This document shows, in pieces, positions 1 to 64,000 of a DNA stretch of 64,000 bases (the stretch's first letter is position 1; every line of letters starts with the position of its first letter). The position numbers were made by a program, and so were the translations under genes. Where the stretch lies: the NCBI GenBank assembly GCA_005116835.1, contig SWDM01000004.1, forward strand, positions 28,749 to 92,748, given 5' to 3'. The notes under the pieces were generated by a model. The model had not been told where the DNA came from, ran no database searches, and worked only from the letters and a program-made list of their open reading frames with translations. The stretch is from Nitrospira sp. GTDB taxonomy: Bacteria > Nitrospirota > Nitrospiria > Nitrospirales > Nitrospiraceae.

Positions 1-410
1 TCATGATGACCCTGTCCTCTCTGACCATCTGACCCTCCTTGTGAGAGCCGACAGTCTCGCAACGAAGAGGACATGTCTACTTGGGCCAAAGCGGACATTA
101 TCATTTTGGGATTACACTACCAGTACTGAGTATAATTTTGAATGCCCCTGATCAGCGCCAATTAGTTATTTGCCCAAAACAGCTGGCGCTGGCGATACAG
201 GGGAATGTGACCGGGGAATACTACATTGGAAAAGCTAGCGACGGCAGACCGAGAGGCTAGCGGGCTAATCCTCTATCGCCAACTGAGATATCGACGCCCT
301 CTTATGAAGTGCTGAGTACTGAGTGCTGAGAGTGGGGAACAGTTGGTTCGAATAGGCTCTGAGGTTCAATACCAAGCACTCAAGACTCAGAACTCAGTAC
401 TGGCTTTGGA

Positions 411-527
411 TTTGGTCGGGGCGAGAGGATTTGGCCTTCGGCCCGGCCGACTCGCTGTCGGTCGCCAGAAATACGGCGACCTTTTCCTTCTAGCGGTCGG
501 CGCTCGCCGGCTTCAAATCCTCTCGAC
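411..527. repeat. Hairpin repeat with copy of tRNA-Pro 3' end
   Basis: Bases 411-433 repeat the 3' end of the tRNA-Pro gene (548-570), including the CCA complement and T-arm. The motif CGAGAGGATTTG at 422-433 recurs as its reverse complement at 513-524, so the segment can fold into a long imperfect hairpin with GC-rich inner arms. The outer flanks (about 307-331 and 376-402) carry 7-bp-period TGCTGAG-type repeats. It may be a decayed attachment-site duplication or a repeat that acquired the tRNA end; the sequence alone does not decide. Confidence 0.55.
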
Positions 528-547
528 TCTCAATTGGTATTGTTACA

Positions 548-627
<80 letters not shown>

Positions 628-667
628 ACACTATCTATGGCTTTCATTCCTAATTCTACATTCATCT

Positions 668-1273
668 TTATACGTTTACTGTTGATGCGCTTAGAATTTC
701 CCGCATCTTACAGAAGGCCTTAGCGCGATGACTGATCGTGTTTTTTTGACCTGCGGACAGCTGCGCTAAGGTCTTTCCTAACTCTGGAACGAAGAACACC
801 GGATCATACCCGAATCCTAACGCCCCACTTGCCTCTTCCGCAATCACTCCATTCAATGTTCCATGCGCCACTTGTACTCCATCGGAAGGCAGCGCGATCG
901 CTGCGACGGTCAAAAAGCGAGCCGTTCGTCGTTCGCAGGGCACTCCGGCCAGTTCCCGCAGCAACTTTCGACAATTGTCTTCATATGTCGCGTCCTCACC
1001 GGCGTAACGAGCCGCATAGACACCAGGCCGCCCACCAAGCGCATCCACTTCCAGCCCTGTATCGTCGGCGACAGCCGGCAAGCCTGTGAATTCGGCAATG
1101 GCCCTGGCTTTTTTGATCGCGTTCGCCTCGCAGGTCTCTCCGTCTTCGACTACGTCCGGAGCATCAGGAAATTCATCGAGCGTACGAATCGTGATCCCCA
1201 GATCGCCTAAGAGGGCTGCCAGCTCTTCTCCCTTATGCCGATTTCGTGTGGCGAGGACCAATTCACGAATCAT
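668..1273 (-). CDS. rdgB: XTP/dITP diphosphatase (RdgB/HAM1 family)
   Basis: Predicted 201-aa cytosolic house-cleaning enzyme that hydrolyses non-canonical purine triphosphates (XTP, dITP, ITP) to monophosphate and pyrophosphate, keeping deaminated purines out of DNA. The N-terminal substrate loop [11 protein letters not shown] (T9, N11, K14), the acidic metal site [13 protein letters not shown] (D70, D71), GFGYDPVF and the C-terminal SHRAKA motif are all visible. Length is typical. It lies 3 bp downstream of rph in the same direction, a common rph-rdgB arrangement, so the two are probably co-transcribed from the rph promoter. Confidence 0.95.
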
Positions 1274-1276
1274 CGC

Positions 1277-2020
1277 CTATTCCAATGCCCCGATCAGATC
1301 CTTCTGCAGCGCGGTGAGAGTTTGTATCCCGCTCCATCCCATCGCCATAAATTCATCCATTTCCTGTTTGGCAAAGGGGGTCCGTTCCGCTGTGCCTTGA
1401 ACCTCGACATAACGCCCTTGCCCAGTCATGACCAGATTCATATCAACATCGGCCGTCGAATCTTCCGTATAGGCCAGGTCGATGAGGATTTCCCCACCTA
1501 CTTTTCCCACGCTGATAGCAGCCAAGTAATCCATCAAAGGACGTTTCTTGATCATGCCTCGTTTTTTGAGAACCGAGAACGCATCGGCCAGGGCGATGAA
1601 CGCTCCTGTTATAGACGCTGTTCTGGTACCTCCGTCGGCCTGGATGACATCGCAGTCGAGCCAGATCGACCGCTCCCCCATCTGACCCATATCTGTCACA
1701 GCACGGAGCGCACGCCCGACAAGGCGCTGAATCTCCAAGGTTCTGCCGCTCTGCTTCCCCTTAACCGCTTCACGCGGGGATCGCTCGTGGGTCGAACGGG
1801 GAAGCATCGAATACTCTGCCGTCACCCATCCTTGCCCCTTTCCCTTCAAAAATGGCGGCACCTTCTCCTCAATAGAGGCAGTACAAATCACTTTGGTGTC
1901 GCCCATTTCGATCAGGACAGATCCTTCGGCATGTTTAATGAAATTCCGCGTCACCTTTACGGGACGAAGCTGATCTTTTCGCCGCCCATCGACACGCAAT
2001 AGTCCCGCTGCATTACTCAT
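1277..2020 (-). CDS. rph: Ribonuclease PH
   Basis: Predicted 247-aa phosphorolytic 3'-5' exoribonuclease that trims the 3' ends of tRNA precursors, releasing nucleoside diphosphates. The N-terminus has [12 protein letters not shown]; the body has the RNase PH core ([40 protein letters not shown], LDYxED-like [14 protein letters not shown]). Length fits the bacterial family (about 240 aa). The ATG at 2018-2020 follows GGGAG. It is first of a probable two-gene operon with rdgB, and a sigma70-type promoter can be read just upstream. Confidence 0.95.
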
Positions 2021-2048
2021 TGGTTACTCCCGTTGATGAATGCCGCGC

Positions 2049-2077
2049 ATTATAGTGAAGGCTCTATGAAAGCGCAA
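2049..2077 (-). promoter_or_regulatory. Putative sigma70 promoter of rph-rdgB
   Basis: On the minus strand TTGCGC (2072-2077) and TATAAT (2049-2054) are separated by 17 bp, with the rph start about 29 bp downstream of the -10 box. The -10 box is a perfect consensus; the -35 matches three or four of six. Confidence 0.55.
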
Positions 2078-2570
2078 TGAAACTGCCCCAGTCCATCTTT
2101 CTCTTGCGCGCGACTGCTGGAACTCCGATGTCCAGACAAGAAGCAGGGGATCAGAGGCCAGAATGGTAAACAGTCATGAACAACGCAAGCTTCTGTTCCG
2201 GTCAATGAGTGATCACTGCAGCAGACGACTTGAGCCTTGTATCAATTCTTCCGAGTGATCTGTACAAAAACTCCCCGTGCGAAGCCTAAATCTGTACGGA
2301 CCAACGTACATCCAAGACGGACAATAACTTGAGCAGGGACCATCGCCGCGACAGCCACCCATGAAAACACTGTCACGGCGCGGCATCTTGCGACGCTCAG
2401 CCAAAAATACGTCGCCCTGCTAAAGGCTCACGATGTGCAGTATTTCATAATATAGTGGCATGAAAGGTGCGTCTGGTCGTACAGTTCCCAGGATACCTCA
2501 ACCCTAATGTAAATGGATAACTGCTGAGCCCGAAGAAATCCCTTCTTCATATATAGCAGCCCCACAGACC
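2078..2570. other. Intergenic region, no gene recognised
   Basis: About 490 bp between rph and the next plus-strand gene. Short open frames exist on the minus strand but show no family resemblance and no convincing ribosome binding site. No repeat of the families seen elsewhere in the window was noticed here. It should contain the promoter for the downstream response regulator, which I could not place. Confidence 0.5.
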
Positions 2571-3713
2571 ATGACATTGATTCTTGACCGATCCTCCCAT
2601 CAAGCCCTCCTTGACCTCAAGCGCGTCTTGGTCATCGACGACGAAGAACCGATCCGTCGGCTGTTGGGATACATGCTTCAAACCCATGGGTATGAGACGG
2701 TCCTCGTGTCCGACGCCCGTGAGGCAAGAGCACGACTCGATGAACAGCCCTTTGCGTTAATGTTATGCGACGTGAATATGCCGGGTGAATCGGGAATGGA
2801 TCTCGCTCGCAGCGTCCTCAGCCAGCATCCTCACATCGCCGTCATCATGGTGACCGGCCTCGACAGCTCCGTGCTGGCCAATGCGGCCTTGGATATGGGC
2901 GCCTTCGGCTACATCGTCAAACCGTTCGAGTCGAATGAGGTCATGATCGATGTCGCCAATGCGCTTCGTCGCCGACGGCTTGAACTTGAAAACCGCTTGC
3001 ACCGGGAAAATCTTGAAGATGTCGTGAGAACCAGAACCATGGCTCTCCAGCAAGCGCTTGAGTGGCTTGAGCACAGCGAAAAGGAACTACGTCTCTCTCG
3101 GGAGGAGACCATTCAGCGACTCGCCATCGCCGCAGAATACCGTGACAGCGCCACGGCCCAGCATATTCAACGAATGAGCCACTATTGCGAACTACTTGCC
3201 AGGAAGTATGGGCTGTCTTCCGAACGGTGCGACTTGATCCGTACCGCAAGCCCTATGCACGATATCGGAAAAATCGGCACGCCGGATCATGTACTCCTCA
3301 AGCCCGGCAAGTTTACGCCGGAAGAATTCACCGTCATCTCGCAACATGCGGAAATCGGCTATCGCATCCTCAGCGGATCGGATGCTGAGATCCTCAAGGT
3401 TGCGGCCTCGATCGCCTGGACCCACCATGAGCGTTGGGATGGCAACGGATATCCCCGGAAGCTGAAAGGCGAATCGATTCCCGTAGAAGGACGCATCGCA
3501 GCAATAGCCGATGCCTTCGACGCCCTCACCACACAGCGGGTGTACAAACCCGCCTTCTCCCTCGATCATGCCGTGAATCTGATGATCAAACATCGGGGAG
3601 AGCACTTCGACCCTGAGCTCCTCGATGTCTTCTTCGCTTCCCTGAACGACATCAAACAGATCCACGATCAGTATGCCGACCAAACGCCGAGCAAAATGAC
3701 TCCCGAGGACTAG
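2571..3713 (+). CDS. Response regulator with HD-GYP phosphodiesterase output
   Basis: Predicted 380-aa RpfG-type protein. Residues about 15-135 are a receiver domain: acidic pair D23-D24, phospho-acceptor D67 (LCDVNMP), conserved threonine in MVTGLD and lysine in YIVKPF. A helical linker (about 140-190) leads to an HD-GYP domain with HDIGKIG, the conserved HHERWDGNGYP and IADAFDALT. Such domains hydrolyse the second messenger c-di-GMP, so phosphorylation probably controls c-di-GMP breakdown. No partner kinase is adjacent, so it is an orphan regulator here. The start ATG lacks an obvious ribosome binding site. Confidence 0.9.
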   Translation: MTLILDRSSHQALLDLKRVLVIDDEEPIRRLLGYMLQTHGYETVLVSDAREARARLDEQPFALMLCDVNMPGESGMDLARSVLSQHPHIAVIMVTGLDSSVLANAALDMGAFGYIVKPFESNEVMIDVANALRRRRLELENRLHRENLEDVVRTRTMALQQALEWLEHSEKELRLSREETIQRLAIAAEYRDSATAQHIQRMSHYCELLARKYGLSSERCDLIRTASPMHDIGKIGTPDHVLLKPGKFTPEEFTVISQHAEIGYRILSGSDAEILKVAASIAWTHHERWDGNGYPRKLKGESIPVEGRIAAIADAFDALTTQRVYKPAFSLDHAVNLMIKHRGEHFDPELLDVFFASLNDIKQIHDQYADQTPSKMTPED

Positions 3714-3882
3714 CCCGCATTATTCATGACAAGAGGGCACAGATCCCTCGCGCTCTTTTCGTCATTTCGTTGACCGCTTCTTCCGCTGCCATTATACTTT
3801 CTCCATCTCGCAGGTACGGCCCCTCGCCCAGCTTCTCTGGCCCTGTACCACAACATTTCTACGAGTGAAAGGATTGCTGATC

Positions 3883-4392
3883 TTGGCAAAGAAAGCGCCG
3901 GCGTCCCGTAAACAGAGGGTCACGCGTAACTGGATCGCTTATCTATGCGAATCCTTAGTCACGTCCGGAGTCATGCCGACCTGGGAGGCCGCGACCTACC
4001 TGACCGAGAATCTATTTGGAGAGAAACCGAACCCTCGACTCTTAAGTGCGACCAACTCCTACGAAGTGACGTCCCAGTTTTTACAGCGGCTGTACCATCC
4101 CCTCGCCGAGGCTGCCACTCGTGGCAGCGCCTTGCCTGAAGGGGCCGTGCTACATGTGTTTACCGATATCAGCCTGACCGGCAAGTCCGCCGTGCTGGTC
4201 GTCTATGTATCCGGCAACGATCACCCCCACCAATTGCTGATGTTGGATGCCGTCAAAGCATGGGAGCTGGTCTTTACTGATTCAGAGGATGTGAATCGCT
4301 GGGCAGAGGAACGATATCGGCGAATTAAGTCGGCGCTGACCGATGCGATCAGGTCAACTGATCGGCATACCCTATTGGCAGAAGCCTCGTAG
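3883..4392 (+). CDS. Conserved hypothetical protein
   Basis: Small soluble protein of about 169 aa from the TTG at 3883; I do not recognise a family. The TTG is preferred over the upstream GTG at 3865 because GAAAGGA sits 9 bp before it, whereas nothing precedes the GTG. The N-terminus is basic (AKKAPASRKQRVTRNW); the rest is mixed alpha/beta with no signal peptide or membrane segment. It ends just before a 9-bp-period palindromic repeat that may serve as its transcript end. Confidence 0.65.
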   Translation: MAKKAPASRKQRVTRNWIAYLCESLVTSGVMPTWEAATYLTENLFGEKPNPRLLSATNSYEVTSQFLQRLYHPLAEAATRGSALPEGAVLHVFTDISLTGKSAVLVVYVSGNDHPHQLLMLDAVKAWELVFTDSEDVNRWAEERYRRIKSALTDAIRSTDRHTLLAEAS

Positions 4393-4408
4393 CCTCAGAA
4401 GATTGTGA

Positions 4409-4483
4409 TTTGGTTTGTTTCGTTTGTCTGGTTTCTTTGGTTGAACGAAACTAACCAGATGAACCAAATCAACCAGCTTTTCT
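4409..4483. repeat. 9-bp-period palindromic repeat, copy a
   Basis: The left arm is built of consecutive nonamers of the type TGGTTTGTT / TCGTTTGTC / TGGTTTCTT, and the right arm of complementary nonamers (AACCAGATG, AACCAAATC). The arms can pair around a short GAAC centre. The element sits between two convergent genes, the position of a bidirectional terminator, but lacks a clean U-tract. Related copies occur near 17.65, 19.99, 22.93, 29.03, 31.82 and 42.87 kb. Confidence 0.75.
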
Positions 4484-4486
4484 CCG

Positions 4487-7400
4487 TTATCCTCCGGTGG
4501 GCTCGTAGTTCAGATTCGGCCCCAGCCATCGCTCCAACGCTGAAAGAGACATCCCTTTTCGCGCCTGATAGTCGAGCACCTGATCCTTCCCGAGCTTTCC
4601 CACCGCAAAATACTTGGCGTCCGGATGGGCGAAATAGAGGCCGCTGACTGAGGCAGCAGGCCACATGGCGAAGCTTTCCGTCAAGGTGATGCCAGTCTGC
4701 TGCTCTGCGGACAAGAGATCGAAGAGTAACCGTTTCTCTGTATGGTCAGGACAGGCCGGATACCCTGGCGCTGGACGGATGCCGCGATACTTTTCACGGA
4801 TCAAGTCCTCACTCGAAAGCGCCTCGCTCTTGCCGTACCCCCAGGCATCACGCGCCTGCTTATGGAGAAACTCCGCAAAGGCTTCTGCTAAACGATCGGC
4901 CAAAGCTTTCGCCATGATGGAATTGTAGTCGTCGTGATCGCGCTCGAACTCTTTACATAATACATCCACCCCGACTCCCGTCGTCACGGCAAAGGCGCCG
5001 ACATAATCCGCACGCCCGGACTCTTTCGGCGCGACAAAATCTGCTAGCGCAAAGCTGTTCTGCCCTTGGGGTTTCTCCGATTGCTGACGCAGGGTATGGA
5101 AGGTCGTCAAGACCGTCGTGCGACTGTTATCGGTGTATAGTTCGATATCATCCCCCATGCTGTTGGCAGGAAAGAACCCATAGACCCCATTGGCGGTAAA
5201 CAGCCGTTGATCCACAATCTTGCGGAGCAGTGCCAATGCATCGTCATGCAACTCTTTAGCCTTTGGGCCCACGACAGGATCTTCAAAAATGGTCGGATAG
5301 CGTCCGCGCAATTCCCAGGTGTGAAAGAACGGCGACCAATCGATGAAGGGAATCAGCTGATCCAACGACTGCTGCGGCACCACTTTTATCCCCGTGAAGG
5401 CCGGGATGGGGATATCGATCTCAGCCCACTTGGATTGGAATCGATTGGCCCGCGCCCGCTCCAGCGTCCACAGAGTTTTTGCGCCTTTGTCCTGATGGAT
5501 CTGGCGTATCTGATCGTAGTCGGCGCGAGTCGCCTTGGCAAACTCGTCCCGCAGGTCGGCATTCACTAGACTCCCGACAACGCCCACCGCTCTGGAGGCA
5601 TCCAGCACATGCACCACGGAATGGTTGTAGGAGGGAGCGATCTTCACGGCAGTATGGGCTTTGCTCGTGGTGGCACCGCCGATCAGCAACGGCAAATCGA
5701 AGCCCTCACGCGTCAACTCGCGCGCCACATGCGCCATTTCATCCAGCGATGGAGTAATGAGTCCGCTCAACCCGATAATCGCGACCCCATGTTCGCGCGC
5801 GGCTGCCAAGATTTTCTCACAAGGCACCATCACTCCAAGATCGATCACTTCGTAGTTATTACATCCCAGAACCACCCCGACGATGTTCTTCCCAATATCA
5901 TGCACATCGCCCTTGACTGTGGCGAGCAAGATCTTGCCGTTCGAGCTGGAGGCCCCTGATTTGAGCTTTTCTTCCTCCATGAACGGCATCAAGTAGGCCA
6001 CGGCTTTCTTCATGACCCTGGCGCTCTTGACCACTTGCGGCAAGAACATCTTCCCGGACCCGAAGAGATCTCCGACAATGTTCATCCCGGCCATCAATGG
6101 TCCCTCGATCACGTGTAGCGGCTTGGGATACTTCTGTCGCGCCTCCTCGATGTCCTGCTCGATATAGTCGGTCACGCCCTTCACCAGCGCATGGGACAGT
6201 CGCTCCTCAACCGTGCCCGATCGCCACTCATCGTCCTTCACCGCTACTTTGCCCTGTTGCTTGACTGTCTCCGCAAAGGTCACCAATCGTTCCGTTGCGT
6301 CCGGACGGCGGTTCAGCAGCACATCTTCGACCAGTTCCAGGAGATCCTTGGGAATTTCCTCATACACTGCCAACTGCCCTGCATTCACAATGCCCATGTC
6401 CAGACCGGCCTTGATGGCGTGATAGAGAAATGCCGCATGCATCGCTTCGCGCACGCGATTGTTGCCGCGAAACGAGAAGGAAATGTTGCTGACGCCGCCG
6501 CTGACCTTCGCCAGCGGAAGATGCTGCTTGATCCAGCGCGTGGCTTCGAGGAAGTTCACCGCATAATTATTGTGCTCCTCGATGCCGGTCGCCACTGTAA
6601 GGATATTGGGATCGAAGATGATGTCCTGGGCAGGAAAACCGATGCGCTCCGTGAGGAGGCGATAGGCCCGCTCACAGACCTCGATCTTGCGCTCATACGT
6701 ATCGGCTTGGCCTCGCTCATCGAAGGCCATCACCACCACGGCAGCTCCGTAGCGATGCACCAATTTGGCCTGTTGCAGAAACTTGGCCTCGCCCTCTTTG
6801 AGACTGATGCTATTGACGACGGGCTTACCCTGGATGTTCTTCAACCCCGTCTCAAGGATGTCCCACTTCGAACTGTCCACCATGATGGGCACACGACAGA
6901 TATCCGGCTCCGACGCCACCAATCGCAGGAACTTCTCCATGGCGGCCTGGGAGTCGAGCATACCTTCGTCCATGTTGATGTCGATGATCTGGGCGCCCCC
7001 CTCTACTTGTTGCCTCGCCACCGAGAGCGCGGCTTCATAATCGCCTGCCAGAATCAGTTTGGAGAAAGCCGGCGAGCCAGTCACGTTGGTCCGTTCACCA
7101 ACATTTACAAAGTTCGACTCCGGCCTGATCGTAACCGCTTCCAGCCCACTGAGCCTGGTATGGGGCTCGACGGACGACGAGACGCGCGGAGGCAGACCCC
7201 GCACGGCCTCGGCAATCAGCTTGATATGCCCGGGGGTTGTCCCACAACAGCCACCGACGATATTCAGCCAACCGCTCTGCGCCCATTCTTTCAATTGGGG
7301 CGCCAAACTATCGGGTGTTTCAGGAAATCCCGTCGGTAGTAATGGATTGGGCAGCCCCGCATTCGGATGGCTGCTCACATAGATCGGAGCTAGACGCGAG

Positions 7401-8176
7401 AGCTCTTCAATCAACGGACGCATTTCCTTGGGACCTAACGCACAGTTGATGCCGACGCTGAGCAAGGGCACATGGGAAATGGAATTCCAGAAGGCTTCAA
7501 TCGTTTGGCCGGTCACCCCGCGATTGCTGCCTGCTTGAATAAACGTCACCGATGCCATGAGAGGAAGCCTGATGTGGCGATCGTCGAACAGCTTATCGAT
7601 GGCAAAGAACGCGGCTTTGGCATTGAGCGTATCGAAAATAGTCTCGACCAATAACAGGTCCACTCCACCGTCGACCAAGCCACGGACCTGCTCGTAGTAG
7701 GCCGTCACCAGTTCGTCGTAAGTGGTGCCGCGCGCGCCTGAGTTGTTGACATCGGTCGAAATGGACGAGGTCTTCGTCGTCGGTCCAATGGCGCCGGCCA
7801 CGAAGCAGGACCGGCCAGGCGCTGTCTTCATGACTTGTTCCGCCGCACGTTTGGCGCATTCCGCTCCAGCTTTTGCAATATCGTAGGCCAACGACTCCAT
7901 GCCATAGTCGGCCAGTGAAATAGCTTGCGCATTGAATGTGTTCGTTTCCACGATGTCGGCGCCGGCCTCGAAGTACTGGCGATGGATCTCCTCGATAATG
8001 GCGGGCTGCGTCAGGTTGAGCAGATCGTTATGTCCTCTTTGATCCTTCTTCCAGTCTTTGAACCGCTCGCCACGAAACGCGGCCTCATCCAGCTTCCGCT
8101 GCTGGATCATGGTCCCCATGGCCCCATCGAGGACCAGAATACGTTGCTGCAATAAGGTTGTAATCGATGCGCTCAT
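4487..8176 (-). CDS. metH: Cobalamin-dependent methionine synthase
   Basis: Predicted 1229-aa enzyme that transfers the methyl group of 5-methyltetrahydrofolate through cobalamin to homocysteine, making methionine. Modules in order: homocysteine-binding barrel with zinc cysteines ([10 protein letters not shown]), pterin-binding barrel (from [10 protein letters not shown]), cobalamin cap and binding domains with [11 protein letters not shown] (the histidine is the lower cobalt ligand), and the C-terminal AdoMet-reactivation domain ([15 protein letters not shown]). Full length for the family. The ATG at 8174-8176, followed by [20 protein letters not shown], matches the usual N-terminus; a GTG nine codons upstream is less likely. 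No cobalamin or SAM riboswitch was recognised upstream. Confidence 0.97.
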
Positions 8177-8330
8177 TGGTCCTGTCTCCGCGATCCTGCA
8201 CACTGTGACGGTAACGAAAGGCCGATCATCATAACCGACTGGTTCTTACACCGGCAAGCAATTCGGATTCCCGCGCCTTGACAGGAGAGGACTCTGCCGA
8301 TACGATGCCGAAACTAGCTGGAGAGTAACT

Positions 8331-9125
8331 GTGCTCCTGCGTCTTTGCATCCCGGTCATTTTCTCTTCTCTGCTGCTTCTCGTATCGGCCATTGGCACCT
8401 GGATCCAGCCCTCTACGGTCTTCGCAGCCGCCTATTTTGAGGATGGGTATCTCGGACTTACCCAAACCGAATTACATCAAAAATTAGGGATGCCGCAAGC
8501 CGTACGCGATCGAAAATCCGCGCTGCGCGTCTTTACCTACTATGCCATCACCGATTGGGAGAAGTATTTCCGGAAACTCGTTTCCCCGGAAAACGGCGAG
8601 GACGTCTATACCTTTACCCGAGACAACATCGAAGTCCGATACTCGTTCAGTTATACGGTAGACCCTAACGACGAAAGTGACAATCGGACCCTCTTCGTTC
8701 GGCTCGTCGATATTGAATTCACCCCTGCCGTCTCAATTGCCAAAATCCCCGCGCTTGTCCCGGAATTTCACCCGTCCGAAGATCCGGCCTCTCCGTCATA
8801 CCGGTCGAATATTTGGCTGCTGTTATTTAAGGGCGCCGCTTCACCGCAGGCCAGATTTATCGTGAGAGAAGCCAGCAAGGACAAGTTCGATTGGACGTTG
8901 GCCTACCAGTTATTCTCATTACAAGGTTTGCCGGACCTGCTCACGACCAAGGCGTTGGTCGATCGAGTCGAAATCAGCACGCAAAGTATCGATCTTGTGC
9001 GTCAACGCCAACGCCACACCCATGACCCCATCCTCAATCCATACTCGCAAGAGTTCTTTCAGCAGGCGCTTACGCCTCGTCCGCCCACAGGCAAAAGGAT
9101 ACCTCTCCCCCAATATGCGGAATAG
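8331..9125 (+). CDS. Exported conserved hypothetical protein
   Basis: Predicted 264-aa protein starting at a GTG preceded by GGAGAG. A hydrophobic N-terminal stretch ending near TVFAAAYF looks like a signal peptide, so it is probably periplasmic. Residues about 41-62 (LGLTQTELHQKLGMPQAVR) resemble the first repeat of SmpA/OmlA-like (BamE-type) proteins, which typically read GMTKxEVxxxLGxP. The remainder is unrecognised. Divergent from metH. Confidence 0.7.
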   Translation: MLLRLCIPVIFSSLLLLVSAIGTWIQPSTVFAAAYFEDGYLGLTQTELHQKLGMPQAVRDRKSALRVFTYYAITDWEKYFRKLVSPENGEDVYTFTRDNIEVRYSFSYTVDPNDESDNRTLFVRLVDIEFTPAVSIAKIPALVPEFHPSEDPASPSYRSNIWLLLFKGAASPQARFIVREASKDKFDWTLAYQLFSLQGLPDLLTTKALVDRVEISTQSIDLVRQRQRHTHDPILNPYSQEFFQQALTPRPPTGKRIPLPQYAE

Positions 9126-9170
9126 TCTGATCGGGTTTTATGACAGAGCGATAATGAGAAAACGTGTGGG

Positions 9171-9767
9171 CTATGGCGTGCCTTGGATGTGTTTCTGTTG
9201 TTTGTCTTGGATTGCCCCCGCCTGACCGGTCAACCGATCCAGCGCAGCATCTTGTGAGGTAAAGAACAGGGCAGGAACGGTTACACCCGCCATAATCAAA
9301 CACCAGAGCAGTAAAAACCGGACAGCCTGACTTCGCATAAATGGTCTGACAAATAGGCAGAGTGCCACAACGATGCCGCCTATGCTGAGAACTCTAGACT
9401 GATAGTGAGTCAGTCCGGAGATATTCGGAAGGAATGTATCGAATTTCCTACCAGTACTGGGCATCAAATCTGTCATCTTCTGCTGTATTTTCCCGGCAAC
9501 AGATTGTTCAGATACGCCTTTAGATTCCTGCTCCGTCACCTTCACCTTTGCACGATACCGTTCGGGGACATTCTCCAACTTGTCGGTCATAACCGGAGTG
9601 CCTCGTTCATCGACATAGGAGTAGATCGTCGTGGCATAACCGATCCCCGGTAATAGGAGACTGCCGATCCATAAGAGCAGGCCCCCCATGAAAGCAACCA
9701 TCTTGCGATTGAGCAACGCCAGATATTGTCGATATCTCGAACCCATTTCATGACTCGATGAGCGCAT
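9171..9767 (-). CDS. DUF4124-type exported membrane protein
   Basis: Predicted protein of up to 198 aa. After a hydrophobic N-terminus ending in GIGYA comes IYSYVDERGTPVMTDKLENV, the hallmark of DUF4124, a small periplasmic domain of unknown function. A second strongly hydrophobic stretch (about 130-180) suggests one or two C-terminal membrane helices. The start is uncertain: methionines at codons 8, 23 and 27 are alternatives, and codon 23 or 27 would give a normal-length signal peptide. It is convergent with the preceding gene. Confidence 0.65.
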   Translation of the reverse strand: MRSSSHEMGSRYRQYLALLNRKMVAFMGGLLLWIGSLLLPGIGYATTIYSYVDERGTPVMTDKLENVPERYRAKVKVTEQESKGVSEQSVAGKIQQKMTDLMPSTGRKFDTFLPNISGLTHYQSRVLSIGGIVVALCLFVRPFMRSQAVRFLLLWCLIMAGVTVPALFFTSQDAALDRLTGQAGAIQDKQQKHIQGTP

Positions 9768-9859
9768 GCGATTAAGTATACCTGTCGATCACATCTTATT
9801 GATTAGATTGGGACAAACAGCCTCGCTTCGCTTGACTCTCTCTAATTCACGTTGCTACG

Positions 9860-10330
9860 ATGCGCCGCAACATGCAACACGTCACGCTCTCTACCCATGA
9901 ACCCATGAACGTCTCCCCAACCGATCTGGAAGAACCGACCCCCTTCATCCGACGACGGCCAGTTCGGCTTATCATCTATGCCGGCCTTGGCCTATTCGTT
10001 CTCATCATGGTGATCTGGCCGCTCATTGCGCAACTCAAAGACCCGGATTTCCAACAACACATCTCTGAACATCGGGTCATGGTCGGCATGTCCAAAGAAC
10101 AGGTGTTAGAGGCCTGGGGAGGACCACAAACCATCAACACGACCTTCACCAAAGAAGGCATCCGTCGTGAGGAATGGATTTTTGAAGATTGGGAAAACTC
10201 AGCGGTGGTGAAACACCGCTATCTGTACTTTGAGGAAGGCAACCTCATCGGCGGATGGTTCCAAGGCTCAGGGGAACGGCTTCCCACCCAGACCCCGTCT
10301 AACCCGCACAGCCCAAAAGCTCGACCCTAG
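9860..10330 (+). CDS. Membrane-anchored SmpA/OmlA-like protein
   Basis: Predicted 156-aa protein with one transmembrane segment (about 37-56, LIIYAGLGLFVLIMVIWPL) followed by a periplasmic domain. VGMSKEQVLEAWGGPQTIN is the standard GMSKxEVxxxxGxP element of SmpA/OmlA/BamE-like domains, followed by an EEWIFED strand and LYFEEGNLIGGW. The family often takes part in envelope assembly, but these small variants are uncharacterised. No convincing ribosome binding site; codons 5 and 16 are alternative starts. Confidence 0.7.
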   Translation: MRRNMQHVTLSTHEPMNVSPTDLEEPTPFIRRRPVRLIIYAGLGLFVLIMVIWPLIAQLKDPDFQQHISEHRVMVGMSKEQVLEAWGGPQTINTTFTKEGIRREEWIFEDWENSAVVKHRYLYFEEGNLIGGWFQGSGERLPTQTPSNPHSPKARP

Positions 10331-10509
10331 CAGGATGCTGAAAAATTCCGCCAGCGGCGTTCTCGCATCGTTCCCAAGGATCGTGAAACGTGAGGCGTGA
10401 AACGTGAAACGATGGTCAGCCACGGAGCTGCGGCCTTGCCTGCGGAGCGGCGCGTCTCGGCGCGCCGGGGCTGGGAGGGTGAGAACCGCGGCCTTTTTGA
10501 GCATCCTGC
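10331..10509. repeat. CAGGATGCT element, copy 1 (with altered interior)
   Basis: Starts with CAGGATGCTGAAAAA and GCCAGCGGCGTTCTCGC and ends with GCGGCCTTTTTGAGCATCCTG, the termini of the elements at 43.49-43.61 and 59.52-59.65 kb in inverted orientation. The interior differs: it holds a 7-bp-period block (GTGAAACG repeats, 10382-10412) and a GCGGAGCGGCGCG tract. The ends are inverted repeats of each other, so the element can fold into a hairpin. Confidence 0.75.
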
Positions 10510-10560
10510 GAGAGGGTGCTCGTGTGCAAAATAGTTTCTCCGCAGCCTGCTAGTCTTTAC

Positions 10561-10797
10561 CTACGGCGACAACGAAACATCGCGCACCGCCAATCGCAGC
10601 CGGCTCAGGAGTACTTCCGCACGGGGCTGATCCCCCTCTTCGACAAGGACACTTGAGTTGAGGATGGGAAGTCCGGGATACAGACTGCTTATATGTTCGT
10701 TCTGAACGATGTAGGCGATGCCGCTGCCCTCCAGTAAACTTGTAATCATTGCCAGCTCGCCCATACTCTGCGGCTCAGTAAGACGGATCATCGGCAT
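10561..10797 (-). CDS. DUF2007-type putative signal-transducing protein
   Basis: Predicted 78-aa small protein. LTEPQSMGELAMITSLLEGSGI, followed by AYIVQNEHISSLYPGLP, then a strand and ARAEVLLSRL-like end, match the ferredoxin-like DUF2007 fold; the role is unknown, with a regulatory PII-like function suggested for the family. The ATG at 10795-10797 is chosen because GAGGTG precedes it by 6 bp; a GTG three codons upstream lacks this. Confidence 0.75.
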   Translation of the reverse strand: MPMIRLTEPQSMGELAMITSLLEGSGIAYIVQNEHISSLYPGLPILNSSVLVEEGDQPRAEVLLSRLRLAVRDVSLSP

Positions 10798-10888
10798 GCG
10801 ACGCACCTCACACCCAAACCGACCGGCGATAGTTGTCCCACTTGGTCACGTTGCTTTTTCTCCGCATCCATTTTACACTCACCACCGA

Positions 10889-11173
10889 TTAGGGGGTTTC
10901 TGTAATTTGCACGCGGCGCTCTCTGCCGGCCCCTCCGGAAACAGTCAGCACCCGTTTCCATTCTCGGATCTGGTACACGGCCCAGGCAGGAGACTGGCCT
11001 TTGAACGAGGCGTCAGGATCTTCCCCGCTGGCATTGAGAAAGATCGGTTCAGTGAAGCCTTCTTCCAAGACGTAGTCCAGGAGACAGTCCGTCACAAAAC
11101 CAGACCCTTTCAGAGACACCTCAGCTAGCATTGTCAGGATGTCCTCTGGATTCTGTATCGTCACTTGATTCAT
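10889..11173 (-). CDS. Small conserved hypothetical protein
   Basis: Predicted 94-aa soluble protein of unrecognised family. The ATG is preceded by GGAGGT, a strong ribosome binding site. There is no signal peptide. It is divergent from the diiron-type gene at 11230, so the roughly 56 bp between them should hold both promoters. Confidence 0.6.
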   Translation of the reverse strand: MNQVTIQNPEDILTMLAEVSLKGSGFVTDCLLDYVLEEGFTEPIFLNASGEDPDASFKGQSPAWAVYQIREWKRVLTVSGGAGRERRVQITETP

Positions 11174-11229
11174 TCAATACCTCCGTACCATCGAATTGTA
11201 ACGAGCCGCTTACCGGGAAGGCAACAGAC

Positions 11230-11985
11230 ATGACAGGACCCATGACGAAAAGTCGATTCCAAGAAGAACTCTTACGCATTATGGATCGCAAACATCATTG
11301 GGCTTGGCCTGCATTTGCCAATGGAACGGTCACCATCGATCAGCTTAAACGCCACTTCCAACAGGAATATGGCGTATACGTGCGTGATTTCCCGGTGTTC
11401 CTCGCGCGCATACACGGGAAAAATCCCCCGCCTCCGGTCCGCCGGATGCTCGCAGACAATATCTATGAAGAAGATACCGGCGGGCTCTCTTTGGGGAAGT
11501 CGCACCCGGAATTGTTTCTGACCATGATGGCGGGTCTTGGGCTGCCGGCGCAAGATTTTGAGCTGGTCCGCCTGTTGCCGCCTAGTCGGCAATACCGAGC
11601 CTGGCTAGACCGCGTCTCGAACAATCGTGACTGGGTGGTCGGAGCGGCAGCCCTGACTATCTTTGTGGAGGGCAGCATCAAGGACCGCGCCGAAATAGCC
11701 GATCCCTCCAAGCCCAAAACCGCTGAAGAAATCGAAGGGATCGTCCAACGCCATCCACTGGTCAAATACCACGGTCTCCCCCTCGATGCCATGGATCTGA
11801 TTCGCGCGCACCAAATGGTCGAAGCCGGCCACCGCCATGACGCCTACGCCATGGTGGTAAACTATGCCACGACACGCGCCCAACAACAGGCCGTACTGAC
11901 CTGCCTCAAAAAATGCCTCACGATCTGGCAAACCTATCGCGATGCTGTTGCCAAAGCCTGTGGTTTGAAAAAAACATCACGGTGA
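11230..11985 (+). CDS. Heme-oxygenase-like diiron (PqqC/TENA/CADD-like) protein
   Basis: Predicted 251-aa all-helical protein. The pattern NIYEEDTGG..SHPELFLTMMAGLG, a central EGSIKDR and a C-terminal HQMVEAGHRHDAYAM are typical of heme-oxygenase-like proteins that bind two metal ions through Glu and His (PqqC, CADD and related oxidases). The substrate cannot be read from sequence. The ATG at 11230 has GGAAGG 8 bp upstream; an earlier in-frame codon would overlap the divergent gene. Its stop overlaps the GTG start of the next gene (GTGA), so the two are probably translationally coupled. Confidence 0.75.
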   Translation: MTGPMTKSRFQEELLRIMDRKHHWAWPAFANGTVTIDQLKRHFQQEYGVYVRDFPVFLARIHGKNPPPPVRRMLADNIYEEDTGGLSLGKSHPELFLTMMAGLGLPAQDFELVRLLPPSRQYRAWLDRVSNNRDWVVGAAALTIFVEGSIKDRAEIADPSKPKTAEEIEGIVQRHPLVKYHGLPLDAMDLIRAHQMVEAGHRHDAYAMVVNYATTRAQQQAVLTCLKKCLTIWQTYRDAVAKACGLKKTSR

Positions 11986-12881
11986 ATCGGCTCAGCACTG
12001 CTGCACTACTCGCCCTTTCCCTGTCCGTTCTTCCAACAATCAGCAATCAGCCGTCAGCTTTCAGCGCGCCTCTACAGGGTGAGATGGCGCTAGTTCCTGG
12101 GGGAGAATTTCTGATGGGAAGTCCGGTTGACAGCGACGGCCTTCCCGACGAACAGCCACAACGGCTCGTCTATACCGCACCATTCCGTATCGACCGCTAC
12201 GAGGTCACACAGGACTCCTATGCGCAGTTTGTCCAAGCAACCGGACATCGCGCGCCGGCACACTCAAACCCTCAATCCACACTGTGGGAAAACAATCAGC
12301 CCATTCCCGGTATCGGCAACCACCCTGTGGTCAACGTCAGCTGGGAGGATGCCGTGGCCTATTGCGCCTGGCTTGGTAAGCGTCTGCCGACCGAAGCTGA
12401 ATGGGAAAAGGCCGCGCGTGGCACCGACGGTCGCCGCTATCCCTGGGGCAACGACTGGGACATCAAGAAAGCCAACAGCGCCAGCTATTTGGCGGGACGA
12501 ACCATCGAGTTTCAGAGCGGAACCGACTGGGATGGCTTCTGGGTCAAGGGCGAGGGAGCGAAGATTTCAAAAGAAAATGGCATTAAGGGAGAAGTGCTCA
12601 CCATGCCGATTGCCAGCTTTCCGGAAGGCGCGAGCCCCTATGGCCTCTATGACATGGCAGGCAACGTCGCCGAATGGGTGCAGGATTGGTATAACCCGAA
12701 CTACTATAGAGAAGCCCCTCTCTCAGACCCCCAAGGGCCCCCTCGCGGAGCGATCAAGGCAATGCGCGGCGGATCCTGGCTCAAGCCGGCTGTCAGTCTT
12801 CGCGCAAGCGACCGCGACTGGGGCCTGATGGACAGCCGCCCAAGCGGCACGGGTTTTCGTTGCGCCAAAGATGCGTTCTAA
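11982..12881 (+). CDS. Exported formylglycine-generating-enzyme-like protein
   Basis: Predicted 299-aa secreted protein with a SUMF1/FGE-sulfatase fold: MALVPGGEFLMGS, FRIDRYEVTQDSYAQFV, VSWEDAVAYCAWLGKRLPTE, GNVAEWVQDWY, and the end RGGSW.....GFRC. True FGE oxidises a sulfatase cysteine to formylglycine using a Cys pair and copper; family members without that pair are common and often have other roles, so catalysis is uncertain. GTG start at 11982 overlaps the previous stop. The signal peptide region is partly encoded by a 7-bp-period CAATCAG-type repeat (12037-12060). Confidence 0.85.
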   Translation: MNRLSTAALLALSLSVLPTISNQPSAFSAPLQGEMALVPGGEFLMGSPVDSDGLPDEQPQRLVYTAPFRIDRYEVTQDSYAQFVQATGHRAPAHSNPQSTLWENNQPIPGIGNHPVVNVSWEDAVAYCAWLGKRLPTEAEWEKAARGTDGRRYPWGNDWDIKKANSASYLAGRTIEFQSGTDWDGFWVKGEGAKISKENGIKGEVLTMPIASFPEGASPYGLYDMAGNVAEWVQDWYNPNYYREAPLSDPQGPPRGAIKAMRGGSWLKPAVSLRASDRDWGLMDSRPSGTGFRCAKDAF

Positions 12882-12982
12882 TGCGGCTTCGACCTGGCGT
12901 ATCAGCCAGTATGTATTGCACGCCTGCCATAGGCATATAGAGCTAGCATTACGGCTACACTAGACGGAAAGAACTGATATCC

Positions 12983-13633
12983 ATGGACGACAGGTATGAT
13001 TTCAAGGCCTTCGCCGACCAGCTGGCCGACATCGCGCAATGGGCCTCCCGCAAAGGCTGGGCTCCGGCAACCAGCACGAATTACAGCGTGCGATTGCCCG
13101 ACCATGCAGCGCCGGCCTTCTGCGCCATCACCAGTTCAGGCGTGGATAAAGAACGCTTCGACCCCGCTCAGGTTCTTGCCGTTGACCGCGTTGGCGTGCC
13201 GATCAACGGCTGTCAATTGAAACCTTCTGCGGAAACACTTCTGCATATCATGCTCTACCATGCAATGGGGACCGGCGCAGTGTTGCATACTCATTCATTG
13301 GCAGCAGCAGTGCTGTCCCGATCTGCTGGAGCATGCGACGGCCTGCAGTTCTCTGGATGGGAATTGCTCAAAGGCTTCGACGGGGTTGACACTCACGATT
13401 GTGAGGTTGTCCTGCCGGTGTTTCCAAACTCGCAAGACATACCGGCATTGGCCGCACACATCGAGACCCGTCTCCCGCGTACGCAACCCTGCTATGGGTT
13501 TCTCTTGGCCGGACACGGGCTCTACGTATGGGGAAAGGATATCGCAACGGCGAAGCGTCATCTGGAAGTGTTTGAGTTTCTCTTGCAATGTGAGCGGGAG
13601 GTACGAAGCCATGGCTACCCTGCGAATGCCTGA
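12983..13633 (+). CDS. mtnB: Methylthioribulose-1-phosphate dehydratase
   Basis: Predicted 216-aa class II aldolase-fold enzyme of the methionine salvage pathway; it dehydrates 5-methylthioribulose-1-phosphate to the diketo intermediate. Visible features are the SRKGWAPATSTNYSVRL entry, ITSSGVDKE, the zinc motif LHTHSLAAAVLSR, and LLAGHGLYVWG with a third histidine. Typical length. First of a compact mtnB-mtnD-mtnC cluster: mtnD overlaps it by 23 bp and mtnC follows 9 bp after. mtnA, mtnP and mtnN were not seen in this window. Confidence 0.95.
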   Translation: MDDRYDFKAFADQLADIAQWASRKGWAPATSTNYSVRLPDHAAPAFCAITSSGVDKERFDPAQVLAVDRVGVPINGCQLKPSAETLLHIMLYHAMGTGAVLHTHSLAAAVLSRSAGACDGLQFSGWELLKGFDGVDTHDCEVVLPVFPNSQDIPALAAHIETRLPRTQPCYGFLLAGHGLYVWGKDIATAKRHLEVFEFLLQCEREVRSHGYPANA

Positions 13634-14135
13634 CAAGGATATGCTGCTCACCGATGAGCAGGCGATCAGCCTGTTTCTCGACCAACGCGGGATCTTCTAC
13701 CAACGATGGCCAACGGACACCGGCCTACCCAGCGACGCGACCGACACGCAAGTGCTGGCAGCCAATAATCACTGGCTCGAGCCCTTCATGAAGAAACATG
13801 GGTATCAGACTTCGGACATCATACGAGTCACACCCCAGACTCCGAACCTCCCCGCCATCCGGGAAAAATTTCTACGGGAGCATACCCATTCAGAAGACGA
13901 GATCCGCTACTTCGTCCATGGGCAAGGAGTCTTCTGGTTCCATACGGAAAGCGTACAGGATGAGGTATTCGCCTTGTTCTGCGAGCAAGGCGATCTGGTT
14001 TCTGTTCCCGCCGACACGAAACATTGGTTCGATCTCGGCATCCACCCCAACGTCTGCGCGATCAGAGTGTTCACCAACCAAGCCGGCTGGGTGCCCCAAT
14101 ACACCGAATCCGGCATTGAACAACGCTATCGATAA
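13611..14135 (+). CDS. mtnD: Acireductone dioxygenase
   Basis: Predicted 174-aa cupin enzyme that oxidises acireductone to the keto acid precursor of methionine and formate (iron form). The metal site is EHTHSEDEIRYFVHG (two His and one Glu) plus a distal His in DTKHWFDLG. The ATG at 13611 is chosen because GGGAGGT lies 8 bp upstream, inside mtnB; this gives the 23-bp overlap. It sits between mtnB and mtnC, as expected for consecutive steps of methionine salvage. Confidence 0.95.
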   Translation: MATLRMPDKDMLLTDEQAISLFLDQRGIFYQRWPTDTGLPSDATDTQVLAANNHWLEPFMKKHGYQTSDIIRVTPQTPNLPAIREKFLREHTHSEDEIRYFVHGQGVFWFHTESVQDEVFALFCEQGDLVSVPADTKHWFDLGIHPNVCAIRVFTNQAGWVPQYTESGIEQRYR

Positions 14136-14144
14136 CGTCGAACT

Positions 14145-14870
14145 ATGATTCGTTGCGTGCTCATGGATATCGAAGGGACCATTATCTCTGTGGCATTCGT
14201 CCGCGAAGTGCTCTTTCCCTATGCAAAACATCGATTAGCAGCCTTCCTGCGAGAGCACCAGCATGTGCCGGCCCTTCGCCAATGGACAACAGCCTGTCTG
14301 GATACCGTGGCGCAGGAACTTGGGCAACGACCCGCAGATGCAGAGATCCCCGGTATCCTCTGTCGGTGGATCGAAGAGGACCGCAAACACCCAGGGTTGA
14401 AGGCCATTCAAGGCATGATCTGGCATGACGGCTACCGAGCAGGCGCCTTTACTCCCGGTCTGTATGAAGATGTGGCTCCTGCTCTCAAACGTTGGCGGAG
14501 AAACGGCCTTAGGCTAGCCCTCTATTCTTCAGGATCTGAACAGGCGCAACGGCTGCTCGTCGAACATACAACCGACGGCGATCTCACAGGCCTGTTTTCC
14601 AACTTTTTCGATACGAGCATAGGAGCAAAAACAGAGACGGCTTCCTACCGACACATTGGTCAGGTACTCGCTCTCTCCTCAAATGACATTCTCTTTCTGT
14701 CGGACATCGAGGCGGAGCTAGATGCAGCCGCAGAGGCAGGCTTCAATACGACGCAGATTGTGCGGGCTGGCACCAATGCGGGCACTGCCCATCCAGTCTG
14801 TTCGAACTTCGGCGATATGTCGCAATTCGATCGTTCAGAACCCCTGTCTAGCACTTCTGAGCGAACATAA
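14145..14870 (+). CDS. mtnC: Enolase-phosphatase E1
   Basis: Predicted 241-aa HAD-superfamily enzyme that enolises and then dephosphorylates the diketo methionine-salvage intermediate to acireductone. The HAD nucleophile motif appears as LMDIEGTI near residue 8, followed by VREVLFPYAKHRL; LYSSGSEQAQRLL is motif II and LFLSDIEAELDAA is the acidic motif. Length matches the family. It supplies the substrate of the mtnD product encoded just upstream. Confidence 0.93.
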   Translation: MIRCVLMDIEGTIISVAFVREVLFPYAKHRLAAFLREHQHVPALRQWTTACLDTVAQELGQRPADAEIPGILCRWIEEDRKHPGLKAIQGMIWHDGYRAGAFTPGLYEDVAPALKRWRRNGLRLALYSSGSEQAQRLLVEHTTDGDLTGLFSNFFDTSIGAKTETASYRHIGQVLALSSNDILFLSDIEAELDAAAEAGFNTTQIVRAGTNAGTAHPVCSNFGDMSQFDRSEPLSSTSERT

Positions 14871-14901
14871 AGAACCTTCGTCGGCGCTCTCACGGCGAGG
14901 C

Positions 14902-15594
14902 TCAGCGATTTCGAGACGAACCGTCATGAATACTGCGGGCGAGATAATCGATCCGCTCGATTCGCACAACCGGCATGATGATACCGAGCCCCTCCTGGTC
15001 ATGGGAAAAATCATAGACGATGGATTCTTCTGGAATAAGCCTGCCGGTCATGGCGACATCGACTTCAATCTTCTCACCGTTATTGAGTTTGCGTTGGAAC
15101 GCTTCACGCTGGCCGGGATTGGGAATCAGCGTCAGATTGCCTGGCATATCTTCGGCTTTGAATCGCACCATGCCCCATTGGGTGGCTGTGAAGATCGGGC
15201 CTATGGCGATACTAAACCCGCCCACCGTGGGCTCATAGCGAGACAGTTCTCCAGACCAGAGAAAGACCACCGTCCACTCGAGTGCTTTCTTTCCCGCACG
15301 CTTCACATCCCGTTCTCGATTTAGGCTAAACAACCGCTCATCGAGGCCAGGATCATGATGGCCATGACCGTAGACCGACCCCCAGTCAGGAGGAATCCCA
15401 TCCAGCGACTCGAGAAATTGTTCAATGGAACCAGAATCGATCAGAAGACGGTAATCCTGCGGCAAGACTGTGGAAAGATCCTTGCGCGTGATTGTCAGAA
15501 GCGGTCTCGTACCGAGCGCGTCTTCAGCCCACCCTTCCCCACCCGACCCTACGGAGGACAGGAGCAGTACGGCAATGACCCAGACAACCCTCAT
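14902..15594 (-). CDS. Exported conserved hypothetical protein
   Basis: Predicted 230-aa protein. Residues 1-23 (VVWVIAVLLLSSVGSG....GWAED) form a signal peptide, so the product is probably periplasmic. The rest is a mixed beta-rich domain that I do not recognise. It follows the 106-aa gene and the zinc-ribbon gene in the same direction, with about 9 bp spacing, suggesting a three-gene transcript. Confidence 0.65.
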   Translation of the reverse strand: MRVVWVIAVLLLSSVGSGGEGWAEDALGTRPLLTITRKDLSTVLPQDYRLLIDSGSIEQFLESLDGIPPDWGSVYGHGHHDPGLDERLFSLNRERDVKRAGKKALEWTVVFLWSGELSRYEPTVGGFSIAIGPIFTATQWGMVRFKAEDMPGNLTLIPNPGQREAFQRKLNNGEKIEVDVAMTGRLIPEESIVYDFSHDQEGLGIIMPVVRIERIDYLARSIHDGSSRNR

Positions 15595-15603
15595 GGGATG
15601 AGA

Positions 15604-15924
15604 TTACTCCGTCGCGTCGGCGACAGCCCGTTCAAAGCTCTGGCGGAGAGCAGTGACCATCTGCTGCTCACCCGTCAACACTCCACATTCGATCAGCACT
15701 GCCAGGCGAGGCTGTGGATCGATGCGATGCAAGGCCTGTCTGGTCATTCCACCCGACTCGATAACCTTTTTATAGATGCCTAGCCACGAGTCGGTCACGG
15801 CGCGCAACCCGGCATCGGAGGGCTTCATCCGGCCAAGCTTGACCTGTTCAAGTAATTTGGTGAGCGGGTCGGACTGGGAGATCGTGGCAATCGCTCGTTG
15901 CAAAGACTGGTCGCCGGAGTCCAT
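15604..15924 (-). CDS. Conserved hypothetical protein downstream of zinc-ribbon gene
   Basis: Predicted 106-aa helical protein starting with MDSGDQSLQRAIATISQSDP. The start lies 2 bp after the stop of the FmdB-like gene, so tight coupling is likely; an open frame continues upstream but overlaps that gene in another frame and is probably not used. No family recognised, no signal peptide. The short repeats of amphipathic helices suggest a small helical bundle. Confidence 0.6.
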   Translation of the reverse strand: MDSGDQSLQRAIATISQSDPLTKLLEQVKLGRMKPSDAGLRAVTDSWLGIYKKVIESGGMTRQALHRIDPQPRLAVLIECGVLTGEQQMVTALRQSFERAVADATE

Positions 15925-15926
15925 CT

Positions 15927-16154
15927 TTAATTTGTAGAGCAGGAACCTGGACCGCGCGGGTCCCCGCAACTTCCGCAGGAACCTCCCCCGTTGCCTGGCA
16001 GTACCCAGCCATCCGTTCCCCCGACCCCGAACGAAGAGATTTGTTTGTCCAACTTCGTCGCGTTGCACTTAGGGCAGGCAGCTTCTGTTGAACCATACAC
16101 CAACAGCTCGAATCGATGATTGCATTCTCCACAGACATATTCGAAGATAGGCAT
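15927..16154 (-). CDS. FmdB-family zinc ribbon protein
   Basis: Predicted 75-aa protein. MPIFEYVCGECNHRFE plus CPKC form the four-cysteine zinc ribbon typical of FmdB/regulatory zinc ribbon proteins (motif YxCxxCxxxFE). The tail is glycine- and serine-rich with extra cysteines (GGGSCGSCGD), as in many family members. The role is uncertain, with a putative regulatory function in the family. First gene of a probable three-gene operon. Confidence 0.85.
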   Translation of the reverse strand: MPIFEYVCGECNHRFELLVYGSTEAACPKCNATKLDKQISSFGVGGTDGWVLPGNGGGSCGSCGDPRGPGSCSTN

Positions 16155-16232
16155 GGATCGTTCTCCTTGTTCAAGGAGACATTATAAGAGCGGGCCGATC
16201 ACTTCGCAATCGGGCAGGCGTCAAGGAGTTGT

Positions 16233-16505
16233 ATGTATCAAGAAGACAAAACTTTTACCCTTCGATTCAGCCTGGAGGCCTCGTTTCCTGACGACTACGA
16301 AGGCGAAGTAGACAACCAAGCCTGGGTGAAGGAGTGGGAAGGGAGCATCAAGCCGGATCTCCTCAAGGCGCTCTTCGAGTCGTTGCGACGGCATCAGTCC
16401 TGGAAGTCACATATACGCAATCGAGGTAAGTCCCCGTCCGATGAAATAGAAGTCGTTCTCGCACGGGATTTTTCCAAACCGCAAGGATTCAGCCTGTCGT
16501 CATGA
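16233..16505 (+). CDS. Small conserved hypothetical protein coupled to hemW
   Basis: Predicted 90-aa acidic protein (MYQEDKTFTLRFSLEASFPDD). Unrecognised family, no membrane segments. Its stop overlaps the hemW start as ATGA, so translation is probably coupled. The ATG is preceded by AAGGAG about 7 bp upstream. Confidence 0.65.
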   Translation: MYQEDKTFTLRFSLEASFPDDYEGEVDNQAWVKEWEGSIKPDLLKALFESLRRHQSWKSHIRNRGKSPSDEIEVVLARDFSKPQGFSLSS

Positions 16506-17638
16506 CGCTTCCTCCTCTTGGTCTGTACCTCCATATCCCCTTCTGCCGACAGCGATGCGACTTCTGCGCCTTCTATCTTGAGATTTATCATGAAGGCCGC
16601 GCAGAAACCTTTGTCCGGTCCCTCATGCAGGAGATCGGACTATCGGGGCAGCAATACGTAACCGCAAGCCGACCCATCCAATCAGTCTATTTCGGTGGTG
16701 GCACACCGACAGTGCTTGCTGCGGCTCAGCTCACCGCAATTCTGTCAGAGGTTCGCGCGCATTTCACCCTCACTTCAAACTGTGAAGTTACCGTTGAAGC
16801 GCACCCCTCCACGGTCTCCGAGCGGGATCTCGTGCAACTGTATCAGGCCGGCGTCAACCGGATAAGCTTCGGCGCAGAATCGATGGAGGATACCGACTTG
16901 ATCAGAATCGGGCGGCCTGGGACCGTTCATGAAACCGTCAGAGCAGTGACCCAGGCCAGAATCGCAGGACTCACCAACATCAATCTTGATTTAATATATG
17001 GGCTCCCGGGCCAAGACTTAGAGAGCTGGCAACGGACGCTGTCCCACTGTCTGGCCTTGGAGCCGACACACCTATCCGCCTATGCGCTGACAGTCGAAGA
17101 AGGCACAAGGCTCGACTCCAATATCCGGCGGCTTAGAAGCCCTGAGCCGGACGAAGACCTTCAGATCGAGATGGATGAGGCTGCGCAACAAATGCTGGTC
17201 AACGCCGGATATGAGCGGTATGAAGTGTCGAACTATGCCAAGCCCGGCTATGCCTGCAGGCACAACCTGCTCTACTGGACCAATGGCGAATACCTTGGAT
17301 TAGGCCCTAGCGCGCAGTCCTATCTGGGCGGGGCAAGATTCGGGAATATCGCCGACCTCGTTGCCTATAACGCTTCGCTTACAGCAAACCTGCTTGCTAT
17401 CGAAGATTGCGCGAAGCTTTCGGAAAAGGAGCAACTACGCGACGCCGTCATTTTCGGGCTACGCCTGATTCGCGGCATTCCTTCGCCGCATCTCCATCAG
17501 CATGCTGAGAATTACGGACATGCCACAATCACCGCTCAATTACTCGCCCAACGATTGATCGAAGAAGACGGTAACCGCAGCAGGCTCTCGGCGCGAGGGC
17601 TCCTTCAGGCCGACACCATCGCCGAGCAGTTGTACTAA
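16502..17638 (+). CDS. hemW: Radical SAM heme chaperone HemW
   Basis: Predicted 378-aa radical SAM protein that binds heme and delivers it to client proteins; formerly annotated as oxygen-independent coproporphyrinogen oxidase. The [4Fe-4S] motif is HIPFCRQRCDFCAFY (CxxxCxxC). FGGGTPT is the SAM-binding strand, and NLDLIYGLPGQ and HNLLYWTNGEYLGLGPSA are HemW hallmarks. True HemN has an extra N-terminal segment and CxxxCxxCxC, which is absent here. The short upstream gene overlaps its start by 4 bp. Confidence 0.93.
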   Translation: MTLPPLGLYLHIPFCRQRCDFCAFYLEIYHEGRAETFVRSLMQEIGLSGQQYVTASRPIQSVYFGGGTPTVLAAAQLTAILSEVRAHFTLTSNCEVTVEAHPSTVSERDLVQLYQAGVNRISFGAESMEDTDLIRIGRPGTVHETVRAVTQARIAGLTNINLDLIYGLPGQDLESWQRTLSHCLALEPTHLSAYALTVEEGTRLDSNIRRLRSPEPDEDLQIEMDEAAQQMLVNAGYERYEVSNYAKPGYACRHNLLYWTNGEYLGLGPSAQSYLGGARFGNIADLVAYNASLTANLLAIEDCAKLSEKEQLRDAVIFGLRLIRGIPSPHLHQHAENYGHATITAQLLAQRLIEEDGNRSRLSARGLLQADTIAEQLY

Positions 17639-17649
17639 CAGATCGCTGG

Positions 17650-17736
17650 TTCATCTGGTTTATTTTGTTTGTTTCGTTTGTTTCGTTTGTTTGGTCGAAC
17701 CAAAGAAACCATACAAACCAAACGAATCTCTCTGAC
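17650..17736. repeat. 9-bp-period palindromic repeat, copy b
   Basis: Left arm of TTTGTTTCG-type nonamers, then GGTCGAACC at the centre, then AACCAAAGA/AACCATACA complementary nonamers. Located immediately after hemW, in the position of a terminator but without a T-tract. Confidence 0.75.
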
Positions 17737-17811
17737 TAACGATCCCGGCAGCTCGGTTGACTTTATCCTTCGTTCGGACGGACACTGAATCCCCATCACT
17801 TCGGAGTCGCC

Positions 17812-18024
17812 ATGCCCGTCAATATGGACCCGGCCAAGAAACGAAGACGGCAGCCGCCGCAGCCAGCGGCAAATTCGTCTCCGTCCGAAAAGGAAATGGC
17901 GGTACCGACACAAACGGCTCAGTTCGGAGAAGAAACGGACGAGGATCGGGTGAAGGAACTGGCTGATGCGGAGAGGAAAAATCTGTGGGAGGCCACGGAA
18001 GTCATCGACATGGATAAGTTCTGA
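17812..18024 (+). CDS. Small charged hypothetical protein
   Basis: Predicted 70-aa protein: a basic N-terminus (DPAKKRRRQPPQPAANSS) followed by an acidic helical C-terminus. Probably disordered at the start. CGGAG precedes the ATG. No family recognised; low-complexity composition makes it only moderately certain. Confidence 0.45.
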   Translation: MPVNMDPAKKRRRQPPQPAANSSPSEKEMAVPTQTAQFGEETDEDRVKELADAERKNLWEATEVIDMDKF

Positions 18025-18132
18025 CGCGAATAGTGCGCGGGACAAGCGAGCCACTCAGAATCAGGGCTTGGGCGCCTCGCCTGTCTCGCACCTCTCGCGC
18101 GTCACGCAGCTTAGCCGCTGGCGGATAGGCTG

Positions 18133-18353
18133 CTATGCTGGCAGAAAGAAACAGGCGATGGCCCGCATCAGATAAACTCCGACCAACATACAGTTTCCAT
18201 CCAGTTCGATTCTCCGTCCATCGCCACGAATCCGACATTCACAACCGACATCGTCACCGCAGCGACCTCAAACAGCGTAAAGATCAGGTCCAACGGCATC
18301 CCAAAGAGATAACTGGAAAAGACGAGCATTCCGCAACGAACAACCCCAAGCAA
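18133..18353 (-). pseudogene. C-terminal fragment of a Ca2+/H+ exchanger (Cax type), frameshifted
   Basis: The minus strand encodes SSYLFGMPLDLIFTLFEVAA and then VAMDGESNWME, which match the last part of calcium/proton exchangers of the CaCA superfamily (FGxPxDLxFxxFEVxA...DGESNWLEG). After SNWME the frame breaks, and a second frame continues as VGVYLMRAIACFFLPA to a TAG at 18133-18135, matching the terminal helix (LLAVYLIxAxxFFF). So a one-frame shift splits the fragment, and the N-terminal three quarters of the gene are gone, replaced by the divergent gene at 18373. Non-functional remnant. Confidence 0.65.
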
Positions 18354-18372
18354 TGACCATGAAACTTTGTCG

Positions 18373-19053
18373 ATGAATCAACCCAGACAACCCCGCGCTC
18401 TGTTCTACCCCTTTCATTTATCTCACCCGGACACCCTGACTCGTCTCCTGGCGCGCTTCGCCACAGTCCATTTCCGCGACTTCATGGCGCTGCAATTGAC
18501 CCCCATGTCAGGGGTCACGGCATTCCAAGACCGAATGGGCATGAGCTTTCCAGAGCTCATCGCATCAGGCCGCCTCGTCCAGGGCTATGATGTGAGTGGA
18601 CCGCTTCGGCCTGCTGTGGCAGCCGCCGTTGATCGCGACCTGCAGGATCCTCTATGGCGTCAATTATTTCACGCGGCATTATGCCGGAATCGACGTCTCC
18701 AACGTGGATTGTTCGAGCCTTCCCATAGTCTTCGAATTGGCGACAGCCTCGTACCAGGCCCAGCCGCCCTCCTGCGCCTCATGGACGATTCATTCAGATC
18801 GCAGAGCTACGACCTCACTCAGGTCAGAAGATTATGCAGGAACAATCTCACCCTTGAAGAGGGATATTGCTTTGAATATGGACTCGCCCTTGTGAAGACA
18901 TCCGCGTCACTCGTCTATACTCAGACTCTGGCATCGACGCATCAACTGCAACCAGTCACAGATTCCCCCGCTCACTTTGCGCTCTATGCGCAATCCTGCG
19001 ACAGAGAGAGTTGGCCGAATATTAATCATCTGCTGGTTCGTACGGGCTATTAA
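18373..19053 (+). CDS. Conserved hypothetical protein
   Basis: Predicted 226-aa soluble protein, unrecognised family. HFRDFMALQLTPMSG and EEGYCFEYGLALVKTSASLVY suggest a helical domain of about 200 aa. The ATG at 18373 and a TTG at 18367 are both possible; neither has a good ribosome binding site. It abuts the exchanger remnant on the opposite strand. Confidence 0.6.
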   Translation: MNQPRQPRALFYPFHLSHPDTLTRLLARFATVHFRDFMALQLTPMSGVTAFQDRMGMSFPELIASGRLVQGYDVSGPLRPAVAAAVDRDLQDPLWRQLFHAALCRNRRLQRGLFEPSHSLRIGDSLVPGPAALLRLMDDSFRSQSYDLTQVRRLCRNNLTLEEGYCFEYGLALVKTSASLVYTQTLASTHQLQPVTDSPAHFALYAQSCDRESWPNINHLLVRTGY

Positions 19054-19086
19054 AAGTTACACTCAAGTCTGATAGAATTCACCCCC

Positions 19087-19383
19087 ATGGCCGGCACAAA
19101 AACACCCTTCGCCCCCCCTGTCCCGACAGAAACCACCAGCATCGACACCAGCGCTGATATCGACGCGCGTGTCATCGTGTTCAACTGTGAATGTCATACC
19201 TACGAACAAGTCATCGCGCTCTTTTGTCAATACATTCCCGGCATGAATTCCACCAAAGCCTTTGAGCTCGCCTGGAAGATCGACCACGATGGGGAAGCCA
19301 TCGTGTTCACGGGCACACTCGCGCAAGCAGAAGAGATCGCCGAAAGGCTGGCGGGAGGGGGGCTCCGAGTGGCTGTGCAATGA
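19087..19383 (+). CDS. ClpS-like protease adaptor domain protein
   Basis: Predicted 98-aa protein. After a Pro/Thr-rich tail (1-30), residues 33-98 follow the ClpS fold: VIVFNCECHTYEQVIALF corresponds to the NDDxTxxxxV entry, and IDHDGEAIVFTGTLAQAEEIAERL to the HxxGxAxVxxxxxxxAE part. The asparagine and histidine of the N-degron pocket are kept, but the two aspartates are Cys and Glu. ClpS delivers N-end-rule substrates to ClpAP; whether this divergent form does so is uncertain. No clpA is adjacent. Confidence 0.65.
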   Translation: MAGTKTPFAPPVPTETTSIDTSADIDARVIVFNCECHTYEQVIALFCQYIPGMNSTKAFELAWKIDHDGEAIVFTGTLAQAEEIAERLAGGGLRVAVQ

Positions 19384-19475
19384 AGCTCCAAGCAGGAGGC
19401 TACGCCGCCGACGTAGCCGCAGCGTAAGCGGGACATGACTGGGTATTCGGCGGAGGAGACGAATACCCAGCCTGG

Positions 19476-19856
19476 CTACTTCTTGTGTTTCGTTTTAGCG
19501 GCTTTCGCTGGTTTAGGTGCGGGCTTCGGTTTCGGCTTTTCTTTCGGAGCAGCAGGTCGCACTGCAGCTTTCACCGGCGCGTGTTTTGTTAAAGAGCCTT
19601 TCGCTGGCGCAGACTTCTTGCTGTGCCCCCCCGACCCACCCTTCACTGGCTTCCCTTCCGCAAGTTGAGCCTGAAGTTTGTGGGTCGCAGATGTTTTATT
19701 CAGCTTCTGAACCATATCGCCACTATGGATGCGCACTTGATACAGCTCTAAGAGCTTGGCAATGGCTTTCTGATCGCCTTTCTTTGCGGCATTCAGTAGC
19801 CGGCGGCGATGATTCATTTCTTCTTCTTCAGTATGGGAAGCAGCACGTCGTTCCAT
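19476..19856 (-). CDS. Lys/Ala/Pro-rich protein with histone H1-like tail
   Basis: Predicted 126-aa protein. The N-terminal half is a short helical region (NHRRRLLNAAKKGDQKAIAKLL); the C-terminal half is a basic low-complexity tail of KPKPAPKPAKAAK type, like eukaryotic H1 and bacterial nucleoid-associated proteins, so nucleic-acid binding is a reasonable inference. The ATG at 19854-19856 is chosen because GAAAGGAT lies 5-7 bp upstream; an ATG two codons earlier is too close to that site. Confidence 0.65.
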   Translation of the reverse strand: MERRAASHTEEEEMNHRRRLLNAAKKGDQKAIAKLLELYQVRIHSGDMVQKLNKTSATHKLQAQLAEGKPVKGGSGGHSKKSAPAKGSLTKHAPVKAAVRPAAPKEKPKPKPAPKPAKAAKTKHKK

Positions 19857-19989
19857 GTCCATCCTTTCGTTACAAAGGCATAAAGCCTCTGCGCGGCCCA
19901 GTATACTCGAAATACTCAATGTTTTCTACCACCTATATTGCTACAGAATGGTAGCTTCGCAAGACAGGTGGGAGGAACCAGGTTTGTCT

Positions 19990-20084
19990 AGTCTCTCTGG
20001 TTAGTTTGGTTCATTTGGTTGATTTGGTTAGTTTCATTTAACCAAACAAACGAGAAAACCAAAGAAACCAGATGAACCAACCGC
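19990..20084. repeat. 9-bp-period palindromic repeat, copy c
   Basis: The clearest copy: left arm TGGTTAGTT TGGTTCATT (then TGGTTGATT, TGGTTAGTT), right arm of AACCAAACA, AACGAGAAA, ACCAAAGAA-type nonamers. Arms of about 40 bp each pair imperfectly. It lies directly upstream of the DUF3386 promoter. Confidence 0.8.
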
Positions 20085-20103
20085 CGTTCGCACTTGCTAG
20101 CGC

Positions 20104-20133
20104 TTGTGACACGTTTTGCCCCATGCGTATAAT
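20104..20133 (+). promoter_or_regulatory. Putative sigma70 promoter of the DUF3386 gene
   Basis: TTGTGA (20104-20109) and TATAAT (20128-20133) are spaced by 18 bp; the start codon lies 42 bp downstream of the -10 box. Confidence 0.6.
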
Positions 20134-20175
20134 ACGCCGCTAAACCGACAACTCGATTCACGAAGGAGACTACCC

Positions 20176-20850
20176 ATGGAACATCAAAAGCCAAATCAGC
20201 CCACCGTCGCCGACGATCCGAAGGCCCGCGAGATACTTCGACAAGCGTTCGAAAAGACCTCGCGCTGGCAGCAGGACTTTAAGGGATTCACGGCCGATCT
20301 GACGGTGAATGTGAACGGAAAAGAAACCAGCGGACCAGTCATCGTGAAAGGCCCTCGCGAAGTATCGGTTCAACTGGGTGATGCCGATGTGCAGAAATGG
20401 GCACAGGAACAGCTCGGCATGATCGCGGTACACCGTGGCCCGCGAACCTTCGAAGAATCGGACGGCAAGTATTCATTGACCATGGAAGAAGACGGGCACC
20501 CATTCGGCACGAAACTCATCATTCATGGGTCCAATTCGTTTTATCGCGTCAAAGACCAGCGCATTACCCAGATCAATCGCACAATGGCGCACCCAGGCAT
20601 GACCCCCTTCGCCTTTACGATCAACGTGGAAGAAAGCGCGGTAACTCAGGACCAGAAGAACCTGACGACGAAGTACTGCGTGTACTACTATTCACCCACC
20701 GATGGAAAGCTCAACAACGTCGAAAGCTTCACCGACAGCCATGTGCGCATCGGATCATCGGATCTACCTGCGAGCCGCCGCATCATTACCTACGAAAACG
20801 GCGGAGTGGTCGTGAAGAACTTGACGTTCACGAATCACAAACTGATCTAA
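20176..20850 (+). CDS. DUF3386 family protein
   Basis: Predicted 224-aa soluble protein. AREILRQAFEKTSRWQQDFK followed by GFTADL, then AVHRGPRTFEESDGKY and QINRTM, match DUF3386, a family known mainly from cyanobacteria and having no assigned biochemical role. The ATG has GAAGGAG about 8 bp upstream, and a near-consensus promoter precedes it. It is followed by a DUF5069 gene in the same direction. Confidence 0.8.
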   Translation: MEHQKPNQPTVADDPKAREILRQAFEKTSRWQQDFKGFTADLTVNVNGKETSGPVIVKGPREVSVQLGDADVQKWAQEQLGMIAVHRGPRTFEESDGKYSLTMEEDGHPFGTKLIIHGSNSFYRVKDQRITQINRTMAHPGMTPFAFTINVEESAVTQDQKNLTTKYCVYYYSPTDGKLNNVESFTDSHVRIGSSDLPASRRIITYENGGVVVKNLTFTNHKLI

Positions 20851-20920
20851 GATTCTCTCTCCCCACCCTCTCCCCACCATGGGGAGAGGCGACGGTGAGG
20901 GGAAATTCAACTGGAATCTG

Positions 20921-21361
20921 ATGGACCTTCGAAGCTCATTCCCTCGCAGCATGAACGTGAAGATGGAGGGCTACGTCCATCTCGCGCGCATGATCGATAA
21001 GTGCCGCGCCGTGCTGGCCAAGACCGAGGGGGAATACATCTACCCCTGCCCTATGGACGACCGGCTCATAAAATTCTCCGGAATCAAGGACAAGGAATTC
21101 ACTGCAACCGTGAAGGCCAATCCCACTGACAAGGGCGTGGCCCAATGGTTCAAGAAGGCGTCGAAGCCTCATTCTCCGGCAGAATTAAACGAGTGGAATG
21201 AGATGATGCTGACGCGTGGGCCAAGCACGCCGGATAAGCAGAAGTATTTCAACAAACTCCGCGACGCAGTCGATCCCTCCCGCACCGACCTCACCGCTTG
21301 GTCAGACTTGCAAGATTTGGAAGAGGGCCGGACAGTCCCGAGACGAGAGCCCGTGGCTTAA
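20921..21361 (+). CDS. DUF5069 family protein
   Basis: Predicted 146-aa protein. DLRSSFPRS......GYVHLARMIDKCRAVLAK, then YPCPMDDRLIKFSGI, match DUF5069 (typical entry DLxxxxPRSPxxxLGGYxxLxRxxDK). Function unknown. The start at 20921 keeps the family's DL.PRS opening; the intervening 70 bp after the previous gene hold a short CTCTCCCCA-type inverted repeat that might act as terminator. Last gene before the accessory island. Confidence 0.75.
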   Translation: MDLRSSFPRSMNVKMEGYVHLARMIDKCRAVLAKTEGEYIYPCPMDDRLIKFSGIKDKEFTATVKANPTDKGVAQWFKKASKPHSPAELNEWNEMMLTRGPSTPDKQKYFNKLRDAVDPSRTDLTAWSDLQDLEEGRTVPRREPVA

Positions 21362-21427
21362 CGGCGTTAGCCTCGTAACCCATCTTCTAGAAAACGCCGC
21401 AGACACATTCTCGCAGCCAAATGAGCA

Positions 21428-21464
21428 CAATGTTTGAGGTCGCGATTTGCGACCTCAAACATTG
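21428..21464. repeat. Free-standing palindrome related to the ORF6N-internal palindrome
   Basis: Perfect 16-bp inverted repeat: CAATGTTTGAGGTCGC, loop GATTT, GCGACCTCAAACATTG. Its centre fits the consensus TTGARRTCRCRATTTG followed by YGAYYTCAA, shared with the palindromes inside the two ORF6N genes at 27025-27051 and 29482-29508. It marks the left boundary of the accessory island. Confidence 0.7.
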
Positions 21465-21580
21465 TTTCCATGGCCTTCAGAAACCCACCTACGACCAGAA
21501 GAACCGCGGTGCAAGGTCAAGCGAAAGCGGGGAGCGGCCAGGTGCCCTCCTTGCTCGCAGACCAGAGGAGGGGACGGAGC

Positions 21581-21657
21581 CTGATGATCTTCTGTGCTCG
21601 CGCAACGCGCGGTCGAAGACTCCCCTCGTTGAACGCGCGCAGTGGAAGATCAATCAG
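21581..21657. repeat. Long-stem hairpin repeat R1
   Basis: Left stem CTGATGATCTTC and right stem GAAGATCAATCAG enclose a core reading TGTGCTCGCGCAACGCGCG and CTCGTTGAACGCGCGCAGTG. The upstream 21519-21560 holds one arm of another unit (GGCCAGGTGCCCTCCTTGCT). This family is recognised by its core, two diverged direct copies of GCGCGTnnnnCGAGCA on the opposite strand. Confidence 0.7.
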
Positions 21658-21799
21658 GCCCCATCCCTATAGAAGGAACGAGCAAGCTTGGAATGAGCAT
21701 ATATATCATTCGATACGCGCAGTCGAGGGCAACCTTGGCTACTCCCCTAAAGAGAGGTAGCGAAAAGACCCTGAACAGGAAAACACCCACGTTGGCCCT

Positions 21800-21921
21800 G
21801 TGCTCGCGCAACGCGCGGTCGCGGACTGCCCTCGCTCGGGCTAATGGCACGTCTCGGCGTGCCAGTGGGTGGGCGGGTGAGAAAGTTGCGCACAGTGGAA
21901 GATCAATCAGGCCCCATCCCT
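21800..21921. repeat. Long-stem hairpin repeat R2 (mosaic)
   Basis: Begins CCTGTGCTCGCGCAACGCGC and ends GCGCACAGTGGAAGATCAATC, the same core and right stem as R1, with a different interior (inverted repeat GGCACGTCTCGGCGTGCC). The downstream flank CCCTAAAGAGATAACGAGCG is also present after R3 and, inverted, between R4 and R5. Confidence 0.65.
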
Positions 21922-22094
21922 AAAGAGATAACGAGCGAGCTTGGATGGATCATCTGTGGTCTCGTTCGACGACCGCACGTAGACCAACATGGGTGCCCTT
22001 CCAAGAGAGGGAACGCGAGGCCCTGCGACCACTCAGCAGCTAGGCCTTCGCTCATTGTAAAGGCATACTTGACAGATACGCAGGACTCGCGCAG

Positions 22095-22136
22095 GATGGC
22101 AGCGCCTTCGATGTGGATCTGATTGACTACCATTAA
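22095..22136 (+). pseudogene. C-terminal remnant of a HigB-type toxin
   Basis: In frame just before higA, bases 22095-22136 encode DGSAFDVDLIDYH and a TAA. This is the characteristic end of HigB/RelE-type toxins (xxxAxDVxIVDYH). Upstream the frame loses resemblance and meets a stop at 22041, so only the last dozen or so codons survive. The stop overlaps AAGGAG, the ribosome binding site of higA, preserving the normal higB-higA junction. Confidence 0.6.
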
Positions 22137-22147
22137 GGAGCCCAACG

Positions 22148-22510
22148 ATGCGTATGAAGAACCCTCCCCATCCAGGATTATCAGTGCGGCATGATTGCCT
22201 CGAACCGCTTGGCCTATCCGTCGCGGAAGGAGCGAAGGTGCTGGGTGTCACGCGGCAGGCCATGAATAACCTGGTCAGCGGCAAGGCCGGGATTTCTGCC
22301 GAAATGGCGTTCCGTCTTGAAAAGGCATTTGGAGGCGGCGCCGAAACCTGGCTGCGGATGCAATCAGCCTATGACCTAGCACAGGTAGAGAAGCACGCTG
22401 GAAAGATCAAAGTCCGACGCGTCAAAGATGCGTTGATACAGGTGTATTCTGATCGGAGCGGGATCGCCCGGTTCCCTGTTAAGTTCAAGAATCAGCAGGA
22501 AACGGCATGA
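22148..22510 (+). CDS. higA: HigA-family addiction module antitoxin
   Basis: Predicted 120-aa antitoxin/transcription repressor with a Xre-type helix-turn-helix: NPPHPGLSVRHDCLEPLGLS, VAEGAKVLGVTRQAMNNLVS and GKAGISAEMAFRLEKAFGGG, matching HigA (PGE.L...LE..G.s....A..LGvsr..ls.ll.gr..is...A.RL...fg). Its toxin gene survives only as a C-terminal stub immediately upstream, so this is an orphan antitoxin. AAGGAG precedes the ATG. The next gene overlaps by ATGA. Confidence 0.85.
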   Translation: MRMKNPPHPGLSVRHDCLEPLGLSVAEGAKVLGVTRQAMNNLVSGKAGISAEMAFRLEKAFGGGAETWLRMQSAYDLAQVEKHAGKIKVRRVKDALIQVYSDRSGIARFPVKFKNQQETA

Positions 22511-22770
22511 AACGTAAAGAGCCACCACGGTCAGACAACATGCGGGCAGAGTATACCTTCGACTACACAAAAGCCGTTCGAGGAAAGTACTACCGGCGGC
22601 TCTTCAAGGAAGGTGCAAATGTAGCCGTGCTCGATCCCGATGTCGCCAACGCTTTTCGAGACTCCGCATCGGTCAATGCGGCTCTGCGCTCCCTTCTCGA
22701 AGTGTCCGAGGCGACTCGACGCCTGACAACCCGCTCAAAGCGAGGATCGAAGAAACGCGTGGCGGCATAG
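22507..22770 (+). CDS. Small protein of the MRAEYxFxxxxRGKYY type, TA-associated
   Basis: Predicted 87-aa basic protein overlapping higA by 4 bp. MRAEYTFDYTKAVRGKYYRR and NVAVLDPDVANAFRDSASVN match a widespread small protein family often found beside toxin-antitoxin genes (MRxEYDFsxgxRGKYxxRxxxGtNvVVLDPDVAxxFpDSxsVN). An antitoxin-like or DNA-binding role is inferred from context only. The first nine codons precede the conserved start; the ATG at NMRAEY (22540) is an alternative. Confidence 0.65.
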   Translation: MKRKEPPRSDNMRAEYTFDYTKAVRGKYYRRLFKEGANVAVLDPDVANAFRDSASVNAALRSLLEVSEATRRLTTRSKRGSKKRVAA

Positions 22771-22892
22771 ACTCCACAATATCCGCCGTCGATCCCTCGC
22801 GAATTGACCTCACCGCTAGGCCCGACCGTTCCTCGCCGATCACAACCCACGCCAAAGCTTTAGGAACCTTACTCAAGGAGCGTGGGATGGAG

Positions 22893-23073
22893 CCTGATGA
22901 TCTTCTGTGCTCGCGCAACGCGCCCGGGCTCGTCTGTCTGGTTGGCCGGTCTTTCTGGTCTGTCTAGTTCTTCTGAATGAGTTTCCAGTCCGATCAACCA
23001 GACAAACCAGATAGACGAGATAGACCAGATTAACCAGCCTTCGTTGGACGCGCGCAGTGGAAGATCAATCAGG
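22893..23073. repeat. Long-stem hairpin repeat R3 with nested 9-bp-period palindrome
   Basis: Outer stems CCTGATGATCTTC and GAAGATCAATCAGG with core halves GCTCGCGCAACGCGC and CGTTGGACGCGCGCAG, as in R1. Between the halves, 22925-23040 is a 9-bp-period palindrome (TGTCTGGTT, GGTCTGTCT... ATCAACCAG, ACAAACCAG). So one repeat family sits inside the loop of another. Confidence 0.75.
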
Positions 23074-23283
23074 CCTCATCCCTGAAGAGATAACGAGCGA
23101 GCTTGGAAGGAGCATTATAGAAACGTGCTCGTTCGACGCACGCAACCAAGGTTCGACGAGACTGTCCTTGAAGAAATTGGTTAATTTTAGGATTGGCAAA
23201 ATGTACGGTTTAGTGCATATTTACGGATTGAAAGATGCTCTTAATGCGAAAGACCTTAAACGGGTCTACGAGGAAATCTATAA

Positions 23284-24342
23284 ATGCCAAAACTATTTAC
23301 GGCCAAACTTGAGGAGCTGTTCTTTGACCCGAAAAATCCGAGACTTATAGGGGATTTTGGTGATGACCAGAACAAGATGTTCAGGTATTTAATCACCGAT
23401 ATCGGAGTGGAAGACCTTATCGAATCTTTGTCAACTTCGGGACTATTTGAAGCAGATCCAATAATCGTCAAAGAGAGGACTGCTGGAGGCTACTATGTCA
23501 TTGAAGGCAATCGCCGCCTCGCTGCTCTAAAGTTGCTTACTGGCAACCTTCCGGAGGACGGTCAACCTAATCCCACCATGCCAACGGTGCCTTCGGAGCT
23601 TGCAGATTCCTTCAAGAAGATCAAAGTGCAGAGCGAGTGGCCGCAGGATAAACTTCAAGCCTATCTCGGGTATAAGCACGTAACTGCATCAAGAGAATGG
23701 TCGCCAGAAGCTAAGGCCAAGTTTGTTTTCGAACACGCTGGCGGTGACTTCTCAACCGATAATCTTCGCAAGTTTGCCAGAAGTCTTGGAACGAAATTCC
23801 CGACTCTGAAAAGGTGGCTTGTCGCCTATCTCACTTTGAGGCAGGCGGAGAGGAAAGAAGTTTTTGATTCAGACACGGCACCCGCAAAGGGATACTTCGG
23901 CACTTTCTACACTCTGCTCGGCGGACAGCAGGCGCAGAAATTCTTGAATCTTAAGGACGACCCAATAAACCAGAATCCTATTCCTGAAGATCACATAAAA
24001 GAACTTGGAGATTTCATTAAATGGACTATTGGCACAAGGGAAAATCCTGGGGTTGTTAACAGCCGCCAGCAAAAGCAATTTGAGCAGGTGTTATCAAGCT
24101 CTAAAGCTCTAAAGCACTTTCGTGTCAAGGGAGACTTAGCCGCATCACTTCTTTATACAGAATACAATGCGGAAGAGATTGCCTCTAAGTTCCGAGAGGC
24201 GGCATATAGCATTGAAGATTGCCTTACCAAGCTTTTCGACGTTCGAGAGAATGACACTGTTAAAGAATCGTTCTCGGAACTTGAGGGAGCCTATAAGAAG
24301 GCGAAGATCAATATGAAATCTGAAAATAAACTAGATGAGTAA
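23284..24342 (+). CDS. ParB/sulfiredoxin-fold N-terminal domain protein
   Basis: Predicted 352-aa protein. Residues about 8-85 form a ParB-like domain: LEELFFDPKNPRL, LIESLSTSGLFEADPIIV, then VIEGNRRLAALKLL, where the GNRR replaces the classic GxxR/DGxHR nucleotide-binding turn. The rest (about 100-352) is helical and unrecognised. GAGGAA lies 8 bp before the ATG. It overlaps the next gene by 8 bp and shares its AT-richer composition, so the pair was probably acquired together with the methyltransferase downstream. Possible role: DNA-sensing or nuclease part of a modification-based defence system (inference). Confidence 0.75.
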   Translation: MPKLFTAKLEELFFDPKNPRLIGDFGDDQNKMFRYLITDIGVEDLIESLSTSGLFEADPIIVKERTAGGYYVIEGNRRLAALKLLTGNLPEDGQPNPTMPTVPSELADSFKKIKVQSEWPQDKLQAYLGYKHVTASREWSPEAKAKFVFEHAGGDFSTDNLRKFARSLGTKFPTLKRWLVAYLTLRQAERKEVFDSDTAPAKGYFGTFYTLLGGQQAQKFLNLKDDPINQNPIPEDHIKELGDFIKWTIGTRENPGVVNSRQQKQFEQVLSSSKALKHFRVKGDLAASLLYTEYNAEEIASKFREAAYSIEDCLTKLFDVRENDTVKESFSELEGAYKKAKINMKSENKLDE

Positions 24343-25183
24343 TAACATTCCTGAAATCGCAGATATAGTTGAGCTACAAGCCTGGGCCACTGATCGCCCT
24401 TATAGCATTAGCGCTTTAAAGGAAGAGTTAGAGGCGGCGCTTCCTCAGGACGAACAGGCGAATGCGGAAAGATTAGCTCGTGAGGCATTTGAGGAGATGT
24501 CTGAAAGGGCGCGGCTTCTTGATAGTGCCTATCCATTTACACACGACGGAGTTACACTTGCTCCAAATTCACACGAGACAAGTTCATCATATTTATTTTG
24601 CCTAGGCCTTACTTGGTTCGAAGATATAACTTTACGCTTGAGGACGAGTGAGTTTGAATCTGTTGTGAAAGCAGCAGCCGAAAGCTATTTTCGAGGAAAG
24701 GCAATTCGTATCGGAGCTCCTTGGGCAAATGGAGAAATAACGAGCTATGAGGCTTTACTGAATATGGTCTCGGACCTGATTCCTGATCTTGGTCCCCCCG
24801 TTCAGAAAGAAGCTCCGGGAGGTGGGGATGCCGGGTGGGATGTTGTCGTTGTCAATAATTTTTCAGATAAGAAGTTTTCAAGAATTATAGCGCTCGGGAA
24901 CTGCGCCACAGGTCGAACCAACTGGCGAAGTAAAGGCCTTGAAACACAGCCCACACTATTTTGGAGTTTCTTTACAAGGCCCCCTCATTCCTACAATGTC
25001 TGCCTTACTTTCATCGCAGTACCATTCTTAATGACGGAGGATGATAAATTACGCAAAGCAGGGCAAACTTGCATTACCTTTGATCGGGTTCGAATATGCG
25101 AGCATGCACCCTCTGCAAGTTCTCATGCGATGCAGTGGCTTGGGTCAAAGAAACAGGCTGCCCTGGATCTTCCATTTCTGTAA
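24335..25183 (+). CDS. Unknown protein, possible nuclease-fold partner of ParB-like gene
   Basis: Predicted 282-aa protein overlapping the ParB-like gene by 8 bp. The first 80 residues are acidic and helical. Around residues 160-195, GGDAGWDVVVVNNF, then RIIALGNCATGRTNW, look like a beta-strand carrying an Asp followed by a second strand, as in the core of PD-(D/E)XK-type nucleases, but the usual Glu-x-Lys is not evident. So a restriction endonuclease role is only a hypothesis. No signal peptide. AT-richer than the chromosome around it. Confidence 0.6.
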   Translation: MSNNIPEIADIVELQAWATDRPYSISALKEELEAALPQDEQANAERLAREAFEEMSERARLLDSAYPFTHDGVTLAPNSHETSSSYLFCLGLTWFEDITLRLRTSEFESVVKAAAESYFRGKAIRIGAPWANGEITSYEALLNMVSDLIPDLGPPVQKEAPGGGDAGWDVVVVNNFSDKKFSRIIALGNCATGRTNWRSKGLETQPTLFWSFFTRPPHSYNVCLTFIAVPFLMTEDDKLRKAGQTCITFDRVRICEHAPSASSHAMQWLGSKKQAALDLPFL

Positions 25184-25275
25184 TAGCAAAAGTCCCCAAC
25201 TCCACTGTTCTCGCTCTAGCAATTCATGGTACCACTTTGTTGTACAGTGGCATATAGAATTGACTCGCGCTGAGA

Positions 25276-25416
25276 ATGAATCAGCAAAGCACTATGAAAG
25301 AAAGTCATTCGCCGCGTGTCTCCATCAGCTTTCCATCGAACCTTTACGTTGTTGAAGAATACAGCGCGGATCAGTGGCCGCTATCCAGAGATGAGTCAAC
25401 TCGGCCAACTCTATGA
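25276..25416 (+). CDS. Putative 46-codon ORF coupled to the methyltransferase
   Basis: Open frame of 46 codons starting MNQQSTMKESHSPRVSISF and ending ESTRPTL; its TGA overlaps the methyltransferase ATG as ATGA. No family recognised and no helix-turn-helix, so it is not an obvious controller protein. Could be a leader peptide giving translational coupling, or chance. The remaining 25184-25275 shows nothing. Confidence 0.35.
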   Translation: MNQQSTMKESHSPRVSISFPSNLYVVEEYSADQWPLSRDESTRPTL

Positions 25417-26639
25417 ACGGCATGTCATTAAAAAAACAACAGCGCCGTACTTCCAGTAAAATTCAGACATCTTTACTCACCCTTGACCTCTTCAGCGGAG
25501 CTGGAGGAATTACTGAGGGTTTCCGCCAGGCTGGTTACAAATGTCTCTATGGCAATGATTGCATGCCAGAGGCCATCGAGACATTTTCTCTCAACCACCC
25601 TAAAGCGTGGGCTGACCCCCGCGATATCGAAGAGGTTAAACCAGCACATATAAGGTCTCGCCTCGACCTCAAAAGAGGAACACTCGATATCCTCGTCGGC
25701 GGCCCGCCATGCCAAGGCTTTTCAATTAATGCACCGGAACGATTCCTTCACGACTCACGCAATAAGCTCTTCAAGGATTACGTGAGGTTCCTCGAAGAAT
25801 TCGAGCCAAAGACTTTCCTCTTCGAAAATGTTCCTGGCCTGCTTTCCCTCGCTAACGGTAAAGTTTACCGACAAATCGTCCTCGAATTTGAACGTCTAGG
25901 CTATCATGTAACGACAAGAATTCTATTTGCTGCCCATTATGGCGTACCTCAGGAACGATGGCGCCTCATCATTCTTGGCTCTAAATTCTCGAGCATTATG
26001 CCACCCCCACCCACCCACTATGCCACCGGTCGCACAAATTTTAGGGGAGGGAGGACACTTGCTTTTCACCTCCAGCCCGACGAAAAAAACCGACTTTTGC
26101 CAGCGATAACAGTTCAGCAAGCGATCGGCGACCTTCCCCGCTTAGAAATGGGATACGGTGCAGAGCTCGTTAGCTATACCGCTACTGCCCACAGCGATTA
26201 TGCGAGGCTCATGCGCAACCCTGTAGGGATAACCTTCAATCATTTAGCTGCCAAACTTTCACGACAAAACTCTGAACGAATGAAATATGTCAAGCCTGGC
26301 GGATCCTGGCGCGATATTCCTCACCGCCTTCTGCCTAAAGGTATGAAACGTGCTCGAAAGTCTGATCATACCAAGCGTTATGGTCGACTCCGATACGAAG
26401 GGCTGGCCGGCACCGTCATGGCCAAGTGTGATCCTCACTGGAGCGCCGTTTTCCTTCCTGACCAAGACCGCTCCCTCACTGTACGTGAAGCCGCAAGATT
26501 TCAGTCTTTCCCTGACTCATATAGATTCCTCGGCTCCCGTGTTTCTCAGTATGAGCAAGTAGGCAACGCAGTGCCCGTCTTGCTGGCTAAAGCCATTGCT
26601 CTTCAAATCCGAAAACACCTTGAAGCCCGTGGGTCGTGA
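25413..26639 (+). CDS. DNA (cytosine-5-)-methyltransferase
   Basis: Predicted 408-aa enzyme that methylates cytosine C5 in a specific DNA sequence using S-adenosylmethionine. Motifs in order: I LDLFSGAGG (about 24-32), IV GGPPCQGFS with catalytic C100, VI FLFENVPG (about 136-143), VIII VPQERWRLIILG, IX REAARFQSFPD and X QYEQVGNAVP. A target-recognition region of about 120 aa lies between VIII and IX. The enzyme appears intact. It lies 230 bp after two overlapping unknown genes, so it may be the modification part of a restriction-like defence module. Target sequence cannot be read here. Confidence 0.93.
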   Translation: MNGMSLKKQQRRTSSKIQTSLLTLDLFSGAGGITEGFRQAGYKCLYGNDCMPEAIETFSLNHPKAWADPRDIEEVKPAHIRSRLDLKRGTLDILVGGPPCQGFSINAPERFLHDSRNKLFKDYVRFLEEFEPKTFLFENVPGLLSLANGKVYRQIVLEFERLGYHVTTRILFAAHYGVPQERWRLIILGSKFSSIMPPPPTHYATGRTNFRGGRTLAFHLQPDEKNRLLPAITVQQAIGDLPRLEMGYGAELVSYTATAHSDYARLMRNPVGITFNHLAAKLSRQNSERMKYVKPGGSWRDIPHRLLPKGMKRARKSDHTKRYGRLRYEGLAGTVMAKCDPHWSAVFLPDQDRSLTVREAARFQSFPDSYRFLGSRVSQYEQVGNAVPVLLAKAIALQIRKHLEARGS

Positions 26640-26742
26640 TACTTTAAAGGGCGGTTCATGAAAACAAAGTGAGGGAGCTGAAAAGGGGTCGGGAGTATTT
26701 TCTCGTCGAAATATCATCGCTCTTCTATCAACCTTCGCCCTT

Positions 26743-26838
26743 GAGGGCGGGCTAGATGGTCACCCACTGCGCGTGTCCAACGAGGGCCTTCCCAGGCCGC
26801 GCGTTGCACGAGCACAGGAGACCGTCTAGTCTGCCCTC
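26743..26838. repeat. Long-stem hairpin repeat R4
   Basis: Stem GAGGGCGGGCTAGATGGTC (26743-26761) pairs with GACCGTCTAGTCTGCCCTC (26820-26838). The loop holds the conserved core CCACTGCGCGTGTCCAACGA and CGCGCGTTGCACGAGCAC. The stem sequence differs completely from R1 and R5 but remains self-complementary. Confidence 0.8.
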
Positions 26839-26873
26839 TCCTGCTCCCTCCAAGCTCGCTCGTTATCTCTTCA

Positions 26874-26971
26874 GGGATGGGGGCTGATTGATCTTCCACT
26901 GCGCGCGTCCAACGAGGGTCTTCTGAGACCGCGCGTTGCGCGAGCACAGAAGATCAATCAGCCCCCATCCC
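26874..26971. repeat. Long-stem hairpin repeat R5 (perfect 23-bp stem)
   Basis: A perfect 23-bp inverted repeat (26874-26896 and 26949-26971, beginning GGGATGGGGGCTGATTGATC) encloses CACTGCGCGCGTCCAACGAG and CGCGCGTTGCGCGAGCACA. The best-preserved member. R4 and R5 together separate the methyltransferase module from the ORF6N remnant. Confidence 0.85.
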
Positions 26972-26996
26972 ACTCTTGAGCCTCACGTCTGACGAT

Positions 26997-27245
26997 TCAC
27001 ATCCTTCTGCCACCCCACTTCGAACTTGATATCGCAATTTGCGATTTCAAGTTTTCAAACTCCGCTATTGTTAACTGGAATATGAAATCACTGGGAAAGC
27101 GATCCTCATTTCTTTTGACGACTTCGTTCAATCTTCCCACTGTGACACCGTAGAGCTGAGCCAAGTCGCTATCCAGCATCACGTTATGACCACGGATCAG
27201 GAGGATTGTCTGCTCAGTCCGTTCACGAGGTACCAGAGCACTCAT
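26997..27245 (-). pseudogene. ORF6N-domain gene, 3'-truncated (copy 1)
   Basis: Encodes 82 aa: EQTILLIRGHNVMLDSDLAQ, LYGVTVGRLNEVVKRN, RFPSDFIFQLT, LKSQIAISSSKWGGRR, then a stop. This is the ORF6N DNA-binding domain of phage anti-repressor-like proteins, but the family continues with [16 protein letters not shown] and a coiled-coil tail, which are missing here. The palindrome at 27025-27051 lies within the LKSQIAIS codons. It shares about 95 bp of upstream sequence with the copy at 29.2-29.6 kb. Confidence 0.75.
27025..27051. repeat. ORF6N-internal palindrome, copy 1
   Basis: CTTGATATCGCAATTTG then CGATTTCAAG: near-perfect 13-bp inverted repeat with a T centre, inside the coding region. Same consensus as 21428-21464 and 29482-29508. 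Confidence 0.7.
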
Positions 27246-27260
27246 GCTTCTCCTCCGCTA

Positions 27261-27362
27261 TGCTCGATCCAACACGAGACTAAAGGTAGATACCCTGTTC
27301 ATTCTGTAAAATCAACGAACAGAAAATGGAAATGGAAGCATTACGCGTGGGGATAGCGTGTC
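27261..27362. repeat. Shared upstream region of ORF6N copy 1
   Basis: Bases from about 27261 (TGCTCGATCCAACACGAGAC) to about 27362 (GCGTGTCAC) match 29668-29770 upstream of ORF6N copy 2 with few differences, including AACGAACAGAAAATGGAAAT. This is a duplicated promoter-proximal segment. The TGCTC at 27211 and 27261 are exactly 50 bp apart and flank the segment missing from copy 2. Confidence 0.7.
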
Positions 27363-27876
27363 ACATGCTGCAATAAGGAACAGCTGCCCGGGGCTTCATA
27401 CGAACGCGATTGAGGGACTACGAAGTACGACGGGGTGGGTCTATCTGGCTACTTTGTTGGCCGGACGGGCAACCCACATGGACTGAGCGACGAGTAGAAC
27501 TGGCGAGACATTGATAGATAGCTTCCCATTGTCCCAGGAGAGGGTCTTCCGATTTCTCATGCTTCTCCTGGAAGGAGTGGCCGAGGCTCCCCTTTACTGC
27601 GCGCGACATTCTCACCCGCCCAACCCCGAGCGCGCCGAGACGCGCTCTTGTCCCAGGCGAGCACAGTTCCATCGTGCGCGTTCTGCGAGCAAGAAGGGCA
27701 CCTGGCCGCTCCTTCCTCTTTCCTCGCGTTGCACTAGCACAGGAGACCGTCTAGCCTGCCCTCTCCCCCTCTTGCCATCAGCCATTCACTCTCAGCACCG
27801 CCATATAGACCCAGCCTCCCTGCATCAGTAAAATGTCCCAGCCGTTGGCTCAGACAGCACTCAGAGGACTCACCCC
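27363..27876. repeat. Intergenic mosaic of repeat fragments
   Basis: About 510 bp with no convincing gene. It contains a one-arm 9-bp-period fragment (around 27438-27470), a GCGCGACATTCTCACCCGCC block with inverted repeat GAGCGCGCCGAGACGCGCTC (27629-27648), and pieces of long-stem hairpin units: GTGCGCGTTCTGCGAGCAAG (27674-27693) with GAAGGGCACCTGGCC, and GCGTTGCACTAGCACAGGAG (27726 onward) followed by ACCGTCTAGCCTGCCCTCTC. The stems lack their partners, so these are broken units. Confidence 0.6.
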
Positions 27877-28995
27877 ATGGCTGAACCGCTCAAGAATCAT
27901 TTCGGAGTTGAGATTCCCCGCATCATTGCCGAGATGATCGTGGCGGTCTATCCCGCCTTTCCCAAGGCCCAGTTTCTTCGCACCGCCCTACAAAATTATG
28001 AACCGCGGGAGCTCATGCCACGCGGGCGGCACATCGCACGGGCGTTGCGCCAACATCTTCCAGATAACTACGAAGAAGCCATTGAGATCCTCCTGGCTTC
28101 GCTCGGTCCCTCTGTCCCGAAGCAAGCGGGCCACGGAGGGATGGCGCCCTTCTTCTATATGCCGCATGCCATGTTCGTGCAGGACTATGGGCTCGACCAT
28201 TTCGAACCCTCGATGCGGGCGCAATACGAATTGACACAACGCTTTACCGCCGAGTTCAGCATTCGCCCCTTTCTGGAGCGTCATCGTGAGGCCACATTGG
28301 CAAGACTAACCCTGTGGGCGACCGATCCCAGTCCCGACGTCCGCCGGTTGGTCTCAGAGGGAACAAGGCCACGGTTGCCCTGGGCCCCGCGCTTGCGAGC
28401 CTTTCAGGCCGACCCACAACCTGTGCTGGCCCTGCTCGACTTGTTGAAAGACGACCCAGACCTCTACGTGCGCCGATCGGTGGCGAACAACCTGAACGAC
28501 ATCGGGAAGGACCATCCGGCCTTATTGGCCCAAATCGCCAAGAAGTGGATGCGGAACGCCACCGAAGAGCGGCGCTGGTTGATCCGTCATGCCTTACGTT
28601 CTGCCGTGAAACGGGGCGAGCCAGGCGCGTTGCATGTGCTGGGTGCCGGGCATGAAGCGCAAGTGGTTGTGCGACAGCGCTCCATCATGCCAAGCCGAGT
28701 GCGAGTGGGCCAGTCTGTAACCGTGGCATTCGAACTCAGGAACGCACAATCAAAACTGCAACGGGTAGTGGTCGATTTCCGAATCCATTTCGTGAAGGCC
28801 AACGGCTCGACGACACCGAAAGTTTTCAAGCTCAAGATGATCGAGCTCTCACCACGCGCGAGCATCTCACTCAAGAAGACGGTGTCCCTCAAGCCCATGA
28901 CCACCCGCAAGCACTATCCAGGGCAACACCGGGTAGACCTCCTCCTCAATGGCCGCGCCAAACCCCTCGGGATGTTCGAACTCCTAGGGCGGTGA
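27877..28995 (+). CDS. AlkC-like DNA alkylation repair protein
   Basis: Predicted 372-aa protein of the ALK/HEAT-like alkylpurine glycosylase superfamily. Residues about 1-245 form helical HEAT-like repeats: WATDPSPDVRRLVSEGTRPR then LPWAPRL, and LLDLLKDDPDLYVRRSVANN. Residues about 265-372 form a beta-rich Ig-like domain (RVGQSVTVAFELRN...HRVDLLLNG), the arrangement seen in AlkC, which removes 3-methyladenine and 3-methylcytosine from DNA. It stands alone between two hairpin-repeat blocks in the accessory island, consistent with being a mobile module. Confidence 0.85.
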   Translation: MAEPLKNHFGVEIPRIIAEMIVAVYPAFPKAQFLRTALQNYEPRELMPRGRHIARALRQHLPDNYEEAIEILLASLGPSVPKQAGHGGMAPFFYMPHAMFVQDYGLDHFEPSMRAQYELTQRFTAEFSIRPFLERHREATLARLTLWATDPSPDVRRLVSEGTRPRLPWAPRLRAFQADPQPVLALLDLLKDDPDLYVRRSVANNLNDIGKDHPALLAQIAKKWMRNATEERRWLIRHALRSAVKRGEPGALHVLGAGHEAQVVVRQRSIMPSRVRVGQSVTVAFELRNAQSKLQRVVVDFRIHFVKANGSTTPKVFKLKMIELSPRASISLKKTVSLKPMTTRKHYPGQHRVDLLLNGRAKPLGMFELLGR

Positions 28996-28997
28996 TC

Positions 28998-29198
28998 GGT
29001 CCTCTCCATTGTGCGTAGCAGGGGGCTGGTCTGTCTTGTTCATCTGATCTAACTCGTCTATCTGGTTAGTCTGGTTGATTGGACCGGAAATTCATCCAGA
29101 AGAACCAAACAGACCAGAAAGACCAGCCAACCAGACAGACGAACCCGAGCGCGTTGCACGAGCACAGGAGACCGTCTAGCCTGCCCTCTCCTGTTCCC
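28998..29198. repeat. Hairpin repeat R7 fragment with nested 9-bp-period palindrome (copy e)
   Basis: 29027-29146 is a 9-bp-period palindrome (TCTGTCTTG, TTCATCTGA ... ACCAGAAAG, ACCAGCCAA). It is followed by GAGCGCGTTGCACGAGCACA and GGAGACCGTCTAGCCTGCCC, the right half of an R4-type unit; the left half at about 28998-29020 is degenerate. As in R3, the 9-bp repeat occupies the loop of a long-stem unit. Confidence 0.65.
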
Positions 29199-29636
29199 TC
29201 AAGTCTTGAATCCGATGCGGCGGGATTTTGGCGTGGGCTCCGCCATTAATTCACGAATGGCCTCGAACACGACTTGAAACTGGCCATCATACTTCTTCTC
29301 CAGATCTGAGAGACGTCTGGCAAGGGCTTTATTCGAGCTGATCATCTCCCGCAAGCGAACAAAGGTCCGCATAATGGCGATGTTCACCTCAATGGCGCGC
29401 TTGCTTCGCAACACGCTGGATAGCATTGCGACGCCCTGTTCGGTAAAGGCATAGGGATGGGCTCTACGGAGACCGCCCCAACTTGAAATCACAATTTGTG
29501 ATTTCAAGTGGTTGAACTCCTGCTCCGTCAGTTGAAACATGAAGTCAGCTGGAAATCGGCCTCTGTTGCGTTTCACAGCCTGGATAAGCACACGCGGCTC
29601 AACTGCATAGAGATCGGCAAGGTCTGTGCTCAGCAT
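29199..29636 (-). pseudogene. ORF6N-domain gene with lost start (copy 2)
   Basis: 145 codons from the first [68 protein letters not shown], then a coiled-coil tail. The C-terminal part is complete. Upstream in frame, [13 protein letters not shown] continues the family N-terminus, but the original start is gone: compared with copy 1, exactly 50 bp between two TGCTC repeats are deleted, removing the first codons and the ribosome binding site. Expression could only use the internal ATG. Confidence 0.75.
29482..29508. repeat. ORF6N-internal palindrome, copy 2
   Basis: CTTGAAATCACAA, central T, TTGTGATTTCAAG: a perfect 13-bp inverted repeat inside the LKSQIVIS codons of the ORF6N gene. Confidence 0.75.
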
Positions 29637-29667
29637 GACTCGATGACCACGAATGACGAGGATTGTC

Positions 29668-29770
29668 TGCTCAATCCACCACGAGACTGAAAGTAGATAC
29701 CCTGTTCATTCTATAAAATCAACGAACGGAAAATGGAAATGGAAGCATTGCGCTATAGGATAAGGTGTCA
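29668..29770. repeat. Shared upstream region of ORF6N copy 2
   Basis: Matches 27261-27362 (ACCCTGTTCATTCTATAAAA, AACGAACGGAAAATGGAAAT, GGAAGCATTGCG). The join TGCTCAATCC at 29668 is the deletion scar relative to copy 1. Confidence 0.7.
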
Positions 29771-29845
29771 CCCGCGGCAGTAAAGAGAAGACGCCCGGGC
29801 CTCTATGAAAGGGCAGATAGAATGACGCGAGACGGAGTAGGTCTA

Positions 29846-30075
29846 TCTCGTTTATCTGGACTGTCTGGTATGTTTATTGATCAAGGATGGGAGCTGATTG
29901 ATCTTCCACTGCGCGCGTCGAACGAGCACTCTCCCCTACCAACCAACGATCCTTCCAAGCTTGTTCGTTTCTCATTCCTGGAAGGACACCCATGTTGGTC
30001 TACGTGCGGCCGTCGAGCGAGGCCCTTCTGAGGGCGCGCGTTCCGCGAGCAAGAAGGGCACCTGGCCACTCCCTT
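29846..30075. repeat. Long-stem hairpin repeat R8 (mosaic)
   Basis: Starts with one arm of the 9-bp-period repeat (29846-29878), then GGGAGCTGATTGATCTTCCA and CTGCGCGCGTCGAACGAGCA, an interior containing CCATGTTGGTCTACGTGCGG (inverted copy near 21970-22000), then GCGCGCGTTCCGCGAGCAAG and AAGGGCACCTGGCCACT. The left stem is of R5 type and the right stem of the AGGGCACCTGGCC type, so it looks like a recombinant between two units. It closes the accessory island on the right. Confidence 0.65.
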
Positions 30076-30106
30076 CCCCACCCTCTCACGTTTCACGTTT
30101 AACTTC

Positions 30107-30427
30107 TTACGCCTGATTCGGCGCGACGAACACGAGGACTTTGAGCCGTTGGTCTGTGTGGTTCTTCACGCCGTGCTCTTCTCCAGCCGGCGCCATGGTC
30201 CCCTGACCAGGACCGAGCACCTGTTTCTCTGAACCGACCTGGAATGTGCCCTGCCCCTCAAGCACGAGATAGACCTTGTCCTGCTCGCCATGGATATGCC
30301 CCTTCTGTTCCTGCCCTGGCTCGAAGCAGTAGATGTCGCAGAAGAATCGTGATGTCTGAAACAAATTATTCTTCTTCATCTTCTCGCTGCTGAACTGCTG
30401 CTGGTCCGAGATATTCACCACGTTCAT
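30107..30427 (-). CDS. Cupin domain protein
   Basis: Predicted 106-aa single cupin domain. Motif 1 is GQEQKGHIHGEQDKVYLVLE (metal-type His residues and Glu) and motif 2 PAGEEHGVKNHTD. A small metal-binding beta-barrel protein; function not determined. AGGAG precedes the ATG. It follows the HdrB-like gene by 12 bp, so it is probably the last gene of that operon. Confidence 0.8.
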   Translation of the reverse strand: MNVVNISDQQQFSSEKMKKNNLFQTSRFFCDIYCFEPGQEQKGHIHGEQDKVYLVLEGQGTFQVGSEKQVLGPGQGTMAPAGEEHGVKNHTDQRLKVLVFVAPNQA

Positions 30428-30439
30428 TCGCCGACTCCT

Positions 30440-31339
30440 TCAGGACGGTTGCGGATTGGTTCGACGCCGCTCAAGTTTCGCCAAGATAGAATCAACCGAG
30501 ATCACGTGATGCGAGAGCCCCAAGTCCTTGGCCGGAAGCCCCATTGCAAGACCGAGCAACTGCGGCACATGCAAGATCGGCAAGTGAAACTCTCGGTTCA
30601 TCGCATGGCCTGCCCGCTCCTGATAGATATCCAGACTCATGTGGCACAGAGGACAGGGCGTGACCATAAAGTCGGCTCCATGTTCCTTGGCCTCGTCCAT
30701 GTGCATCCCTGACATGGCCACGGCAATGGCTTCCTTTTCGAGGATGATAGGAAATCCACAACATTTGGTTCTTCCGGAATAGGCCACCGGTTCGCCACCG
30801 ACGGCCTTGATGACCTGTTCGAGGGATTGAGGGTTCTCAGGATCGTCGAACCCCAGCTCCCACGATGGCCGCAAGATATAGCAACCATAAAACGGGGCGA
30901 TATGAAAATCTCCCATCGGCACAGAGGTCATCGCGCTCAAGCGCGTCAGGCCGATGTCGCGCACCACAATCCACAACAGATGTTTGACTTGGACTCGACC
31001 ATGATAGGCCAAGCCTTCTGGCTCTAGAAGGCTATTGATGCGATCCAGAATCCCTGCCTCTGTCTTCAGTCGTCGATTGGCTGCGCTCATGACCCCTTGG
31101 CAGGTGCCGCAGATCGTCATCACATCCAGCCCAAGTGCCTCCGCCTGCGCAAAGGTTCTGGCGTTGAGCGCCAATGCCATATCGGGATTCGCCTCAGTCA
31201 CAACCCCGGCGCCGCAGCAGGCCGCGGCAGTGAGTTCGACCACCTCAATCCCCAATCGTCCGATGATCGCTCTCGTCGATTGATAGAGTTCCGGCGTAGC
31301 CCCTTGGGCTGCGCAACCTGGATAGAGAGCATATTTCAT
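30440..31339 (-). CDS. HdrB-like CCG-domain protein
   Basis: Predicted 299-aa protein with two cysteine-rich CCG domains: ALYPGCAAQ...AACCGAGVV, ICGTCQG, then GCYILRP...TKCCGFPI, TPCPLCHMSLD. This is the heterodisulfide reductase subunit B pattern, also used by the SdhE-type subunit of some succinate dehydrogenases and by (S)-2-hydroxy-acid oxidoreductases, binding a non-cubane iron-sulfur cluster. In this organism an electron-transfer role with a quinone or thiol partner is inferred. The ATG at 31337-31339 is chosen over an upstream codon that overlaps the previous gene. Confidence 0.85.
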   Translation of the reverse strand: MKYALYPGCAAQGATPELYQSTRAIIGRLGIEVVELTAAACCGAGVVTEANPDMALALNARTFAQAEALGLDVMTICGTCQGVMSAANRRLKTEAGILDRINSLLEPEGLAYHGRVQVKHLLWIVVRDIGLTRLSAMTSVPMGDFHIAPFYGCYILRPSWELGFDDPENPQSLEQVIKAVGGEPVAYSGRTKCCGFPIILEKEAIAVAMSGMHMDEAKEHGADFMVTPCPLCHMSLDIYQERAGHAMNREFHLPILHVPQLLGLAMGLPAKDLGLSHHVISVDSILAKLERRRTNPQPS

Positions 31340-31349
31340 TGATGTACCG

Positions 31350-31793
31350 TCACGGGAGATGAGACAGCGTCCGGTTGACGGAGTCACGAAGATCGTCCAT
31401 CGCAGCCGCCGTTTTCGACTTGACCTGCTCCCAGGAAGAAGCCGTCGCGGAATGAATATCCTCCGCTTTTTTCTTTGCCAGGTCTCTTTTCTTTTCTAAT
31501 TCCACGATCGCTTTCTGGATATCCGTTCTGGCTTCAGTCGATGCATGGTTGACTTGCCCACGGAGTTTCGCGATATGCACCTGTATCTCGTCCAGTTCTA
31601 CTTGCACCTTCCGCTGGAATACGTCTTTCTGCTGAATGGTATAATCCTTGGTGGCAATCGCCGCTTCCTGCGCTTCCTTGACAACCGTGCCGCCGGATAC
31701 CTGTTTATCTGCCGCTCCAGCCGCAACAGCACCGAACAACATCAACAGCCCTGTTCCCACGATCGCCAACAACCCTCCGACACGATTCTTCAT
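31350..31793 (-). CDS. Secreted coiled-coil protein
   Basis: Predicted 147-aa protein. A signal peptide (KNRVGGLLAIVGTGLLML...AAGA) is followed by a long charged helix with heptad pattern (about 50-130: VELDEIQVHIAKLRGQ, IVELEKKRDLAKKKAED). Similar to small periplasmic coiled-coil proteins of unknown role. The ATG at 31793 has GGAG 9 bp upstream; the open frame further upstream reads through a 9-bp-period repeat and is not coding. Ten base pairs separate it from the HdrB-like gene. Confidence 0.65.
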   Translation of the reverse strand: MKNRVGGLLAIVGTGLLMLFGAVAAGAADKQVSGGTVVKEAQEAAIATKDYTIQQKDVFQRKVQVELDEIQVHIAKLRGQVNHASTEARTDIQKAIVELEKKRDLAKKKAEDIHSATASSWEQVKSKTAAAMDDLRDSVNRTLSHLP

Positions 31794-31817
31794 CGACATT
31801 GTCTCCATCCAGACTCG

Positions 31818-31907
31818 TTTAACTGGTTTGTTTGGTTTGTCTTGTTTGTTTGGTTGAACCGGACAGACAAGATAGACCAGACAGACCTGGTTTGTCCTCA
31901 ACCAGCT
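31818..31907. repeat. 9-bp-period palindromic repeat, copy f
   Basis: Left arm TGGTTTGTT TGGTTTGTC TT.., centre GGTTGAACC, right arm of GACAGACAA/GATAGACCA/GACAGACC units. It lies just upstream of the coiled-coil gene on the minus strand. Confidence 0.75.
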
Positions 31908-32015
31908 AGGCTTGAAGTATAGCTTTCGCCTATAGGAAAGTCACTGTACTGGACCGTGAGCCCAAGATGGGAGTGAGAGGCGGAACGAACGAGAGGGATC
32001 AGACCAGCGGGATCG

Positions 32016-34151
32016 CTAGCTGGCTTTACGCAGAGAAACCCCCGGGAGTGACTGGGCAAATATATCAGCAGGCATTGGCTGACCGAACAGATAGCCTTGA
32101 GCCTGATCACAACCCTGTGCGAGCAGCAAGACTCTTTGCGCCTCCTGTTCGACCCCCTCGGCAAGCACCAACAGATCAAGGCTATGGGCCATGGCGATGA
32201 TCGCCCTCACGATCGGAGCGGGATGGGTCTCCGTCAGGATTTCATGGATAAAGGATTGATCGATCTTCACCGTGTCGATCGGCAACCTCTGCAGATAACT
32301 CAGAGAGGAATAACCTGTCCCGAAGTCGTCGATTGAGAGCTGTACCCCCATCGACTTCAATGCCGTGAGCATGATAATCGAGGCTTCCACATTGCGCATT
32401 GCGATCGATTCCGTCAATTCCAACTCCAGGCAAGCCGGCGTCAACCCGGTCTGACGAAGAGATTTCTCCACGACCGAGAGCAAGGTATTACCGTGAAACA
32501 ACGAGTTGGAGATGTTGATGGAAATACGCACCGGCATCTTGCCTCGCTGCTCCCACGCCTGGATGTGACGGCAAGCTGTTTTCAGCACCCACTCATCGAT
32601 CGTTCTGCTCAAGCCCGTATCCACTGCAGCCGGCAGAAACTCTCCGGGATGGATGAGTCCTCTTTTGGGATGCTGCCACCGCACCAACGCCTCCGCTCCG
32701 ATAATCGCTCCGGTCTTCAGATCGATTTGCGGCTGGTAATAGACTACGAACTCTTCTCGGTCGACGGCATGGCGCAATTCCCCTTCCAAAACCAACCGCT
32801 CGTTGGCAGTCGCATTTAGGCTGTTCGAATAGAACTGGAAATTATTCCTGCCTTCTTCCTTGGCATGATACATCGCGCTGTCCGCATTCTTCAGCAATGC
32901 GTCGACTGACTCTCCGTCAACCGGGAATATGGCAATACCGACACTGACCGTGACAAAAATCTCCCGCCCTTCAATCGAGAATGACTTCTGCAGCGACTCC
33001 ACAATTCTGCGGGCAACTTTTCCGGCATCCTGCACATCATGCAAATTGGTGAGCAGCACGGTAAACTCATCGCCGCCCAATCGTGCGAGCGAATGGTTCT
33101 CCCCTTTGTCGACAGAGCGGCAGATTGAGTCGCTATGCCGCACGGACTCGGCCAGACGGTCCGCCACACTCTTTAGGAGCAAGTCACCGACATTATGTCC
33201 CAACGTATCGTTGATGACCTTAAACCGATCCAAATCGAGAAAGAGCAATGCCAATGTGGTGCTGTAGCGGCGGCCATGCAAGAGGGCTTGCTCGACGCGA
33301 TCTTTAAACAGGACACGGTTCGGCAGTCCCGTCAGGCTGTCGTAGTAGGCCAGGCGATGTATCTCACGTTCAGACTGTTTCCGATCGCTGATGTCTTGCG
33401 TGGTCCCAATAACCGAGAGGGCTTTCATTTGATCGTCCAATATCAACTCAGCTTGAAGATTGACTGAAATGTTCCCTCCGTTCGGCAGGACGAGACGATG
33501 GTCGAGAACGCAGGGTACTCGATTGACCAACAGACCCTTCAGGGCCTCCGCCACCTGAGTTCTGTCTTCTGCATGGACACGCTGGATATACCCGTCGAAG
33601 GTGCTGGAAAAATCCTGCTGTCGAATCCCCATCAGGCGACAGAGTTCGGCCGACGCAGCGAACTGATTCGTTTCGGGACGCCATTCCCAGTTGCCGATCT
33701 TGGCGATCCGCTGCGCGATTCCAAGCCTCGCCTCGCTTTTCAGCAAGGCATCCAACATGCGGGTACTGCGCAACAAATACCGCACCCGATGATCTAAAAT
33801 CATCGGATTGAAGGGTTTGGTAATGAAATCCGTCGCACCCTGTTCATAGGCCTTGGCGATCGATTCGTTGTCGTCGAGTCCGGTCATGACCAAGATCGGC
33901 ACTCGGCTGCCGCCCACCAAACCGCGCAATTTCGAAGCGGCGGTGAACCCATCCATACCAGGCATCACAATATCCATGAGCACGATATCGGGGCGATACT
34001 CGGCAAATCGCTCTAGGGCTTGCTCGCCGTTTTCAGCTTCGCAAACCTGATAGCCTGATTGCTCAAGCACTTCACGGACGAGTACTCGTATGAAGGGTTC
34101 GTCGTCTACCACCAATGCGAGCCTGCACTTTCGTTCTTCTAATAATTCCAT
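32016..34151 (-). CDS. Response regulator with PAS, GGDEF and EAL domains
   Basis: Predicted 711-aa protein. Receiver about 10-130 (VVDDEPF; phospho-acceptor in VLMDIVMPG; TGLDD; FITKPF), PAS/PAC about 145-265, GGDEF about 280-450 with the intact signature RLGGDEF, and EAL about 460-705 with EALVRWQHP and IDDFGTGYSSL. GGDEF domains make c-di-GMP and EAL domains degrade it; both motifs look intact, so the net activity cannot be predicted. Its start lies 5 bp after the stop of the hybrid kinase gene, so it is the likely output of that phosphorelay and last gene of the six-gene cluster. Confidence 0.92.
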   Translation of the reverse strand: MELLEERKCRLALVVDDEPFIRVLVREVLEQSGYQVCEAENGEQALERFAEYRPDIVLMDIVMPGMDGFTAASKLRGLVGGSRVPILVMTGLDDNESIAKAYEQGATDFITKPFNPMILDHRVRYLLRSTRMLDALLKSEARLGIAQRIAKIGNWEWRPETNQFAASAELCRLMGIRQQDFSSTFDGYIQRVHAEDRTQVAEALKGLLVNRVPCVLDHRLVLPNGGNISVNLQAELILDDQMKALSVIGTTQDISDRKQSEREIHRLAYYDSLTGLPNRVLFKDRVEQALLHGRRYSTTLALLFLDLDRFKVINDTLGHNVGDLLLKSVADRLAESVRHSDSICRSVDKGENHSLARLGGDEFTVLLTNLHDVQDAGKVARRIVESLQKSFSIEGREIFVTVSVGIAIFPVDGESVDALLKNADSAMYHAKEEGRNNFQFYSNSLNATANERLVLEGELRHAVDREEFVVYYQPQIDLKTGAIIGAEALVRWQHPKRGLIHPGEFLPAAVDTGLSRTIDEWVLKTACRHIQAWEQRGKMPVRISINISNSLFHGNTLLSVVEKSLRQTGLTPACLELELTESIAMRNVEASIIMLTALKSMGVQLSIDDFGTGYSSLSYLQRLPIDTVKIDQSFIHEILTETHPAPIVRAIIAMAHSLDLLVLAEGVEQEAQRVLLLAQGCDQAQGYLFGQPMPADIFAQSLPGVSLRKAS

Positions 34152-34156
34152 CTTCC

Positions 34157-36949
34157 CTACGCTGTTTTATTATCCAATTCGTTCAGCACGGCCTGCTTCA
34201 CCGCTTCATACACTGAGTCCAATTCATCCATCCTCGTTTGGACTCCCGCCACATTACCCTGGCGGCCCATGAATTCAATATCTTTCAGAATACTGGATAG
34301 GCCCATGGCGCCGATCATGGCGCTCGACGATTTCAAAGCATGGGCCGCATGAAAAAGCGCCGCTGCATCCTGATGAACCATGGCCTGCTGAATGGCGCCT
34401 ATATATGTGGCCGAGCTGTCCAAAAAACTCTTCAGAATTTGCGCAACCGGATCCGGACGGCCCGGACGTCTGAGAGCCCGTATCTGGGCAAGCACTTGGT
34501 CGACGAGCGGCACATCCGGCTGGGCGATAACCGGTATCGGTGTCGCTCTCTGCTCCGTCTGATTGGATGATGGCTGCGCTGGTTCTGCCAGCCCCGCTTT
34601 GGATTGATCTGAAGATAGCCTTGTCCTGTCGTAGGGCCTTCTGATCCACCGCTGGACCATCTCTCCAAGTTCTGCCTGCGTAAAGGGTTTGCTCATGTAG
34701 TCATCCATACCGGCAGCCAAACAGCGTTCGCGATGGTTATCGATTGCATGCGCCGTCAACGCGACAATGGTCATATGCCGGCCAGTACGCTGCTCACCTT
34801 CGCGAATCGCTTTGGTCGCGGAGAAGCCGTCCATTGCCGGCATCTGACAGTCCATCAGTACCAGGTCGAATTGGCTGGATTCCGCCTGCATCACAGCCTC
34901 TTGACCATGCTCGACCGCCATAACTTGGCAACCCAATTGTTCCAACATGCAGACCGCAACCTCTCGATTGACCGGATTGTCCTCTGCCAGCAGAATCCGC
35001 GCCCCTGTTATCCTTGGATCAGGGAGCTGAGGAGGGGCGGTCGGCAAAAGAACTCCCCTCCGCTCCGGAAATCTCTTTCCGGCTTCGCGCGTACTCCCGG
35101 ACACTTTCGCCAAACGGGCGGTACACCAAAACGTCGCCCCTTGCCCAGCTTCACTCTTGACACCGACAGTCCCCTCCATCAGCAGAATCAACTGCTTCAC
35201 GATAGACAATCCTAGGCCGGTCCCACCGAATTTTCTGGCTGTCGACCCATCGGCCTGAGAGAACGGATGAAAGATTTTGGCATGCGCATCAGGCGCAACA
35301 CCGATCCCCGTATCTTGAACCTCGAATCGTACTGTGGCATGTGAAGCCGATCCTTCCTCTATTGTGACAGTGAGGGTGACGCTACCATGCTCGGTAAATT
35401 TCAAGGCATTGCTCACCAGATTCATAAGCACCTGTTGTAACCGAACAGGATCTCCCTGGAGAACAGAGGGGACAGACTCATCCAGCACACAAGTCAGCTC
35501 GATCCCCTTGCCCTCTGCCTGGTCGACAAAGAGATCCACCACTTCCCTGACCGTCTTGTTCAGATCGAATCGGATTCGCTCCAGTTCAACCTTTCCTGCC
35601 TCTACCTTCGAAAGATCCAACACATCGTTGAGGAGCTTCAACAGCGCAGCCCCGGATCGATATACGGTGTCGACAAAGTGTCCCTGTTTGGTCGATAGGG
35701 GCGTCTGCCGCAACAACTCGGTCATCCCGAGAATCCCGTTCATCGGCGTGCGAATTTCATGGCTGATGTGGGCCAAGAATTCGCTTTTGACCTTGCTCGC
35801 CGCTTCGGCAAGATTCTTTGCCTCCTCAAGAGCCTTGAGCGTTTCAGTCCGCATGACAGCTTCCAACTCAAGCTGAGCTCGATACTTGCCTTGCGCCTCT
35901 TCGGCCTGCTTCCGTTCCGTAATGTCACGGATAAAACTGCTCAATACATATCCCCCATCCACCGAAATCGCAGTCATGGACCATTCCACAGGGAACTCGG
36001 CCCCATCCTTTCTCATGGCGGTCAGTTCAACCCGCCGGTTCAAGAGCGAGGTCTCACGCGACTCACGGAATTGCGCAAGTTCTTGACGGTGCGCTTCGCG
36101 ATATCGGGCCGGAATGATGATGGACTCGAGCGGTTCCCCGACGACTTCCTGCTCGGACCAGCCAAAGATCACCTCAGCCTGAATGTTCCATGTGACGATC
36201 GCCCCACCCGCGTCTATCGTGACGACCGCATCGAGCGCCGTATCGATCGTCTTCCGCAGCCGACTCTCGCTGCTTTCAAGATACTGGCTGAGACGCCGGA
36301 TGGTCTTGCCCACGACGAAAATCGTTGCGATGGTGAGCAAGGCCATCGTCAAGATCTGTCGCACAAGCGACTGCCATGCCTCAGCCTGCAGCCTCCCGAG
36401 CGACATTTCGACTCGAATCCATCCGGCGAATTTGGGCGCTCGGTCATACCCATTCTCTGCGGCATTCTCGGTTCCGGTCCGATACAACGGATCTTGATAG
36501 ACCGGCTCGAAGATCACGATGGTATCATCGCTTAAGCCGAACTCCGGTCCGGAGAAGGCAACCCCATTTCTCTTCAAGTCTGCGCTCTTGGTCACTTGAT
36601 CGTCGAGGATCGTGCCGATCAGTGCTGTCACGTCCGATGCCACCACCATGCTATCGGGATCGAGCATCATGATGCGCTTGATGTCATGCTGATTTTTGAT
36701 TTGAATAAAGGCGCTCTGCAACATGAACAGGTTGTCGAACAAAGCCGTGGCGCCGATAGCCGCGTACCCGCTGGCCAATACCTGCCCCTGTTCCTGGGCC
36801 TGTATGCGGACGGCTTGTTGTTCGTTATGAATGAAAAAACCGGTGTACCCTGCTACCACGAGGAGGAGAATGCCGCTGATCGCCAGCGTCATCCGCTGGA
36901 CAGGAGATTGGACAGGTCTGTGCAGCTGCAGATGGTCGTCGTTAGGCAT
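34157..36949 (-). CDS. Hybrid sensor histidine kinase with REC and Hpt domains
   Basis: Predicted 930-aa membrane kinase. TM1 about 20-38, a periplasmic sensor of about 150 aa, TM2 about 195-213, PAS about 230-350, HisKA with HISHEIRTPMNG, HATPase with LMNLVSNALKFTEHG and GTGLGLSIV, receiver with LVLMDCQMPAMDGFSA, and a C-terminal Hpt domain with HAAHALKSSSAMIGA. The layout is of the BarA/TorS type, giving a multistep phosphorelay ending on a separate regulator, most simply the neighbouring GGDEF-EAL protein. Twelve base pairs separate it from the upstream cupredoxin gene, so it probably senses the state of the electron-transfer proteins (inference). Confidence 0.92.
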   Translation of the reverse strand: MPNDDHLQLHRPVQSPVQRMTLAISGILLLVVAGYTGFFIHNEQQAVRIQAQEQGQVLASGYAAIGATALFDNLFMLQSAFIQIKNQHDIKRIMMLDPDSMVVASDVTALIGTILDDQVTKSADLKRNGVAFSGPEFGLSDDTIVIFEPVYQDPLYRTGTENAAENGYDRAPKFAGWIRVEMSLGRLQAEAWQSLVRQILTMALLTIATIFVVGKTIRRLSQYLESSESRLRKTIDTALDAVVTIDAGGAIVTWNIQAEVIFGWSEQEVVGEPLESIIIPARYREAHRQELAQFRESRETSLLNRRVELTAMRKDGAEFPVEWSMTAISVDGGYVLSSFIRDITERKQAEEAQGKYRAQLELEAVMRTETLKALEEAKNLAEAASKVKSEFLAHISHEIRTPMNGILGMTELLRQTPLSTKQGHFVDTVYRSGAALLKLLNDVLDLSKVEAGKVELERIRFDLNKTVREVVDLFVDQAEGKGIELTCVLDESVPSVLQGDPVRLQQVLMNLVSNALKFTEHGSVTLTVTIEEGSASHATVRFEVQDTGIGVAPDAHAKIFHPFSQADGSTARKFGGTGLGLSIVKQLILLMEGTVGVKSEAGQGATFWCTARLAKVSGSTREAGKRFPERRGVLLPTAPPQLPDPRITGARILLAEDNPVNREVAVCMLEQLGCQVMAVEHGQEAVMQAESSQFDLVLMDCQMPAMDGFSATKAIREGEQRTGRHMTIVALTAHAIDNHRERCLAAGMDDYMSKPFTQAELGEMVQRWIRRPYDRTRLSSDQSKAGLAEPAQPSSNQTEQRATPIPVIAQPDVPLVDQVLAQIRALRRPGRPDPVAQILKSFLDSSATYIGAIQQAMVHQDAAALFHAAHALKSSSAMIGAMGLSSILKDIEFMGRQGNVAGVQTRMDELDSVYEAVKQAVLNELDNKTA

Positions 36950-36960
36950 CCACGGCGTCC

Positions 36961-37920
36961 TTATTTGTATTCCAGGTCTAGGACAACCGTGCCCTGAACC
37001 GGAACCTGCACGTCCCTCTGCATCGCACCCAAGGTCTCATGCCACACCGAGATCCTGTGCAATCCCGGAGAAACGCCGCTGATCGTGAATCGACCATCCT
37101 CTGTCGTCTGGTCGAAGTAGGGATCGTCAAACACCAGTCGATATGCCTGCATAAACTTGTGCATATGACATGTGATCATCTGCAGGCCCGCTTTCTTCAG
37201 CTGTTTCTTGACCGGACGCCCTCCCGCCACCATCGCCACATTGAGCACGGTGCTATTGGCGACAGTGATATGGGTATTGTGCATTACCGGGTCGTCGTTG
37301 ACCGTTCCCATTTCATTCCCCACCTGCGCTGCCGAGACATGGGGATGGAACCGGCATTGTCTGTTTCGAACGACAATAGAAGCCGCGGCAGGTCTTTCTG
37401 CTGGGACATCGCCCTCGCCCAACTCTACATGCACGACGGCATTCCGAAGTCCACGTGTGGTTGTGTCGACCGAAAGCGGGGTCATTGATATGGTCGTTCC
37501 GCACACCTCCTGGTCCCGATCGACTTCGCTCAGAGTGGGAGAAGGAACCGGCCCTCGATATAGAACACGTCCGACTATCACTGGGCCTACCGGTTCGGAT
37601 AATGCCTGCCCCGTTGGCGGAGCTTCGCTGCCAGGCTGCGGCGCCGCTGGGGCAGGAGACACTGGTTCAAGCTCCGCTACAGGGGGAACCACCTCCTGTG
37701 CCCGACGAAATTTTGCAGGCAAAACCGGTGCAAGCCCTTGCAATCCCTGAGAGACGGCCGCCCTGCGGCCAACTTCATTTGGATCGGCGTCAGACTGCGA
37801 TGCGGCAAGGAGCATCGGCCAACCGGCCAGTCCGATCATCAGAACGGACACACCGACAGAGAGTAGGCGGACGAACGCCTGTGAACACATTGCAGAGCGA
37901 TTACTCTTCATCTTCAGCAT
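36961..37920 (-). CDS. Secreted cupredoxin-like protein (long paralog)
   Basis: Predicted 319-aa protein. Signal peptide about 15-42, then a Pro/Ala-rich linker (about 75-110), then a domain with likely type 1 copper ligands: H214 (DPVMHNTH), C251, H254 and M257 (CHMHKFM). The C-x2-H-x2-M loop is like that of amicyanin. The domain ends with FTISGVSPGLHRISVWHE, a carboxypeptidase-regulatory-like beta element. About half of the protein is closely related to the 258-aa neighbour, from which it differs by the linker. A periplasmic electron carrier is the likely role. Its start overlaps the stop of that neighbour by one base (TAATG). Confidence 0.75.
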   Translation of the reverse strand: MLKMKSNRSAMCSQAFVRLLSVGVSVLMIGLAGWPMLLAASQSDADPNEVGRRAAVSQGLQGLAPVLPAKFRRAQEVVPPVAELEPVSPAPAAPQPGSEAPPTGQALSEPVGPVIVGRVLYRGPVPSPTLSEVDRDQEVCGTTISMTPLSVDTTTRGLRNAVVHVELGEGDVPAERPAAASIVVRNRQCRFHPHVSAAQVGNEMGTVNDDPVMHNTHITVANSTVLNVAMVAGGRPVKKQLKKAGLQMITCHMHKFMQAYRLVFDDPYFDQTTEDGRFTISGVSPGLHRISVWHETLGAMQRDVQVPVQGTVVLDLEYK

Positions 37921-38696
37921 TATTTATATTCCAGATCTACGACGACTGTGCCCCGCGCCGGAACCTGCACCTCCTTTTCCACGACACCTAAGATCTCATG
38001 CCACACGCTGATCCTATGGGTGCCAGGAGAGACACCAGAGATGGAGAACTGGCCGGTTTCCGTCGTCTGGTCAAAATACGGATCATCAAACACCACCCGA
38101 TACGCTTGCATAAACTTGTGGACGTTACATTTCACCAGGTGCAGGCCCAATTTCTTCAGCCGTTTCTTAATCGGGTTCCCTCCCGCCACCATCGCCACAT
38201 TGAGCGCCGTGCTATTCTCGACAATAATATTGGTATTGTGCATCACCGGATCGTCGTTAAAAATCTGCACTTCATCCCCCATCTGCGCTGCAGCGACATG
38301 GGGTTGGAACCGGCAATCTTTGTTTCGCACGACGGCTGGACTTTGAAATACTATTCTGGCTGACACCTCACCGGCAGCCAAATCCACATGGACCACGGCA
38401 TTCCGTAGTCCATGGGTGCCTGCATCGACTGAGAGCGAGGCCGTCGATATGGTGACGCCGCACACGTCCGTATCCCGATTGACCGCTAACTGGGTGGGAG
38501 CGGGCACCGGCCCTCGATACAGGATGCGTCCGACAATTACCGGCCCTGTCGATTCACTACTCGATTGCGGCGCAGCAAGAAGCGGCGACCAATCGGCCAA
38601 TCCCGCCACCACAAAGAACATAACGACCACCAGGATGCGGCCGAGAGCCTGCGCAGAAATCCTGTGATAGCCAGTCATAACTCTCCTACCCATCAC
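37920..38696 (-). CDS. Secreted cupredoxin-like protein (short paralog)
   Basis: Predicted 258-aa protein. N-terminal hydrophobic segment (ILVVVMFFVVAGLA) then the conserved domain from GPVIVGRILYRGPVP. Candidate copper ligands are H153 (DPVMHNTN), C190, H193 and M196 (CNVHKFM). Shares the FSISGVSPGTHRISVWHE end with the neighbour, so the two arose by tandem duplication. Starts inside the stop of the diheme cytochrome gene (ATGA-type 4-bp overlap), so the genes are translated together. Confidence 0.75.
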   Translation of the reverse strand: MMGRRVMTGYHRISAQALGRILVVVMFFVVAGLADWSPLLAAPQSSSESTGPVIVGRILYRGPVPAPTQLAVNRDTDVCGVTISTASLSVDAGTHGLRNAVVHVDLAAGEVSARIVFQSPAVVRNKDCRFQPHVAAAQMGDEVQIFNDDPVMHNTNIIVENSTALNVAMVAGGNPIKKRLKKLGLHLVKCNVHKFMQAYRVVFDDPYFDQTTETGQFSISGVSPGTHRISVWHEILGVVEKEVQVPARGTVVVDLEYK

Positions 38697-39463
38697 TGTC
38701 TTTCCTGTGATAGTGAAAGAATGTAGTACACAAGATCCCAGACGTCCTTGTCATTACCCCCAATGGTATCGGCATAGGACGGCATGGGTGTGCCGTCCAA
38801 CCCAGTCATGATGCCGCGGTAGATTGCCTGAGCAGAAGACCCGCCCTTGAAAGACGCCCGTTCGGTTAAGTCGCCGGGAGAGATCGTGTGCCCATATGTA
38901 TCCTTCAAGTTGCCGTCAAGCGCTTCCTTTCCATCTCCATAGCCGTTATCCCCGTGACAGTTCTGACATCCGTACTTGATATACACCGTGCGCCCGTTAT
39001 CGATTCCGGCAGCTGAAGGAGGGCCTGGAGGATTGGGCAACAGCAAGGCTATGGACACTGGGCCCTTGAACCCTTGGTTGAACGATTTGATATAGGCAAT
39101 GACCTGCCACCGCTCTTCTTCACTCAACCCGCTGTACGGTGGCATATGGCCGGAAATGCCTTGCGTCACCGTACGGAACAGGTCTTGATCGATCGGCAGC
39201 TCACCGGATGGCGTACTGCGGAACTTGTAACTTCCTCCGCGAAAATCTCGCGGACGTGGTCCTTCATAGCGGCTAAGAAACCATCCGGCCGGTCCATCGC
39301 CCCTTCCATCCACGCCATGACAGAGGAGACATGCATGCTCATAGATCTGTTTTCCCTTTTCCCTGGTCGCCTGGTTATCTTCAGGCTTTACGGCATGGAC
39401 AAATGACGCGCCGCTGAGCATCAGAAGGCTAGCGCCGATAGCGACAAGTGCATGGATTCTCAT
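38693..39463 (-). CDS. Periplasmic diheme cytochrome c
   Basis: Predicted 256-aa protein. Signal peptide 1-24 (RIHALVAIGASLLMLSGASF). Two class I cytochrome c domains: heme 1 CLLCH at C45-C48-H49 with likely distal Met in GHMPPYSGL (M107), heme 2 CQNCH at C166-C169-H170 with distal Met in GTPMPSYAD. Similar in plan to c4-type or Cyc1-type carriers that pass electrons across the periplasm. GGGGGAG lies 3 bp before the ATG. It follows the cytochrome-porin gene by 12 bp and overlaps the cupredoxin gene. Confidence 0.88.
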   Translation of the reverse strand: MRIHALVAIGASLLMLSGASFVHAVKPEDNQATREKGKQIYEHACLLCHGVDGRGDGPAGWFLSRYEGPRPRDFRGGSYKFRSTPSGELPIDQDLFRTVTQGISGHMPPYSGLSEEERWQVIAYIKSFNQGFKGPVSIALLLPNPPGPPSAAGIDNGRTVYIKYGCQNCHGDNGYGDGKEALDGNLKDTYGHTISPGDLTERASFKGGSSAQAIYRGIMTGLDGTPMPSYADTIGGNDKDVWDLVYYILSLSQERQ

Positions 39464-39475
39464 AGACTCCCCCAC

Positions 39476-40852
39476 TCAGAAAACCACATCGATCCCGGAG
39501 AAGAAGGCATGGCGAAGATTTCTCGCCGCGGTCTCTCCACCTTCCGATTGCCTAAGATTGAAATCGCCTCTGGCAAAAATCGCCAGATTGGCGCGGAGAA
39601 AATGTTTCGCTTGCAGGCCGATAAACGAGGCAGACGTTCGCTGATCCAGCATCCCGCCTGCATCCAAGTTGTCGTACCGAAAGGAGACTAGCGTCTGGTT
39701 CGTCACATAGGTATCGGCGCCAATCGTCAAACCGGTTGCGGTAGAATCGAACAGACCAGCCACGCCCATCGGCGTCTTGTTGATCTTATCTACGGAATAG
39801 GCAGCGTAGACATCGACCATCATGTAAGTCGCCCGCGCCGACAACCCATAGCGATTCCAATTCACGTCCTCTTCGGTCTGCACTTTGGCATTGCTGTTGC
39901 CTTGGTAGATAAACCCCGACAGACTGGCGGAGAAAAAATTCGACTTCGCATAATCGAAACGAACCATGCCATAGACATCCTTCCCCTTATTCGAGTCGCT
40001 CAAATGCTCGTGAGACCCATTCAGCACTCCGACTTGATACAGGAACCAATCTCCGAAGGGGCGCCCATGAATATCGACGCCGGTTTCGGCCCCTGAGTTA
40101 AAGAGTGACGCGGCGAAGGGGGACAGAGCGTTGCCAGACCTGTCATAGAGGCCGTAGAATTTTGTCGCGAAGGCGCTGGGCGCTAGGCCCACTCGGTTAA
40201 ATGCACAGGGAGCAAACGCCGTACAATTACCCCTCTGGCTTTCCCCAATCTCCCCAAGCTGTTGGCGCACCGTGGCATAGGACGAGAAGGTGTTGGGGTC
40301 GAACTTTCCGACTCGCAGATGCGCAAGGTCACGATACCCGAGGTTGTTAAAGGTCACGAATCCTCGCTCCACCTCTGCGCCACCCTCTGCGACGTCATGG
40401 CCCAACTCGACAAAAAATCCAACGTTTTTCGCCACGGTCCCGCCGGCGAACACCACGAAATTATTGGGAAACGAAAACTCGGTCTTATTTTCGACCGTCC
40501 CGGCATCGGCGCCTGGAGGGTTCTGCTGCTTAAATCTCCAACTGTTTGTCACATTGCCGATCAAGCGGAACCCGAGATAATGATTCACGTCGTCCAGGTT
40601 TAGGTCGCTCAATTTTTTCTTGCCGGTACTGCCACCGTCTTCTGTGCCAGGCAATTGATATCCGTTTTCGAGAAATCGTTGGCCGAACGCGTTCAAGATC
40701 GGGGGCGCCGTGTGGCAGTCCATACAATTGGTATTGTATTTACGGGCAAAGGCAGGAATGGCCTGTGCTTCTTCGGGTGCCAGAAGAGGCGTCAGTAGTG
40801 CTCCACCGAGTATGCTCAGTGCGACGACGAGGAAAGACGTACGAGTAAACAT
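39476..40852 (-). CDS. Cyc2-like outer-membrane monoheme cytochrome-porin fusion
   Basis: Predicted 458-aa protein. Signal peptide 1-31, then AIPAFARKYNTNCMDCH with heme motif C43-x-x-C46-H47 and ILNAFGQRFLENGY. The rest (about 80-458) is rich in alternating polar/aromatic beta-strands and ends in phenylalanine (GIDVVF), as expected of an outer-membrane barrel. N-terminal PAFAR..C..CH...LNAFG..F...GY followed by a porin is the plan of Cyc2, the iron-oxidising outer-membrane cytochrome. First gene of the cluster. Homologues without demonstrated function also exist, so Fe(II) oxidation is a hypothesis. Confidence 0.75.
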   Translation of the reverse strand: MFTRTSFLVVALSILGGALLTPLLAPEEAQAIPAFARKYNTNCMDCHTAPPILNAFGQRFLENGYQLPGTEDGGSTGKKKLSDLNLDDVNHYLGFRLIGNVTNSWRFKQQNPPGADAGTVENKTEFSFPNNFVVFAGGTVAKNVGFFVELGHDVAEGGAEVERGFVTFNNLGYRDLAHLRVGKFDPNTFSSYATVRQQLGEIGESQRGNCTAFAPCAFNRVGLAPSAFATKFYGLYDRSGNALSPFAASLFNSGAETGVDIHGRPFGDWFLYQVGVLNGSHEHLSDSNKGKDVYGMVRFDYAKSNFFSASLSGFIYQGNSNAKVQTEEDVNWNRYGLSARATYMMVDVYAAYSVDKINKTPMGVAGLFDSTATGLTIGADTYVTNQTLVSFRYDNLDAGGMLDQRTSASFIGLQAKHFLRANLAIFARGDFNLRQSEGGETAARNLRHAFFSGIDVVF

Positions 40853-41019
40853 AGGACTGACCGCAGCAACCGATGGTATGACAGCTTGACCGACCTCAGT
40901 GCGCTGACGACTGTTATCCGCACAGCGCTCACGTCACCATGACGGTAACAGATAGTTCGGTTCTGGCAATGAATTTCAGTATTTATGCGCCGGAGAGAGG
41001 AGGATTATTCTTGCAGGCG

Positions 41020-41385
41020 TTAAGAAGCTCCGCCAAACTCAGCAGACTGTTTGTCTCTAAGGTAGGGCTCCATTTCGAGCTGCTTCACGAATTTCTGAAG
41101 GTGAGCCCATTCCGTCGGAACAATCACTTCAAACTCAAGGCCGAATTGCCGCTCTCGGCGCCACCGGACAATCGCTGCCTGAATCAGAATTGGGGGTTCA
41201 TGCTCAATGGCCTGAATCTGAACCTCCAGAGTGGCTCCAGGCTGAACCTCGATGGGACTTTCGATGCGACAACCCCTGATGGAGAGATCGACAACCCTGC
41301 CCTCTCCGCCAACCCTGCCGGTGGAAGAAAAAGAACTACGAAATTTGACTGGAAACCGGATGTTCTCTCGTTGTTCCATCGTCAT
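41020..41385 (-). CDS. PilZ domain protein
   Basis: Predicted 121-aa protein. The c-di-GMP-binding motifs RENIR (RxxxR) near residue 6 and DLSIRG (D/NxSxxG) near 48 are intact, so it is likely a c-di-GMP receptor. Beta-barrel core then a C-terminal helix. It lies in the same direction as, and about 170 bp upstream of, the cytochrome-porin cluster that ends in a GGDEF-EAL protein. AGGTATGACG-type spacing before the ATG is unremarkable. Confidence 0.88.
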   Translation of the reverse strand: MTMEQRENIRFPVKFRSSFSSTGRVGGEGRVVDLSIRGCRIESPIEVQPGATLEVQIQAIEHEPPILIQAAIVRWRRERQFGLEFEVIVPTEWAHLQKFVKQLEMEPYLRDKQSAEFGGAS

Positions 41386-41406
41386 ACCTGGCAGAATGGC
41401 AGTCTA

Positions 41407-42858
41407 TTACCCCTTTATATTCCCTATCGGGCGCAGTTCCGCCACCTTTTTTGTAATTCCTGCGCGATCGACCGACTCCACCACTTCGGAGATGTCCTTG
41501 TAGGCCAGGCCTGCCTCTTCCGCGAGGCCCGACATCGAGACAGCTTTGACCAGGATACCGCGCTGTTTCATCTGCTGTTGCAGCTCCGCCCCGCGAACCG
41601 TTCTCTTTGCTTGCGCGCGGGACATCGTTCGCCCGGCCCCGTGCATCGTCGATCCAAACGTGTCACTCACCGCACGGTCTGTTCCCACCAACAAGTATGA
41701 GCCTGTCTCCATCGAACCGCCACAGATGACCGGCTGGCCTGTCTGCCTGAACGGTTCCGGCAATTCCGCGCTCCCAGGCCCAAACGCCCTGGTCGCGCCT
41801 TTACGATGGACAAGCAAGTCCCCTTCCGGATACCGTTCAACCTTGGCAATGTTATGCGCCACGTCGTACACCAACTCCATCCCCAATGTTTCGGCGGATT
41901 GGCCAAAGACCGTTTCGAACGCCTCGCGAATTTGATGCGTGATAACTTGGCGATTCGCAAACGCCGTATTTGCGGCGCAGTTCATGGCGGAAAAATACTC
42001 TTGCCCTTCGGGGGATCGAAACGGCGCACAGGCCAACTGTTGATCCTTCACGCTGATTCCATAGCGGCGCATGGATTTCTCAAACACCTTGAGATAATCG
42101 CTCGCCACCTGATGCCCGAACCCACGTGAGCCACAATGCACCATCACCACGATCTGTTCGTTGCCGGTGATACCGAATGCCGCAGCCGTGGCCGGGTCGA
42201 ATATCCGGTCGTTCGAGACCACCTGAACTTCGAGATAATGATTGCCCGATCCCAACGTTCCCAACTGATTGATGCCACGTTTAACCGCGTGATCGGTCAC
42301 GCTCGCCGGATCGGCTCCCTCAATGCAGCCGCCTTCTTCCATGCGGATGAGATCCCGATGCCACCCGTATCCTCGCTCCACACACCACTTGGCTCCATCG
42401 GTCATCACTCGGCCAAATTCCTCTCCAGAGAGTCGAACGAATCCGCTCGCACCGACACCGGCAGGCACTTTCCGAAAGAGTTCAGTCATCAATCGTTCCA
42501 GACGTGGCTGCACATCCTCCAGCGTTAAATCGGTCCGAATCAGCCGCATGCCGCAGTTGATGTCATATCCCACGCCGCCAGGTGAAATGACGCCGTCCCG
42601 GACGTCGAACGCCGCGACCCCTCCGATTGGAAATCCATAACCCCAATGTCCATCAGGCATACAAAGCGCATACCGGCTGATGCCTGGGAGACAAGCGACA
42701 TTGGTCACCTGATCGAAAACCCCTGAGTCCATCGCCTGGAGGATCTCCTGGGTGGCATAAATTCGAGCCGGCACCAGCATACCGGGCTTTTCAGAGATGG
42801 GAATTTCCCAAATCTCGTCCGTAATCCGATTGACCGTCATGTCGGTGTTGAGCTTCAT
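41407..42858 (-). CDS. rtcB: RNA-splicing ligase RtcB
   Basis: Predicted 483-aa GTP- and Mn-dependent RNA ligase that joins 2',3'-cyclic phosphate (or 3'-phosphate) and 5'-OH ends. Active-site elements: MPDGHWGYGFPIGG, GVGYDINCGM (metal Cys), MVHCGSRGFGHQ, and MHGAGRTMSRAQAKR with the guanylylated histidine. Full length for the family. Its accessory factor archease is encoded just upstream in the same direction, separated by a repeat block of about 110 bp. Confidence 0.97.
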   Translation of the reverse strand: MKLNTDMTVNRITDEIWEIPISEKPGMLVPARIYATQEILQAMDSGVFDQVTNVACLPGISRYALCMPDGHWGYGFPIGGVAAFDVRDGVISPGGVGYDINCGMRLIRTDLTLEDVQPRLERLMTELFRKVPAGVGASGFVRLSGEEFGRVMTDGAKWCVERGYGWHRDLIRMEEGGCIEGADPASVTDHAVKRGINQLGTLGSGNHYLEVQVVSNDRIFDPATAAAFGITGNEQIVVMVHCGSRGFGHQVASDYLKVFEKSMRRYGISVKDQQLACAPFRSPEGQEYFSAMNCAANTAFANRQVITHQIREAFETVFGQSAETLGMELVYDVAHNIAKVERYPEGDLLVHRKGATRAFGPGSAELPEPFRQTGQPVICGGSMETGSYLLVGTDRAVSDTFGSTMHGAGRTMSRAQAKRTVRGAELQQQMKQRGILVKAVSMSGLAEEAGLAYKDISEVVESVDRAGITKKVAELRPIGNIKG

Positions 42859-42865
42859 GTCAGGG

Positions 42866-42953
42866 ATGGTCTGTCTGGTTCATTTGGTCTATTTAGTTTT
42901 TTTGGTTTCTCTCATCTGTCTGGTCTCTGACGCAGCACTCAGCACTCAGCACT
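42866..42953. repeat. One-arm 9-bp-period repeat plus 7-bp CAGCACT repeat
   Basis: 42866-42925 is a single arm of the 9-bp-period family (GGTCTGTCT, GGTTCATTT, GGTCTATTT). It is followed by 7-bp-period CAGCACTCAGCACTCAGCAC (42935-42954). Two repeat families abut here between archease and rtcB. Confidence 0.65.
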
Positions 42954-42965
42954 TTTCAGAATCCC

Positions 42966-43400
42966 TCACACATCGAGAACCACCCGTACGCTCCAGCGGC
43001 TGCCAGTCTGCTTGAGTTCGTAGAGATGTTTCGTGACACCTTTTACATCGGCATGGAGTTCTTGTGTCTGATAGTCCACTGGCGCACCGATTAGACGCGC
43101 GTGCAACAGCCAAACCTCCCCTTCCTGCCTCAGGGTAAGCGGCGCCTCTCGGAACACCACCCCCGCTGCATCCTTCCAATACACCAATTCCGACAGCCAA
43201 TCGAACAACAAAGCCGACTGGTCCGTGTCGCTCCGCTCAATCGCGCGCTCCCAGCCATCCGACACCGTGGAAGGGTTGGCCATACTTTCAAGCAGCGCCT
43301 GGGTTGCACCGCGAAAGACCTCCTCAACCGACTCCCCTTCAGCTTCGAAGGCAATATCGGCCAGCGCGATTTCTTCGAGAAATTGAAAGGACCAGGCCAT
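42966..43400 (-). CDS. Archease
   Basis: Predicted 144-aa archease, the cofactor that lets RtcB ligate with multiple turnovers and use other nucleotides. FLEEIALADIAFEAEGES is the N-terminal strand with a metal-binding Asp, ESLLFDWLSELVYW-like LLFDWLSELVYW is the family core, and ADVKGVTKHLYELKQ, then VRVVLDV, is the C-terminal metal site. Length typical. Adjacent to rtcB, the usual partner. Confidence 0.9.
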   Translation of the reverse strand: MAWSFQFLEEIALADIAFEAEGESVEEVFRGATQALLESMANPSTVSDGWERAIERSDTDQSALLFDWLSELVYWKDAAGVVFREAPLTLRQEGEVWLLHARLIGAPVDYQTQELHADVKGVTKHLYELKQTGSRWSVRVVLDV

Positions 43401-43487
43401 GGATATTAGCAGGCTACCGGAAACCTCGGTTTTCCCGCAATCCGCCGTTGGAATCTTCCGTATGGCACCGACGTCAAAAAACTTAAC

Positions 43488-43611
43488 GGATGCTCAAAAA
43501 GGCTGTCCAGCAAGGCCGCAGCGAGCGAAGAGGCGAGGCGTACGCTTCGGTACGTTGAGCCTCTGAGCGATGCGAGAACGCCGCTGGCGGACTTTTTCAG
43601 CATCCTGTTAG
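43488..43611. repeat. CAGGATGCT element, copy 2
   Basis: GGATGCTCAAAAAGGCTGTC, then CAAGGCCGCAG, an inner inverted repeat around GCGTACGCTTCGGTACGTTG, then GAGAACGCCGCTGGCGGACT and CTTTTTCAGCATCCTGTTA. Overall an imperfect palindrome of about 120 bp. The sdhB stop codon (43608-43610) lies in its right end. Confidence 0.8.
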
Positions 43612-44582
43612 ACCAGCGGCCCGGCGCGCCTCACCCGCCTAATGAATGCCTGGAGCTGGCTAAGCCCTGGGAGCGCATGTCCAAAAGGGTTGGGAACTTT
43701 CCCTTTCAAGAACATCTTGATACCCAAAGGCATGATGCGCGAGATACCCTGTGGCGCGAATCCGACCACTTTCAACGGCATAATCGCTTCATTCAACCGC
43801 CCTTGCTGCTCGACCAACTCGGTAAAGCCCACGATGTGGCGCGCGCCGCCTGCCGTCGTAAACCCCTGTTCGAGCGAGGCTCTCCGCAATCTGATGATCG
43901 CCTCCATCGGTTTGACGTCCTTCGGACAGACCTCCACGCAGAAGTTGCAACGGGTGCAATCCCAGATTCCGTGTTCATCTTGAAGCGCCGAGAGCCTGGC
44001 CCTGATAGAAGAAGGAGATTCTCGCGGGTCGGAGAGAAAACGATCGGCCTTCGCCAAGGCTGCAGGACCGGCAAAGCCCTTCGAAACCTCATGCACGGTG
44101 CAGGCTGCAACGCAGGCGCCGCACATGATGCAGGCATCCACATTGTGAAACTCGGGATTCGCATCGTCCCGCGCCTTCGTTTGAGCAGGCACGCCCTCCG
44201 GAGCATGCCGAGCCGCCGATACTAGCCAGGGATGCACATCGCGAATCTTCCCCCAAAACGACGCCATGTCCACGACCAGATCTTTGATGACCGGCAGATT
44301 ACGGAGCGGCGCGACCGTGATGTGCCCGTGCCGTTCAAGTTCTTTTCGGAGGGATGTGCGGCAGGCCAGCTTCTCGCTGCCGTTGACTGTCATCGCGCAG
44401 GAACCACAAATCGCAGAGCGGCAGGAATAACGAAGCGCCAAACTCCCATCGCACTCGTTCTTGATGCGAATGAGCGCGTCGAGGACGGTCATCCCACGGC
44501 CGACGTCGAGGCGGATCTCCTGAGGGTGGGGTATAGAATCGACTTCGGGGTTGAATCGTTGAATCGTGAAAGTTAGACGCAT
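43608..44582 (-). CDS. sdhB: Succinate dehydrogenase/fumarate reductase iron-sulfur subunit
   Basis: Predicted 324-aa subunit that relays electrons from flavin to quinone. N-terminal [2Fe-2S] ferredoxin domain (SCRSAICGSCAMTVNG), then two ferredoxin clusters: CIMCGACVAACTVHE and CTRCNFCVEVCPKDVKP. About 75 aa longer than E. coli SdhB, mainly in the C-terminal tail, as in the CCG-containing SdhABE type. sdhA is not adjacent; the HdrB-like gene at 30-31 kb could be a related membrane-associated partner (inference). Confidence 0.93.
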   Translation of the reverse strand: MRLTFTIQRFNPEVDSIPHPQEIRLDVGRGMTVLDALIRIKNECDGSLALRYSCRSAICGSCAMTVNGSEKLACRTSLRKELERHGHITVAPLRNLPVIKDLVVDMASFWGKIRDVHPWLVSAARHAPEGVPAQTKARDDANPEFHNVDACIMCGACVAACTVHEVSKGFAGPAALAKADRFLSDPRESPSSIRARLSALQDEHGIWDCTRCNFCVEVCPKDVKPMEAIIRLRRASLEQGFTTAGGARHIVGFTELVEQQGRLNEAIMPLKVVGFAPQGISRIMPLGIKMFLKGKVPNPFGHALPGLSQLQAFIRRVRRAGPLV

Positions 44583-44587
44583 AATAA

Positions 44588-44653
44588 GCTTTCAGCCTTC
44601 AGCAGTCAGCCATCAGCAAGCTGAAAGCTGATTGCTGAGAGCTGATTGCTCAT
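44588..44653. repeat. 7-bp-period palindromic repeat (CAGCCTT/TGCTGAT type)
   Basis: Period-7 units TTCAGCC TTCAGCA GTCAGCC on the left and AGCTGAA AGCTGAT TGCTGAG on the right can pair as a hairpin. It fills the gap between sdhB and the M24 peptidase gene. Confidence 0.7.
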
Positions 44654-44654
44654 A

Positions 44655-45800
44655 TTAGCCCAACTCGAATATCTTCGGAGAGTTCGTCAGATTGCGACAG
44701 CCGTCTTTCGTGACGAGCACCATGTCTTCGATCCGAACGGCGCCAAGACCGGGATAGTAGAGACCTGGCTCAACCGTGACGACGTGGCCTTCCTGGAGCA
44801 GCGACCCAGTCCGGCTGATGCGCGGCATTTCATGGATATCGAGTCCGACCCCGTGGCCGGTGCCGTGAAAGTAACCCTGCATGCGCCCGTTCACCAGTCC
44901 TGTCTGATAACCGGCCTTTTCAAATCTGGCCAAGATGCCTTGGTGTATTCTCTTCCCGTCGGCTCCGTCTTTGACTTTCGTAATGGCCTCTTCCTGCGCA
45001 GCCAAGACCGTCTTGTACAGCCGCTTCAACTCAGGGCTCGGAGTCCCTCGCACCACGGTCCTGGACATATCGGCAAAATACCGATTGGTGGCTGAACGGG
45101 GGAATACGTCGAAGATAATACTCCGGTGAGCCGGCAACGGACCGCTGCCTTCGTTGTGGGGATCGCAAGCCTGTTCACCCCCGGCGACGATGGTATGTTG
45201 AGCGACGCAGTCGCACTCCATCAACGCCACATTGATCAGCTTCTTCACTCGCTCAGACGTCAGGGGTATTCCTTCGAACCATAATTGGTCTTTGTTGATC
45301 GAGGCCTTACGCAGCAGATCGAACGCGGCTGCGACCGCCTGCTCGGTTGCGCGCTGGGCTGCTTCGATATAACCGACTTCCTCGGCGGTTTTCACCACAC
45401 GTTGTTCGTAAAACGGGTCCCGCTTTGGAAAGAGCTGATAGCCCAGGGACTGGAATTTGAGCGCATGACCGAACGGAAAGTTTGCCGGAACCAGGATCTG
45501 CGTAATCCCGGCTTCTCTCAAAAGGATATGAACGACCTCGACCGTGCCAGGTTCAGCGATGCCTTGTGTCTTGGCTCGTCCTTCCACCTCCGAATAGGAG
45601 AGCACCCGATCGACGGACGATTGGCCCTTCGCACGGTCCATTTCGAGATCGCTCATCACCAAAATCCGTTCCCCTTTGATTTCTAAATAGATAAAGGGGT
45701 CCGGGGCAATAAACTTAGTCGCGTAATATAAATTGGAGTCTGTCTCGCTGGCAGCGATAAAGACCGTAGCGCGATGTGATTGCGGGGTTGATGAGGCCAT
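44655..45800 (-). CDS. M24-family metallopeptidase (Xaa-Pro aminopeptidase-like)
   Basis: Predicted 381-aa cytosolic peptidase. N-terminal creatinase-like domain (about 1-135), then the pita-bread catalytic domain with metal ligands in FDVFPR, MSRTVVRG, GTGHGVGLDIHE and VVTVEPGLY....VRIEDMV. Likely removes N-terminal residues before proline, but substrate is not proven. The ATG at 45798-45800 is preferred over an upstream TTG that would overlap the AsmA-like gene by 4 bp and lacks a binding site. Confidence 0.88.
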   Translation of the reverse strand: MASSTPQSHRATVFIAASETDSNLYYATKFIAPDPFIYLEIKGERILVMSDLEMDRAKGQSSVDRVLSYSEVEGRAKTQGIAEPGTVEVVHILLREAGITQILVPANFPFGHALKFQSLGYQLFPKRDPFYEQRVVKTAEEVGYIEAAQRATEQAVAAAFDLLRKASINKDQLWFEGIPLTSERVKKLINVALMECDCVAQHTIVAGGEQACDPHNEGSGPLPAHRSIIFDVFPRSATNRYFADMSRTVVRGTPSPELKRLYKTVLAAQEEAITKVKDGADGKRIHQGILARFEKAGYQTGLVNGRMQGYFHGTGHGVGLDIHEMPRISRTGSLLQEGHVVTVEPGLYYPGLGAVRIEDMVLVTKDGCRNLTNSPKIFELG

Positions 45801-45841
45801 AATGAATGCAGACCGGAATCTAGCACGGGGGAGGAAGTCGG

Positions 45842-48800
45842 TCAAGGCACGGATGGAACCGGTTCAGGCGCTGGGATGATATCTTTGTCGACGGCCTTCT
45901 CTTCATCAGGCGTCATCAGATCAATCGGCAGCATGACCGTATTTTTTAAAATATCGAAGGCAAGCTGCGCCAGTCCCGTCACACCGGTGGCGAACGACTT
46001 CATCGGCAGATACGTCACCTCCGGATCCTCGATCGATCCTTTGACGGAGAATAGCGCCGTAGCAATGCCTTTACGATCGCCCGCAAACAGCCGCCCAAAG
46101 AGCGGAATCGTTTTCAGAAACTGCGAATAGGATCCGAACGGGCTGACGGCCCAGACCATGTCGATTTGATCCGTCGGTAAATCATAGTTACCGGCGGCGG
46201 TAATCTTGACGATCGGGCTGTCGATGATCAGATTCTCGGTCTCGAAGAGCCCATTCCGCACGAGGATCTTCGCTGAAATTTTGTTATAGGGCAGCCCGTC
46301 TTTCTCTAAATCCACCTTCCCCTGGAGCACCGCCGGAAGGTTCAATATACTGATGATTTTCCAGATCGCCCGTTCCTCCGACTTGAAAATGCGTCCGTTT
46401 TCAAGAAGCACGTCCACTTTGCCGTCCAGGGTGGGGTAGAGGCCGTGAGGATTTTTCCCATCGCCGCGGATCGTCCCTGTTATGCGAGCCTCACCGGTAA
46501 TGAACCCCGCTTTAGGGCCTAATAATTTCAACAGGTCTTCTACCAATAAGCCTGTGGCCCGAACCGAGAGCTCCGCATCGGCTGGGGCCTTGCGCGGGAG
46601 TTGCACCACGATGCGGCCTGCGACTTCTCCATTGGTCGATTGGCCGGAGAGACGATCCAAATCGAGCACCCCATCTTGAATCATGGCGCGGGCGGAAAGG
46701 CTCCCGAATTTGAGATGTTTGTACCGGCCGCGCGCCATCGATACGGTTGCCTGAACCTTGCTTGTGGCGGCAAGGATCTCCAACAATTCTCGAATCGGCG
46801 ACCGTTGGCCTTTTGGAATCAAGAGATCCAGGTCCATTTGATTGGACTCGATCTTGGCGGTAATCGAAGGTTTCACCGCCCAGTTGCGGATCGCCCCTTC
46901 CAGCGCTAAGTCGCTGTCGAGCAAGTGAAACGACAACCGCTTGATCTCCGCGCCGTTCTTCACAAACCGGACCCGCAAATATAAATCCTGGATGGCCCCT
47001 TCGGTGCCTTTGACATTCATCAGGCCATTGGTCAGCGCAAGCCATCCGGTTATCTTCCAGGCTTTCCAATCGAGACCCTTTCCCTTCATGTCGAGCGACA
47101 ATTCGATATTTCCCGCTTCAAATCCTCCCTTTGCGATCCATTCCGGCACGCGAGACAATGAGAGCGTGCCGGTCGAAATCGCCGCGTCGATGGAGAATCG
47201 TTCACCCAATTGAATCTTGCCTTTGATCGGAAGTCGGATCGGCGGGACGATGAGCTCGAGCCGGTCGAGCAAGACGCCGGTGGTCTGTGGAATGATACCC
47301 TCGAATTCCACTGTCGCTTGGGCGCCGATCGGTTTCTCCACCAAATCGGGAAGCGTCATTTTCGATTCGGTCAACACCACCTCGCCCCGTAAGTGCGGCG
47401 TGACGGTCGGACCGGTCAATACCACTGCTCCGTTTACCAAGCCCTCGATCACCCCGGCAGGAATAGCCTTCGAAGGCAACAGCTTAACCATATGAGCAGC
47501 ATCGCCATTGACTCGAATCAGAAAATCCTGGAAAGTACTGCTGCTGCCCCCCGTGATGCCCCCGCTGACTTGCACGGTTAGATCGCCCAAATTCCCACTT
47601 ACCTGATCGAACAGCGTTACACCATCCGACAATACAAATCGGCCCTGCAGCGCCGTCACCCGCTCTGGCAACATCGAATTGGTGAGACTGACCCGTTGAA
47701 CGGTAATCTCCCCTCCCGCAAAGGTGATACCGCCAGGCTGATTGAGCGGGCCGACCAGACGAAACGTGGGAACAGCATTGCCTTCGACTTGGCTCGAAGC
47801 GGCCAACACCCGCGACAGCTGTTCTGATTTGACGGTCTTCGCGAGAAACTGCAACAGGTCGGCAGCAGCCATCTCCCCGGTAATATCCATATCCAGCCAG
47901 GGACCGGCCTCCAAAAATGTCACGAGCGCCTTGCTCTCGTTCATGCGAATCGTGTCATAGACTCCGCTGAGATTCGAGACCCTGAGACGTCCGGTTTCGA
48001 CCGACACGAGGGCGGCCAAATCCCTGGCAGGGACCTGATTGCTCCCGATCAAGGCTCGCCCCTCTTTCACCCGAAACTCCCCTGTCATCGACAGTTGAGG
48101 CCCCGCCACCGGCGACCCTGTGACGGTTGCCGATACAACCTCCACAATCCCATCGATCTGCCGATCTTGAATGATTGCCGGCAACTGAGGGTGCAACCAC
48201 TCAGACGGCACCGCTTCGAACAGCCGGCTCAATCGGATCGGGGATGAGGCAAACGTCACAGCAAATGTCGGCTGTGGTGTCAGCAGCCCGGAGAGACTTG
48301 CTTGGCCTGTCAACTCTAGTTCGTCGAGATTCGCGGACAAGTCCGACATGACCACGTCATAGCCCGCGACACCAGGTACCACTCGGACATGACTATGCAC
48401 ATTGACAGCGCTCTGTAACTGTTGTGGAGCCGGGGACGGCCCGAAGAAATCCGCCACCTCCCGGAGATTAAGGTTGGATGCTTCGAGCGTACCGTCAAAT
48501 TGGAGTGTGGGCTGAGAAGCCGAGGATTCGCCGATCGGCATGGTCTGCCGTTGGGCGATACTAATCGTCCCTCCCAGAGAGACCCCGGACAAACCTTTGC
48601 CTGCCGCATGGCCTGCGGAGACGTGCAAATCAGCCTCTCCCCGCTCCGCTCTGATGACTAACGACGCCTCTACCGACTCCAGCGTCATCGATCCTGTCCC
48701 CGCTGGACGCGCCTCGTCGATGACGAGCAGTTTTCCCCTCACCAATGTCGCTTCACGGATGCGGAAAATCCGACCGAGCGCCTGCATCGCCTCTCGATCG

Positions 48801-49210
48801 AAGGAGCCGCCCTGGACAACCAGATCGAGAAGATTCCAATGTCCACTGCGATCGCGCCGAACCGTAAGGATCGGCTCTTCGATGAGCAACCGTTTCCCCA
48901 CCACCTGCTTACGCAACAGCGGGAGAAACCGCAACACCAAATCCATTTTCTTCGCCGATAACAATACGTCATCGGAATTCCGGTCGTGAATCACAACCTG
49001 GGTCAGTTCCAATCGAATTTGAGGGAAATCGCTTAGAACCAGCTTGATGCGATGGACACCGATCTTACGTCCAATACTCTGCTCAAGCTGCTGAAGGAAG
49101 AAGTCTTTGAAGTACGCCTCGTCGGTCAGGTAGGACAAGGAAATAAAGAGACCGACGACGCCGATCAGCACAATGACAATCAGGGCGCCAACAACACGAG
49201 TTCGGACCAC
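45842..49210 (-). CDS. AsmA-like envelope protein
   Basis: Predicted 1122-aa protein anchored by one N-terminal helix (GALIVIVLIGVVGLFISLSY), followed by a long periplasmic beta-rich body. LSYLTDEAYFKDFFLQQLEQ and IGRKIGVHRIKL.. then LTQVVIHD are typical AsmA/DUF3971 features. AsmA-like proteins (including TamB, YhdP) are thought to bridge the envelope and move phospholipids. The end is proline-rich (PAPEPVPSVP). The 49211-49478 intergenic gap contains an imperfect GTCGAGGTT inverted repeat but no gene. Confidence 0.85.
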   Translation of the reverse strand: MVRTRVVGALIVIVLIGVVGLFISLSYLTDEAYFKDFFLQQLEQSIGRKIGVHRIKLVLSDFPQIRLELTQVVIHDRNSDDVLLSAKKMDLVLRFLPLLRKQVVGKRLLIEEPILTVRRDRSGHWNLLDLVVQGGSFDREAMQALGRIFRIREATLVRGKLLVIDEARPAGTGSMTLESVEASLVIRAERGEADLHVSAGHAAGKGLSGVSLGGTISIAQRQTMPIGESSASQPTLQFDGTLEASNLNLREVADFFGPSPAPQQLQSAVNVHSHVRVVPGVAGYDVVMSDLSANLDELELTGQASLSGLLTPQPTFAVTFASSPIRLSRLFEAVPSEWLHPQLPAIIQDRQIDGIVEVVSATVTGSPVAGPQLSMTGEFRVKEGRALIGSNQVPARDLAALVSVETGRLRVSNLSGVYDTIRMNESKALVTFLEAGPWLDMDITGEMAAADLLQFLAKTVKSEQLSRVLAASSQVEGNAVPTFRLVGPLNQPGGITFAGGEITVQRVSLTNSMLPERVTALQGRFVLSDGVTLFDQVSGNLGDLTVQVSGGITGGSSSTFQDFLIRVNGDAAHMVKLLPSKAIPAGVIEGLVNGAVVLTGPTVTPHLRGEVVLTESKMTLPDLVEKPIGAQATVEFEGIIPQTTGVLLDRLELIVPPIRLPIKGKIQLGERFSIDAAISTGTLSLSRVPEWIAKGGFEAGNIELSLDMKGKGLDWKAWKITGWLALTNGLMNVKGTEGAIQDLYLRVRFVKNGAEIKRLSFHLLDSDLALEGAIRNWAVKPSITAKIESNQMDLDLLIPKGQRSPIRELLEILAATSKVQATVSMARGRYKHLKFGSLSARAMIQDGVLDLDRLSGQSTNGEVAGRIVVQLPRKAPADAELSVRATGLLVEDLLKLLGPKAGFITGEARITGTIRGDGKNPHGLYPTLDGKVDVLLENGRIFKSEERAIWKIISILNLPAVLQGKVDLEKDGLPYNKISAKILVRNGLFETENLIIDSPIVKITAAGNYDLPTDQIDMVWAVSPFGSYSQFLKTIPLFGRLFAGDRKGIATALFSVKGSIEDPEVTYLPMKSFATGVTGLAQLAFDILKNTVMLPIDLMTPDEEKAVDKDIIPAPEPVPSVP

Positions 49211-49478
49211 TCCTGCTCCCTGGATTAATCATCCTTGGTAGGTAAACCGCAACGGTTCTACTGATGCGGCCATCTTACCGAATCACTTGCGTGAAATCTA
49301 CTAAGTCTACGTCCTGACAGGGATTTCTCCGCTTTCCGGCTTAACATTCAGCACGGCGACAGAAGAGTCTGGCGTGCTACGGGAAGGTTCAGGCGACGGT
49401 CGAGGTTGAGTGAAGATCAGACTCTCTGTCGCTCTGCCGTAGTCTGAACCTCGACCTGCTTCGTGTTGATGAATGTAT

Positions 49479-50219
49479 TCAGCGCCCTGCTTGCGACGTG
49501 AGAGGATCAGAAACCGTTTTCGTCAGATCGATCACAAGTTCATCTGTGGCGTTGGCCAACAACATATCCCAGACACTGTGCTGCTGGGTTACGGTTGATT
49601 CCGCTGGATAGAAGTACAAGTAAAATCCTTTGGCGGCCGTCGGTCGCATGGGATAGCGTCGATCATAGATCATTCCATAGGTCGGAATGCCATAGACGAC
49701 CTGCCAATTCCCCAAAATGAAATGCAGGTCCGTGCCATGGACGTATAATCCACCGGTGGTAATAATTCGCTTGACGGACGTTTGGGGTTGACTGAGATAG
49801 AAAGTCACACGTTCGTCCGGTTTGGCTTCGGCCAAGGCCTCTGCAATCTCCCTAGATAAGAGCGTGAGTTCATTCGGACGAAACGCCGGAAGCAGCGGCG
49901 CCTCGCCCTGTAGCCATTTCTGTAACCAGACCCGATGTTCTTTGACCGATATGCTGCCAAGGATGCGAGACAAGTCCTCCGCACGCATGGTCTTCGGGTG
50001 CGTATGCTCGCTGGGGGGCCATTCCGGCAGAACCGTTTCATCGCGCTCAAGCCGAACATAATTGACCGGATCCTCATAGACCGCGCGATAGGGCACCATA
50101 GGAATGGCGCAACCGGCAAGAAGCAGCAGTGCTGAGAGCTGAGTGCTGAGTGCTGAGAAGGAAAGCAGTCTCACAACCCACGATCTGTTGTTTGCTCTTT
50201 TTGTGTACTCAGCACTCAT
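49479..50219 (-). CDS. Putative lipoprotein, signal peptide encoded by heptamer repeat
   Basis: Predicted 246-aa lipoprotein with lipobox LLAGC after LLSFSALSTQLSALL. The mature domain (about 50-250) includes TFYLSQPQ-type strands and is unrecognised. Both arms of a 7-bp-period palindrome (50130-50157 and about 50204-50237, TGCTGAG/CTCAGCA) are in frame here, and one encodes most of the signal peptide. Start uncertain: ATG at 50219 or GTG at 50174, the latter giving a standard 22-residue lipoprotein signal. Confidence 0.65.
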   Translation of the reverse strand: MSAEYTKRANNRSWVVRLLSFSALSTQLSALLLLAGCAIPMVPYRAVYEDPVNYVRLERDETVLPEWPPSEHTHPKTMRAEDLSRILGSISVKEHRVWLQKWLQGEAPLLPAFRPNELTLLSREIAEALAEAKPDERVTFYLSQPQTSVKRIITTGGLYVHGTDLHFILGNWQVVYGIPTYGMIYDRRYPMRPTAAKGFYLYFYPAESTVTQQHSVWDMLLANATDELVIDLTKTVSDPLTSQAGR

Positions 50220-50237
50220 GGTCTCAGCACTCAGCAC
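50128..50237. repeat. 7-bp-period palindromic repeat (TGCTGAG family)
   Basis: Arms AGTGCTGAGAGCTGAGTGCT (50133 onward) and CAGCACTCATGGTCTCAGCA (50210 onward) pair across about 45 bp. The repeat is overlapped by the lipoprotein gene on the minus strand. Confidence 0.7.
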
Positions 50238-50238
50238 T

Positions 50239-50748
50239 TTAGTCCGTGATCGTGACTGTCATCTCGACTCGTTCGAAGGGATTGTCCCGGCCGTCCCGTT
50301 TCATGCCGACCACCTTGTCCGCCACATCCATCCCGCTGACCACTTCCCCGAACGCCGTGTACTGCCAATCGAGAAAGTTCGCGTCGGCGACGCAGATAAA
50401 GAATTGAGACCCGGCGCTGTCCGGGTCGTTCGAACGCGCCATGGAAAGCACTCCGCGCTTATGTGGTTTGCTGTTGAACTCAGCCTTGACCTTGTGGCCA
50501 GGCCCCCCCATACCATGCGACGACCGATCCGGGTTCTTGCTGTTGGGATCGCCACCCTGGATCATAAAGCCGGGAATGACTCGATGAAACGTCGTCCCAT
50601 TATAGAAACCTTCCGTGGCCAACTTCGTAAAGTTCTTCACATGCCCCGGGGCCACATCGTGAAACAACCTCAACACAATCTCGCCCAACTGTGTCCCCTT
50701 GCTGCTGATGGAAATGGTGGCCCGTGTTTTCTCTGTCGGTTCTGACAT
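50239..50748 (-). CDS. Peptidyl-prolyl cis-trans isomerase (cyclophilin type)
   Basis: Predicted 169-aa cyclophilin that catalyses proline isomerisation. GEIVLRLFHDVAPGHVKNF, FHRVIPGFMIQGGDP, AEFN...HKRGVLSMARSNDPD, SAGSQFFICV and DWQYTAFGEV are the standard motifs, including the catalytic Arg of FHRVI. No signal peptide, so cytosolic form. The ATG at 50746-50748 is preceded by GAGGAC; upstream in-frame codons overlap the next gene's opposite side and are not needed. Confidence 0.93.
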   Translation of the reverse strand: MSEPTEKTRATISISSKGTQLGEIVLRLFHDVAPGHVKNFTKLATEGFYNGTTFHRVIPGFMIQGGDPNSKNPDRSSHGMGGPGHKVKAEFNSKPHKRGVLSMARSNDPDSAGSQFFICVADANFLDWQYTAFGEVVSGMDVADKVVGMKRDGRDNPFERVEMTVTITD

Positions 50749-50768
50749 CGTCCTCTGTCCTTTCTTGG

Positions 50769-51854
50769 TTAGCGGAAACGGAAGGGAGCCGGAGCCTCTC
50801 CCCCCTCGATACCCTGATTGATGGCATTCCACGTTCGTCCGTCGTCATTGCTCCGGAACGCCCCATCGCTTGTACCGGCATAGAGTACTCCTGCGCCCGA
50901 TTCGATCAACACCTGAATAGCCATACTCGTCAACCCCTTGTTCAGCGGCACCCACTGGCGACCCTTATCGGTTGTTTTGAAAATACCGTGCCCCGTGGCG
51001 ACGAAAAGCCCCCGGCTATTGAAGAGAATCCCGCGAATCGAATCGTTCGGAAGCGCTCGGCTGATTGGCCGCCAAGTCACACCCCCATCGACGCTGCAAA
51101 AGACTCCTCCGTCGAACGTGCCTGCATAAATACCGCCCTCGGGATCGATCGTCAATACACGAATAAAGTTTTCCGTCATGCCTTCATGGTCTTTGAGTCC
51201 ATGCTGCTGGCGCGCCCAACCGGTCGATTGGGCCTTAAACCGCACGATGCCTTTCCCAGATGTTCCGGCAAACAGCGTCCCATCGGACGAGAGGGCCAAT
51301 GCGTGGACCAGAATATCATCGAGACCAGCGGTCACCACTGACCAGCGATCGGCGGCGGCAAGCCGATAGACCCCGTCGCTCGTACCGGCATAGACCCCTT
51401 CCCCCACCGCAAGAATGGCTTTAACCTCCAACCGCTTGAGCCCATTATTGATTGCCTGCCAAGTTTTCCCTTGGTCGCGTGAACGAAACACTCCGCCACG
51501 GAACGTGCCGGCATAAACCGCGCCGTCCTTCCCCGTAGTGAGTGTCAATATAAACGGATCGGTCACACCCTGACCGGATTTTTCCCAGGTGGCACCCCGA
51601 TCTTCGCTACGGAATAGGCCGAGGCCAAAAGAGCCAGCATAGACCAGATCGTTCCCGACAGATGTGAGGGCCTGGATGCTCACAGCCTGTTGACCGTAGA
51701 AGTCGTATTGACCCTGGCTTTCCCCATGGCCTGGGGCCTGTGGCAATGGCGGCGGAGTCGGTGAGGGCGCCTGCGTGGCAGCACTCAACATCCCGCTTAC
51801 ACTGGATATACTCACCGCAAACGCGGCGCATACTATCCATGGTCGAATCATCAT
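50769..51854 (-). CDS. Secreted BNR/Ycf48-like beta-propeller protein
   Basis: Predicted 361-aa protein. Signal peptide 1-26 (WIVCAAFAVSISSVSGMLSA), a short Pro-rich linker, then six or so repeated blades of the type VYAGTxxGGVFRSxDxGxTW (e.g. GAVYAGTFRGGVFRS, GKTWQAINNGL). Such propellers resemble sialidase/BNR or photosystem-assembly Ycf48 repeats and usually bind other proteins or sugars; catalytic residues of sialidases were not identified. Periplasmic or surface location inferred. Confidence 0.8.
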   Translation of the reverse strand: MMIRPWIVCAAFAVSISSVSGMLSAATQAPSPTPPPLPQAPGHGESQGQYDFYGQQAVSIQALTSVGNDLVYAGSFGLGLFRSEDRGATWEKSGQGVTDPFILTLTTGKDGAVYAGTFRGGVFRSRDQGKTWQAINNGLKRLEVKAILAVGEGVYAGTSDGVYRLAAADRWSVVTAGLDDILVHALALSSDGTLFAGTSGKGIVRFKAQSTGWARQQHGLKDHEGMTENFIRVLTIDPEGGIYAGTFDGGVFCSVDGGVTWRPISRALPNDSIRGILFNSRGLFVATGHGIFKTTDKGRQWVPLNKGLTSMAIQVLIESGAGVLYAGTSDGAFRSNDDGRTWNAINQGIEGGEAPAPFRFR

Positions 51855-51860
51855 CGATCT

Positions 51861-51940
51861 CTATCCCTTACTCCGTTATCCCTGGCTCTATCCGCAATTT
51901 CTTCACCCCTTACGACTTACCCCTTACCACTCACTAATTT
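51861..51940. repeat. 7-bp-period CTTACCC-type repeat
   Basis: CCCCTTACGACTTACCCCTT then ACCACTCAC is a one-arm period-7 tract between tatC and the BNR protein gene. Confidence 0.5.
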
Positions 51941-52714
51941 CTATCTGATCCTCTGACCTGCCGGCCCTATGGGTAAATCCGGGTCGAGCGGCAAGTTGAC
52001 CTCGGTTGGGCCCCTCCGCCCAAAGATACGCGCGCCAAGAATGCCGATCTCATACAGTACCATTACGGGTATGGCCATCAAGAGCATGGTAAAGAGGGTT
52101 GCATCCGGTGTCACAATAGCCGACAGAATCAGCGAACCCAGTATCGCGTGTTTCCGATACTTCGCCAACACCTGCGCCGAGACCACACCGACCCGAGCCA
52201 GGATGGTGAGGACCAGCGGCAATTCAAACGCACAGCCGAATATCAGGAGAAATTTGACGTTAAAGTCGATGTAGGTGCCGACACTCAACTCCGGAGTAAT
52301 ATCGTGATCCATACCGAAGCTGACAAAGAAATTGATGACCAGCGGAAGGATAACGAGATTGCAAAAGATCAATCCACAGACAAAGAGCGCTCCCGCCAAC
52401 ATAAACAGCGGAATGCCCCAGCGTTGCTCCTTGGGGAGCAACGCCGGTTCAATAAACTTCCAACATTGGTAGAAAATAACCGGCAGACTCGCCAGGACCG
52501 CCGCAAGAAATGACACCTTGATCGAGGCGAACAAGGCTTCCGTCGGTCCGTAGAACACCAGCTGGTTTGGAAACGGACGATTCAACCAGGCGACCATGTC
52601 GCCGGAAAAGAGAAACGACACCATCAGGGCTACTAGAATTGTAGCCCCGATGATGATCAGACGTTTCTTGACGGTCTGGATGTGTGCGGCAAGGGGATTG
52701 AGAATCTGTGCCAT
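51941..52714 (-). CDS. tatC: Sec-independent protein translocase subunit TatC
   Basis: Predicted 257-aa multi-pass membrane protein, receptor for twin-arginine signal peptides. The first helix follows LAAHIQTVKKRLIIIGATIL; FYGPTEALFASIKVS, PVIFYQCWKFIEPAL, FLLIFGCAFELPL and LSAIVTPDATLFTML are conserved TatC segments. Six membrane spans are plausible. The usual N-terminal HLxELRxR is replaced by HIQTVKKR. No tatA is adjacent. Confidence 0.93.
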   Translation of the reverse strand: MAQILNPLAAHIQTVKKRLIIIGATILVALMVSFLFSGDMVAWLNRPFPNQLVFYGPTEALFASIKVSFLAAVLASLPVIFYQCWKFIEPALLPKEQRWGIPLFMLAGALFVCGLIFCNLVILPLVINFFVSFGMDHDITPELSVGTYIDFNVKFLLIFGCAFELPLVLTILARVGVVSAQVLAKYRKHAILGSLILSAIVTPDATLFTMLLMAIPVMVLYEIGILGARIFGRRGPTEVNLPLDPDLPIGPAGQRIR

Positions 52715-52762
52715 GGTTCCGGTCCCGGTTGCTGGTTGCCGCCAGCCCCATGACGAGGCTTC

Positions 52763-53014
52763 TCACTGAGAAACGGCCTGCAGCTCGTGGTCTCGCCAGG
52801 CACGAATCATCTCGGCCATCTTGTCTTTCTTCGCCAACTTCTCTTTATGCAAACCCTTCATGGCCAATTCCTCAGCCGGGGTCAGCACATGGCGCTTCTG
52901 CAATTGAATCAACTCCAGGTCTAGACGGTGGTGCGCTTCCTCCAGCGCACGAAACTCATGATTGGTTTGGCGCAACTGTTCCGAAATCATCGCAATCATA
53001 CTGTCTGTCAGCAT
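52763..53014 (-). CDS. DUF465/YdcH-like small coiled-coil protein
   Basis: Predicted 83-aa helical hairpin. HEFRALEEAHHRLDLELIQL, then a turn and LHKEKLAKKDKMAEMIR match the YdcH/DUF465 pattern (F..L...H..LD..I..l....LK.eKL.lKD.i). Function unknown. AGGAGGT lies just before the ATG. Confidence 0.75.
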   Translation of the reverse strand: MLTDSMIAMISEQLRQTNHEFRALEEAHHRLDLELIQLQKRHVLTPAEELAMKGLHKEKLAKKDKMAEMIRAWRDHELQAVSQ

Positions 53015-53041
53015 GTCGCACCTCCTGGCTAGAGTATGAGA

Positions 53042-53578
53042 TTACTGCAGTGGCCTGATACGTCCTCCCTCACGACCGGCGGCCGGTGTCGGTTGACCCG
53101 ACTCTAACACAATTGGATCCAGTTCCATTAACAATGCATCATCGGTTGGATTGGAATAATACTTCGGTCTGGTCGACACGTTGCGGAACCCAAGACTTCG
53201 GTAGAGCGCATGAGCAGCATGGTTTGACGCCCGCACCTCAAGCACGGCGCGTACCGCCGCCTGTGCCTGCCCCAGCTCCAAAGCCTCCGTCACCAAGGCC
53301 TTGGCGATACCCCTGTGCCTCATCGACTCGATGACAGCCAAATTCATCAGCCGTACTTCCTCAAACACGACCCAGAAACAGAGATAGGCGACGATCGAGC
53401 CGCAATCAACTTCGCACGGTGGCAACGGTTTTGCCAAAAGAAAATGCGCAAAGGGATTGCCGCTCAACTCCGCCTCCATCATTTTGCGCGTCCAGGGGGC
53501 CGAGAAGCAAGCCTCTTCAATCTTCAAAATATCCGGCAGGGCTTCGACGGTTGCCGGCTCGATCACCCATTCAGCCAC
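53042..53578 (-). CDS. rimI: Ribosomal-protein-alanine N-acetyltransferase-like (RimI)
   Basis: Predicted 178-aa GNAT enzyme. ILKIEEACFSAPWTRKMMEA, the acetyl-CoA loop RHRGIAKALVTEAL (R/QxxGxG/A), and EVRASNHAAHALYRSLGF, then YYS, are RimI hallmarks. It acetylates the N-terminal alanine of ribosomal protein S18 in model organisms. Next to tsaB, as in many bacteria. Confidence 0.88.
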   Translation of the reverse strand: MAEWVIEPATVEALPDILKIEEACFSAPWTRKMMEAELSGNPFAHFLLAKPLPPCEVDCGSIVAYLCFWVVFEEVRLMNLAVIESMRHRGIAKALVTEALELGQAQAAVRAVLEVRASNHAAHALYRSLGFRNVSTRPKYYSNPTDDALLMELDPIVLESGQPTPAAGREGGRIRPLQ

Positions 53579-53627
53579 CGCTAGTCCCCCCCCTACAGAA
53601 AGCTGAAAAAGCCGCTATCACAAATCG

Positions 53628-53712
53628 TTAAAAGTAAAAGGTAAAACGTGAAACGCAGGACTGCCGAGCGCTTTTGCTCCGAAACCTTTCACGTTTCACC
53701 TTTCACTTCTCA
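53628..53712. repeat. 7-bp-period palindromic repeat (CGTGAAA family)
   Basis: AAAGGTAAAACGTGAAACG on the left and TTTCACGTTTCACCTTTCAC on the right form a hairpin of period-7 units. The right part overlaps the last codons of tsaB. Confidence 0.7.
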
Positions 53713-54494
53713 TGGATCGCTGGACGGCCCTTGTGCGCAGCCTGCCGCGCCTTCACTTTCTTCGCAATTCGTTCCTGTCGCAGGGTCACAGGAGACATAC
53801 CGCCGGACTCCTCGTACTTCAATTCTGCCGCGGTCCGTTGCACATACAGCGGACTGACGCCGACACCAGCGTACTCACCCTGTCGGAACCGCTCAATTCC
53901 CGCCAAGCCGATCGAGACAGCTGAAGGTTTCATGGCAGAGGCCTGCGCCTCTGTAAGCGTAATAGCATGGGGAGTCGCCGCACGGATGGCAGAGGCCTCG
54001 ACCGTCCAGCCTTCGCCAAACACGAGGACCGATTCTTTCAGGCCCCCCCCCAACATAACGGGCGTGCCCACCTGTTCCGATACGACCCGCTCCAACTGAT
54101 CGGCACCGATCCAGCGAAACGACGCCCAGTAGAGTTCACCGCGCCGGCTATTGAGAATAGGACAGAGTACCTCCCGGCTTCCTTTCAGATTCCAGGCCAT
54201 ACCCTCTAAGGTCGGCACCGCTGCCAAAGGGAGTCGACTGATGGTCCGGAATCCGAGGAGGGTTGCCAGGCCCACTCGCAGCCCTGTAAAGGAGCCTGGA
54301 CCGATCGACACTACCAGGCCATCCAGCTGTTTGAGTCTCAGGCCCGTCTCGCGAAATAATCGATCGATTGTCGGCAACAACAACTTGGCATGGGATCCGC
54401 CCGCATCCTGGTCATTTCGGGCAAGCACTCGCTCCCCATCGAGAATCGCCACGCTCTGCCAGGAGGTTGCCGTCTCAACTGCCAAAACTTTCAT
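53703..54494 (-). CDS. tsaB: tRNA threonylcarbamoyladenosine biosynthesis protein TsaB
   Basis: Predicted 263-aa ASKHA-fold protein that with TsaD and TsaE makes t6A37 in ANN-decoding tRNAs. Visible: KVLAVETATSWQSVAIL, GGSHAKLLLPTID, VVSIGPGSFTGLRVG and PLAAVPTLEGMA. About 30 aa longer than E. coli TsaB at a basic C-terminus (EERIAKKVKARQAAHKGR-like). Overlaps the upstream lipoprotein gene by 4 bp (ATGA). Confidence 0.92.
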   Translation of the reverse strand: MKVLAVETATSWQSVAILDGERVLARNDQDAGGSHAKLLLPTIDRLFRETGLRLKQLDGLVVSIGPGSFTGLRVGLATLLGFRTISRLPLAAVPTLEGMAWNLKGSREVLCPILNSRRGELYWASFRWIGADQLERVVSEQVGTPVMLGGGLKESVLVFGEGWTVEASAIRAATPHAITLTEAQASAMKPSAVSIGLAGIERFRQGEYAGVGVSPLYVQRTAAELKYEESGGMSPVTLRQERIAKKVKARQAAHKGRPAIHEK

Positions 54495-55330
54495 TGGAGC
54501 GATGCCTGAGCGAGGTCGGTTGCGCTCAACGGAATATTCGGAGTCAGCTCGTGAAACATGACCTCCACGCTCCCCTGCCCATTTCCATCTTCCAATTCAA
54601 TCTTAAACGGCCTTAACATCCGTTTATCGCCGGTGCCTGCGATTGTCTCCACCTCACCGATTGGACGAAAGTCTTCGTACTGAATGGTTGCTTCCACCGT
54701 TCCGGACTCCAGAAGCCGGTCCTCACGAACAACCTGCAAGGTCTGCCGCTCAAACCACAGCCGCCGGCGAATAAACTGCGCCCCGCTGGGGGATGGACCT
54801 GAGACATCAAGCCGATAGCGGCTCCCCTCTTCTACGAGAGCGACCGTCTCATTTTTTGCAATGGCGCCTGTGCCCAGGACACCTCCCATCGCCCATATAC
54901 TCAATTGAAAGGGCCGAGCGAGCTTTCCCATCTCGTTCATGTCGGACGGACTGCCCGACAGGATCCGGCCCATCGTCGGTAATCGCAACCGAAACTGATC
55001 GTCTGCCTGCACAAATTCAAAGAGTTCGCCGCCGACTGGGGTGAACCCGCGCAGGCGCATGGCGTTCGGGCGACGATAATAGACCGCCCCTTCCACCCTC
55101 GTTGCGATGGGAATGATCCCTCCCCGCACCTTCGCGCTAAAAAGCCCTTTCATGGTCCGGATCGCCGCCTTCTGCTGGCTCAGCAACGTCGTCAGTTCCT
55201 CTGCCGTCGCTTTCTTCAGCTGAACATCCTCGTGCGGCGCAAACATCGTGCAGCCGGCAAGAAGAAGGCACATGAGCGTGAAGCGTGAAGCGTGAAGCGT
55301 AAGACGAACCAAAATTGCGAATGAAGTCAT
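54491..55330 (-). CDS. LolB-like outer-membrane lipoprotein
   Basis: Predicted 279-aa lipoprotein. Signal LVRLTLHASRFTLMCLLLAGC has a clear lipobox; it is encoded by a 7-bp-period repeat (ACGCTTC units, 55268-55310). The mature domain, LLSQQKAAIRTMKGLFSAKV, then strands and YRRPNAMRLRGFTPVGGELF, resembles LolB/DUF4292 lipoprotein-carrier folds. It may take lipoproteins or other lipids at the outer membrane. Followed by tsaB with a 4-bp overlap. Confidence 0.75.
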   Translation of the reverse strand: MTSFAILVRLTLHASRFTLMCLLLAGCTMFAPHEDVQLKKATAEELTTLLSQQKAAIRTMKGLFSAKVRGGIIPIATRVEGAVYYRRPNAMRLRGFTPVGGELFEFVQADDQFRLRLPTMGRILSGSPSDMNEMGKLARPFQLSIWAMGGVLGTGAIAKNETVALVEEGSRYRLDVSGPSPSGAQFIRRRLWFERQTLQVVREDRLLESGTVEATIQYEDFRPIGEVETIAGTGDKRMLRPFKIELEDGNGQGSVEVMFHELTPNIPLSATDLAQASLQ

Positions 55331-55413
55331 TCTTGTGTACCTACATGCCCTTCACGCATAACTCACCACGACACTTCAACCCATGCTCCAAAACTCGTCT
55401 CACCTTCTGATCC

Positions 55414-56775
55414 TTAGGCCAATACCACATCCAATGCCTCTCCTACTTCCCGGATCCCGATCAATTCGATCCCATCGATGGGATCGAGTTTGGCCAAATT
55501 TCGTTCCGGCAACAGGCAGCGTTTAAACCCCATCTTTGCCGCTTCCCGAATCCTCATCTCAGCCTGGCTAATCGCCCGTACTTCACCGCCGAGGCCCACC
55601 TCGCCCAATACCAACAACCCCGGCTCTATCGGCACCTCCCGCAAACTCGATGTGACCGCCGCCACAATGCCCAAATCGATGGCAGGCTCGTCGATATGCA
55701 TCCCCCCGACGACGTTCACATAGACGTCTTGTCCGGAAAGGTGCATACCGAGCCGTTTTTCCATCACCGCGAGTAAGAGCGAGACTCGATTCTGTTCCAC
55801 CCCGTTCGCCATTCGCTTCGGCATCGCATAACTGGTGGACGACACTAACGCTTGCAGTTCGACCAAAATCGGACGCGATCCTTCAAGGCTGGATACCACC
55901 ACCGATCCTGTCGTGCGCTGGGACCGTTCCGCCAAAAACAACTCGGAGGGATTGCTCACTTCCTCCAAGCCGGAATCCTTCATCTCGAACACGCCGATCT
56001 CGTTGGTCGAGCCAAAGCGATTTTTCACTGCGCGGAGAATACGAAAACTGTGCCCCTTGTCCCCTTCAAAGTAGAGCACCGTATCCACGATATGTTCCAA
56101 GAGCCGCGGACCGGCAATCGCCCCTTCCTTCGTCACATGCCCAATAATAAAGACCGGCACACTGCTGCGCTTCGCGTACCACATCAACTGGCCCGCCACT
56201 TCCTGCACCTGGCTGATACTGCCTGGCGCGGAGGTAATCTGCTCTGTGTAGACCGTTTGAATCGAATCGACGACCATCGCGGCCGGCTGGATCTCTTGCG
56301 CCGCCTTGAGGATTTGTTCGAGGGAGGTTTCCGCCAGAATTAAAAGATTCGGATGCTCGATACCAAGCCGCTGCCCCCGCATCTTAATCTGGCGCGGCGA
56401 TTCCTCTCCGGACACATACAATACCGGTTCCTTCTTCGAAGATAGACGCGGAAGCGCCTGGAGCAAGAGCGTCGTCTTCCCAATTCCAGGATCGCCGCCG
56501 ATCAAGATCACCGAGCCGGGAATCACTCCCCCACCCAGCACCCGGTCGAATTCGCCGATCTGGGTCAGCCGCCGGTCTTCACCGACCACCTCGATCTCAG
56601 CAATAGGCGTAGCCTTGGCCTGCGCCGTCTTCATCGCAGCAGGCCGCCCCTTGCCGGTCGGCGCCTGCCGCTCTTCTTTCATGGTATTCCAACCGCTGCA
56701 ATCAGGGCAGCGGCCGAGCCATCGTGGCGACTGATGGCCGCAAGCTTGGCAGGAAAAACTCGTCTTCGCCCGCAT
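55414..56775 (-). CDS. radA: DNA repair protein RadA (Sms)
   Basis: Predicted 453-aa protein: N-terminal zinc finger CQACG..CPDC, RecA-like ATPase with Walker A GGDPGIGKTTLL, the RadA-specific KNRFGSTNEIGVFEM, and a C-terminal Lon-protease-like domain (GGMHIDEPAIDLGIVAAVTS). It is a branch-migration helicase in recombination. The ATG at 56773-56775 gives the standard MRAKTSFSCQACG start; an upstream open frame is not conserved. Confidence 0.95.
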   Translation of the reverse strand: MRAKTSFSCQACGHQSPRWLGRCPDCSGWNTMKEERQAPTGKGRPAAMKTAQAKATPIAEIEVVGEDRRLTQIGEFDRVLGGGVIPGSVILIGGDPGIGKTTLLLQALPRLSSKKEPVLYVSGEESPRQIKMRGQRLGIEHPNLLILAETSLEQILKAAQEIQPAAMVVDSIQTVYTEQITSAPGSISQVQEVAGQLMWYAKRSSVPVFIIGHVTKEGAIAGPRLLEHIVDTVLYFEGDKGHSFRILRAVKNRFGSTNEIGVFEMKDSGLEEVSNPSELFLAERSQRTTGSVVVSSLEGSRPILVELQALVSSTSYAMPKRMANGVEQNRVSLLLAVMEKRLGMHLSGQDVYVNVVGGMHIDEPAIDLGIVAAVTSSLREVPIEPGLLVLGEVGLGGEVRAISQAEMRIREAAKMGFKRCLLPERNLAKLDPIDGIELIGIREVGEALDVVLA

Positions 56776-56946
56776 TTGGAAGAGCCTCAAGAAAATGGAA
56801 ACCGGGGGATATATTAAAGGATAGGGAAGGTGAATGGAAGCCGATGCCGACCCCCTATGCCAAGACATACTCCGACGCGCGAGAATTCACCATCTGGAGG
56901 AAAGGGACGGAAACATTTACCCCTCTCACCCTACAGGGGTTAGGGC

Positions 56947-57405
56947 TCATTCCTGAGCGCACTTGATAGCACAGACACGGTTCAGTTGCCGCTTCCGCTC
57001 GGTGATGGCAAGGCGTTTAGCTTGCCTCTCTCCGTAGCTCGAAATGAAGAACTTACGCTGATGTCTGACACCACGCTCACTGGCCCAGGAGGCAAGCCAG
57101 AATACTTGACGCCGCCCGGTCTTGTGATTGGCAACCACTTCATAACGGCCGACACCTGGAATACCGGATGTGTTGTTCTTGCGAAGGCGAGTGCGGACCC
57201 AGATATGATGCTTAAACGGCGAGTACTGAAGGAGACGTGTATTTCGATATTCACGCGCAGCCTTCAGGGCTTTGCGTTTTCCACCATGAACCGAATCGGA
57301 GAATATTTTAACGGTAATCCCGTTCCACCGTTGCAGCGTGACTCGCCAGGCATGGGTATGGCTTCCCTCGTGATCGACGCGGATGATGTTGCGGGGAGGA
57401 GTCAT
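56947..57405 (-). CDS. Two-repeat AP2-type DNA-binding protein
   Basis: Predicted 152-aa basic protein. Two related blocks resemble AP2/ERF DNA-binding domains: about 6-60 (IIRVDHEGSHTHAWRVTLQR, then SVHGGKRKALKAAREYRN) and about 80-145 (NTSGIPGVGRYEV, FWLASWASERGVRHQRKFF, YGERQAKRLAI). Bacterial AP2 domains occur in homing-endonuclease/integrase-like proteins and in stand-alone regulators. Its ATG overlaps the terC stop by 4 bp, which suggests cotranscription and perhaps regulation of terC. Confidence 0.7.
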   Translation of the reverse strand: MTPPRNIIRVDHEGSHTHAWRVTLQRWNGITVKIFSDSVHGGKRKALKAAREYRNTRLLQYSPFKHHIWVRTRLRKNNTSGIPGVGRYEVVANHKTGRRQVFWLASWASERGVRHQRKFFISSYGERQAKRLAITERKRQLNRVCAIKCAQE

Positions 57406-58199
57406 TTGGGGGCCTCGACCTGTGAACGACTCGATGGTTCCTTGATCTTTATGGGCTCCCGCGTATAGCGCTCGTGCAACTCGGCCGGCTGAACCGCGCG
57501 CTTCCTCATTCGGATGTTCAGCAATTCAACAATGACCGAGAACGCCATCGCGAAGTATACATACCCTTTGGGAATATGGTGGTCAAATCCGTCGGCGATC
57601 AACACGACGCCGATCACCAACAAAAATGCGAGAGCCAGCATCTTGATCGTCGGATGCGTTGAAACGACACGGCCGATCCCGCCGGCGAATACCATCATCA
57701 GCAGCACCGACAGGACGACGGCTGCGATCATGACCCCCACTTGATCCACCATTCCTACGGCAGTGATGATCGAGTCAAAAGAGAAGACGAGGTCAATGAT
57801 CGCAATCTGAAGAATCACGGCTGAGAACGTAGCAGGGACTGCCGTTGACCCTTCGCCTTTTTCGCCCTCCAGTAGCTGATGAATCTCCTTGGTGCTCTTC
57901 CAGATGAGGAAGAGACCACCGCCGATCAAAATCAGATCCCGGCCGGAAATCTCCTGTTGGAATGGAGAAAAGAGAGGCTCGGTCAGTCCAACGATCCAGG
58001 AAAGGAGGAACAGGAGCCCGATGCGCATGAACATGGCAAAGAACAAGCCGATCCTACGCGCTAAATCACGTCTCCCCTCCGGAAGCTTATCGACGAGAAT
58101 CGAAATAAAAATGACATTGTCGACCCCGAGCACAAGCTCAAGAGCGGTCAGCGTCAATAACGCGATCCACATCTGCGGATTGGAGAGCAGCTCAATCAT
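57402..58199 (-). CDS. TerC family membrane protein
   Basis: Predicted 265-aa integral membrane protein. LELVLGVDNVIFISILVDKL and IAIIDLVFSFDSIITAVGMV carry the duplicated family signature with conserved Asp (GxDNxxF / SxDSxxTAxG). Seven or so membrane spans; a soluble tail (RMRKRAVQPAEL...). Family members export or handle metal ions, including manganese (MntP-independent) and tellurite resistance in some. Substrate unknown. Ends in an overlap with the AP2-type gene. Confidence 0.88.
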   Translation of the reverse strand: MIELLSNPQMWIALLTLTALELVLGVDNVIFISILVDKLPEGRRDLARRIGLFFAMFMRIGLLFLLSWIVGLTEPLFSPFQQEISGRDLILIGGGLFLIWKSTKEIHQLLEGEKGEGSTAVPATFSAVILQIAIIDLVFSFDSIITAVGMVDQVGVMIAAVVLSVLLMMVFAGGIGRVVSTHPTIKMLALAFLLVIGVVLIADGFDHHIPKGYVYFAMAFSVIVELLNIRMRKRAVQPAELHERYTREPIKIKEPSSRSQVEAPK

Positions 58200-58382
58200 G
58201 TCAATTCACTTATAGCGGTTCGAGAAGGTGGTGGTGTGATAGGGGAATGGCTCAAAAACAACGAACACTCCAATTAATACTATCAGCCAATCGATCATGC
58301 AAAAAATGATTCCCGACCCATTTGCATTATACGGATCTTCACTGTACCAATCGAGGGACCACCGATTCATCGTGGGGCCTCA

Positions 58383-58607
58383 GCGAGCAAGAAGAATGGT
58401 CCGGCTGCTCCCCTTCCTATCCTTCTGCGGCCGCGCGTTACGCGAGCACAGAAGATCATCCCGCTCCATTCTCTACTTTTTCCCTTCACCAGAGCGGAAA
58501 ACATCCTGACAAGAGGGCGGCCAGGTAGCTCCTCCACTGCGCGCGTCGAACGAGCACATTCTTATCGTGCGCGTTCCGCGAGCAAGGGGAGCTACCTGGC
58601 TGCCCTC
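58383..58607. repeat. Long-stem hairpin repeat R9 plus a partial unit
   Basis: 58513-58532 GAGGGCGGCCAGGTAGCTCC pairs with 58588-58607 GGAGCTACCTGGCTGCCCTC (one mismatch). The loop has the family core CACTGCGCGCGTCGAACGAG and GTGCGCGTTCCGCGAGCAAG. Before it, 58383-58480 has a partial unit (GCGCGTTACGCGAGCACAGA then AGATCATCCCGCTCCATTCT). The right stem overlaps the stop codon of the next minus-strand gene. This is the only cluster of the family outside the island. Confidence 0.8.
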
Positions 58608-59472
58608 ACATCTTTTTCCGCACATCCTTCCACTCCTTCGCCACCTTCGCTTTGCGCGGCGCCTCGCCCTTGGCCGGTTCCGGCACCATCACGGCATCGA
58701 GACGCCGCTGCAGAAAGGTTTCGACAAAGGCCTTCGTCCGCCCCACACCTATTTTGAGCATCTTCCAGCCGGCGGCATGCAATTCATCGAGTTTCGTCCC
58801 AAACGCCGCCGGATCAGATGGCAACACAAGGATATGCCCGACCGGAAACTTCTGGTCTTTGAGCCATAGTCTGGTTTGCGCATTCACCTGATCGTTGGTG
58901 CCAACCGCCTTATCCTCTGTCACCACATAGATTACGTTGTAATAGAACTGCGTGAGCTTGCCGAGTTCCGAAGCAGCATCGGACATCGGGTGTTTGCCTT
59001 CCGCATCTTTCCCAAGCAAGGTCACAGTCGGCCCCTGTACGGTCGGGGCTTCCGTAAGCGATGCCATTTCCACCGCTATGATCGGAGTGCGACGCTCCCA
59101 CACGGCCAAGTTCGCATCAGCCTCTGCTGCGGCTGTTTTCGAAGTGGCACCGACGCGTACGGTGAATAGGACCGATCCTTTAGCCTTCGGGGTATAGGAC
59201 AAGAAAGCCCGCCCATCGCTACCGGTCATCGCGGTGGCCACGACATTGGCGGCGACAAGAAGCTCGATGGGTTCTCCTCCTAGTGGAATCTCCGTCCGGA
59301 GGCTCTTCCCTGTGAGCATCGCTTCAATAGTAGCTGGCTGGTTGGGAGCAGTGAGGCTATCGTGAACGGACAAGGTTCCGGGCATCTTCTCCACAGCGGA
59401 GAGGATTACGGGCGCAGCCCAAAAGAAGAGAAAGGTAAAGAGACCGGCTCTGCGGAAAAAACTATTGTCCAC
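58606..59472 (-). CDS. Exported hypothetical protein with Ig-like and HAD-like regions
   Basis: Predicted about 288 aa from a GTG at 59472; a TTG at 59532 is the alternative, but its first codons lie in the CAGGATGCT element. N-terminal hydrophobic segment (LFTFLFFWAAPVILSAV), then a beta-rich part ending SYTPKAKGSVLFTVRV that looks like a carboxypeptidase-regulatory or Ig-like fold, and a C-terminal part TQTRLWLKDQKFPVGHILVL-like (QTRLWLKDQKFPVGHILVLP) that recalls the LNS2/HAD phosphatase fold but without a visible DxDxT motif. Function unknown. Confidence 0.55.
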   Translation of the reverse strand: MDNSFFRRAGLFTFLFFWAAPVILSAVEKMPGTLSVHDSLTAPNQPATIEAMLTGKSLRTEIPLGGEPIELLVAANVVATAMTGSDGRAFLSYTPKAKGSVLFTVRVGATSKTAAAEADANLAVWERRTPIIAVEMASLTEAPTVQGPTVTLLGKDAEGKHPMSDAASELGKLTQFYYNVIYVVTEDKAVGTNDQVNAQTRLWLKDQKFPVGHILVLPSDPAAFGTKLDELHAAGWKMLKIGVGRTKAFVETFLQRRLDAVMVPEPAKGEAPRKAKVAKEWKDVRKKM

Positions 59473-59520
59473 GGTGGGATTCAATAACCTGCACGTATAG
59501 GACAACAGGAGCACACCAAG

Positions 59521-59648
59521 CAGGATGCTCAAAAAGGCCGTCCAGCAAGGCCGCAGGCGAGTCGAAACCGGAGGCGTACCCTCTGGGGTACGTTGAGGAT
59601 TTCGATGAACCGAGAACGCTGCTGGCGGGCTTTTTCAGCATCCTGCTA
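59521..59648. repeat. CAGGATGCT element, copy 3
   Basis: CAGGATGCTCAAAAAGGCCG, CCAGCAAGGCCGCAGG, inner GGCGTACCCTCTGGGGTACG, then GAGAACGCTGCTGGCGGGCT and TTTTTCAGCATCCTGCTAGA. Closest to the copy at 43.5 kb. Confidence 0.8.
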
Positions 59649-59653
59649 GAAGG

Positions 59654-60121
59654 TTAGGCTTTTAGGGCCGCTATCACTTCATCCACATGACCGCCAACCT
59701 TGACCTTGCGGAAAATTGCCTTCAACTTGCCTGCCTGATCGATTACGAACGTGCTGCGCTCGATTCCCCAATACTTTCTGCCATACATATTTTTTTCTTT
59801 ATAACAGCCGTAGGCCTTCGAGACCATGGCTTCTTCATCGCTGAGCAGAGGAAAGGGCAAATCGAACTTCTTAATGAACTTCTGGTGTGACTCCTTACCG
59901 TCTAGGCTCACTCCGAGAATCACGGCTCCCGCTTTCTTGATCGGCGTAGCGGCATCGCGAAAGTCACATGACTCCGTGGTACAGCCCGGAGTGTCATCTT
60001 TTGGGTAAAAATAGAGAACGACTTGTTTGCCCGTAAAGTCTTTCAGGCTGACCGATTCACCCGATTGATCGGGAAGAGACACAGAGGGAGCCTTATCACC
60101 GACTTCAAGTTCCTTAGCCAT
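59654..60121 (-). CDS. bcp: Thioredoxin-dependent peroxiredoxin (Bcp/PrxQ)
   Basis: Predicted 155-aa peroxiredoxin that reduces hydroperoxides. YPKDDTPGCTTESCDFRD has the peroxidatic Cys and the resolving Cys five residues later (CxxxxC, atypical 2-Cys). VGDKAPSVSLPDQSGESVSL and WGIERSTFVID are typical. GGAG lies about 8 bp before the ATG at 60119-60121. Confidence 0.93.
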   Translation of the reverse strand: MAKELEVGDKAPSVSLPDQSGESVSLKDFTGKQVVLYFYPKDDTPGCTTESCDFRDAATPIKKAGAVILGVSLDGKESHQKFIKKFDLPFPLLSDEEAMVSKAYGCYKEKNMYGRKYWGIERSTFVIDQAGKLKAIFRKVKVGGHVDEVIAALKA

Positions 60122-60219
60122 TAAGCTAACTCCTTTTTCCATACGGCCTGTTCGAAACCCGTAAACCGTATCTCGTATTCACAAGGATGTTGATTCGAAC
60201 ATTGAACATTCTGCTCTTC

Positions 60220-60666
60220 TTATCGCGGCCCGCTACCGCTGCCCATGCCCGGCCTTCCAGCCCCGGGTGGATAGAGTTTATTCTTTTTTGGAGAGTCTGG
60301 GTTGCCGTAGGGGCGGAGCGCCGGCGAATCCCAGATGACTTTGTCGCCCGGAGCGAGGTTGGCCGCTTCCATAAACTGTTGGCGCGCCTGCTCCGTCTCG
60401 CCCACGTTATTTAAGGCTAAGGCATAATTATAGTGCGCTGGTCCCGATTGAGGCGCCTCGGCCACCGCTTGGGAAAAATAATTTTTCGCGTCGGTAAATT
60501 GTTTCGCTTGGTAGGCCTGGGTTCCCTGCTCATTCAACGTCACCGCTTGCGGCTTGACTCCAGGCTCAAGCGCTAGTGGAACCAACGGTTTCTCCTTGTT
60601 CATGAAGGAACAGGCTGCCGTTCCAAGGAACAGAAGTAGCACTGCAAGCAGAGAAAGAAATTTCAT
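60220..60666 (-). CDS. TPR-type lipoprotein
   Basis: Predicted 148-aa lipoprotein with lipobox LGTAAC. NEQGTQAYQAKQFTDAKNYF, then AHYNYALALNNVGETEQARQ, are about two tetratricopeptide repeats (protein-protein interaction). The tail is Pro/Gly-rich (GAGRPGMGSGSGPR). It follows two DUF507 genes in the same direction. Confidence 0.75.
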   Translation of the reverse strand: MKFLSLLAVLLLFLGTAACSFMNKEKPLVPLALEPGVKPQAVTLNEQGTQAYQAKQFTDAKNYFSQAVAEAPQSGPAHYNYALALNNVGETEQARQQFMEAANLAPGDKVIWDSPALRPYGNPDSPKKNKLYPPGAGRPGMGSGSGPR

Positions 60667-60691
60667 CTTGCCAGCACCCTTTATCGGCACT

Positions 60692-60967
60692 TCATGCCTT
60701 CGCATGTTTCCGCGACTCCTCTTCGAACGCTTTCCGATAGAGCACCTCCCACTCCGCGCTACCCTCGATGATCCCGCGTGAATAGGAAGCGAGCTTCGCC
60801 TTGACCTTTTGATTGATGTCTTCTTCTTGCGCCATCTCGGAAGCGAGTACCCGCTTGATCTCTTTCAAAATCCGCGCCTCATCGGTTTGCACTTTCACGA
60901 GCGAACTTTTCTTGATCGTCTGAAGAACGATGTGAGAGAGATGGCTGATTTTATCTTCGCTCAACAT
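60692..60967 (-). CDS. DUF507 family protein (first of two)
   Basis: Predicted 91-aa helical protein. MLSEDKISHLSHIVLQTIKK and EARILKEIKRVLASEM, EEDINQKVKAKLASYSRGI, fit DUF507. The sequence continues with KHAKA and lies 25 bp before the TPR gene. Function unknown. Upstream in-frame codons run through the 7-bp repeat and are unlikely. Confidence 0.8.
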   Translation of the reverse strand: MLSEDKISHLSHIVLQTIKKSSLVKVQTDEARILKEIKRVLASEMAQEEDINQKVKAKLASYSRGIIEGSAEWEVLYRKAFEEESRKHAKA

Positions 60968-60984
60968 ACGATGCCCATAAAACG

Positions 60985-61065
60985 TGAGACGTGAAAGGTG
61001 AAACGCACGGAGGCTGAACATTCCATTTTACGACGTTTCACGTTTTACCTTTCACGTTTCACGCC
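60985..61065. repeat. 7-bp-period palindromic repeat (CGTGAAA family)
   Basis: ACGTGAGACGTGAAAGGTGA on the left and ACGTTTCACGTTTTACCTTT on the right, period 7, forming a hairpin between the two DUF507 genes. Confidence 0.75.
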
Positions 61066-61347
61066 CTACAGAATGATGCCCCGCTCCCTCGCCAGCTTCG
61101 TCTTCACCATCGTGAACATTCGCTGAAAATCCACCTGTCCCCGCTCGATATCTTGCTCGTAGGCTTTCAATAGTTGTCGCACCTCGGCGTTCAGGCGGTC
61201 TTCGACCGAGAGTTCCTCGGTGATGGCATGATCCAACTGTTCGACAAATGATTTACGGTCCCCGACGATCGCCACCTGCCCCTCCTGCTGCAACTTGGTA
61301 GCGAGCGACTCCGCGATATGGCGAACACGTTCTTTCGACAGCCGCAT
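61066..61347 (-). CDS. DUF507 family protein (second)
   Basis: Predicted 93-aa helical paralog of the neighbouring DUF507 protein (MRLSKERVRHIAESLATKLQ, LSVEDRLNAEVRQLLKAYEQ). The tandem pair probably forms a heterodimer or acts together; role unknown. Two base pairs separate it from the cyclophilin-like gene upstream, suggesting a four-gene transcript (cyclophilin-like, DUF507, DUF507, TPR). Confidence 0.8.
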   Translation of the reverse strand: MRLSKERVRHIAESLATKLQQEGQVAIVGDRKSFVEQLDHAITEELSVEDRLNAEVRQLLKAYEQDIERGQVDFQRMFTMVKTKLARERGIIL

Positions 61348-61349
61348 GA

Positions 61350-61733
61350 TTATATCTTCGTGATTCGAATGGTCGGAGCATCCATGACCCGCCGCAGCAC
61401 CGAGGCATCCCCGATAATGCGCCCGATGACGTTGACGCGATCGGCCGGGACCGGATCTTGCCCCATACTCATCGGCGTGCGCCCAAAGAAGATGGCCAAG
61501 ACCTGGCCCGCTCCCCAGAAAGCGACATCGCCGACCTTAACCTGATTCGTCGCCGTCTCTCGATGGTCTTTCACCCCTGCCAGCTTAAAATAGAACTCTT
61601 CGCCCCATGTATTGACCGGGCTTTCAACCGGCAATGCGGCATAGACTTCATTCGCTGTTTTTGTCGCCTTGAGCTCCGCATCGAGCTGCACCGTTCCGAC
61701 CGTAATGCGTATCTTGTTGGAGTTGTCAGCCAT
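61350..61733 (-). CDS. Cyclophilin-like fold small protein (DUF3830/TM1367 type)
   Basis: Predicted 127-aa soluble beta-barrel protein. KIRITVGTVQLDAELKATKT, ANEVYAALPVESPVNTWGEE, KVGDVAFWGAGQVLAIFFG match the cyclophilin-like domain, a fold without the usual isomerase residues. GGAAG precedes the ATG at 61731-61733; an upstream codon eight residues earlier is also in frame. Function unknown. Confidence 0.75.
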   Translation of the reverse strand: MADNSNKIRITVGTVQLDAELKATKTANEVYAALPVESPVNTWGEEFYFKLAGVKDHRETATNQVKVGDVAFWGAGQVLAIFFGRTPMSMGQDPVPADRVNVIGRIIGDASVLRRVMDAPTIRITKI

Positions 61734-61835
61734 TGGCTTCCATGGTGTGTCCGACATCGACCTGAGAAAACCCGCTCAGGACGCGGACTTTAGCTTGTTT
61801 ATTCAGTGAAATCAAGGCTACAATCCCCAGATTAT

Positions 61836-62642
61836 ATGATCGCGTCATCCTTCGTACTGCTCAAAGGCATCGGCCAAAGTTCTGAACGCCGTCTGTGGCA
61901 AGAGGGCATTCTCGATTGGGCTTCATTTCTCCAATCTCCGACCCTGCCCGGCATCTCGCAGACCAGAAAAGAGTGGTATGACCGCGAACTTACCGTCGCC
62001 CAAACGCATTTGGAATTAGGCGACGCGCATTTCTTCAGCGCTTGTCTAAAGAGTCGTGAGCATTGGCGCCTCTTCGATACGTTCCGCCCTCGCGCGCTCT
62101 ACCTGGATATCGAAACGACGGGGATGTCCGCGCGCGAAGGGCACGTCACCGTGGTCGGATTGTATCGAAACGGTCACATGACGAGCCTGGTCCGGGGAGA
62201 AACGCTGACGGAGGACCGCTTGCATGCGGAACTGGAACAGACAGACATCCTCGTCACCTTCTTCGGCAGCGGTTTCGACATTCCCTACTTGCAGGCAAAG
62301 TTTCCCCGGCTCAATTTCAAGAAGCCCCACTTCGATCTCTGTTTCGCCGCGCGCAGACTCGGCATGCAGGGAGGGCTCAAACACATCGAACGCGAGGTCC
62401 AGATTGAGCGAGCGGCCGATGTGACGGGACTCGACGGATGGGAAGCCGTCCGCTTGTGGCACCGGTGGTGCGCGGGAGATGAAGCCGCGCGCGATCTCCT
62501 GCTGAGGTACAACGAAGCCGACACCAAAAACCTCGAACCGCTCGCATCCTTGATCTACGACCGGATGGTTGCCAGATTCGGTCCGTCCTCTATGGGAATT
62601 CTACCGACCCCCCGCCGAGAACCGAACGAGGTTGCTCCGTGA
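61836..62642 (+). CDS. YprB-like DEDD-family exonuclease domain protein
   Basis: Predicted 268-aa protein. An N-terminal helix-hairpin-like segment (LLKGIGQSSERRLWQEGILD) precedes an RNase H-like exonuclease core: ALYLDIETTG, TFFGSGFDIPYLQ, FDLCFAARRLG, and YNEADTKNLEPL, giving the DEDD set of acidic residues. YprB-like proteins are predicted 3'-5' exonucleases for nucleic acid. An earlier in-frame GTG exists but lacks a binding site. Its stop overlaps the next start as GTGA. Confidence 0.8.
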   Translation: MIASSFVLLKGIGQSSERRLWQEGILDWASFLQSPTLPGISQTRKEWYDRELTVAQTHLELGDAHFFSACLKSREHWRLFDTFRPRALYLDIETTGMSAREGHVTVVGLYRNGHMTSLVRGETLTEDRLHAELEQTDILVTFFGSGFDIPYLQAKFPRLNFKKPHFDLCFAARRLGMQGGLKHIEREVQIERAADVTGLDGWEAVRLWHRWCAGDEAARDLLLRYNEADTKNLEPLASLIYDRMVARFGPSSMGILPTPRREPNEVAP

Positions 62643-63397
62643 CAGAGCCCCAGCAATGGACCGGAATCGGTCGAACAGAGAAAGGTCATGTCCGAACGTC
62701 GAACCAGGACGCGCTGGCCCTCTTGAATGATTGCGGAGTCTGGCTCGTGGCAGACGGAATGAGCGGGCACCCGGCAGGAGATATTGCAGCCCAAAATGCC
62801 GTGACCGCCGCTTCTCAGAGGGCATTGGAACGGGCTGCGTGGCTCCGCGAGCATCCGGAAGCCGCAGCCGAATTCACTGCTGACCTCGTGACAAGCGCCA
62901 ACCGGCGAGTCCACGGACTCATGCTGGCAGACCCGTCATTAAAAGGGATGGGCACAACACTCGTCGCGCTGACAATGGCGCCGGCATCGACGTCGGTCGC
63001 CCATATCGCCCACCTGGGAGATAGCCGCGCATACCTCTATCGCGAAAACCAGCTCACACAATTGACACGGGATCACACTCTCGTCCAGTCGTTTGTGCAG
63101 CGTGGCCTGATCGACGCCGCCACGGCGCTTGTTCATCCTGAGCGTCATATTCTGACCAAGGGACTGGGGATGGGTGTCGGCCTGAAGCCGGAACTGACCT
63201 CCATACCGATAACCCCTCGCGACATCATACTATTGTGCAGCGACGGACTGACGAAAATGTTGGAGGACGCAGCTATCGCATTGATTCTCTCCCGCGCAAA
63301 CGACAACCCCCACGAGGCCTGCCACGACCTGATCGAGGAAGCGCTGGACAGAGGGGGGGAAGATAATGTGACTGTAATCGTCGTGGTGTTTCATTAA
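62639..63397 (+). CDS. PP2C-family serine/threonine phosphatase
   Basis: Predicted 252-aa metal-dependent phosphatase. Motifs: VADGMSGHPAGDIA, KGMGTTLVAL, HLGDSRAYLYR, TRDHTLVQ, LCSDGLTKML and GGEDNVTVIVVVF; acidic residues for the metal pair are present. Stp1-like form; usually partner of a Hanks-type kinase, none of which is seen here. GTG start overlaps the exonuclease stop. Confidence 0.9.
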   Translation: MTEPQQWTGIGRTEKGHVRTSNQDALALLNDCGVWLVADGMSGHPAGDIAAQNAVTAASQRALERAAWLREHPEAAAEFTADLVTSANRRVHGLMLADPSLKGMGTTLVALTMAPASTSVAHIAHLGDSRAYLYRENQLTQLTRDHTLVQSFVQRGLIDAATALVHPERHILTKGLGMGVGLKPELTSIPITPRDIILLCSDGLTKMLEDAAIALILSRANDNPHEACHDLIEEALDRGGEDNVTVIVVVFH

Positions 63398-63623
63398 CCC
63401 AGATTCCTCAAGACGACTCATTGCAAATCGTCCCGAGAGTACCCTCTAGCCCCGTGCCTCCTGCCTAAACATTAGCATTTGCAGCGAAGCATGCATCAGT
63501 CGCGCAGGCGACCCTGGCCCCTAGCTTTTCCGTTGACAAGATGAGCCTGGCTGTGTAGCCTGCAATTCCTAACCAGTTCCTCCTCTCCCACCACAGAGGA
63601 GGCTACGATATCAAGAGGTTCTC

Positions 63624-64000
63624 ATGCTCGGGATTGTTCGCGGCACCCTGTTCGCCGCAGTATTAGTCTTGATGACCACCCAACCGATGATCGGCTTCGC
63701 CTATGACTCGGACGGTCCTGAAGCCGCCATCCGCACTTTAGTTCGCGCTAACGCCGAACTGGATATGGCTACCCTCTCTCGTTACATGGCACATGACGCC
63801 GATATCACCAGCTACACCATCGGCGGACGAAAGTATGTGGGATGGCCGGAGTTTCAGCATGACATGCAAGAAGAGTTTTCCTCCGTGGCCAAGCTTGAAA
63901 TTCCCATTACTGAGCTCAAGGTTTGGACGAAAGGAACTGTGGCCTGGTTTACCATGGAACTGGACTACATCCGCTACATAGGAGAGGGATCGGATCAACG
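63624..64000 (+). CDS. Secreted SnoaL/NTF2-like protein, partial at right edge
   Basis: ATG at 63624 with AAGAGG 8 bp upstream opens a frame that runs off the window. First 22 or so residues (GTLFAAVLVLMTTQPMIGFA) form a signal peptide. The next part, AAIRTLVRANAELDMATLSR and MAHDADITSYTIGG, looks like the NTF2-like fold of SnoaL/DUF4440 proteins. The C-terminus is missing. Function unknown. Confidence 0.7.
   Translation, partial: MLGIVRGTLFAAVLVLMTTQPMIGFAYDSDGPEAAIRTLVRANAELDMATLSRYMAHDADITSYTIGGRKYVGWPEFQHDMQEEFSSVAKLEIPITELKVWTKGTVAWFTMELDYIRYIGEGSDQ

Follow-up and report, generated by a model that had tools for sequence, protein, structure and literature searches.

The window examined here, a 64,000-nucleotide stretch of a Nitrospira sp. 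contig (SWDM01000004.1), is likely to hold a three-gene restriction-modification-type defence cassette, made up of a ParB-fold protein, a predicted PD-(D/E)xK-type nuclease and a C5 cytosine methyltransferase. On computational evidence, the cassette is best read as a relative of PD-lambda-5, though distinct from it, and as the same system as the unnamed cassette of phage Wphi and E. coli W. Its three open reading frames all lie on the forward strand, and the features of the locus are as follows.

23284..24342, + strand: ParB-fold protein, 352 aa (weak ParB_N match, phrog_3694, model, fold matches)
23503..23517, + strand: EGNRR motif, residues 74-78 of the ParB-fold protein (alignment)
24335..25183, + strand: predicted PD-(D/E)xK-type nuclease subunit, 282 aa, of an unnamed family (model, folds, MspJI alignment)
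24827..24934, + strand: predicted nuclease active site D165, D169, N189, K200 (alignment)
25413..26639, + strand: C5 cytosine methyltransferase, 408 aa, NotI-neighbour type (PF00145, dcm family, relatives)
23038..23114, no strand assigned: left flank, one copy of an interspersed repeat found genome-wide, outside the module
26842..26918, no strand assigned: right flank, an inverted copy of that repeat, outside the module

The preliminary description reported a ParB-fold gene with a GNRR motif overlapping the gene of an unknown protein, with an intact C5 methyltransferase about 230 bp downstream, and the reading frames bear this out. The first two genes overlap by 8 bp, stop codon included, and a gap of 229 bp precedes an intact methylase gene whose product matches PF00145 over residues 23-400 (E 1.3e-68) as well as the dcm family. 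The module is also AT-richer than its surroundings, as had been noted, with a GC content of 0.45-0.47 across 23000-25500 and 0.47-0.51 across the methylase gene against about 0.53-0.60 outside. The further claim that it is bounded by repeats holds only in part: an inverted 77-nt pair, 95% complementary, does flank the module, but these repeats do not delimit it because at least 42 copies of the family are spread over the genome, which also rules them out as the ends of a mobile element.

Structure prediction and profile searches of the 352- and 282-aa proteins, suggested at the outset, found a ParB fold in the former and a restriction-nuclease fold in the latter. The ParB-fold protein features an N-terminal ParB/Srx NTP-binding fold (approximately residues 1-136), a helix-turn-helix region and a helical C-terminus, and thus has the NTP-binding fold and helix-turn-helix of ParB/Spo0J partition proteins. 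Its model (pLDDT 93.1) has ParB, Noc and KorB structures as fold neighbours, with Z up to 10.6 (KorB, over 204 residues), and nucleotide-bound ParB structures are among the matches (ParB-CTP-gamma-S, Z 9.9). At the level of sequence, phrog_3694 matches strongly (E 3e-55), while Pfam ParB_N (E 0.0024) and GmrSD_N (DUF262; E 0.067) both fall below their curated cut-offs. EGNRR is invariant in 120/120 aligned ParB-like proteins; canonical ParB motifs differ from it in detail.

By model, fold comparison and motif, the partner is a predicted PD-(D/E)xK-type nuclease. Its model (pLDDT 92.6) has mostly restriction or defence nucleases in the top rows of the fold comparison, including N.BspD6I (Z 7.2), FokI (Z 7.0) and MspJI (Z 6.8), with AspBHI also among the matches; the Z values are modest, none reaching 8, and a Foldseek search with the model gave no match with E <0.001. 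The predicted endonuclease active site, D169...Q/N189...K191 or K200 within a restriction-nuclease fold, is a feature of type II-like restriction-modification. In motif order, an invariant Asp (D169) is followed by Gln and then by a lysine at one of two positions, exactly one of K191 or K200 being present in 120/123 partner homologues. Most family members have the lysine displaced from the Asp...Gln-x-Lys position, and the window nuclease carries this migrated lysine, K200. Position 189 is Gln in 116/123 homologues and Asn in the window protein and its three nearest relatives. Repeated covariation of the lysine switch was ruled out, there being one change on the tree, and the Fisher value for the switch therefore overstates the evidence. 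The sole PDB sequence match of the nuclease profile is MspJI, with its Asp and Gln aligned; its nuclease domain shares the fold and the Asp...Gln-x-Lys layout of the window family, but the sequence match is not convincing (E 0.56) and the lysine has moved in most family members. None of 120 family members matches any Pfam model, and the few members scanned against PADLOC and NCBIfam gave no match there either. A tblastn search of phages and plasmids with the window nuclease found no match, nor did viral scans with A4 and with a PD-lambda-5_A relative, and a search of a viral structure library gave nothing with E <0.001.

Of 172 loci retrieved with ParB similarity as the sole criterion, some of them redundant, 165 have the nuclease gene immediately after the ParB-like gene and in the same orientation; a richer profile raises this to 166, and five of the six remaining loci end at a contig edge. 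In the reverse direction, the nuclease profile matched 7/395 genomes of the phylum, the window's own included, with a ParB-like gene directly upstream in 7/7. The pairing is near-obligate. Before loci were counted, the window's duplicates (L001 and L170), 38/161 loci at 80% partner identity and one partner shorter than 240 aa were left out, as were L076 from A5 and four ParB rows from A6. Exactly one methyltransferase immediately flanks the pair in 105/124 non-redundant loci (50 D12, 44 C5 and 11 N6_N4, three classes unrelated to one another), so that methyltransferases make up 105/241 flanking genes versus 11/831 genes at other positions. The conserved co-occurrence that was to be looked for is found, and a methyltransferase adjoining the nuclease gene, as in type II-like restriction-modification, is common to the window and these 105 loci. 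Homologues standing away from methyltransferases had been set beforehand as the refuting test, and the module withstood it; at 13/124 loci, the fetched stretch contains none of the three methyltransferase classes. The restriction-like three-gene module first proposed has good comparative support from the near-obligate pair, the predicted nuclease site and the methyltransferase adjoining most homologues. The analogy to SspE is weaker, its structure (6jiv) being a distant fold match to the ParB-fold protein (Z 4.7 over 116 residues).

In the cassette so read, the methyltransferase would mark its target in the cell's own DNA. The ParB-fold protein would bind DNA and probably a nucleotide, and serve as a reader or scaffold; in true ParBs, this nucleotide is CTP. 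Working with it, the PD-(D/E)xK protein would cut DNA lacking the mark, and the window methyltransferase, probably a replacement from a NotI-type system, would protect against the pair. We infer that the proteins form a complex, use a nucleotide, cut DNA that lacks the modification and protect against phage. A more specific version, which we offer only tentatively, is that the pair is a plug-in effector: a nucleotide-gated, ParB-type clamp would load on DNA and deliver the nuclease, with the mark supplied by whichever methyltransferase is paired with it. Specificity would then not be seated in a conventional sequence-specific endonuclease. The pair family occurs with C5, D12 and N6_N4 enzymes. 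The methyltransferase may also be shared with a second effector at the same locus, either a NotI-family endonuclease or PD-lambda-5_A.

The closest named system is PD-lambda-5, which has a ParB-like N-terminal domain and an adjoining methyltransferase, as in the window family. The window ParB-fold protein matches PD-Lambda-5_A models, at their N-terminal third only (up to approximately position 160), the D12 branch of the pair family uses a PD-lambda-5_B-type methyltransferase (the D12 enzyme beside the pair in L006 matches PD-Lambda-5_B, E 6.5e-95), and a cluster present at 6/124 non-redundant loci places a PD-Lambda-5_A protein near the pair (two members scanned). Vassallo et al. (2022; PMC9519451) term this system a compacted RM+Abi system. 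It is conceivable, if rather doubtful, that the window pair likewise acts abortively, with the methyltransferase marking self and the pair answering unmodified DNA or a loss of methylation with unspecific damage that stops the infected cell, in place of cutting at specific sites. However, PD-lambda-5_A is a single protein of greater length (profiles mostly 428-613 aa) where the window has two, and the window nuclease gene product matches no PD-Lambda-5_A profile. The two PD-lambda-5_A-like proteins tried do not match the nuclease profile either (probability 0.2%), which rules them out as fusions that include the partner, and the effector therefore appears to differ. The methyltransferases differ as well, D12 in PD-lambda-5_B and PF00145 C5 in the window, and PD-Lambda-5_B is absent from the best 25 of 65 PADLOC rows for the window enzyme. 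A PADLOC candidate, PDC-M38 (PDLC04607), also comes close to the ParB-fold protein, its model A matching residues 41-341 (61 bits), but the profile is 715 long and is matched over half, and no PADLOC model matched the window partner; the name PDC-M38 was not found in the open-licence literature searched.

The window's methyltransferase deserves separate attention. It is only 24-36% identical to the methyltransferases of the pair's nearest relatives. Enzymes of its type accompany NotI-family endonucleases elsewhere, among them a relative 74% identical to it. Beside the window enzyme such an endonuclease is absent and the effector is the ParB-nuclease pair. No NotI match was found in the genome, a search whose control gave no signal either, and the 229-bp gap exceeds that of every other locus in the set with a same-strand C5 gene. 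These observations could mean that the cassette does not function as a unit here, the methyltransferase being a solitary remnant of NotI type and the pair alone or inactive. We consider this unlikely. The reading frames are intact, and the pair's nearest relatives likewise each have exactly one adjoining C5 methyltransferase. Chance adjacency is improbable because the genome has only two C5 genes. The second of these, like the window's, differs from the L010 type (26%), and the same methyltransferase type as the window's adjoins the pair in L128 (44%). The association of this methyltransferase with the two genes is probable and, given its NotI-system type, the enzyme is probably an exchanged partner.

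Across the family, the pair appears to track mark chemistry, since on its tree all 44 C5 loci fall on one side of a single branch and all D12 and N6_N4 loci on the other, the branch being weakly supported at 79%. Methyltransferase class changes 9 times on this tree versus 41.8 when shuffled. In a search for a specificity patch, 137 locus pairs whose methyltransferases are similar were set against 59 whose methyltransferases differ, and no segment of either protein stood out by identity, in a weak test whose sets differ in overall identity; helix-turn-helix residues 171-180 are conserved in both (0.78 and 0.70). The lineage bears on whether the pair might be a modification-dependent, type IV-like nuclease acting on methylated foreign DNA, with the methyltransferase an incidental neighbour. 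Such a role would suit the likeness to MspJI, the nearest solved sequence relative, and to AspBHI, both of them modification-dependent enzymes. It is nevertheless very unlikely, as the methyltransferase immediately adjoins the pair at most loci, the pair's lineage follows its chemistry, and an enzyme that cut at the marks set by its neighbour would be self-destructive. A role in plasmid or chromosome partition, with the next gene unrelated, which the ParB fold and helix-turn-helix would allow, is scarcely credible given the near-obligate nuclease partner, the weak matches to partition models and the lack of ParA among the five neighbouring ORFs scanned.

If the restriction-modification reading is correct, it gives a likely function to a nuclease family without a Pfam match in 120 members, and a system resembling restriction-modification would have a ParB-type NTP-binding fold at its core. 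This raises the question of how the nuclease pair and interchangeable methyltransferases keep their targets matched. The family ranges over 17 named phyla of the fetched set, P2-like phages and E. coli W, and because relatives occur in many bacterial phyla and well-known E. coli phages, the cassette is directly testable. No description of a cassette of ParB, partner and methylase was found in the open-licence literature, a scope within which absence proves little, and 'ParB' does not occur in a restriction-modification review (PMC12707154).

In phage Wphi, gp98-gp96-mth follows the order seen in the window, with a ParB-like gene, the partner and then a C5 methyltransferase, and phages 12474III and D14A carry a like cassette. 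The Wphi pair is about 25% identical to the window pair, and its methyltransferase is convergent and of another C5 subtype, whereas that of the window is co-directional. The Wphi-type cassette, whose annotation goes no further than gp98/gp96 or hypothetical protein and methylase, is present in 139/5426 complete E. coli genomes, including E. coli W. Of four odd E. coli alleles opened, three are disrupted in the partner gene and the fourth carries an IS element ahead of the ParB-like gene; the methylase gene is annotated as intact in all four. A broken partner beside an intact methylase is expected for restriction-modification, four alleles being too few for a test. At 13/124 loci of the family, a P2-type phage portal gene lies close by, a neighbourhood that Vassallo et al. 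(2022; PMC9519451) describe as a hotspot rich in defence genes.

The three genes of the cassette lie where the preliminary description had placed them, in a stretch that is, as also stated there, richer in AT than its surroundings:

23284-24342, plus strand, ParB-like protein of 352 aa
24335-25183, plus strand, partner protein of 282 aa, a predicted PD-(D/E)xK-type nuclease; its gene overlaps the ParB-like gene by 8 bp
25413-26639, plus strand, C5 methyltransferase of 408 aa, 229 bp past the partner gene, with a full-length PF00145 match

The repeats said to bound the cassette are present on both sides, but their family, a 78-nt interspersed repeat found at 23038-23115 and at 41 further places, numbers at least 42 copies across the genome. 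The pair of ParB-like protein and partner occurs once in the genome, which carries two C5 methyltransferase genes; the second (L195:4237-5427, at another locus) is 29% identical to that of the window. Upstream of the cassette (22148-22510 and 22507-22770), the gene of an antitoxin-resembling HTH_3 protein overlaps a small gene. Downstream, two ORF6N-domain genes are found on the minus strand (26997-27245 and 29199-29636), with repeated DNA within and around both, and 27877-28995 encodes a HEAT-repeat protein weakly resembling DNA alkylation repair enzymes.

The pairing of the ParB-like gene with its partner was examined across 184 sequences (the window and 183 loci collected through ParB similarity only). 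Where the ParB-like gene is full-length, the partner is the next same-strand gene in 165 of 172 cases, or 166 with a richer profile that adds L158; five of the remaining six stop at a contig edge, leaving L066 as the one true exception. Among 395 genomes of the phylum, a reverse search with the partner profile matched 7, the present genome included, and a ParB-like gene lies directly upstream in all seven.

Profile matches to the ParB-like protein are partial: ParB_N falls under the cut-off, PD-Lambda-5_A models cover the first third and PDC-M38A half the length. The exception is phrog_3694, an unnamed phage family that matches the whole protein. The model of the ParB-like protein (pLDDT 93.1) matches structures of ParB, Noc and KorB (best Foldseek E 5.8e-6), with Z 10.6 over 204 residues for KorB and 9.9 for ParB with CTP-gamma-S. 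EGNRR, H132, W139 and K144 are invariant among 120 aligned homologues, and the fold suggests that the protein may use CTP.

Two PHROG families that lack an assigned function, phrog_14650 (E 7e-18) and phrog_3984 (E 4.8e-14), match the partner, and of 120 family members, the window's among them, none has a Pfam match at E <=0.01. VIA-align places the partner's model (pLDDT 92.6) mostly among restriction and defence nucleases, namely N.BspD6I (Z 7.2), FokI (7.0) and MspJI (6.8), followed by Can2, Card1, HamA, McrBC and Shedu. Because the tool cautions against middling Z values such as these, the active-site motif matters. An Asp is invariant (123/123) and is followed by Gln in 116 of 123, with Asn instead in the window's partner and its three nearest relatives. 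The predicted catalytic lysine is at position 191 in 25 members, an arrangement as in Q-x-K enzymes, at 200 in 95, at both in one and at neither in two; the switch occurred once on the tree. The sole PDB sequence match of the partner profile, MspJI (E 0.56), aligns at the predicted active site.

Once near-copies were dropped, 124 loci remained, window included. Exactly one methyltransferase immediately adjoins the pair in 105, amounting to 105 of 241 flanking genes vs 11 of 831 at other positions from -7 to +8. One lies within the fetched stretch in 111 loci, and none of the D12, C5 or N6_N4 classes was found there in 13. The adjoining enzymes comprise 50 D12, 44 C5 and 11 N6_N4, as assigned by clustering with a Pfam scan of one member per class. 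The pair seems linked to the type of mark, with enzymes that leave chemically like marks being swapped, because in a tree of the two proteins joined (105 rows) all 44 C5 loci fall on one side of one weakly supported branch (79), while on the other D12 and N6_N4 replace each other repeatedly, well-supported branches forcing 7 to 8 changes. A search for a segment changing along with the methyltransferase found none. L071:7116-8531 encodes a fusion of a C5 methyltransferase with a Vsr mismatch endonuclease domain.

The window's own methyltransferase is of another type than those of the pair's nearest relatives. The nearest relatives of the pair are in Acidobacteriota (L010-L012; 51-56% identity for the ParB-like protein, 46-55% for the partner), and their C5 enzymes are merely 24-36% identical to that of the window. 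The nearest enzyme found (74%), on Paraburkholderia plasmid pBN5, adjoins NotI-family endonuclease and Vsr genes; NotI-family endonucleases likewise adjoin the roughly 50% identical relatives carried by Xanthomonas and Pseudomonas plasmids (three neighbourhoods inspected). On viral contig L128, the pair is accompanied by both a NotI-family endonuclease and a methyltransferase of the window's type (44%). Judging from these sequences, we read the window as a methyltransferase exchange, with a putative role of the present enzyme in shielding against the pair. No NotI match was found in this genome, and control genomes were equally silent. A NotI-family endonuclease adjoins the pair and one methyltransferase in L046, L074 and L128 (D12 in two, C5 in one), L046 being assigned by clustering only; it is as if two effectors used one mark.

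The cassette, which had been proposed to be a restriction-like module, is a sibling of PD-lambda-5 (Vassallo et al.) and is predicted to function in the manner of restriction-modification. The two have a ParB-like N-terminus in common, and PD-lambda-5 shares a D12 methyltransferase with the pair's D12 loci (L006 enzyme against PD-Lambda-5_B, E 6.5e-95). The window cassette is without that system's defining features and is therefore not classed as PD-lambda-5. Six of 124 loci (L024, L025, L036, L040, L059, L070) carry, close to the pair, a member of a cluster that includes full-length PD-Lambda-5_A proteins, as scanned in two (L036 and the redundant L039). A Z1-domain protein cluster, of which L038 was scanned, is near the pair in L005, L014, L023, L028, L038 and L051, and a DUF4420 nuclease adjoins it in L005 and L023.

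Searches of an open-access literature library turned up no description of the three-gene cassette. It is present, with no system name, in phage Wphi (gp98, gp96, mth), as well as in phages 12474III and D14A, and 139 of 5426 complete E. coli genomes carry it, including E. coli W. A phage portal gene is nearby in 13 of 124 loci; the P2 portal region is a defence hotspot according to Vassallo et al. (2022; PMC9519451). In E. coli JXZ9A32M, 98206 and E22 (L219, L220, L222), the partner gene of a Wphi-type cassette is interrupted or split, with the methylase still annotated as intact.

Follow-up and report, generated by a model that had tools for sequence, protein, structure and literature searches.

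A six-gene cluster in a Nitrospira genome raises the question of whether a porin-like heme protein, a set of electron carriers and a signaling system function there as a single unit. All coordinates given here refer to the window, namely the whole 64,000-nucleotide stretch of DNA that was analyzed. A search of the host genome revealed an amoA-type gene, and thus the organism is probably a comammox (complete nitrifier) Nitrospira. The six open reading frames are tightly packed on the minus strand and run from position 40852 down to 32016. In gene order, the junctions are 0 bp, a 4-bp overlap, a 1-bp overlap, 11 bp and 5 bp. The reading frames, coordinates and spacing all agree with the sequence-only reading, which had described six genes with short or overlapping junctions. 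This gene set recurs across 42 loci, and it is thus not a chance arrangement. Promoter and terminator scans of the cluster gave results no better than those for shuffled sequence and therefore lend no support to a single transcript. The likeliest reading, to which we give about an even chance, is that the cluster forms a Cyc2-type electron-uptake module into which a sensor kinase is built.

The first reading frame (39476..40852, minus strand) encodes a protein of 458 amino acids with a single CXXCH motif and a C-terminal Phe. Its hydrophobic N-terminus ends in AQA and, as judged by eye, forms a putative signal peptide. The published Cyc2 consensus is AXPXFAR[Q/K][T/Y]-x3-CXXCH-x3-PXL (PMC8406198), and the corresponding segment, AIPAFARKY-NTN-CMDCH-TAP-PIL, fits it exactly, including the PXL spacing. 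Indeed, the motif is strictly matched by the porin homologs at 38 of the 42 loci. The protein, with its 458 residues and one CXXCH, also falls within the length and heme definition of Cyc2, which calls for at least 365 residues, a single heme and a signal peptide. OprO and OprP are the templates named for the Cyc2 barrel (PMC8406198). The AlphaFold model contains 16 strands, each at least seven residues long, thereby predicting an OprO/OprP-like barrel, and its best matches in VIA-align are OprO (4rjx, Z 19.2) and OprP (2o4v, Z 18.7), with other 16-strand porins scoring within 1-2 Z of these. The mean pLDDT is only 56, with values of about 60-85 in the barrel and below 50 in the heme domain, and the low confidence of the latter weighs against the electron-uptake proposal. 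Searches of the protein against Pfam and NCBIfam returned no family, and neither the porin nor its profile matched any sequence in the PDB. On the basis of motif, length and predicted barrel, the protein is assigned as a putative Cyc2-type fused cytochrome-porin. The earlier suggestion of a Cyc2-like heme site fused to a barrel, for which a barrel prediction had been proposed as a check, is thus borne out by the consensus motif, the length and the modeled 16-strand porin fold.

Relatives were sought within the Nitrospirota, in plasmids, and in one scan of named genomes with the window protein. The porin subfamily is present in 36 of 235 Nitrospirales genomes, and the plasmid search for annotated Cyc2 gave a single weak and uninformative match, from Methylocystis. 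The window protein shares the heme motif, the PXL element, the length and the 16-strand OprO/OprP-like barrel with Cyc2/Cyt572 of Mariprofundus, Acidithiobacillus and Leptospirillum, and it differs from them as a Nitrospirota subfamily tied to a diheme cytochrome c, a cupredoxin and a Cache kinase. MtrAB is a cytochrome-porin conduit of another family through which electrons flow outward. Complexes of that type combine a separate barrel with a multiheme cytochrome, whereas here a single heme is fused to the barrel, which rules them out. The outward flow in MtrAB does lend something to the idea that the cluster, when oxygen is limiting, exports electrons from the pool of periplasmic cytochromes to acceptors outside the cell. 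We consider such export very improbable, since one heme on the periplasmic side does not extend to the cell surface, and characterized Cyc2 proteins oxidize Fe(II) (PMC8406198).

Immediately following is the gene for a periplasmic diheme cytochrome c (38693..39475, minus strand; 260 amino acids) with two CXXCH motifs and two Cytochrom_C/CBB3 domains in Pfam. It adjoins the porin gene at 40 of the 42 loci. Its family profile matches 6h5l_B, a "conserved hypothetical cytochrome protein," over almost the full length with an E-value of 3.7e-60. The latter is presumably part of the Kuenenia HAO-like complex, kustc0457/0458. The two cytochromes are homologous almost end to end, but the cluster contains no HAO-like gene. 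At two loci (L058 and L039) the diheme and cupredoxin genes appear as a single reading frame. This apparent fusion was set aside as a frameshift, since the close relative L069 has two reading frames.

The next two genes encode proteins of 258 (37920..38696) and 319 (36961..37920) amino acids, both on the minus strand and of the same family. In a 20-sequence alignment of that family, the type-1 ligand set of His 153, Cys 190, His 193 and Met 196 is invariant, as are Cys 79 and Cys 128. The amicyanin profile matches the family with an E-value of 3.7e-4, and all four ligands are aligned in both copies, including the shorter one with its full ligand set. Both are accordingly predicted to be amicyanin-like type-1 cupredoxins with copper sites, as the sequence-only reading had proposed from their His/Cys/His/Met sets. 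Residues 210-255 of the 258-residue copy match CarboxypepD_reg below the Pfam gathering score. The 319-residue copy is 63% identical to it and carries an additional Pro-rich N-terminal segment. Most relatives, including the closest one (L057), carry a single cupredoxin at this place, and thus the pair looks like a local duplication. Two cupredoxins are indeed present in the window, but one is the usual complement of the cluster.

The rus operon of Acidithiobacillus ferrooxidans likewise co-encodes a cytochrome-porin, a diheme cytochrome and a type-1 copper protein. The analogy drawn earlier to that cyc2-cyc1-copper protein set holds with respect to gene order and content. The cluster is not a rus operon, however. 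The rus operon has rusticyanin and an aa3 oxidase, whereas neither rusticyanin nor a cytochrome oxidase was identified in the cluster or in those flanking genes that were scanned. The closest solved relative of the diheme cytochrome is 6h5l_B rather than Acidithiobacillus Cyc1, the cupredoxin is amicyanin-like with a carboxypeptidase-regulatory-like tail, and a phosphorelay has been added. The absence of oxidase or bc1 genes from the cluster weighs against the electron-uptake proposal.

The fifth gene (34157..36949, minus strand) encodes a membrane hybrid histidine kinase of 930 amino acids with the architecture TM-Cache-TM-PAS-HisKA-HATPase-REC-Hpt. Residues 1-222 (36284..36949, minus strand), comprising the sensor and the two TM helices, recur at related loci, with the sensor domain found in 16 further proteins; 25 copies of it are present in 61 genomes, 14 of them next to a cytochrome-porin. 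Pfam returned no family for the sensor part of the window kinase, and sCache_3_2 was matched in eight of 17 sensor-domain members. A profile search matched WalK with an E-value of 2e-4 and DcuS weakly. The sensor model (pLDDT 79) displays a Cache/PDC fold with WalK as its best match, and the structural matches to WalK, CitA, DcuS and DctB have Z-scores of 12-15. The sensor is thus modeled as a periplasmic Cache domain between two TM helices. It shares its fold with the WalK/DcuS/CitA-type kinases but, unlike them, is associated with redox carriers. The same domain is carried on HisKA hybrid, plain HisKA and HisKA_3 kinases.

How constant this association is was assessed over those 29 of the 42 Nitrospirales loci whose contig continues for 5 kb or more downstream. 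The diheme cytochrome is linked at 28 of these, the cupredoxin at 28 and the Cache kinase at 27. The exceptions are L190, in which the porin is broken, and L063, in which a dCache kinase and an NtrC-type regulator stand immediately after the diheme gene in place of the Cache kinase. On the porin tree, at least five rearrangements of gene order can be counted, and membership was retained through them. The sensor kinase and cupredoxin also accompany divergent cytochrome-porins of about 30% identity at three loci (L085, L122 and L131). The porin, diheme cytochrome, cupredoxin and specific Cache kinase constitute a conserved module, newly described here. The genes are therefore linked at most loci, rather than scattered, and the earlier claim of a phosphorelay belonging to the conduit reflects a real and conserved kinase linkage. 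Since the combination has been kept together in dozens of related genomes, electron uptake and sensing may have been built as one unit. At three loci (L126, L129 and L130) the diheme cytochrome, cupredoxin and Cache kinase occur without a porin, which weighs against the uptake proposal; a porin-free module fits these three but not most loci.

Cyc2 homologs have already been reported in the Nitrospirales and "Ca. Manganitrophaceae" (PMC9040806, PMC10654088, PMC11442690). These share both phylum and protein type with the window porin, and thus the porin alone is not new. The consulted portions of the same three reports, which describe the gene, contain no operon with a cupredoxin and a kinase, and no description of such a porin-diheme-cupredoxin-kinase cluster was found in the literature consulted. 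Novelty, as claimed for the conduit in the sequence-only reading, accordingly belongs to the cluster.

The near-obligate kinase linkage suggests another possibility, an outer-membrane redox antenna in which extracellular donors reduce the porin heme and in turn the diheme cytochrome and cupredoxin, and the oxidized or reduced cupredoxin is read by the dedicated Cache kinase. The kinase would then set c-di-GMP levels or transcription, and hence attachment or motility, with energy gain secondary. We consider both parts of this idea unlikely. Consistent with it, the kinase of L063 is replaced rather than lost, and of the 25 sensor-domain copies, 18 adjoin a cupredoxin and two more a truncated cupredoxin. 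Ordinary co-regulation would also explain such co-location, however, and Cache domains usually bind small molecules. Furthermore, the sensor-domain family alignment contains no conserved Cys or His able to bind metal or heme, leaving the domain without a redox center. That absence, like the five sensor copies that lack such redox partners, also weighs against the electron-uptake proposal.

The last gene of the cluster (32016..34151, minus strand) encodes a REC-PAS-GGDEF-EAL response regulator of 711 amino acids in which, as read from the sequence, the EAL catalytic residues look intact and the GGDEF motif is present. Pfam places phosphorelay domains in both proteins, HisKA-HATPase-REC-Hpt in the kinase and REC-GGDEF-EAL in the regulator, and from their adjacency we infer that the two proteins are a signaling pair. 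A PilZ-domain protein of 121 amino acids (41020..41385, minus strand; E-value 6e-13) is encoded upstream of the porin gene at a distance of 167 bp, and L043/L057, L055 and L042/L164 also have a PilZ gene on that side of the porin. It is a possible c-di-GMP receptor, and its association with the module is uncertain. The GGDEF-EAL and PilZ proteins in the window favor a redox-sensing role for the kinase. Among the 42 loci, however, the GGDEF-EAL regulator is confined to the window and its close relative L057. Elsewhere the response regulators vary widely, including LuxR, OmpR and receiver-only forms. With only two of 42 loci carrying the regulator, the idea that the module generally acts through c-di-GMP was rejected. 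The c-di-GMP output stressed in the sequence-only reading is thus not part of the conserved core; what is conserved is the kinase with the Cache sensor.

Outside of the Nitrospirales, the porin-diheme pair often neighbors copper or heavy-metal P-type ATPases, MerR regulators and RND metal efflux systems. Of nine loci from other orders in the class, five have a Cu-type P1B ATPase no more than about 6 kb away from the pair, three of these five also with MerR regulators and one with a CopZ-like protein; one further locus has a CusA/CzcA-type RND pump. This context suggests that at least some of the porin family functions in metal homeostasis, and it offers another class of substrate than Fe(II). 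The exporter neighbors therefore weaken a pure Fe(II)-energy reading. By extension, the porin-diheme pair might oxidize Cu(I) or another reduced metal at the envelope, or assist in its expulsion there, with the Nitrospirales cupredoxins, themselves copper proteins, and the kinase serving as a copper-sensing and buffering arm. Both halves of this suggestion seem to us quite unlikely: no P-type ATPase was observed in the fetched flanks of any of the 42 Nitrospirales loci, type-1 copper sites serve in electron transfer rather than storage, and the sensor domain has no Cu-binding motif. At L121 what is left of the module has a multicopper oxidase as its neighbor, which may be taken in favor of copper handling.

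Returning to electron uptake, we envision a scheme in which the direction of electron flow, the identity of the donor and the signal sensed by the Cache domain are our inferences. A soluble one-electron donor, whether Fe(II), another reduced metal or a small molecule, would enter the barrel and reduce the one heme, located at the periplasmic opening. From there the electron would move to the diheme cytochrome and then to the type-1 cupredoxin or cupredoxins, which would pass it to the periplasmic pool. The periplasmic Cache domain would report on the chain, either its state or its substrate, and the response regulator would adjust behavior, through the c-di-GMP level here and through transcription or other outputs in relatives.

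Although Cyc2 serves as a genetic marker of iron oxidation, it is present in many genomes not known to oxidize iron, including those of nitrifiers. Here an entire Cyc2-like subfamily is tied to a specific sensor kinase in the Nitrospirales and has metal exporters as neighbors in sister orders. Given this wiring and these neighbors, the presence of the gene without its context should not be taken to imply iron lithotrophy. If the redox-sensing idea were true, the Nitrospirales would use a Cyc2-type conduit as a sense organ and not only as an energy route. The module is a testable candidate for the coupling of envelope redox chemistry to regulation in nitrifiers, and transcriptomes from comammox cultures and sand filters can be screened for its four-gene signature.

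The six genes of the cluster were found on the minus strand at window positions 32016-40852, exactly where the sequence-only reading had placed them, with junctions of 0, -4, -1, 11, and 5 bp. Domain searches bore out the identities proposed for the diheme cytochrome c, the hybrid kinase (PAS-HisKA-HATPase-REC-Hpt), and the c-di-GMP regulator (REC-PAS-GGDEF-EAL). The window corresponds to C19:28749-92748 of a 3.94 Mb genome, G000, whose nearest named relatives, judged by the 458-residue protein, are Nitrospira MAGs. Because G000 contains one strong match to AMO (AmoA family, E 2e-91), it probably belongs to a complete-ammonia-oxidising Nitrospira. The genes 3' of the cluster (30107-31901), namely one at 31350-31901, an HdrB-like CCG protein at 30440-31387, and a cupin at 30107-30427, share their order with the closest relative, locus L057.

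The 458-residue protein matched no Pfam or NCBIfam family, and thus its identity was sought by other means. Hallmarks of Cyc2 are AXPXFAR[Q/K][T/Y] immediately N-terminal to CXXCH, PXL beyond it, a minimum length of 365 residues, and a porin of 16 strands similar to OprO and OprP (PMC8406198). The heme site of the window protein reads AIPAFARKY-NTN-CMDCH-TAP-PIL, and the motif is strictly matched at 38 of 42 loci. The AlphaFold model has a mean pLDDT of 56, with a heme domain lacking confident structure and a fair barrel half (about 60-85), and displays 16 strands of at least seven residues. Among Foldseek PDB candidates, the best VIA match is OprO (4rjx; Z 19.2, 4.1 Å, 308 residues), followed by OprP (2o4v; Z 18.7), with further 16-strand porins trailing by only one or two Z units. 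The Cyc2-like identity and the anticipated β-barrel are thus upheld, motif, PXL, length, and predicted fold being in agreement, and by every feature examined the protein is predicted to be of the Cyc2 type. Cyc2 homologues in Nitrospirales have already been reported (PMC9040806, PMC10654088, PMC11442690).

In the family alignment of the copper proteins, His 153, Cys 190, His 193, and Met 196 are invariant, as are two additional cysteines, and the profile matches amicyanin (E 3.7e-4), with the copper ligands in register at all four positions. The C-terminus resembles carboxypeptidase-regulatory domains at a score below the Pfam cut-off. The two window cupredoxins are 63% identical; L057 has only one. 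The diheme profile matches 6h5l_B over nearly its full length (E 3.7e-60), an entry for a Kuenenia complex in which an HAO-like protein is bound to a diheme partner. In the literature, kustc0457 and kustc0458 are named as a pair of this kind (PMC12485887).

Of 235 Nitrospirales genomes, 36 encode porins of the window subfamily, and the linkage of porin, diheme cytochrome, cupredoxin, and Cache-sensor kinase, referred to here as the module, recurs there. A second copy lies in G000 at C17:138494 (L056). Across the 42 loci, the diheme cytochrome is nearby in 40, the cupredoxin in 37, and the Cache kinase in 31, with contig ends accounting for most absences. When only the 29 loci whose contig extends 5 kb or more downstream are counted, these values become 28, 28, and 27. 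There are two exceptions: at L063, a dCache-HAMP-HisKA kinase and an NtrC-type regulator occupy the place of the Cache kinase, and at L190 the porin is broken. The porin tree reveals at least five rearrangements of the module with its membership unchanged. G000 encodes 31 HisKA kinases, and the estimated chance that any one gene has a kinase as neighbor is therefore one or two per cent. Because the genomes are related, the loci do not count as independent. Reordering and kinase replacement are better evidence of a functional tie than the locus counts.

A search with the sensor domain identified 25 copies in 61 genomes. Fourteen lie near a cytochrome-porin, including those of L085, L122, and L131, whose porins show only ∼30% identity; 18 adjoin an intact cupredoxin, two a truncated one, and five no such partner. 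These three loci carry a second version of the module, in which the divergent porin is followed directly not by a diheme cytochrome but by a lipoprotein-like gene (283-287 residues), and then by cupredoxin and Cache kinase. A reduced form without the porin, made up of diheme cytochrome, cupredoxin, and Cache kinase, occurs at L126, L129, and L130. L121 and L123 retain an intact sensor kinase adjoining a truncated cupredoxin, with no porin, and are apparently decaying. Cytochromes of ∼765 residues with 30 CXXCH motifs are encoded within a few kb of the module in two Nitrospira genomes (L060:8890-11181 and, by the remnant, L121:13034-15358). A large multicopper oxidase (Cu-oxidase_2, L121:5555-8095) and similar proteins (L062:5367-7805, L064:13631-15121) adjoin the sensor kinase or a porin-diheme pair.

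The Cache sensor kinase is a conserved and unexpected element of the module. Porin-adjacent kinases share one membrane-bound periplasmic domain (36284-36949, minus strand, in the window) even where the porins are about half identical. Its profile matches WalK sensor domains and, weakly, DcuS; sCache_3_2 is matched in eight of 17 members, and the model (pLDDT 79) shows a Cache/PDC fold between two transmembrane helices, closest to WalK. Beyond this domain the kinase varies (HisKA hybrid with or without Hpt, plain HisKA, HisKA_3), as do the partner regulators (GGDEF-EAL, LuxR, OmpR, receiver-only), and therefore the input of the module is fixed and its output free. Of the proposed phosphorelay with c-di-GMP output, the kinase linkage is conserved, but the GGDEF-EAL regulator is confined, among the 42 loci, to the window and L057. 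An alternative is that the system is a redox antenna, mainly sensory. At L058, L123, and L128, kinases with the same sensor adjoin fliW-, csrA-, flgK-, and flgL-like genes, recognized by eye, hinting at a link to motility.

All nine genomes from other orders of the class retain the porin-diheme pair, and neither cupredoxin nor Cache kinase was found beside it; the pair thus looks, from gene content, like an older core with changing partners. Its genomic partner changes between orders. A Cu-type heavy-metal P-type ATPase lies within ∼6 kb at five of the nine (L196, L197, L199, L201, L203); three of these five also encode MerR-type regulators, and one encodes a CopZ-like protein. A CusA/CzcA-family RND pump occurs at one further locus. 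These exporters raise the possibility of a copper- or metal-handling system; no P-type ATPase was found in the examined flanks of the 42 Nitrospirales loci.

The module is real and conserved, and its components are known kinds of parts. Searches for Cyc2, or Nitrospira, with cupredoxin and histidine kinase returned nothing relevant from partial journal coverage, which is weak evidence that the unit has no prior description. What the analysis establishes is the protein families, the predicted fold, the ligands, and the conserved linkage. Most likely, an external one-electron donor would reduce the porin heme, which would pass the electron to the diheme cytochrome and cupredoxin; the direction, like the donor, signal, and transcript structure, we infer, and electron export is a rival reading, as are the redox antenna and metal handling. 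In the favored inward chain, the Cache kinase would monitor the redox chain or its substrate, with an output that may be specific to each lineage and, in the window organism, would be c-di-GMP.
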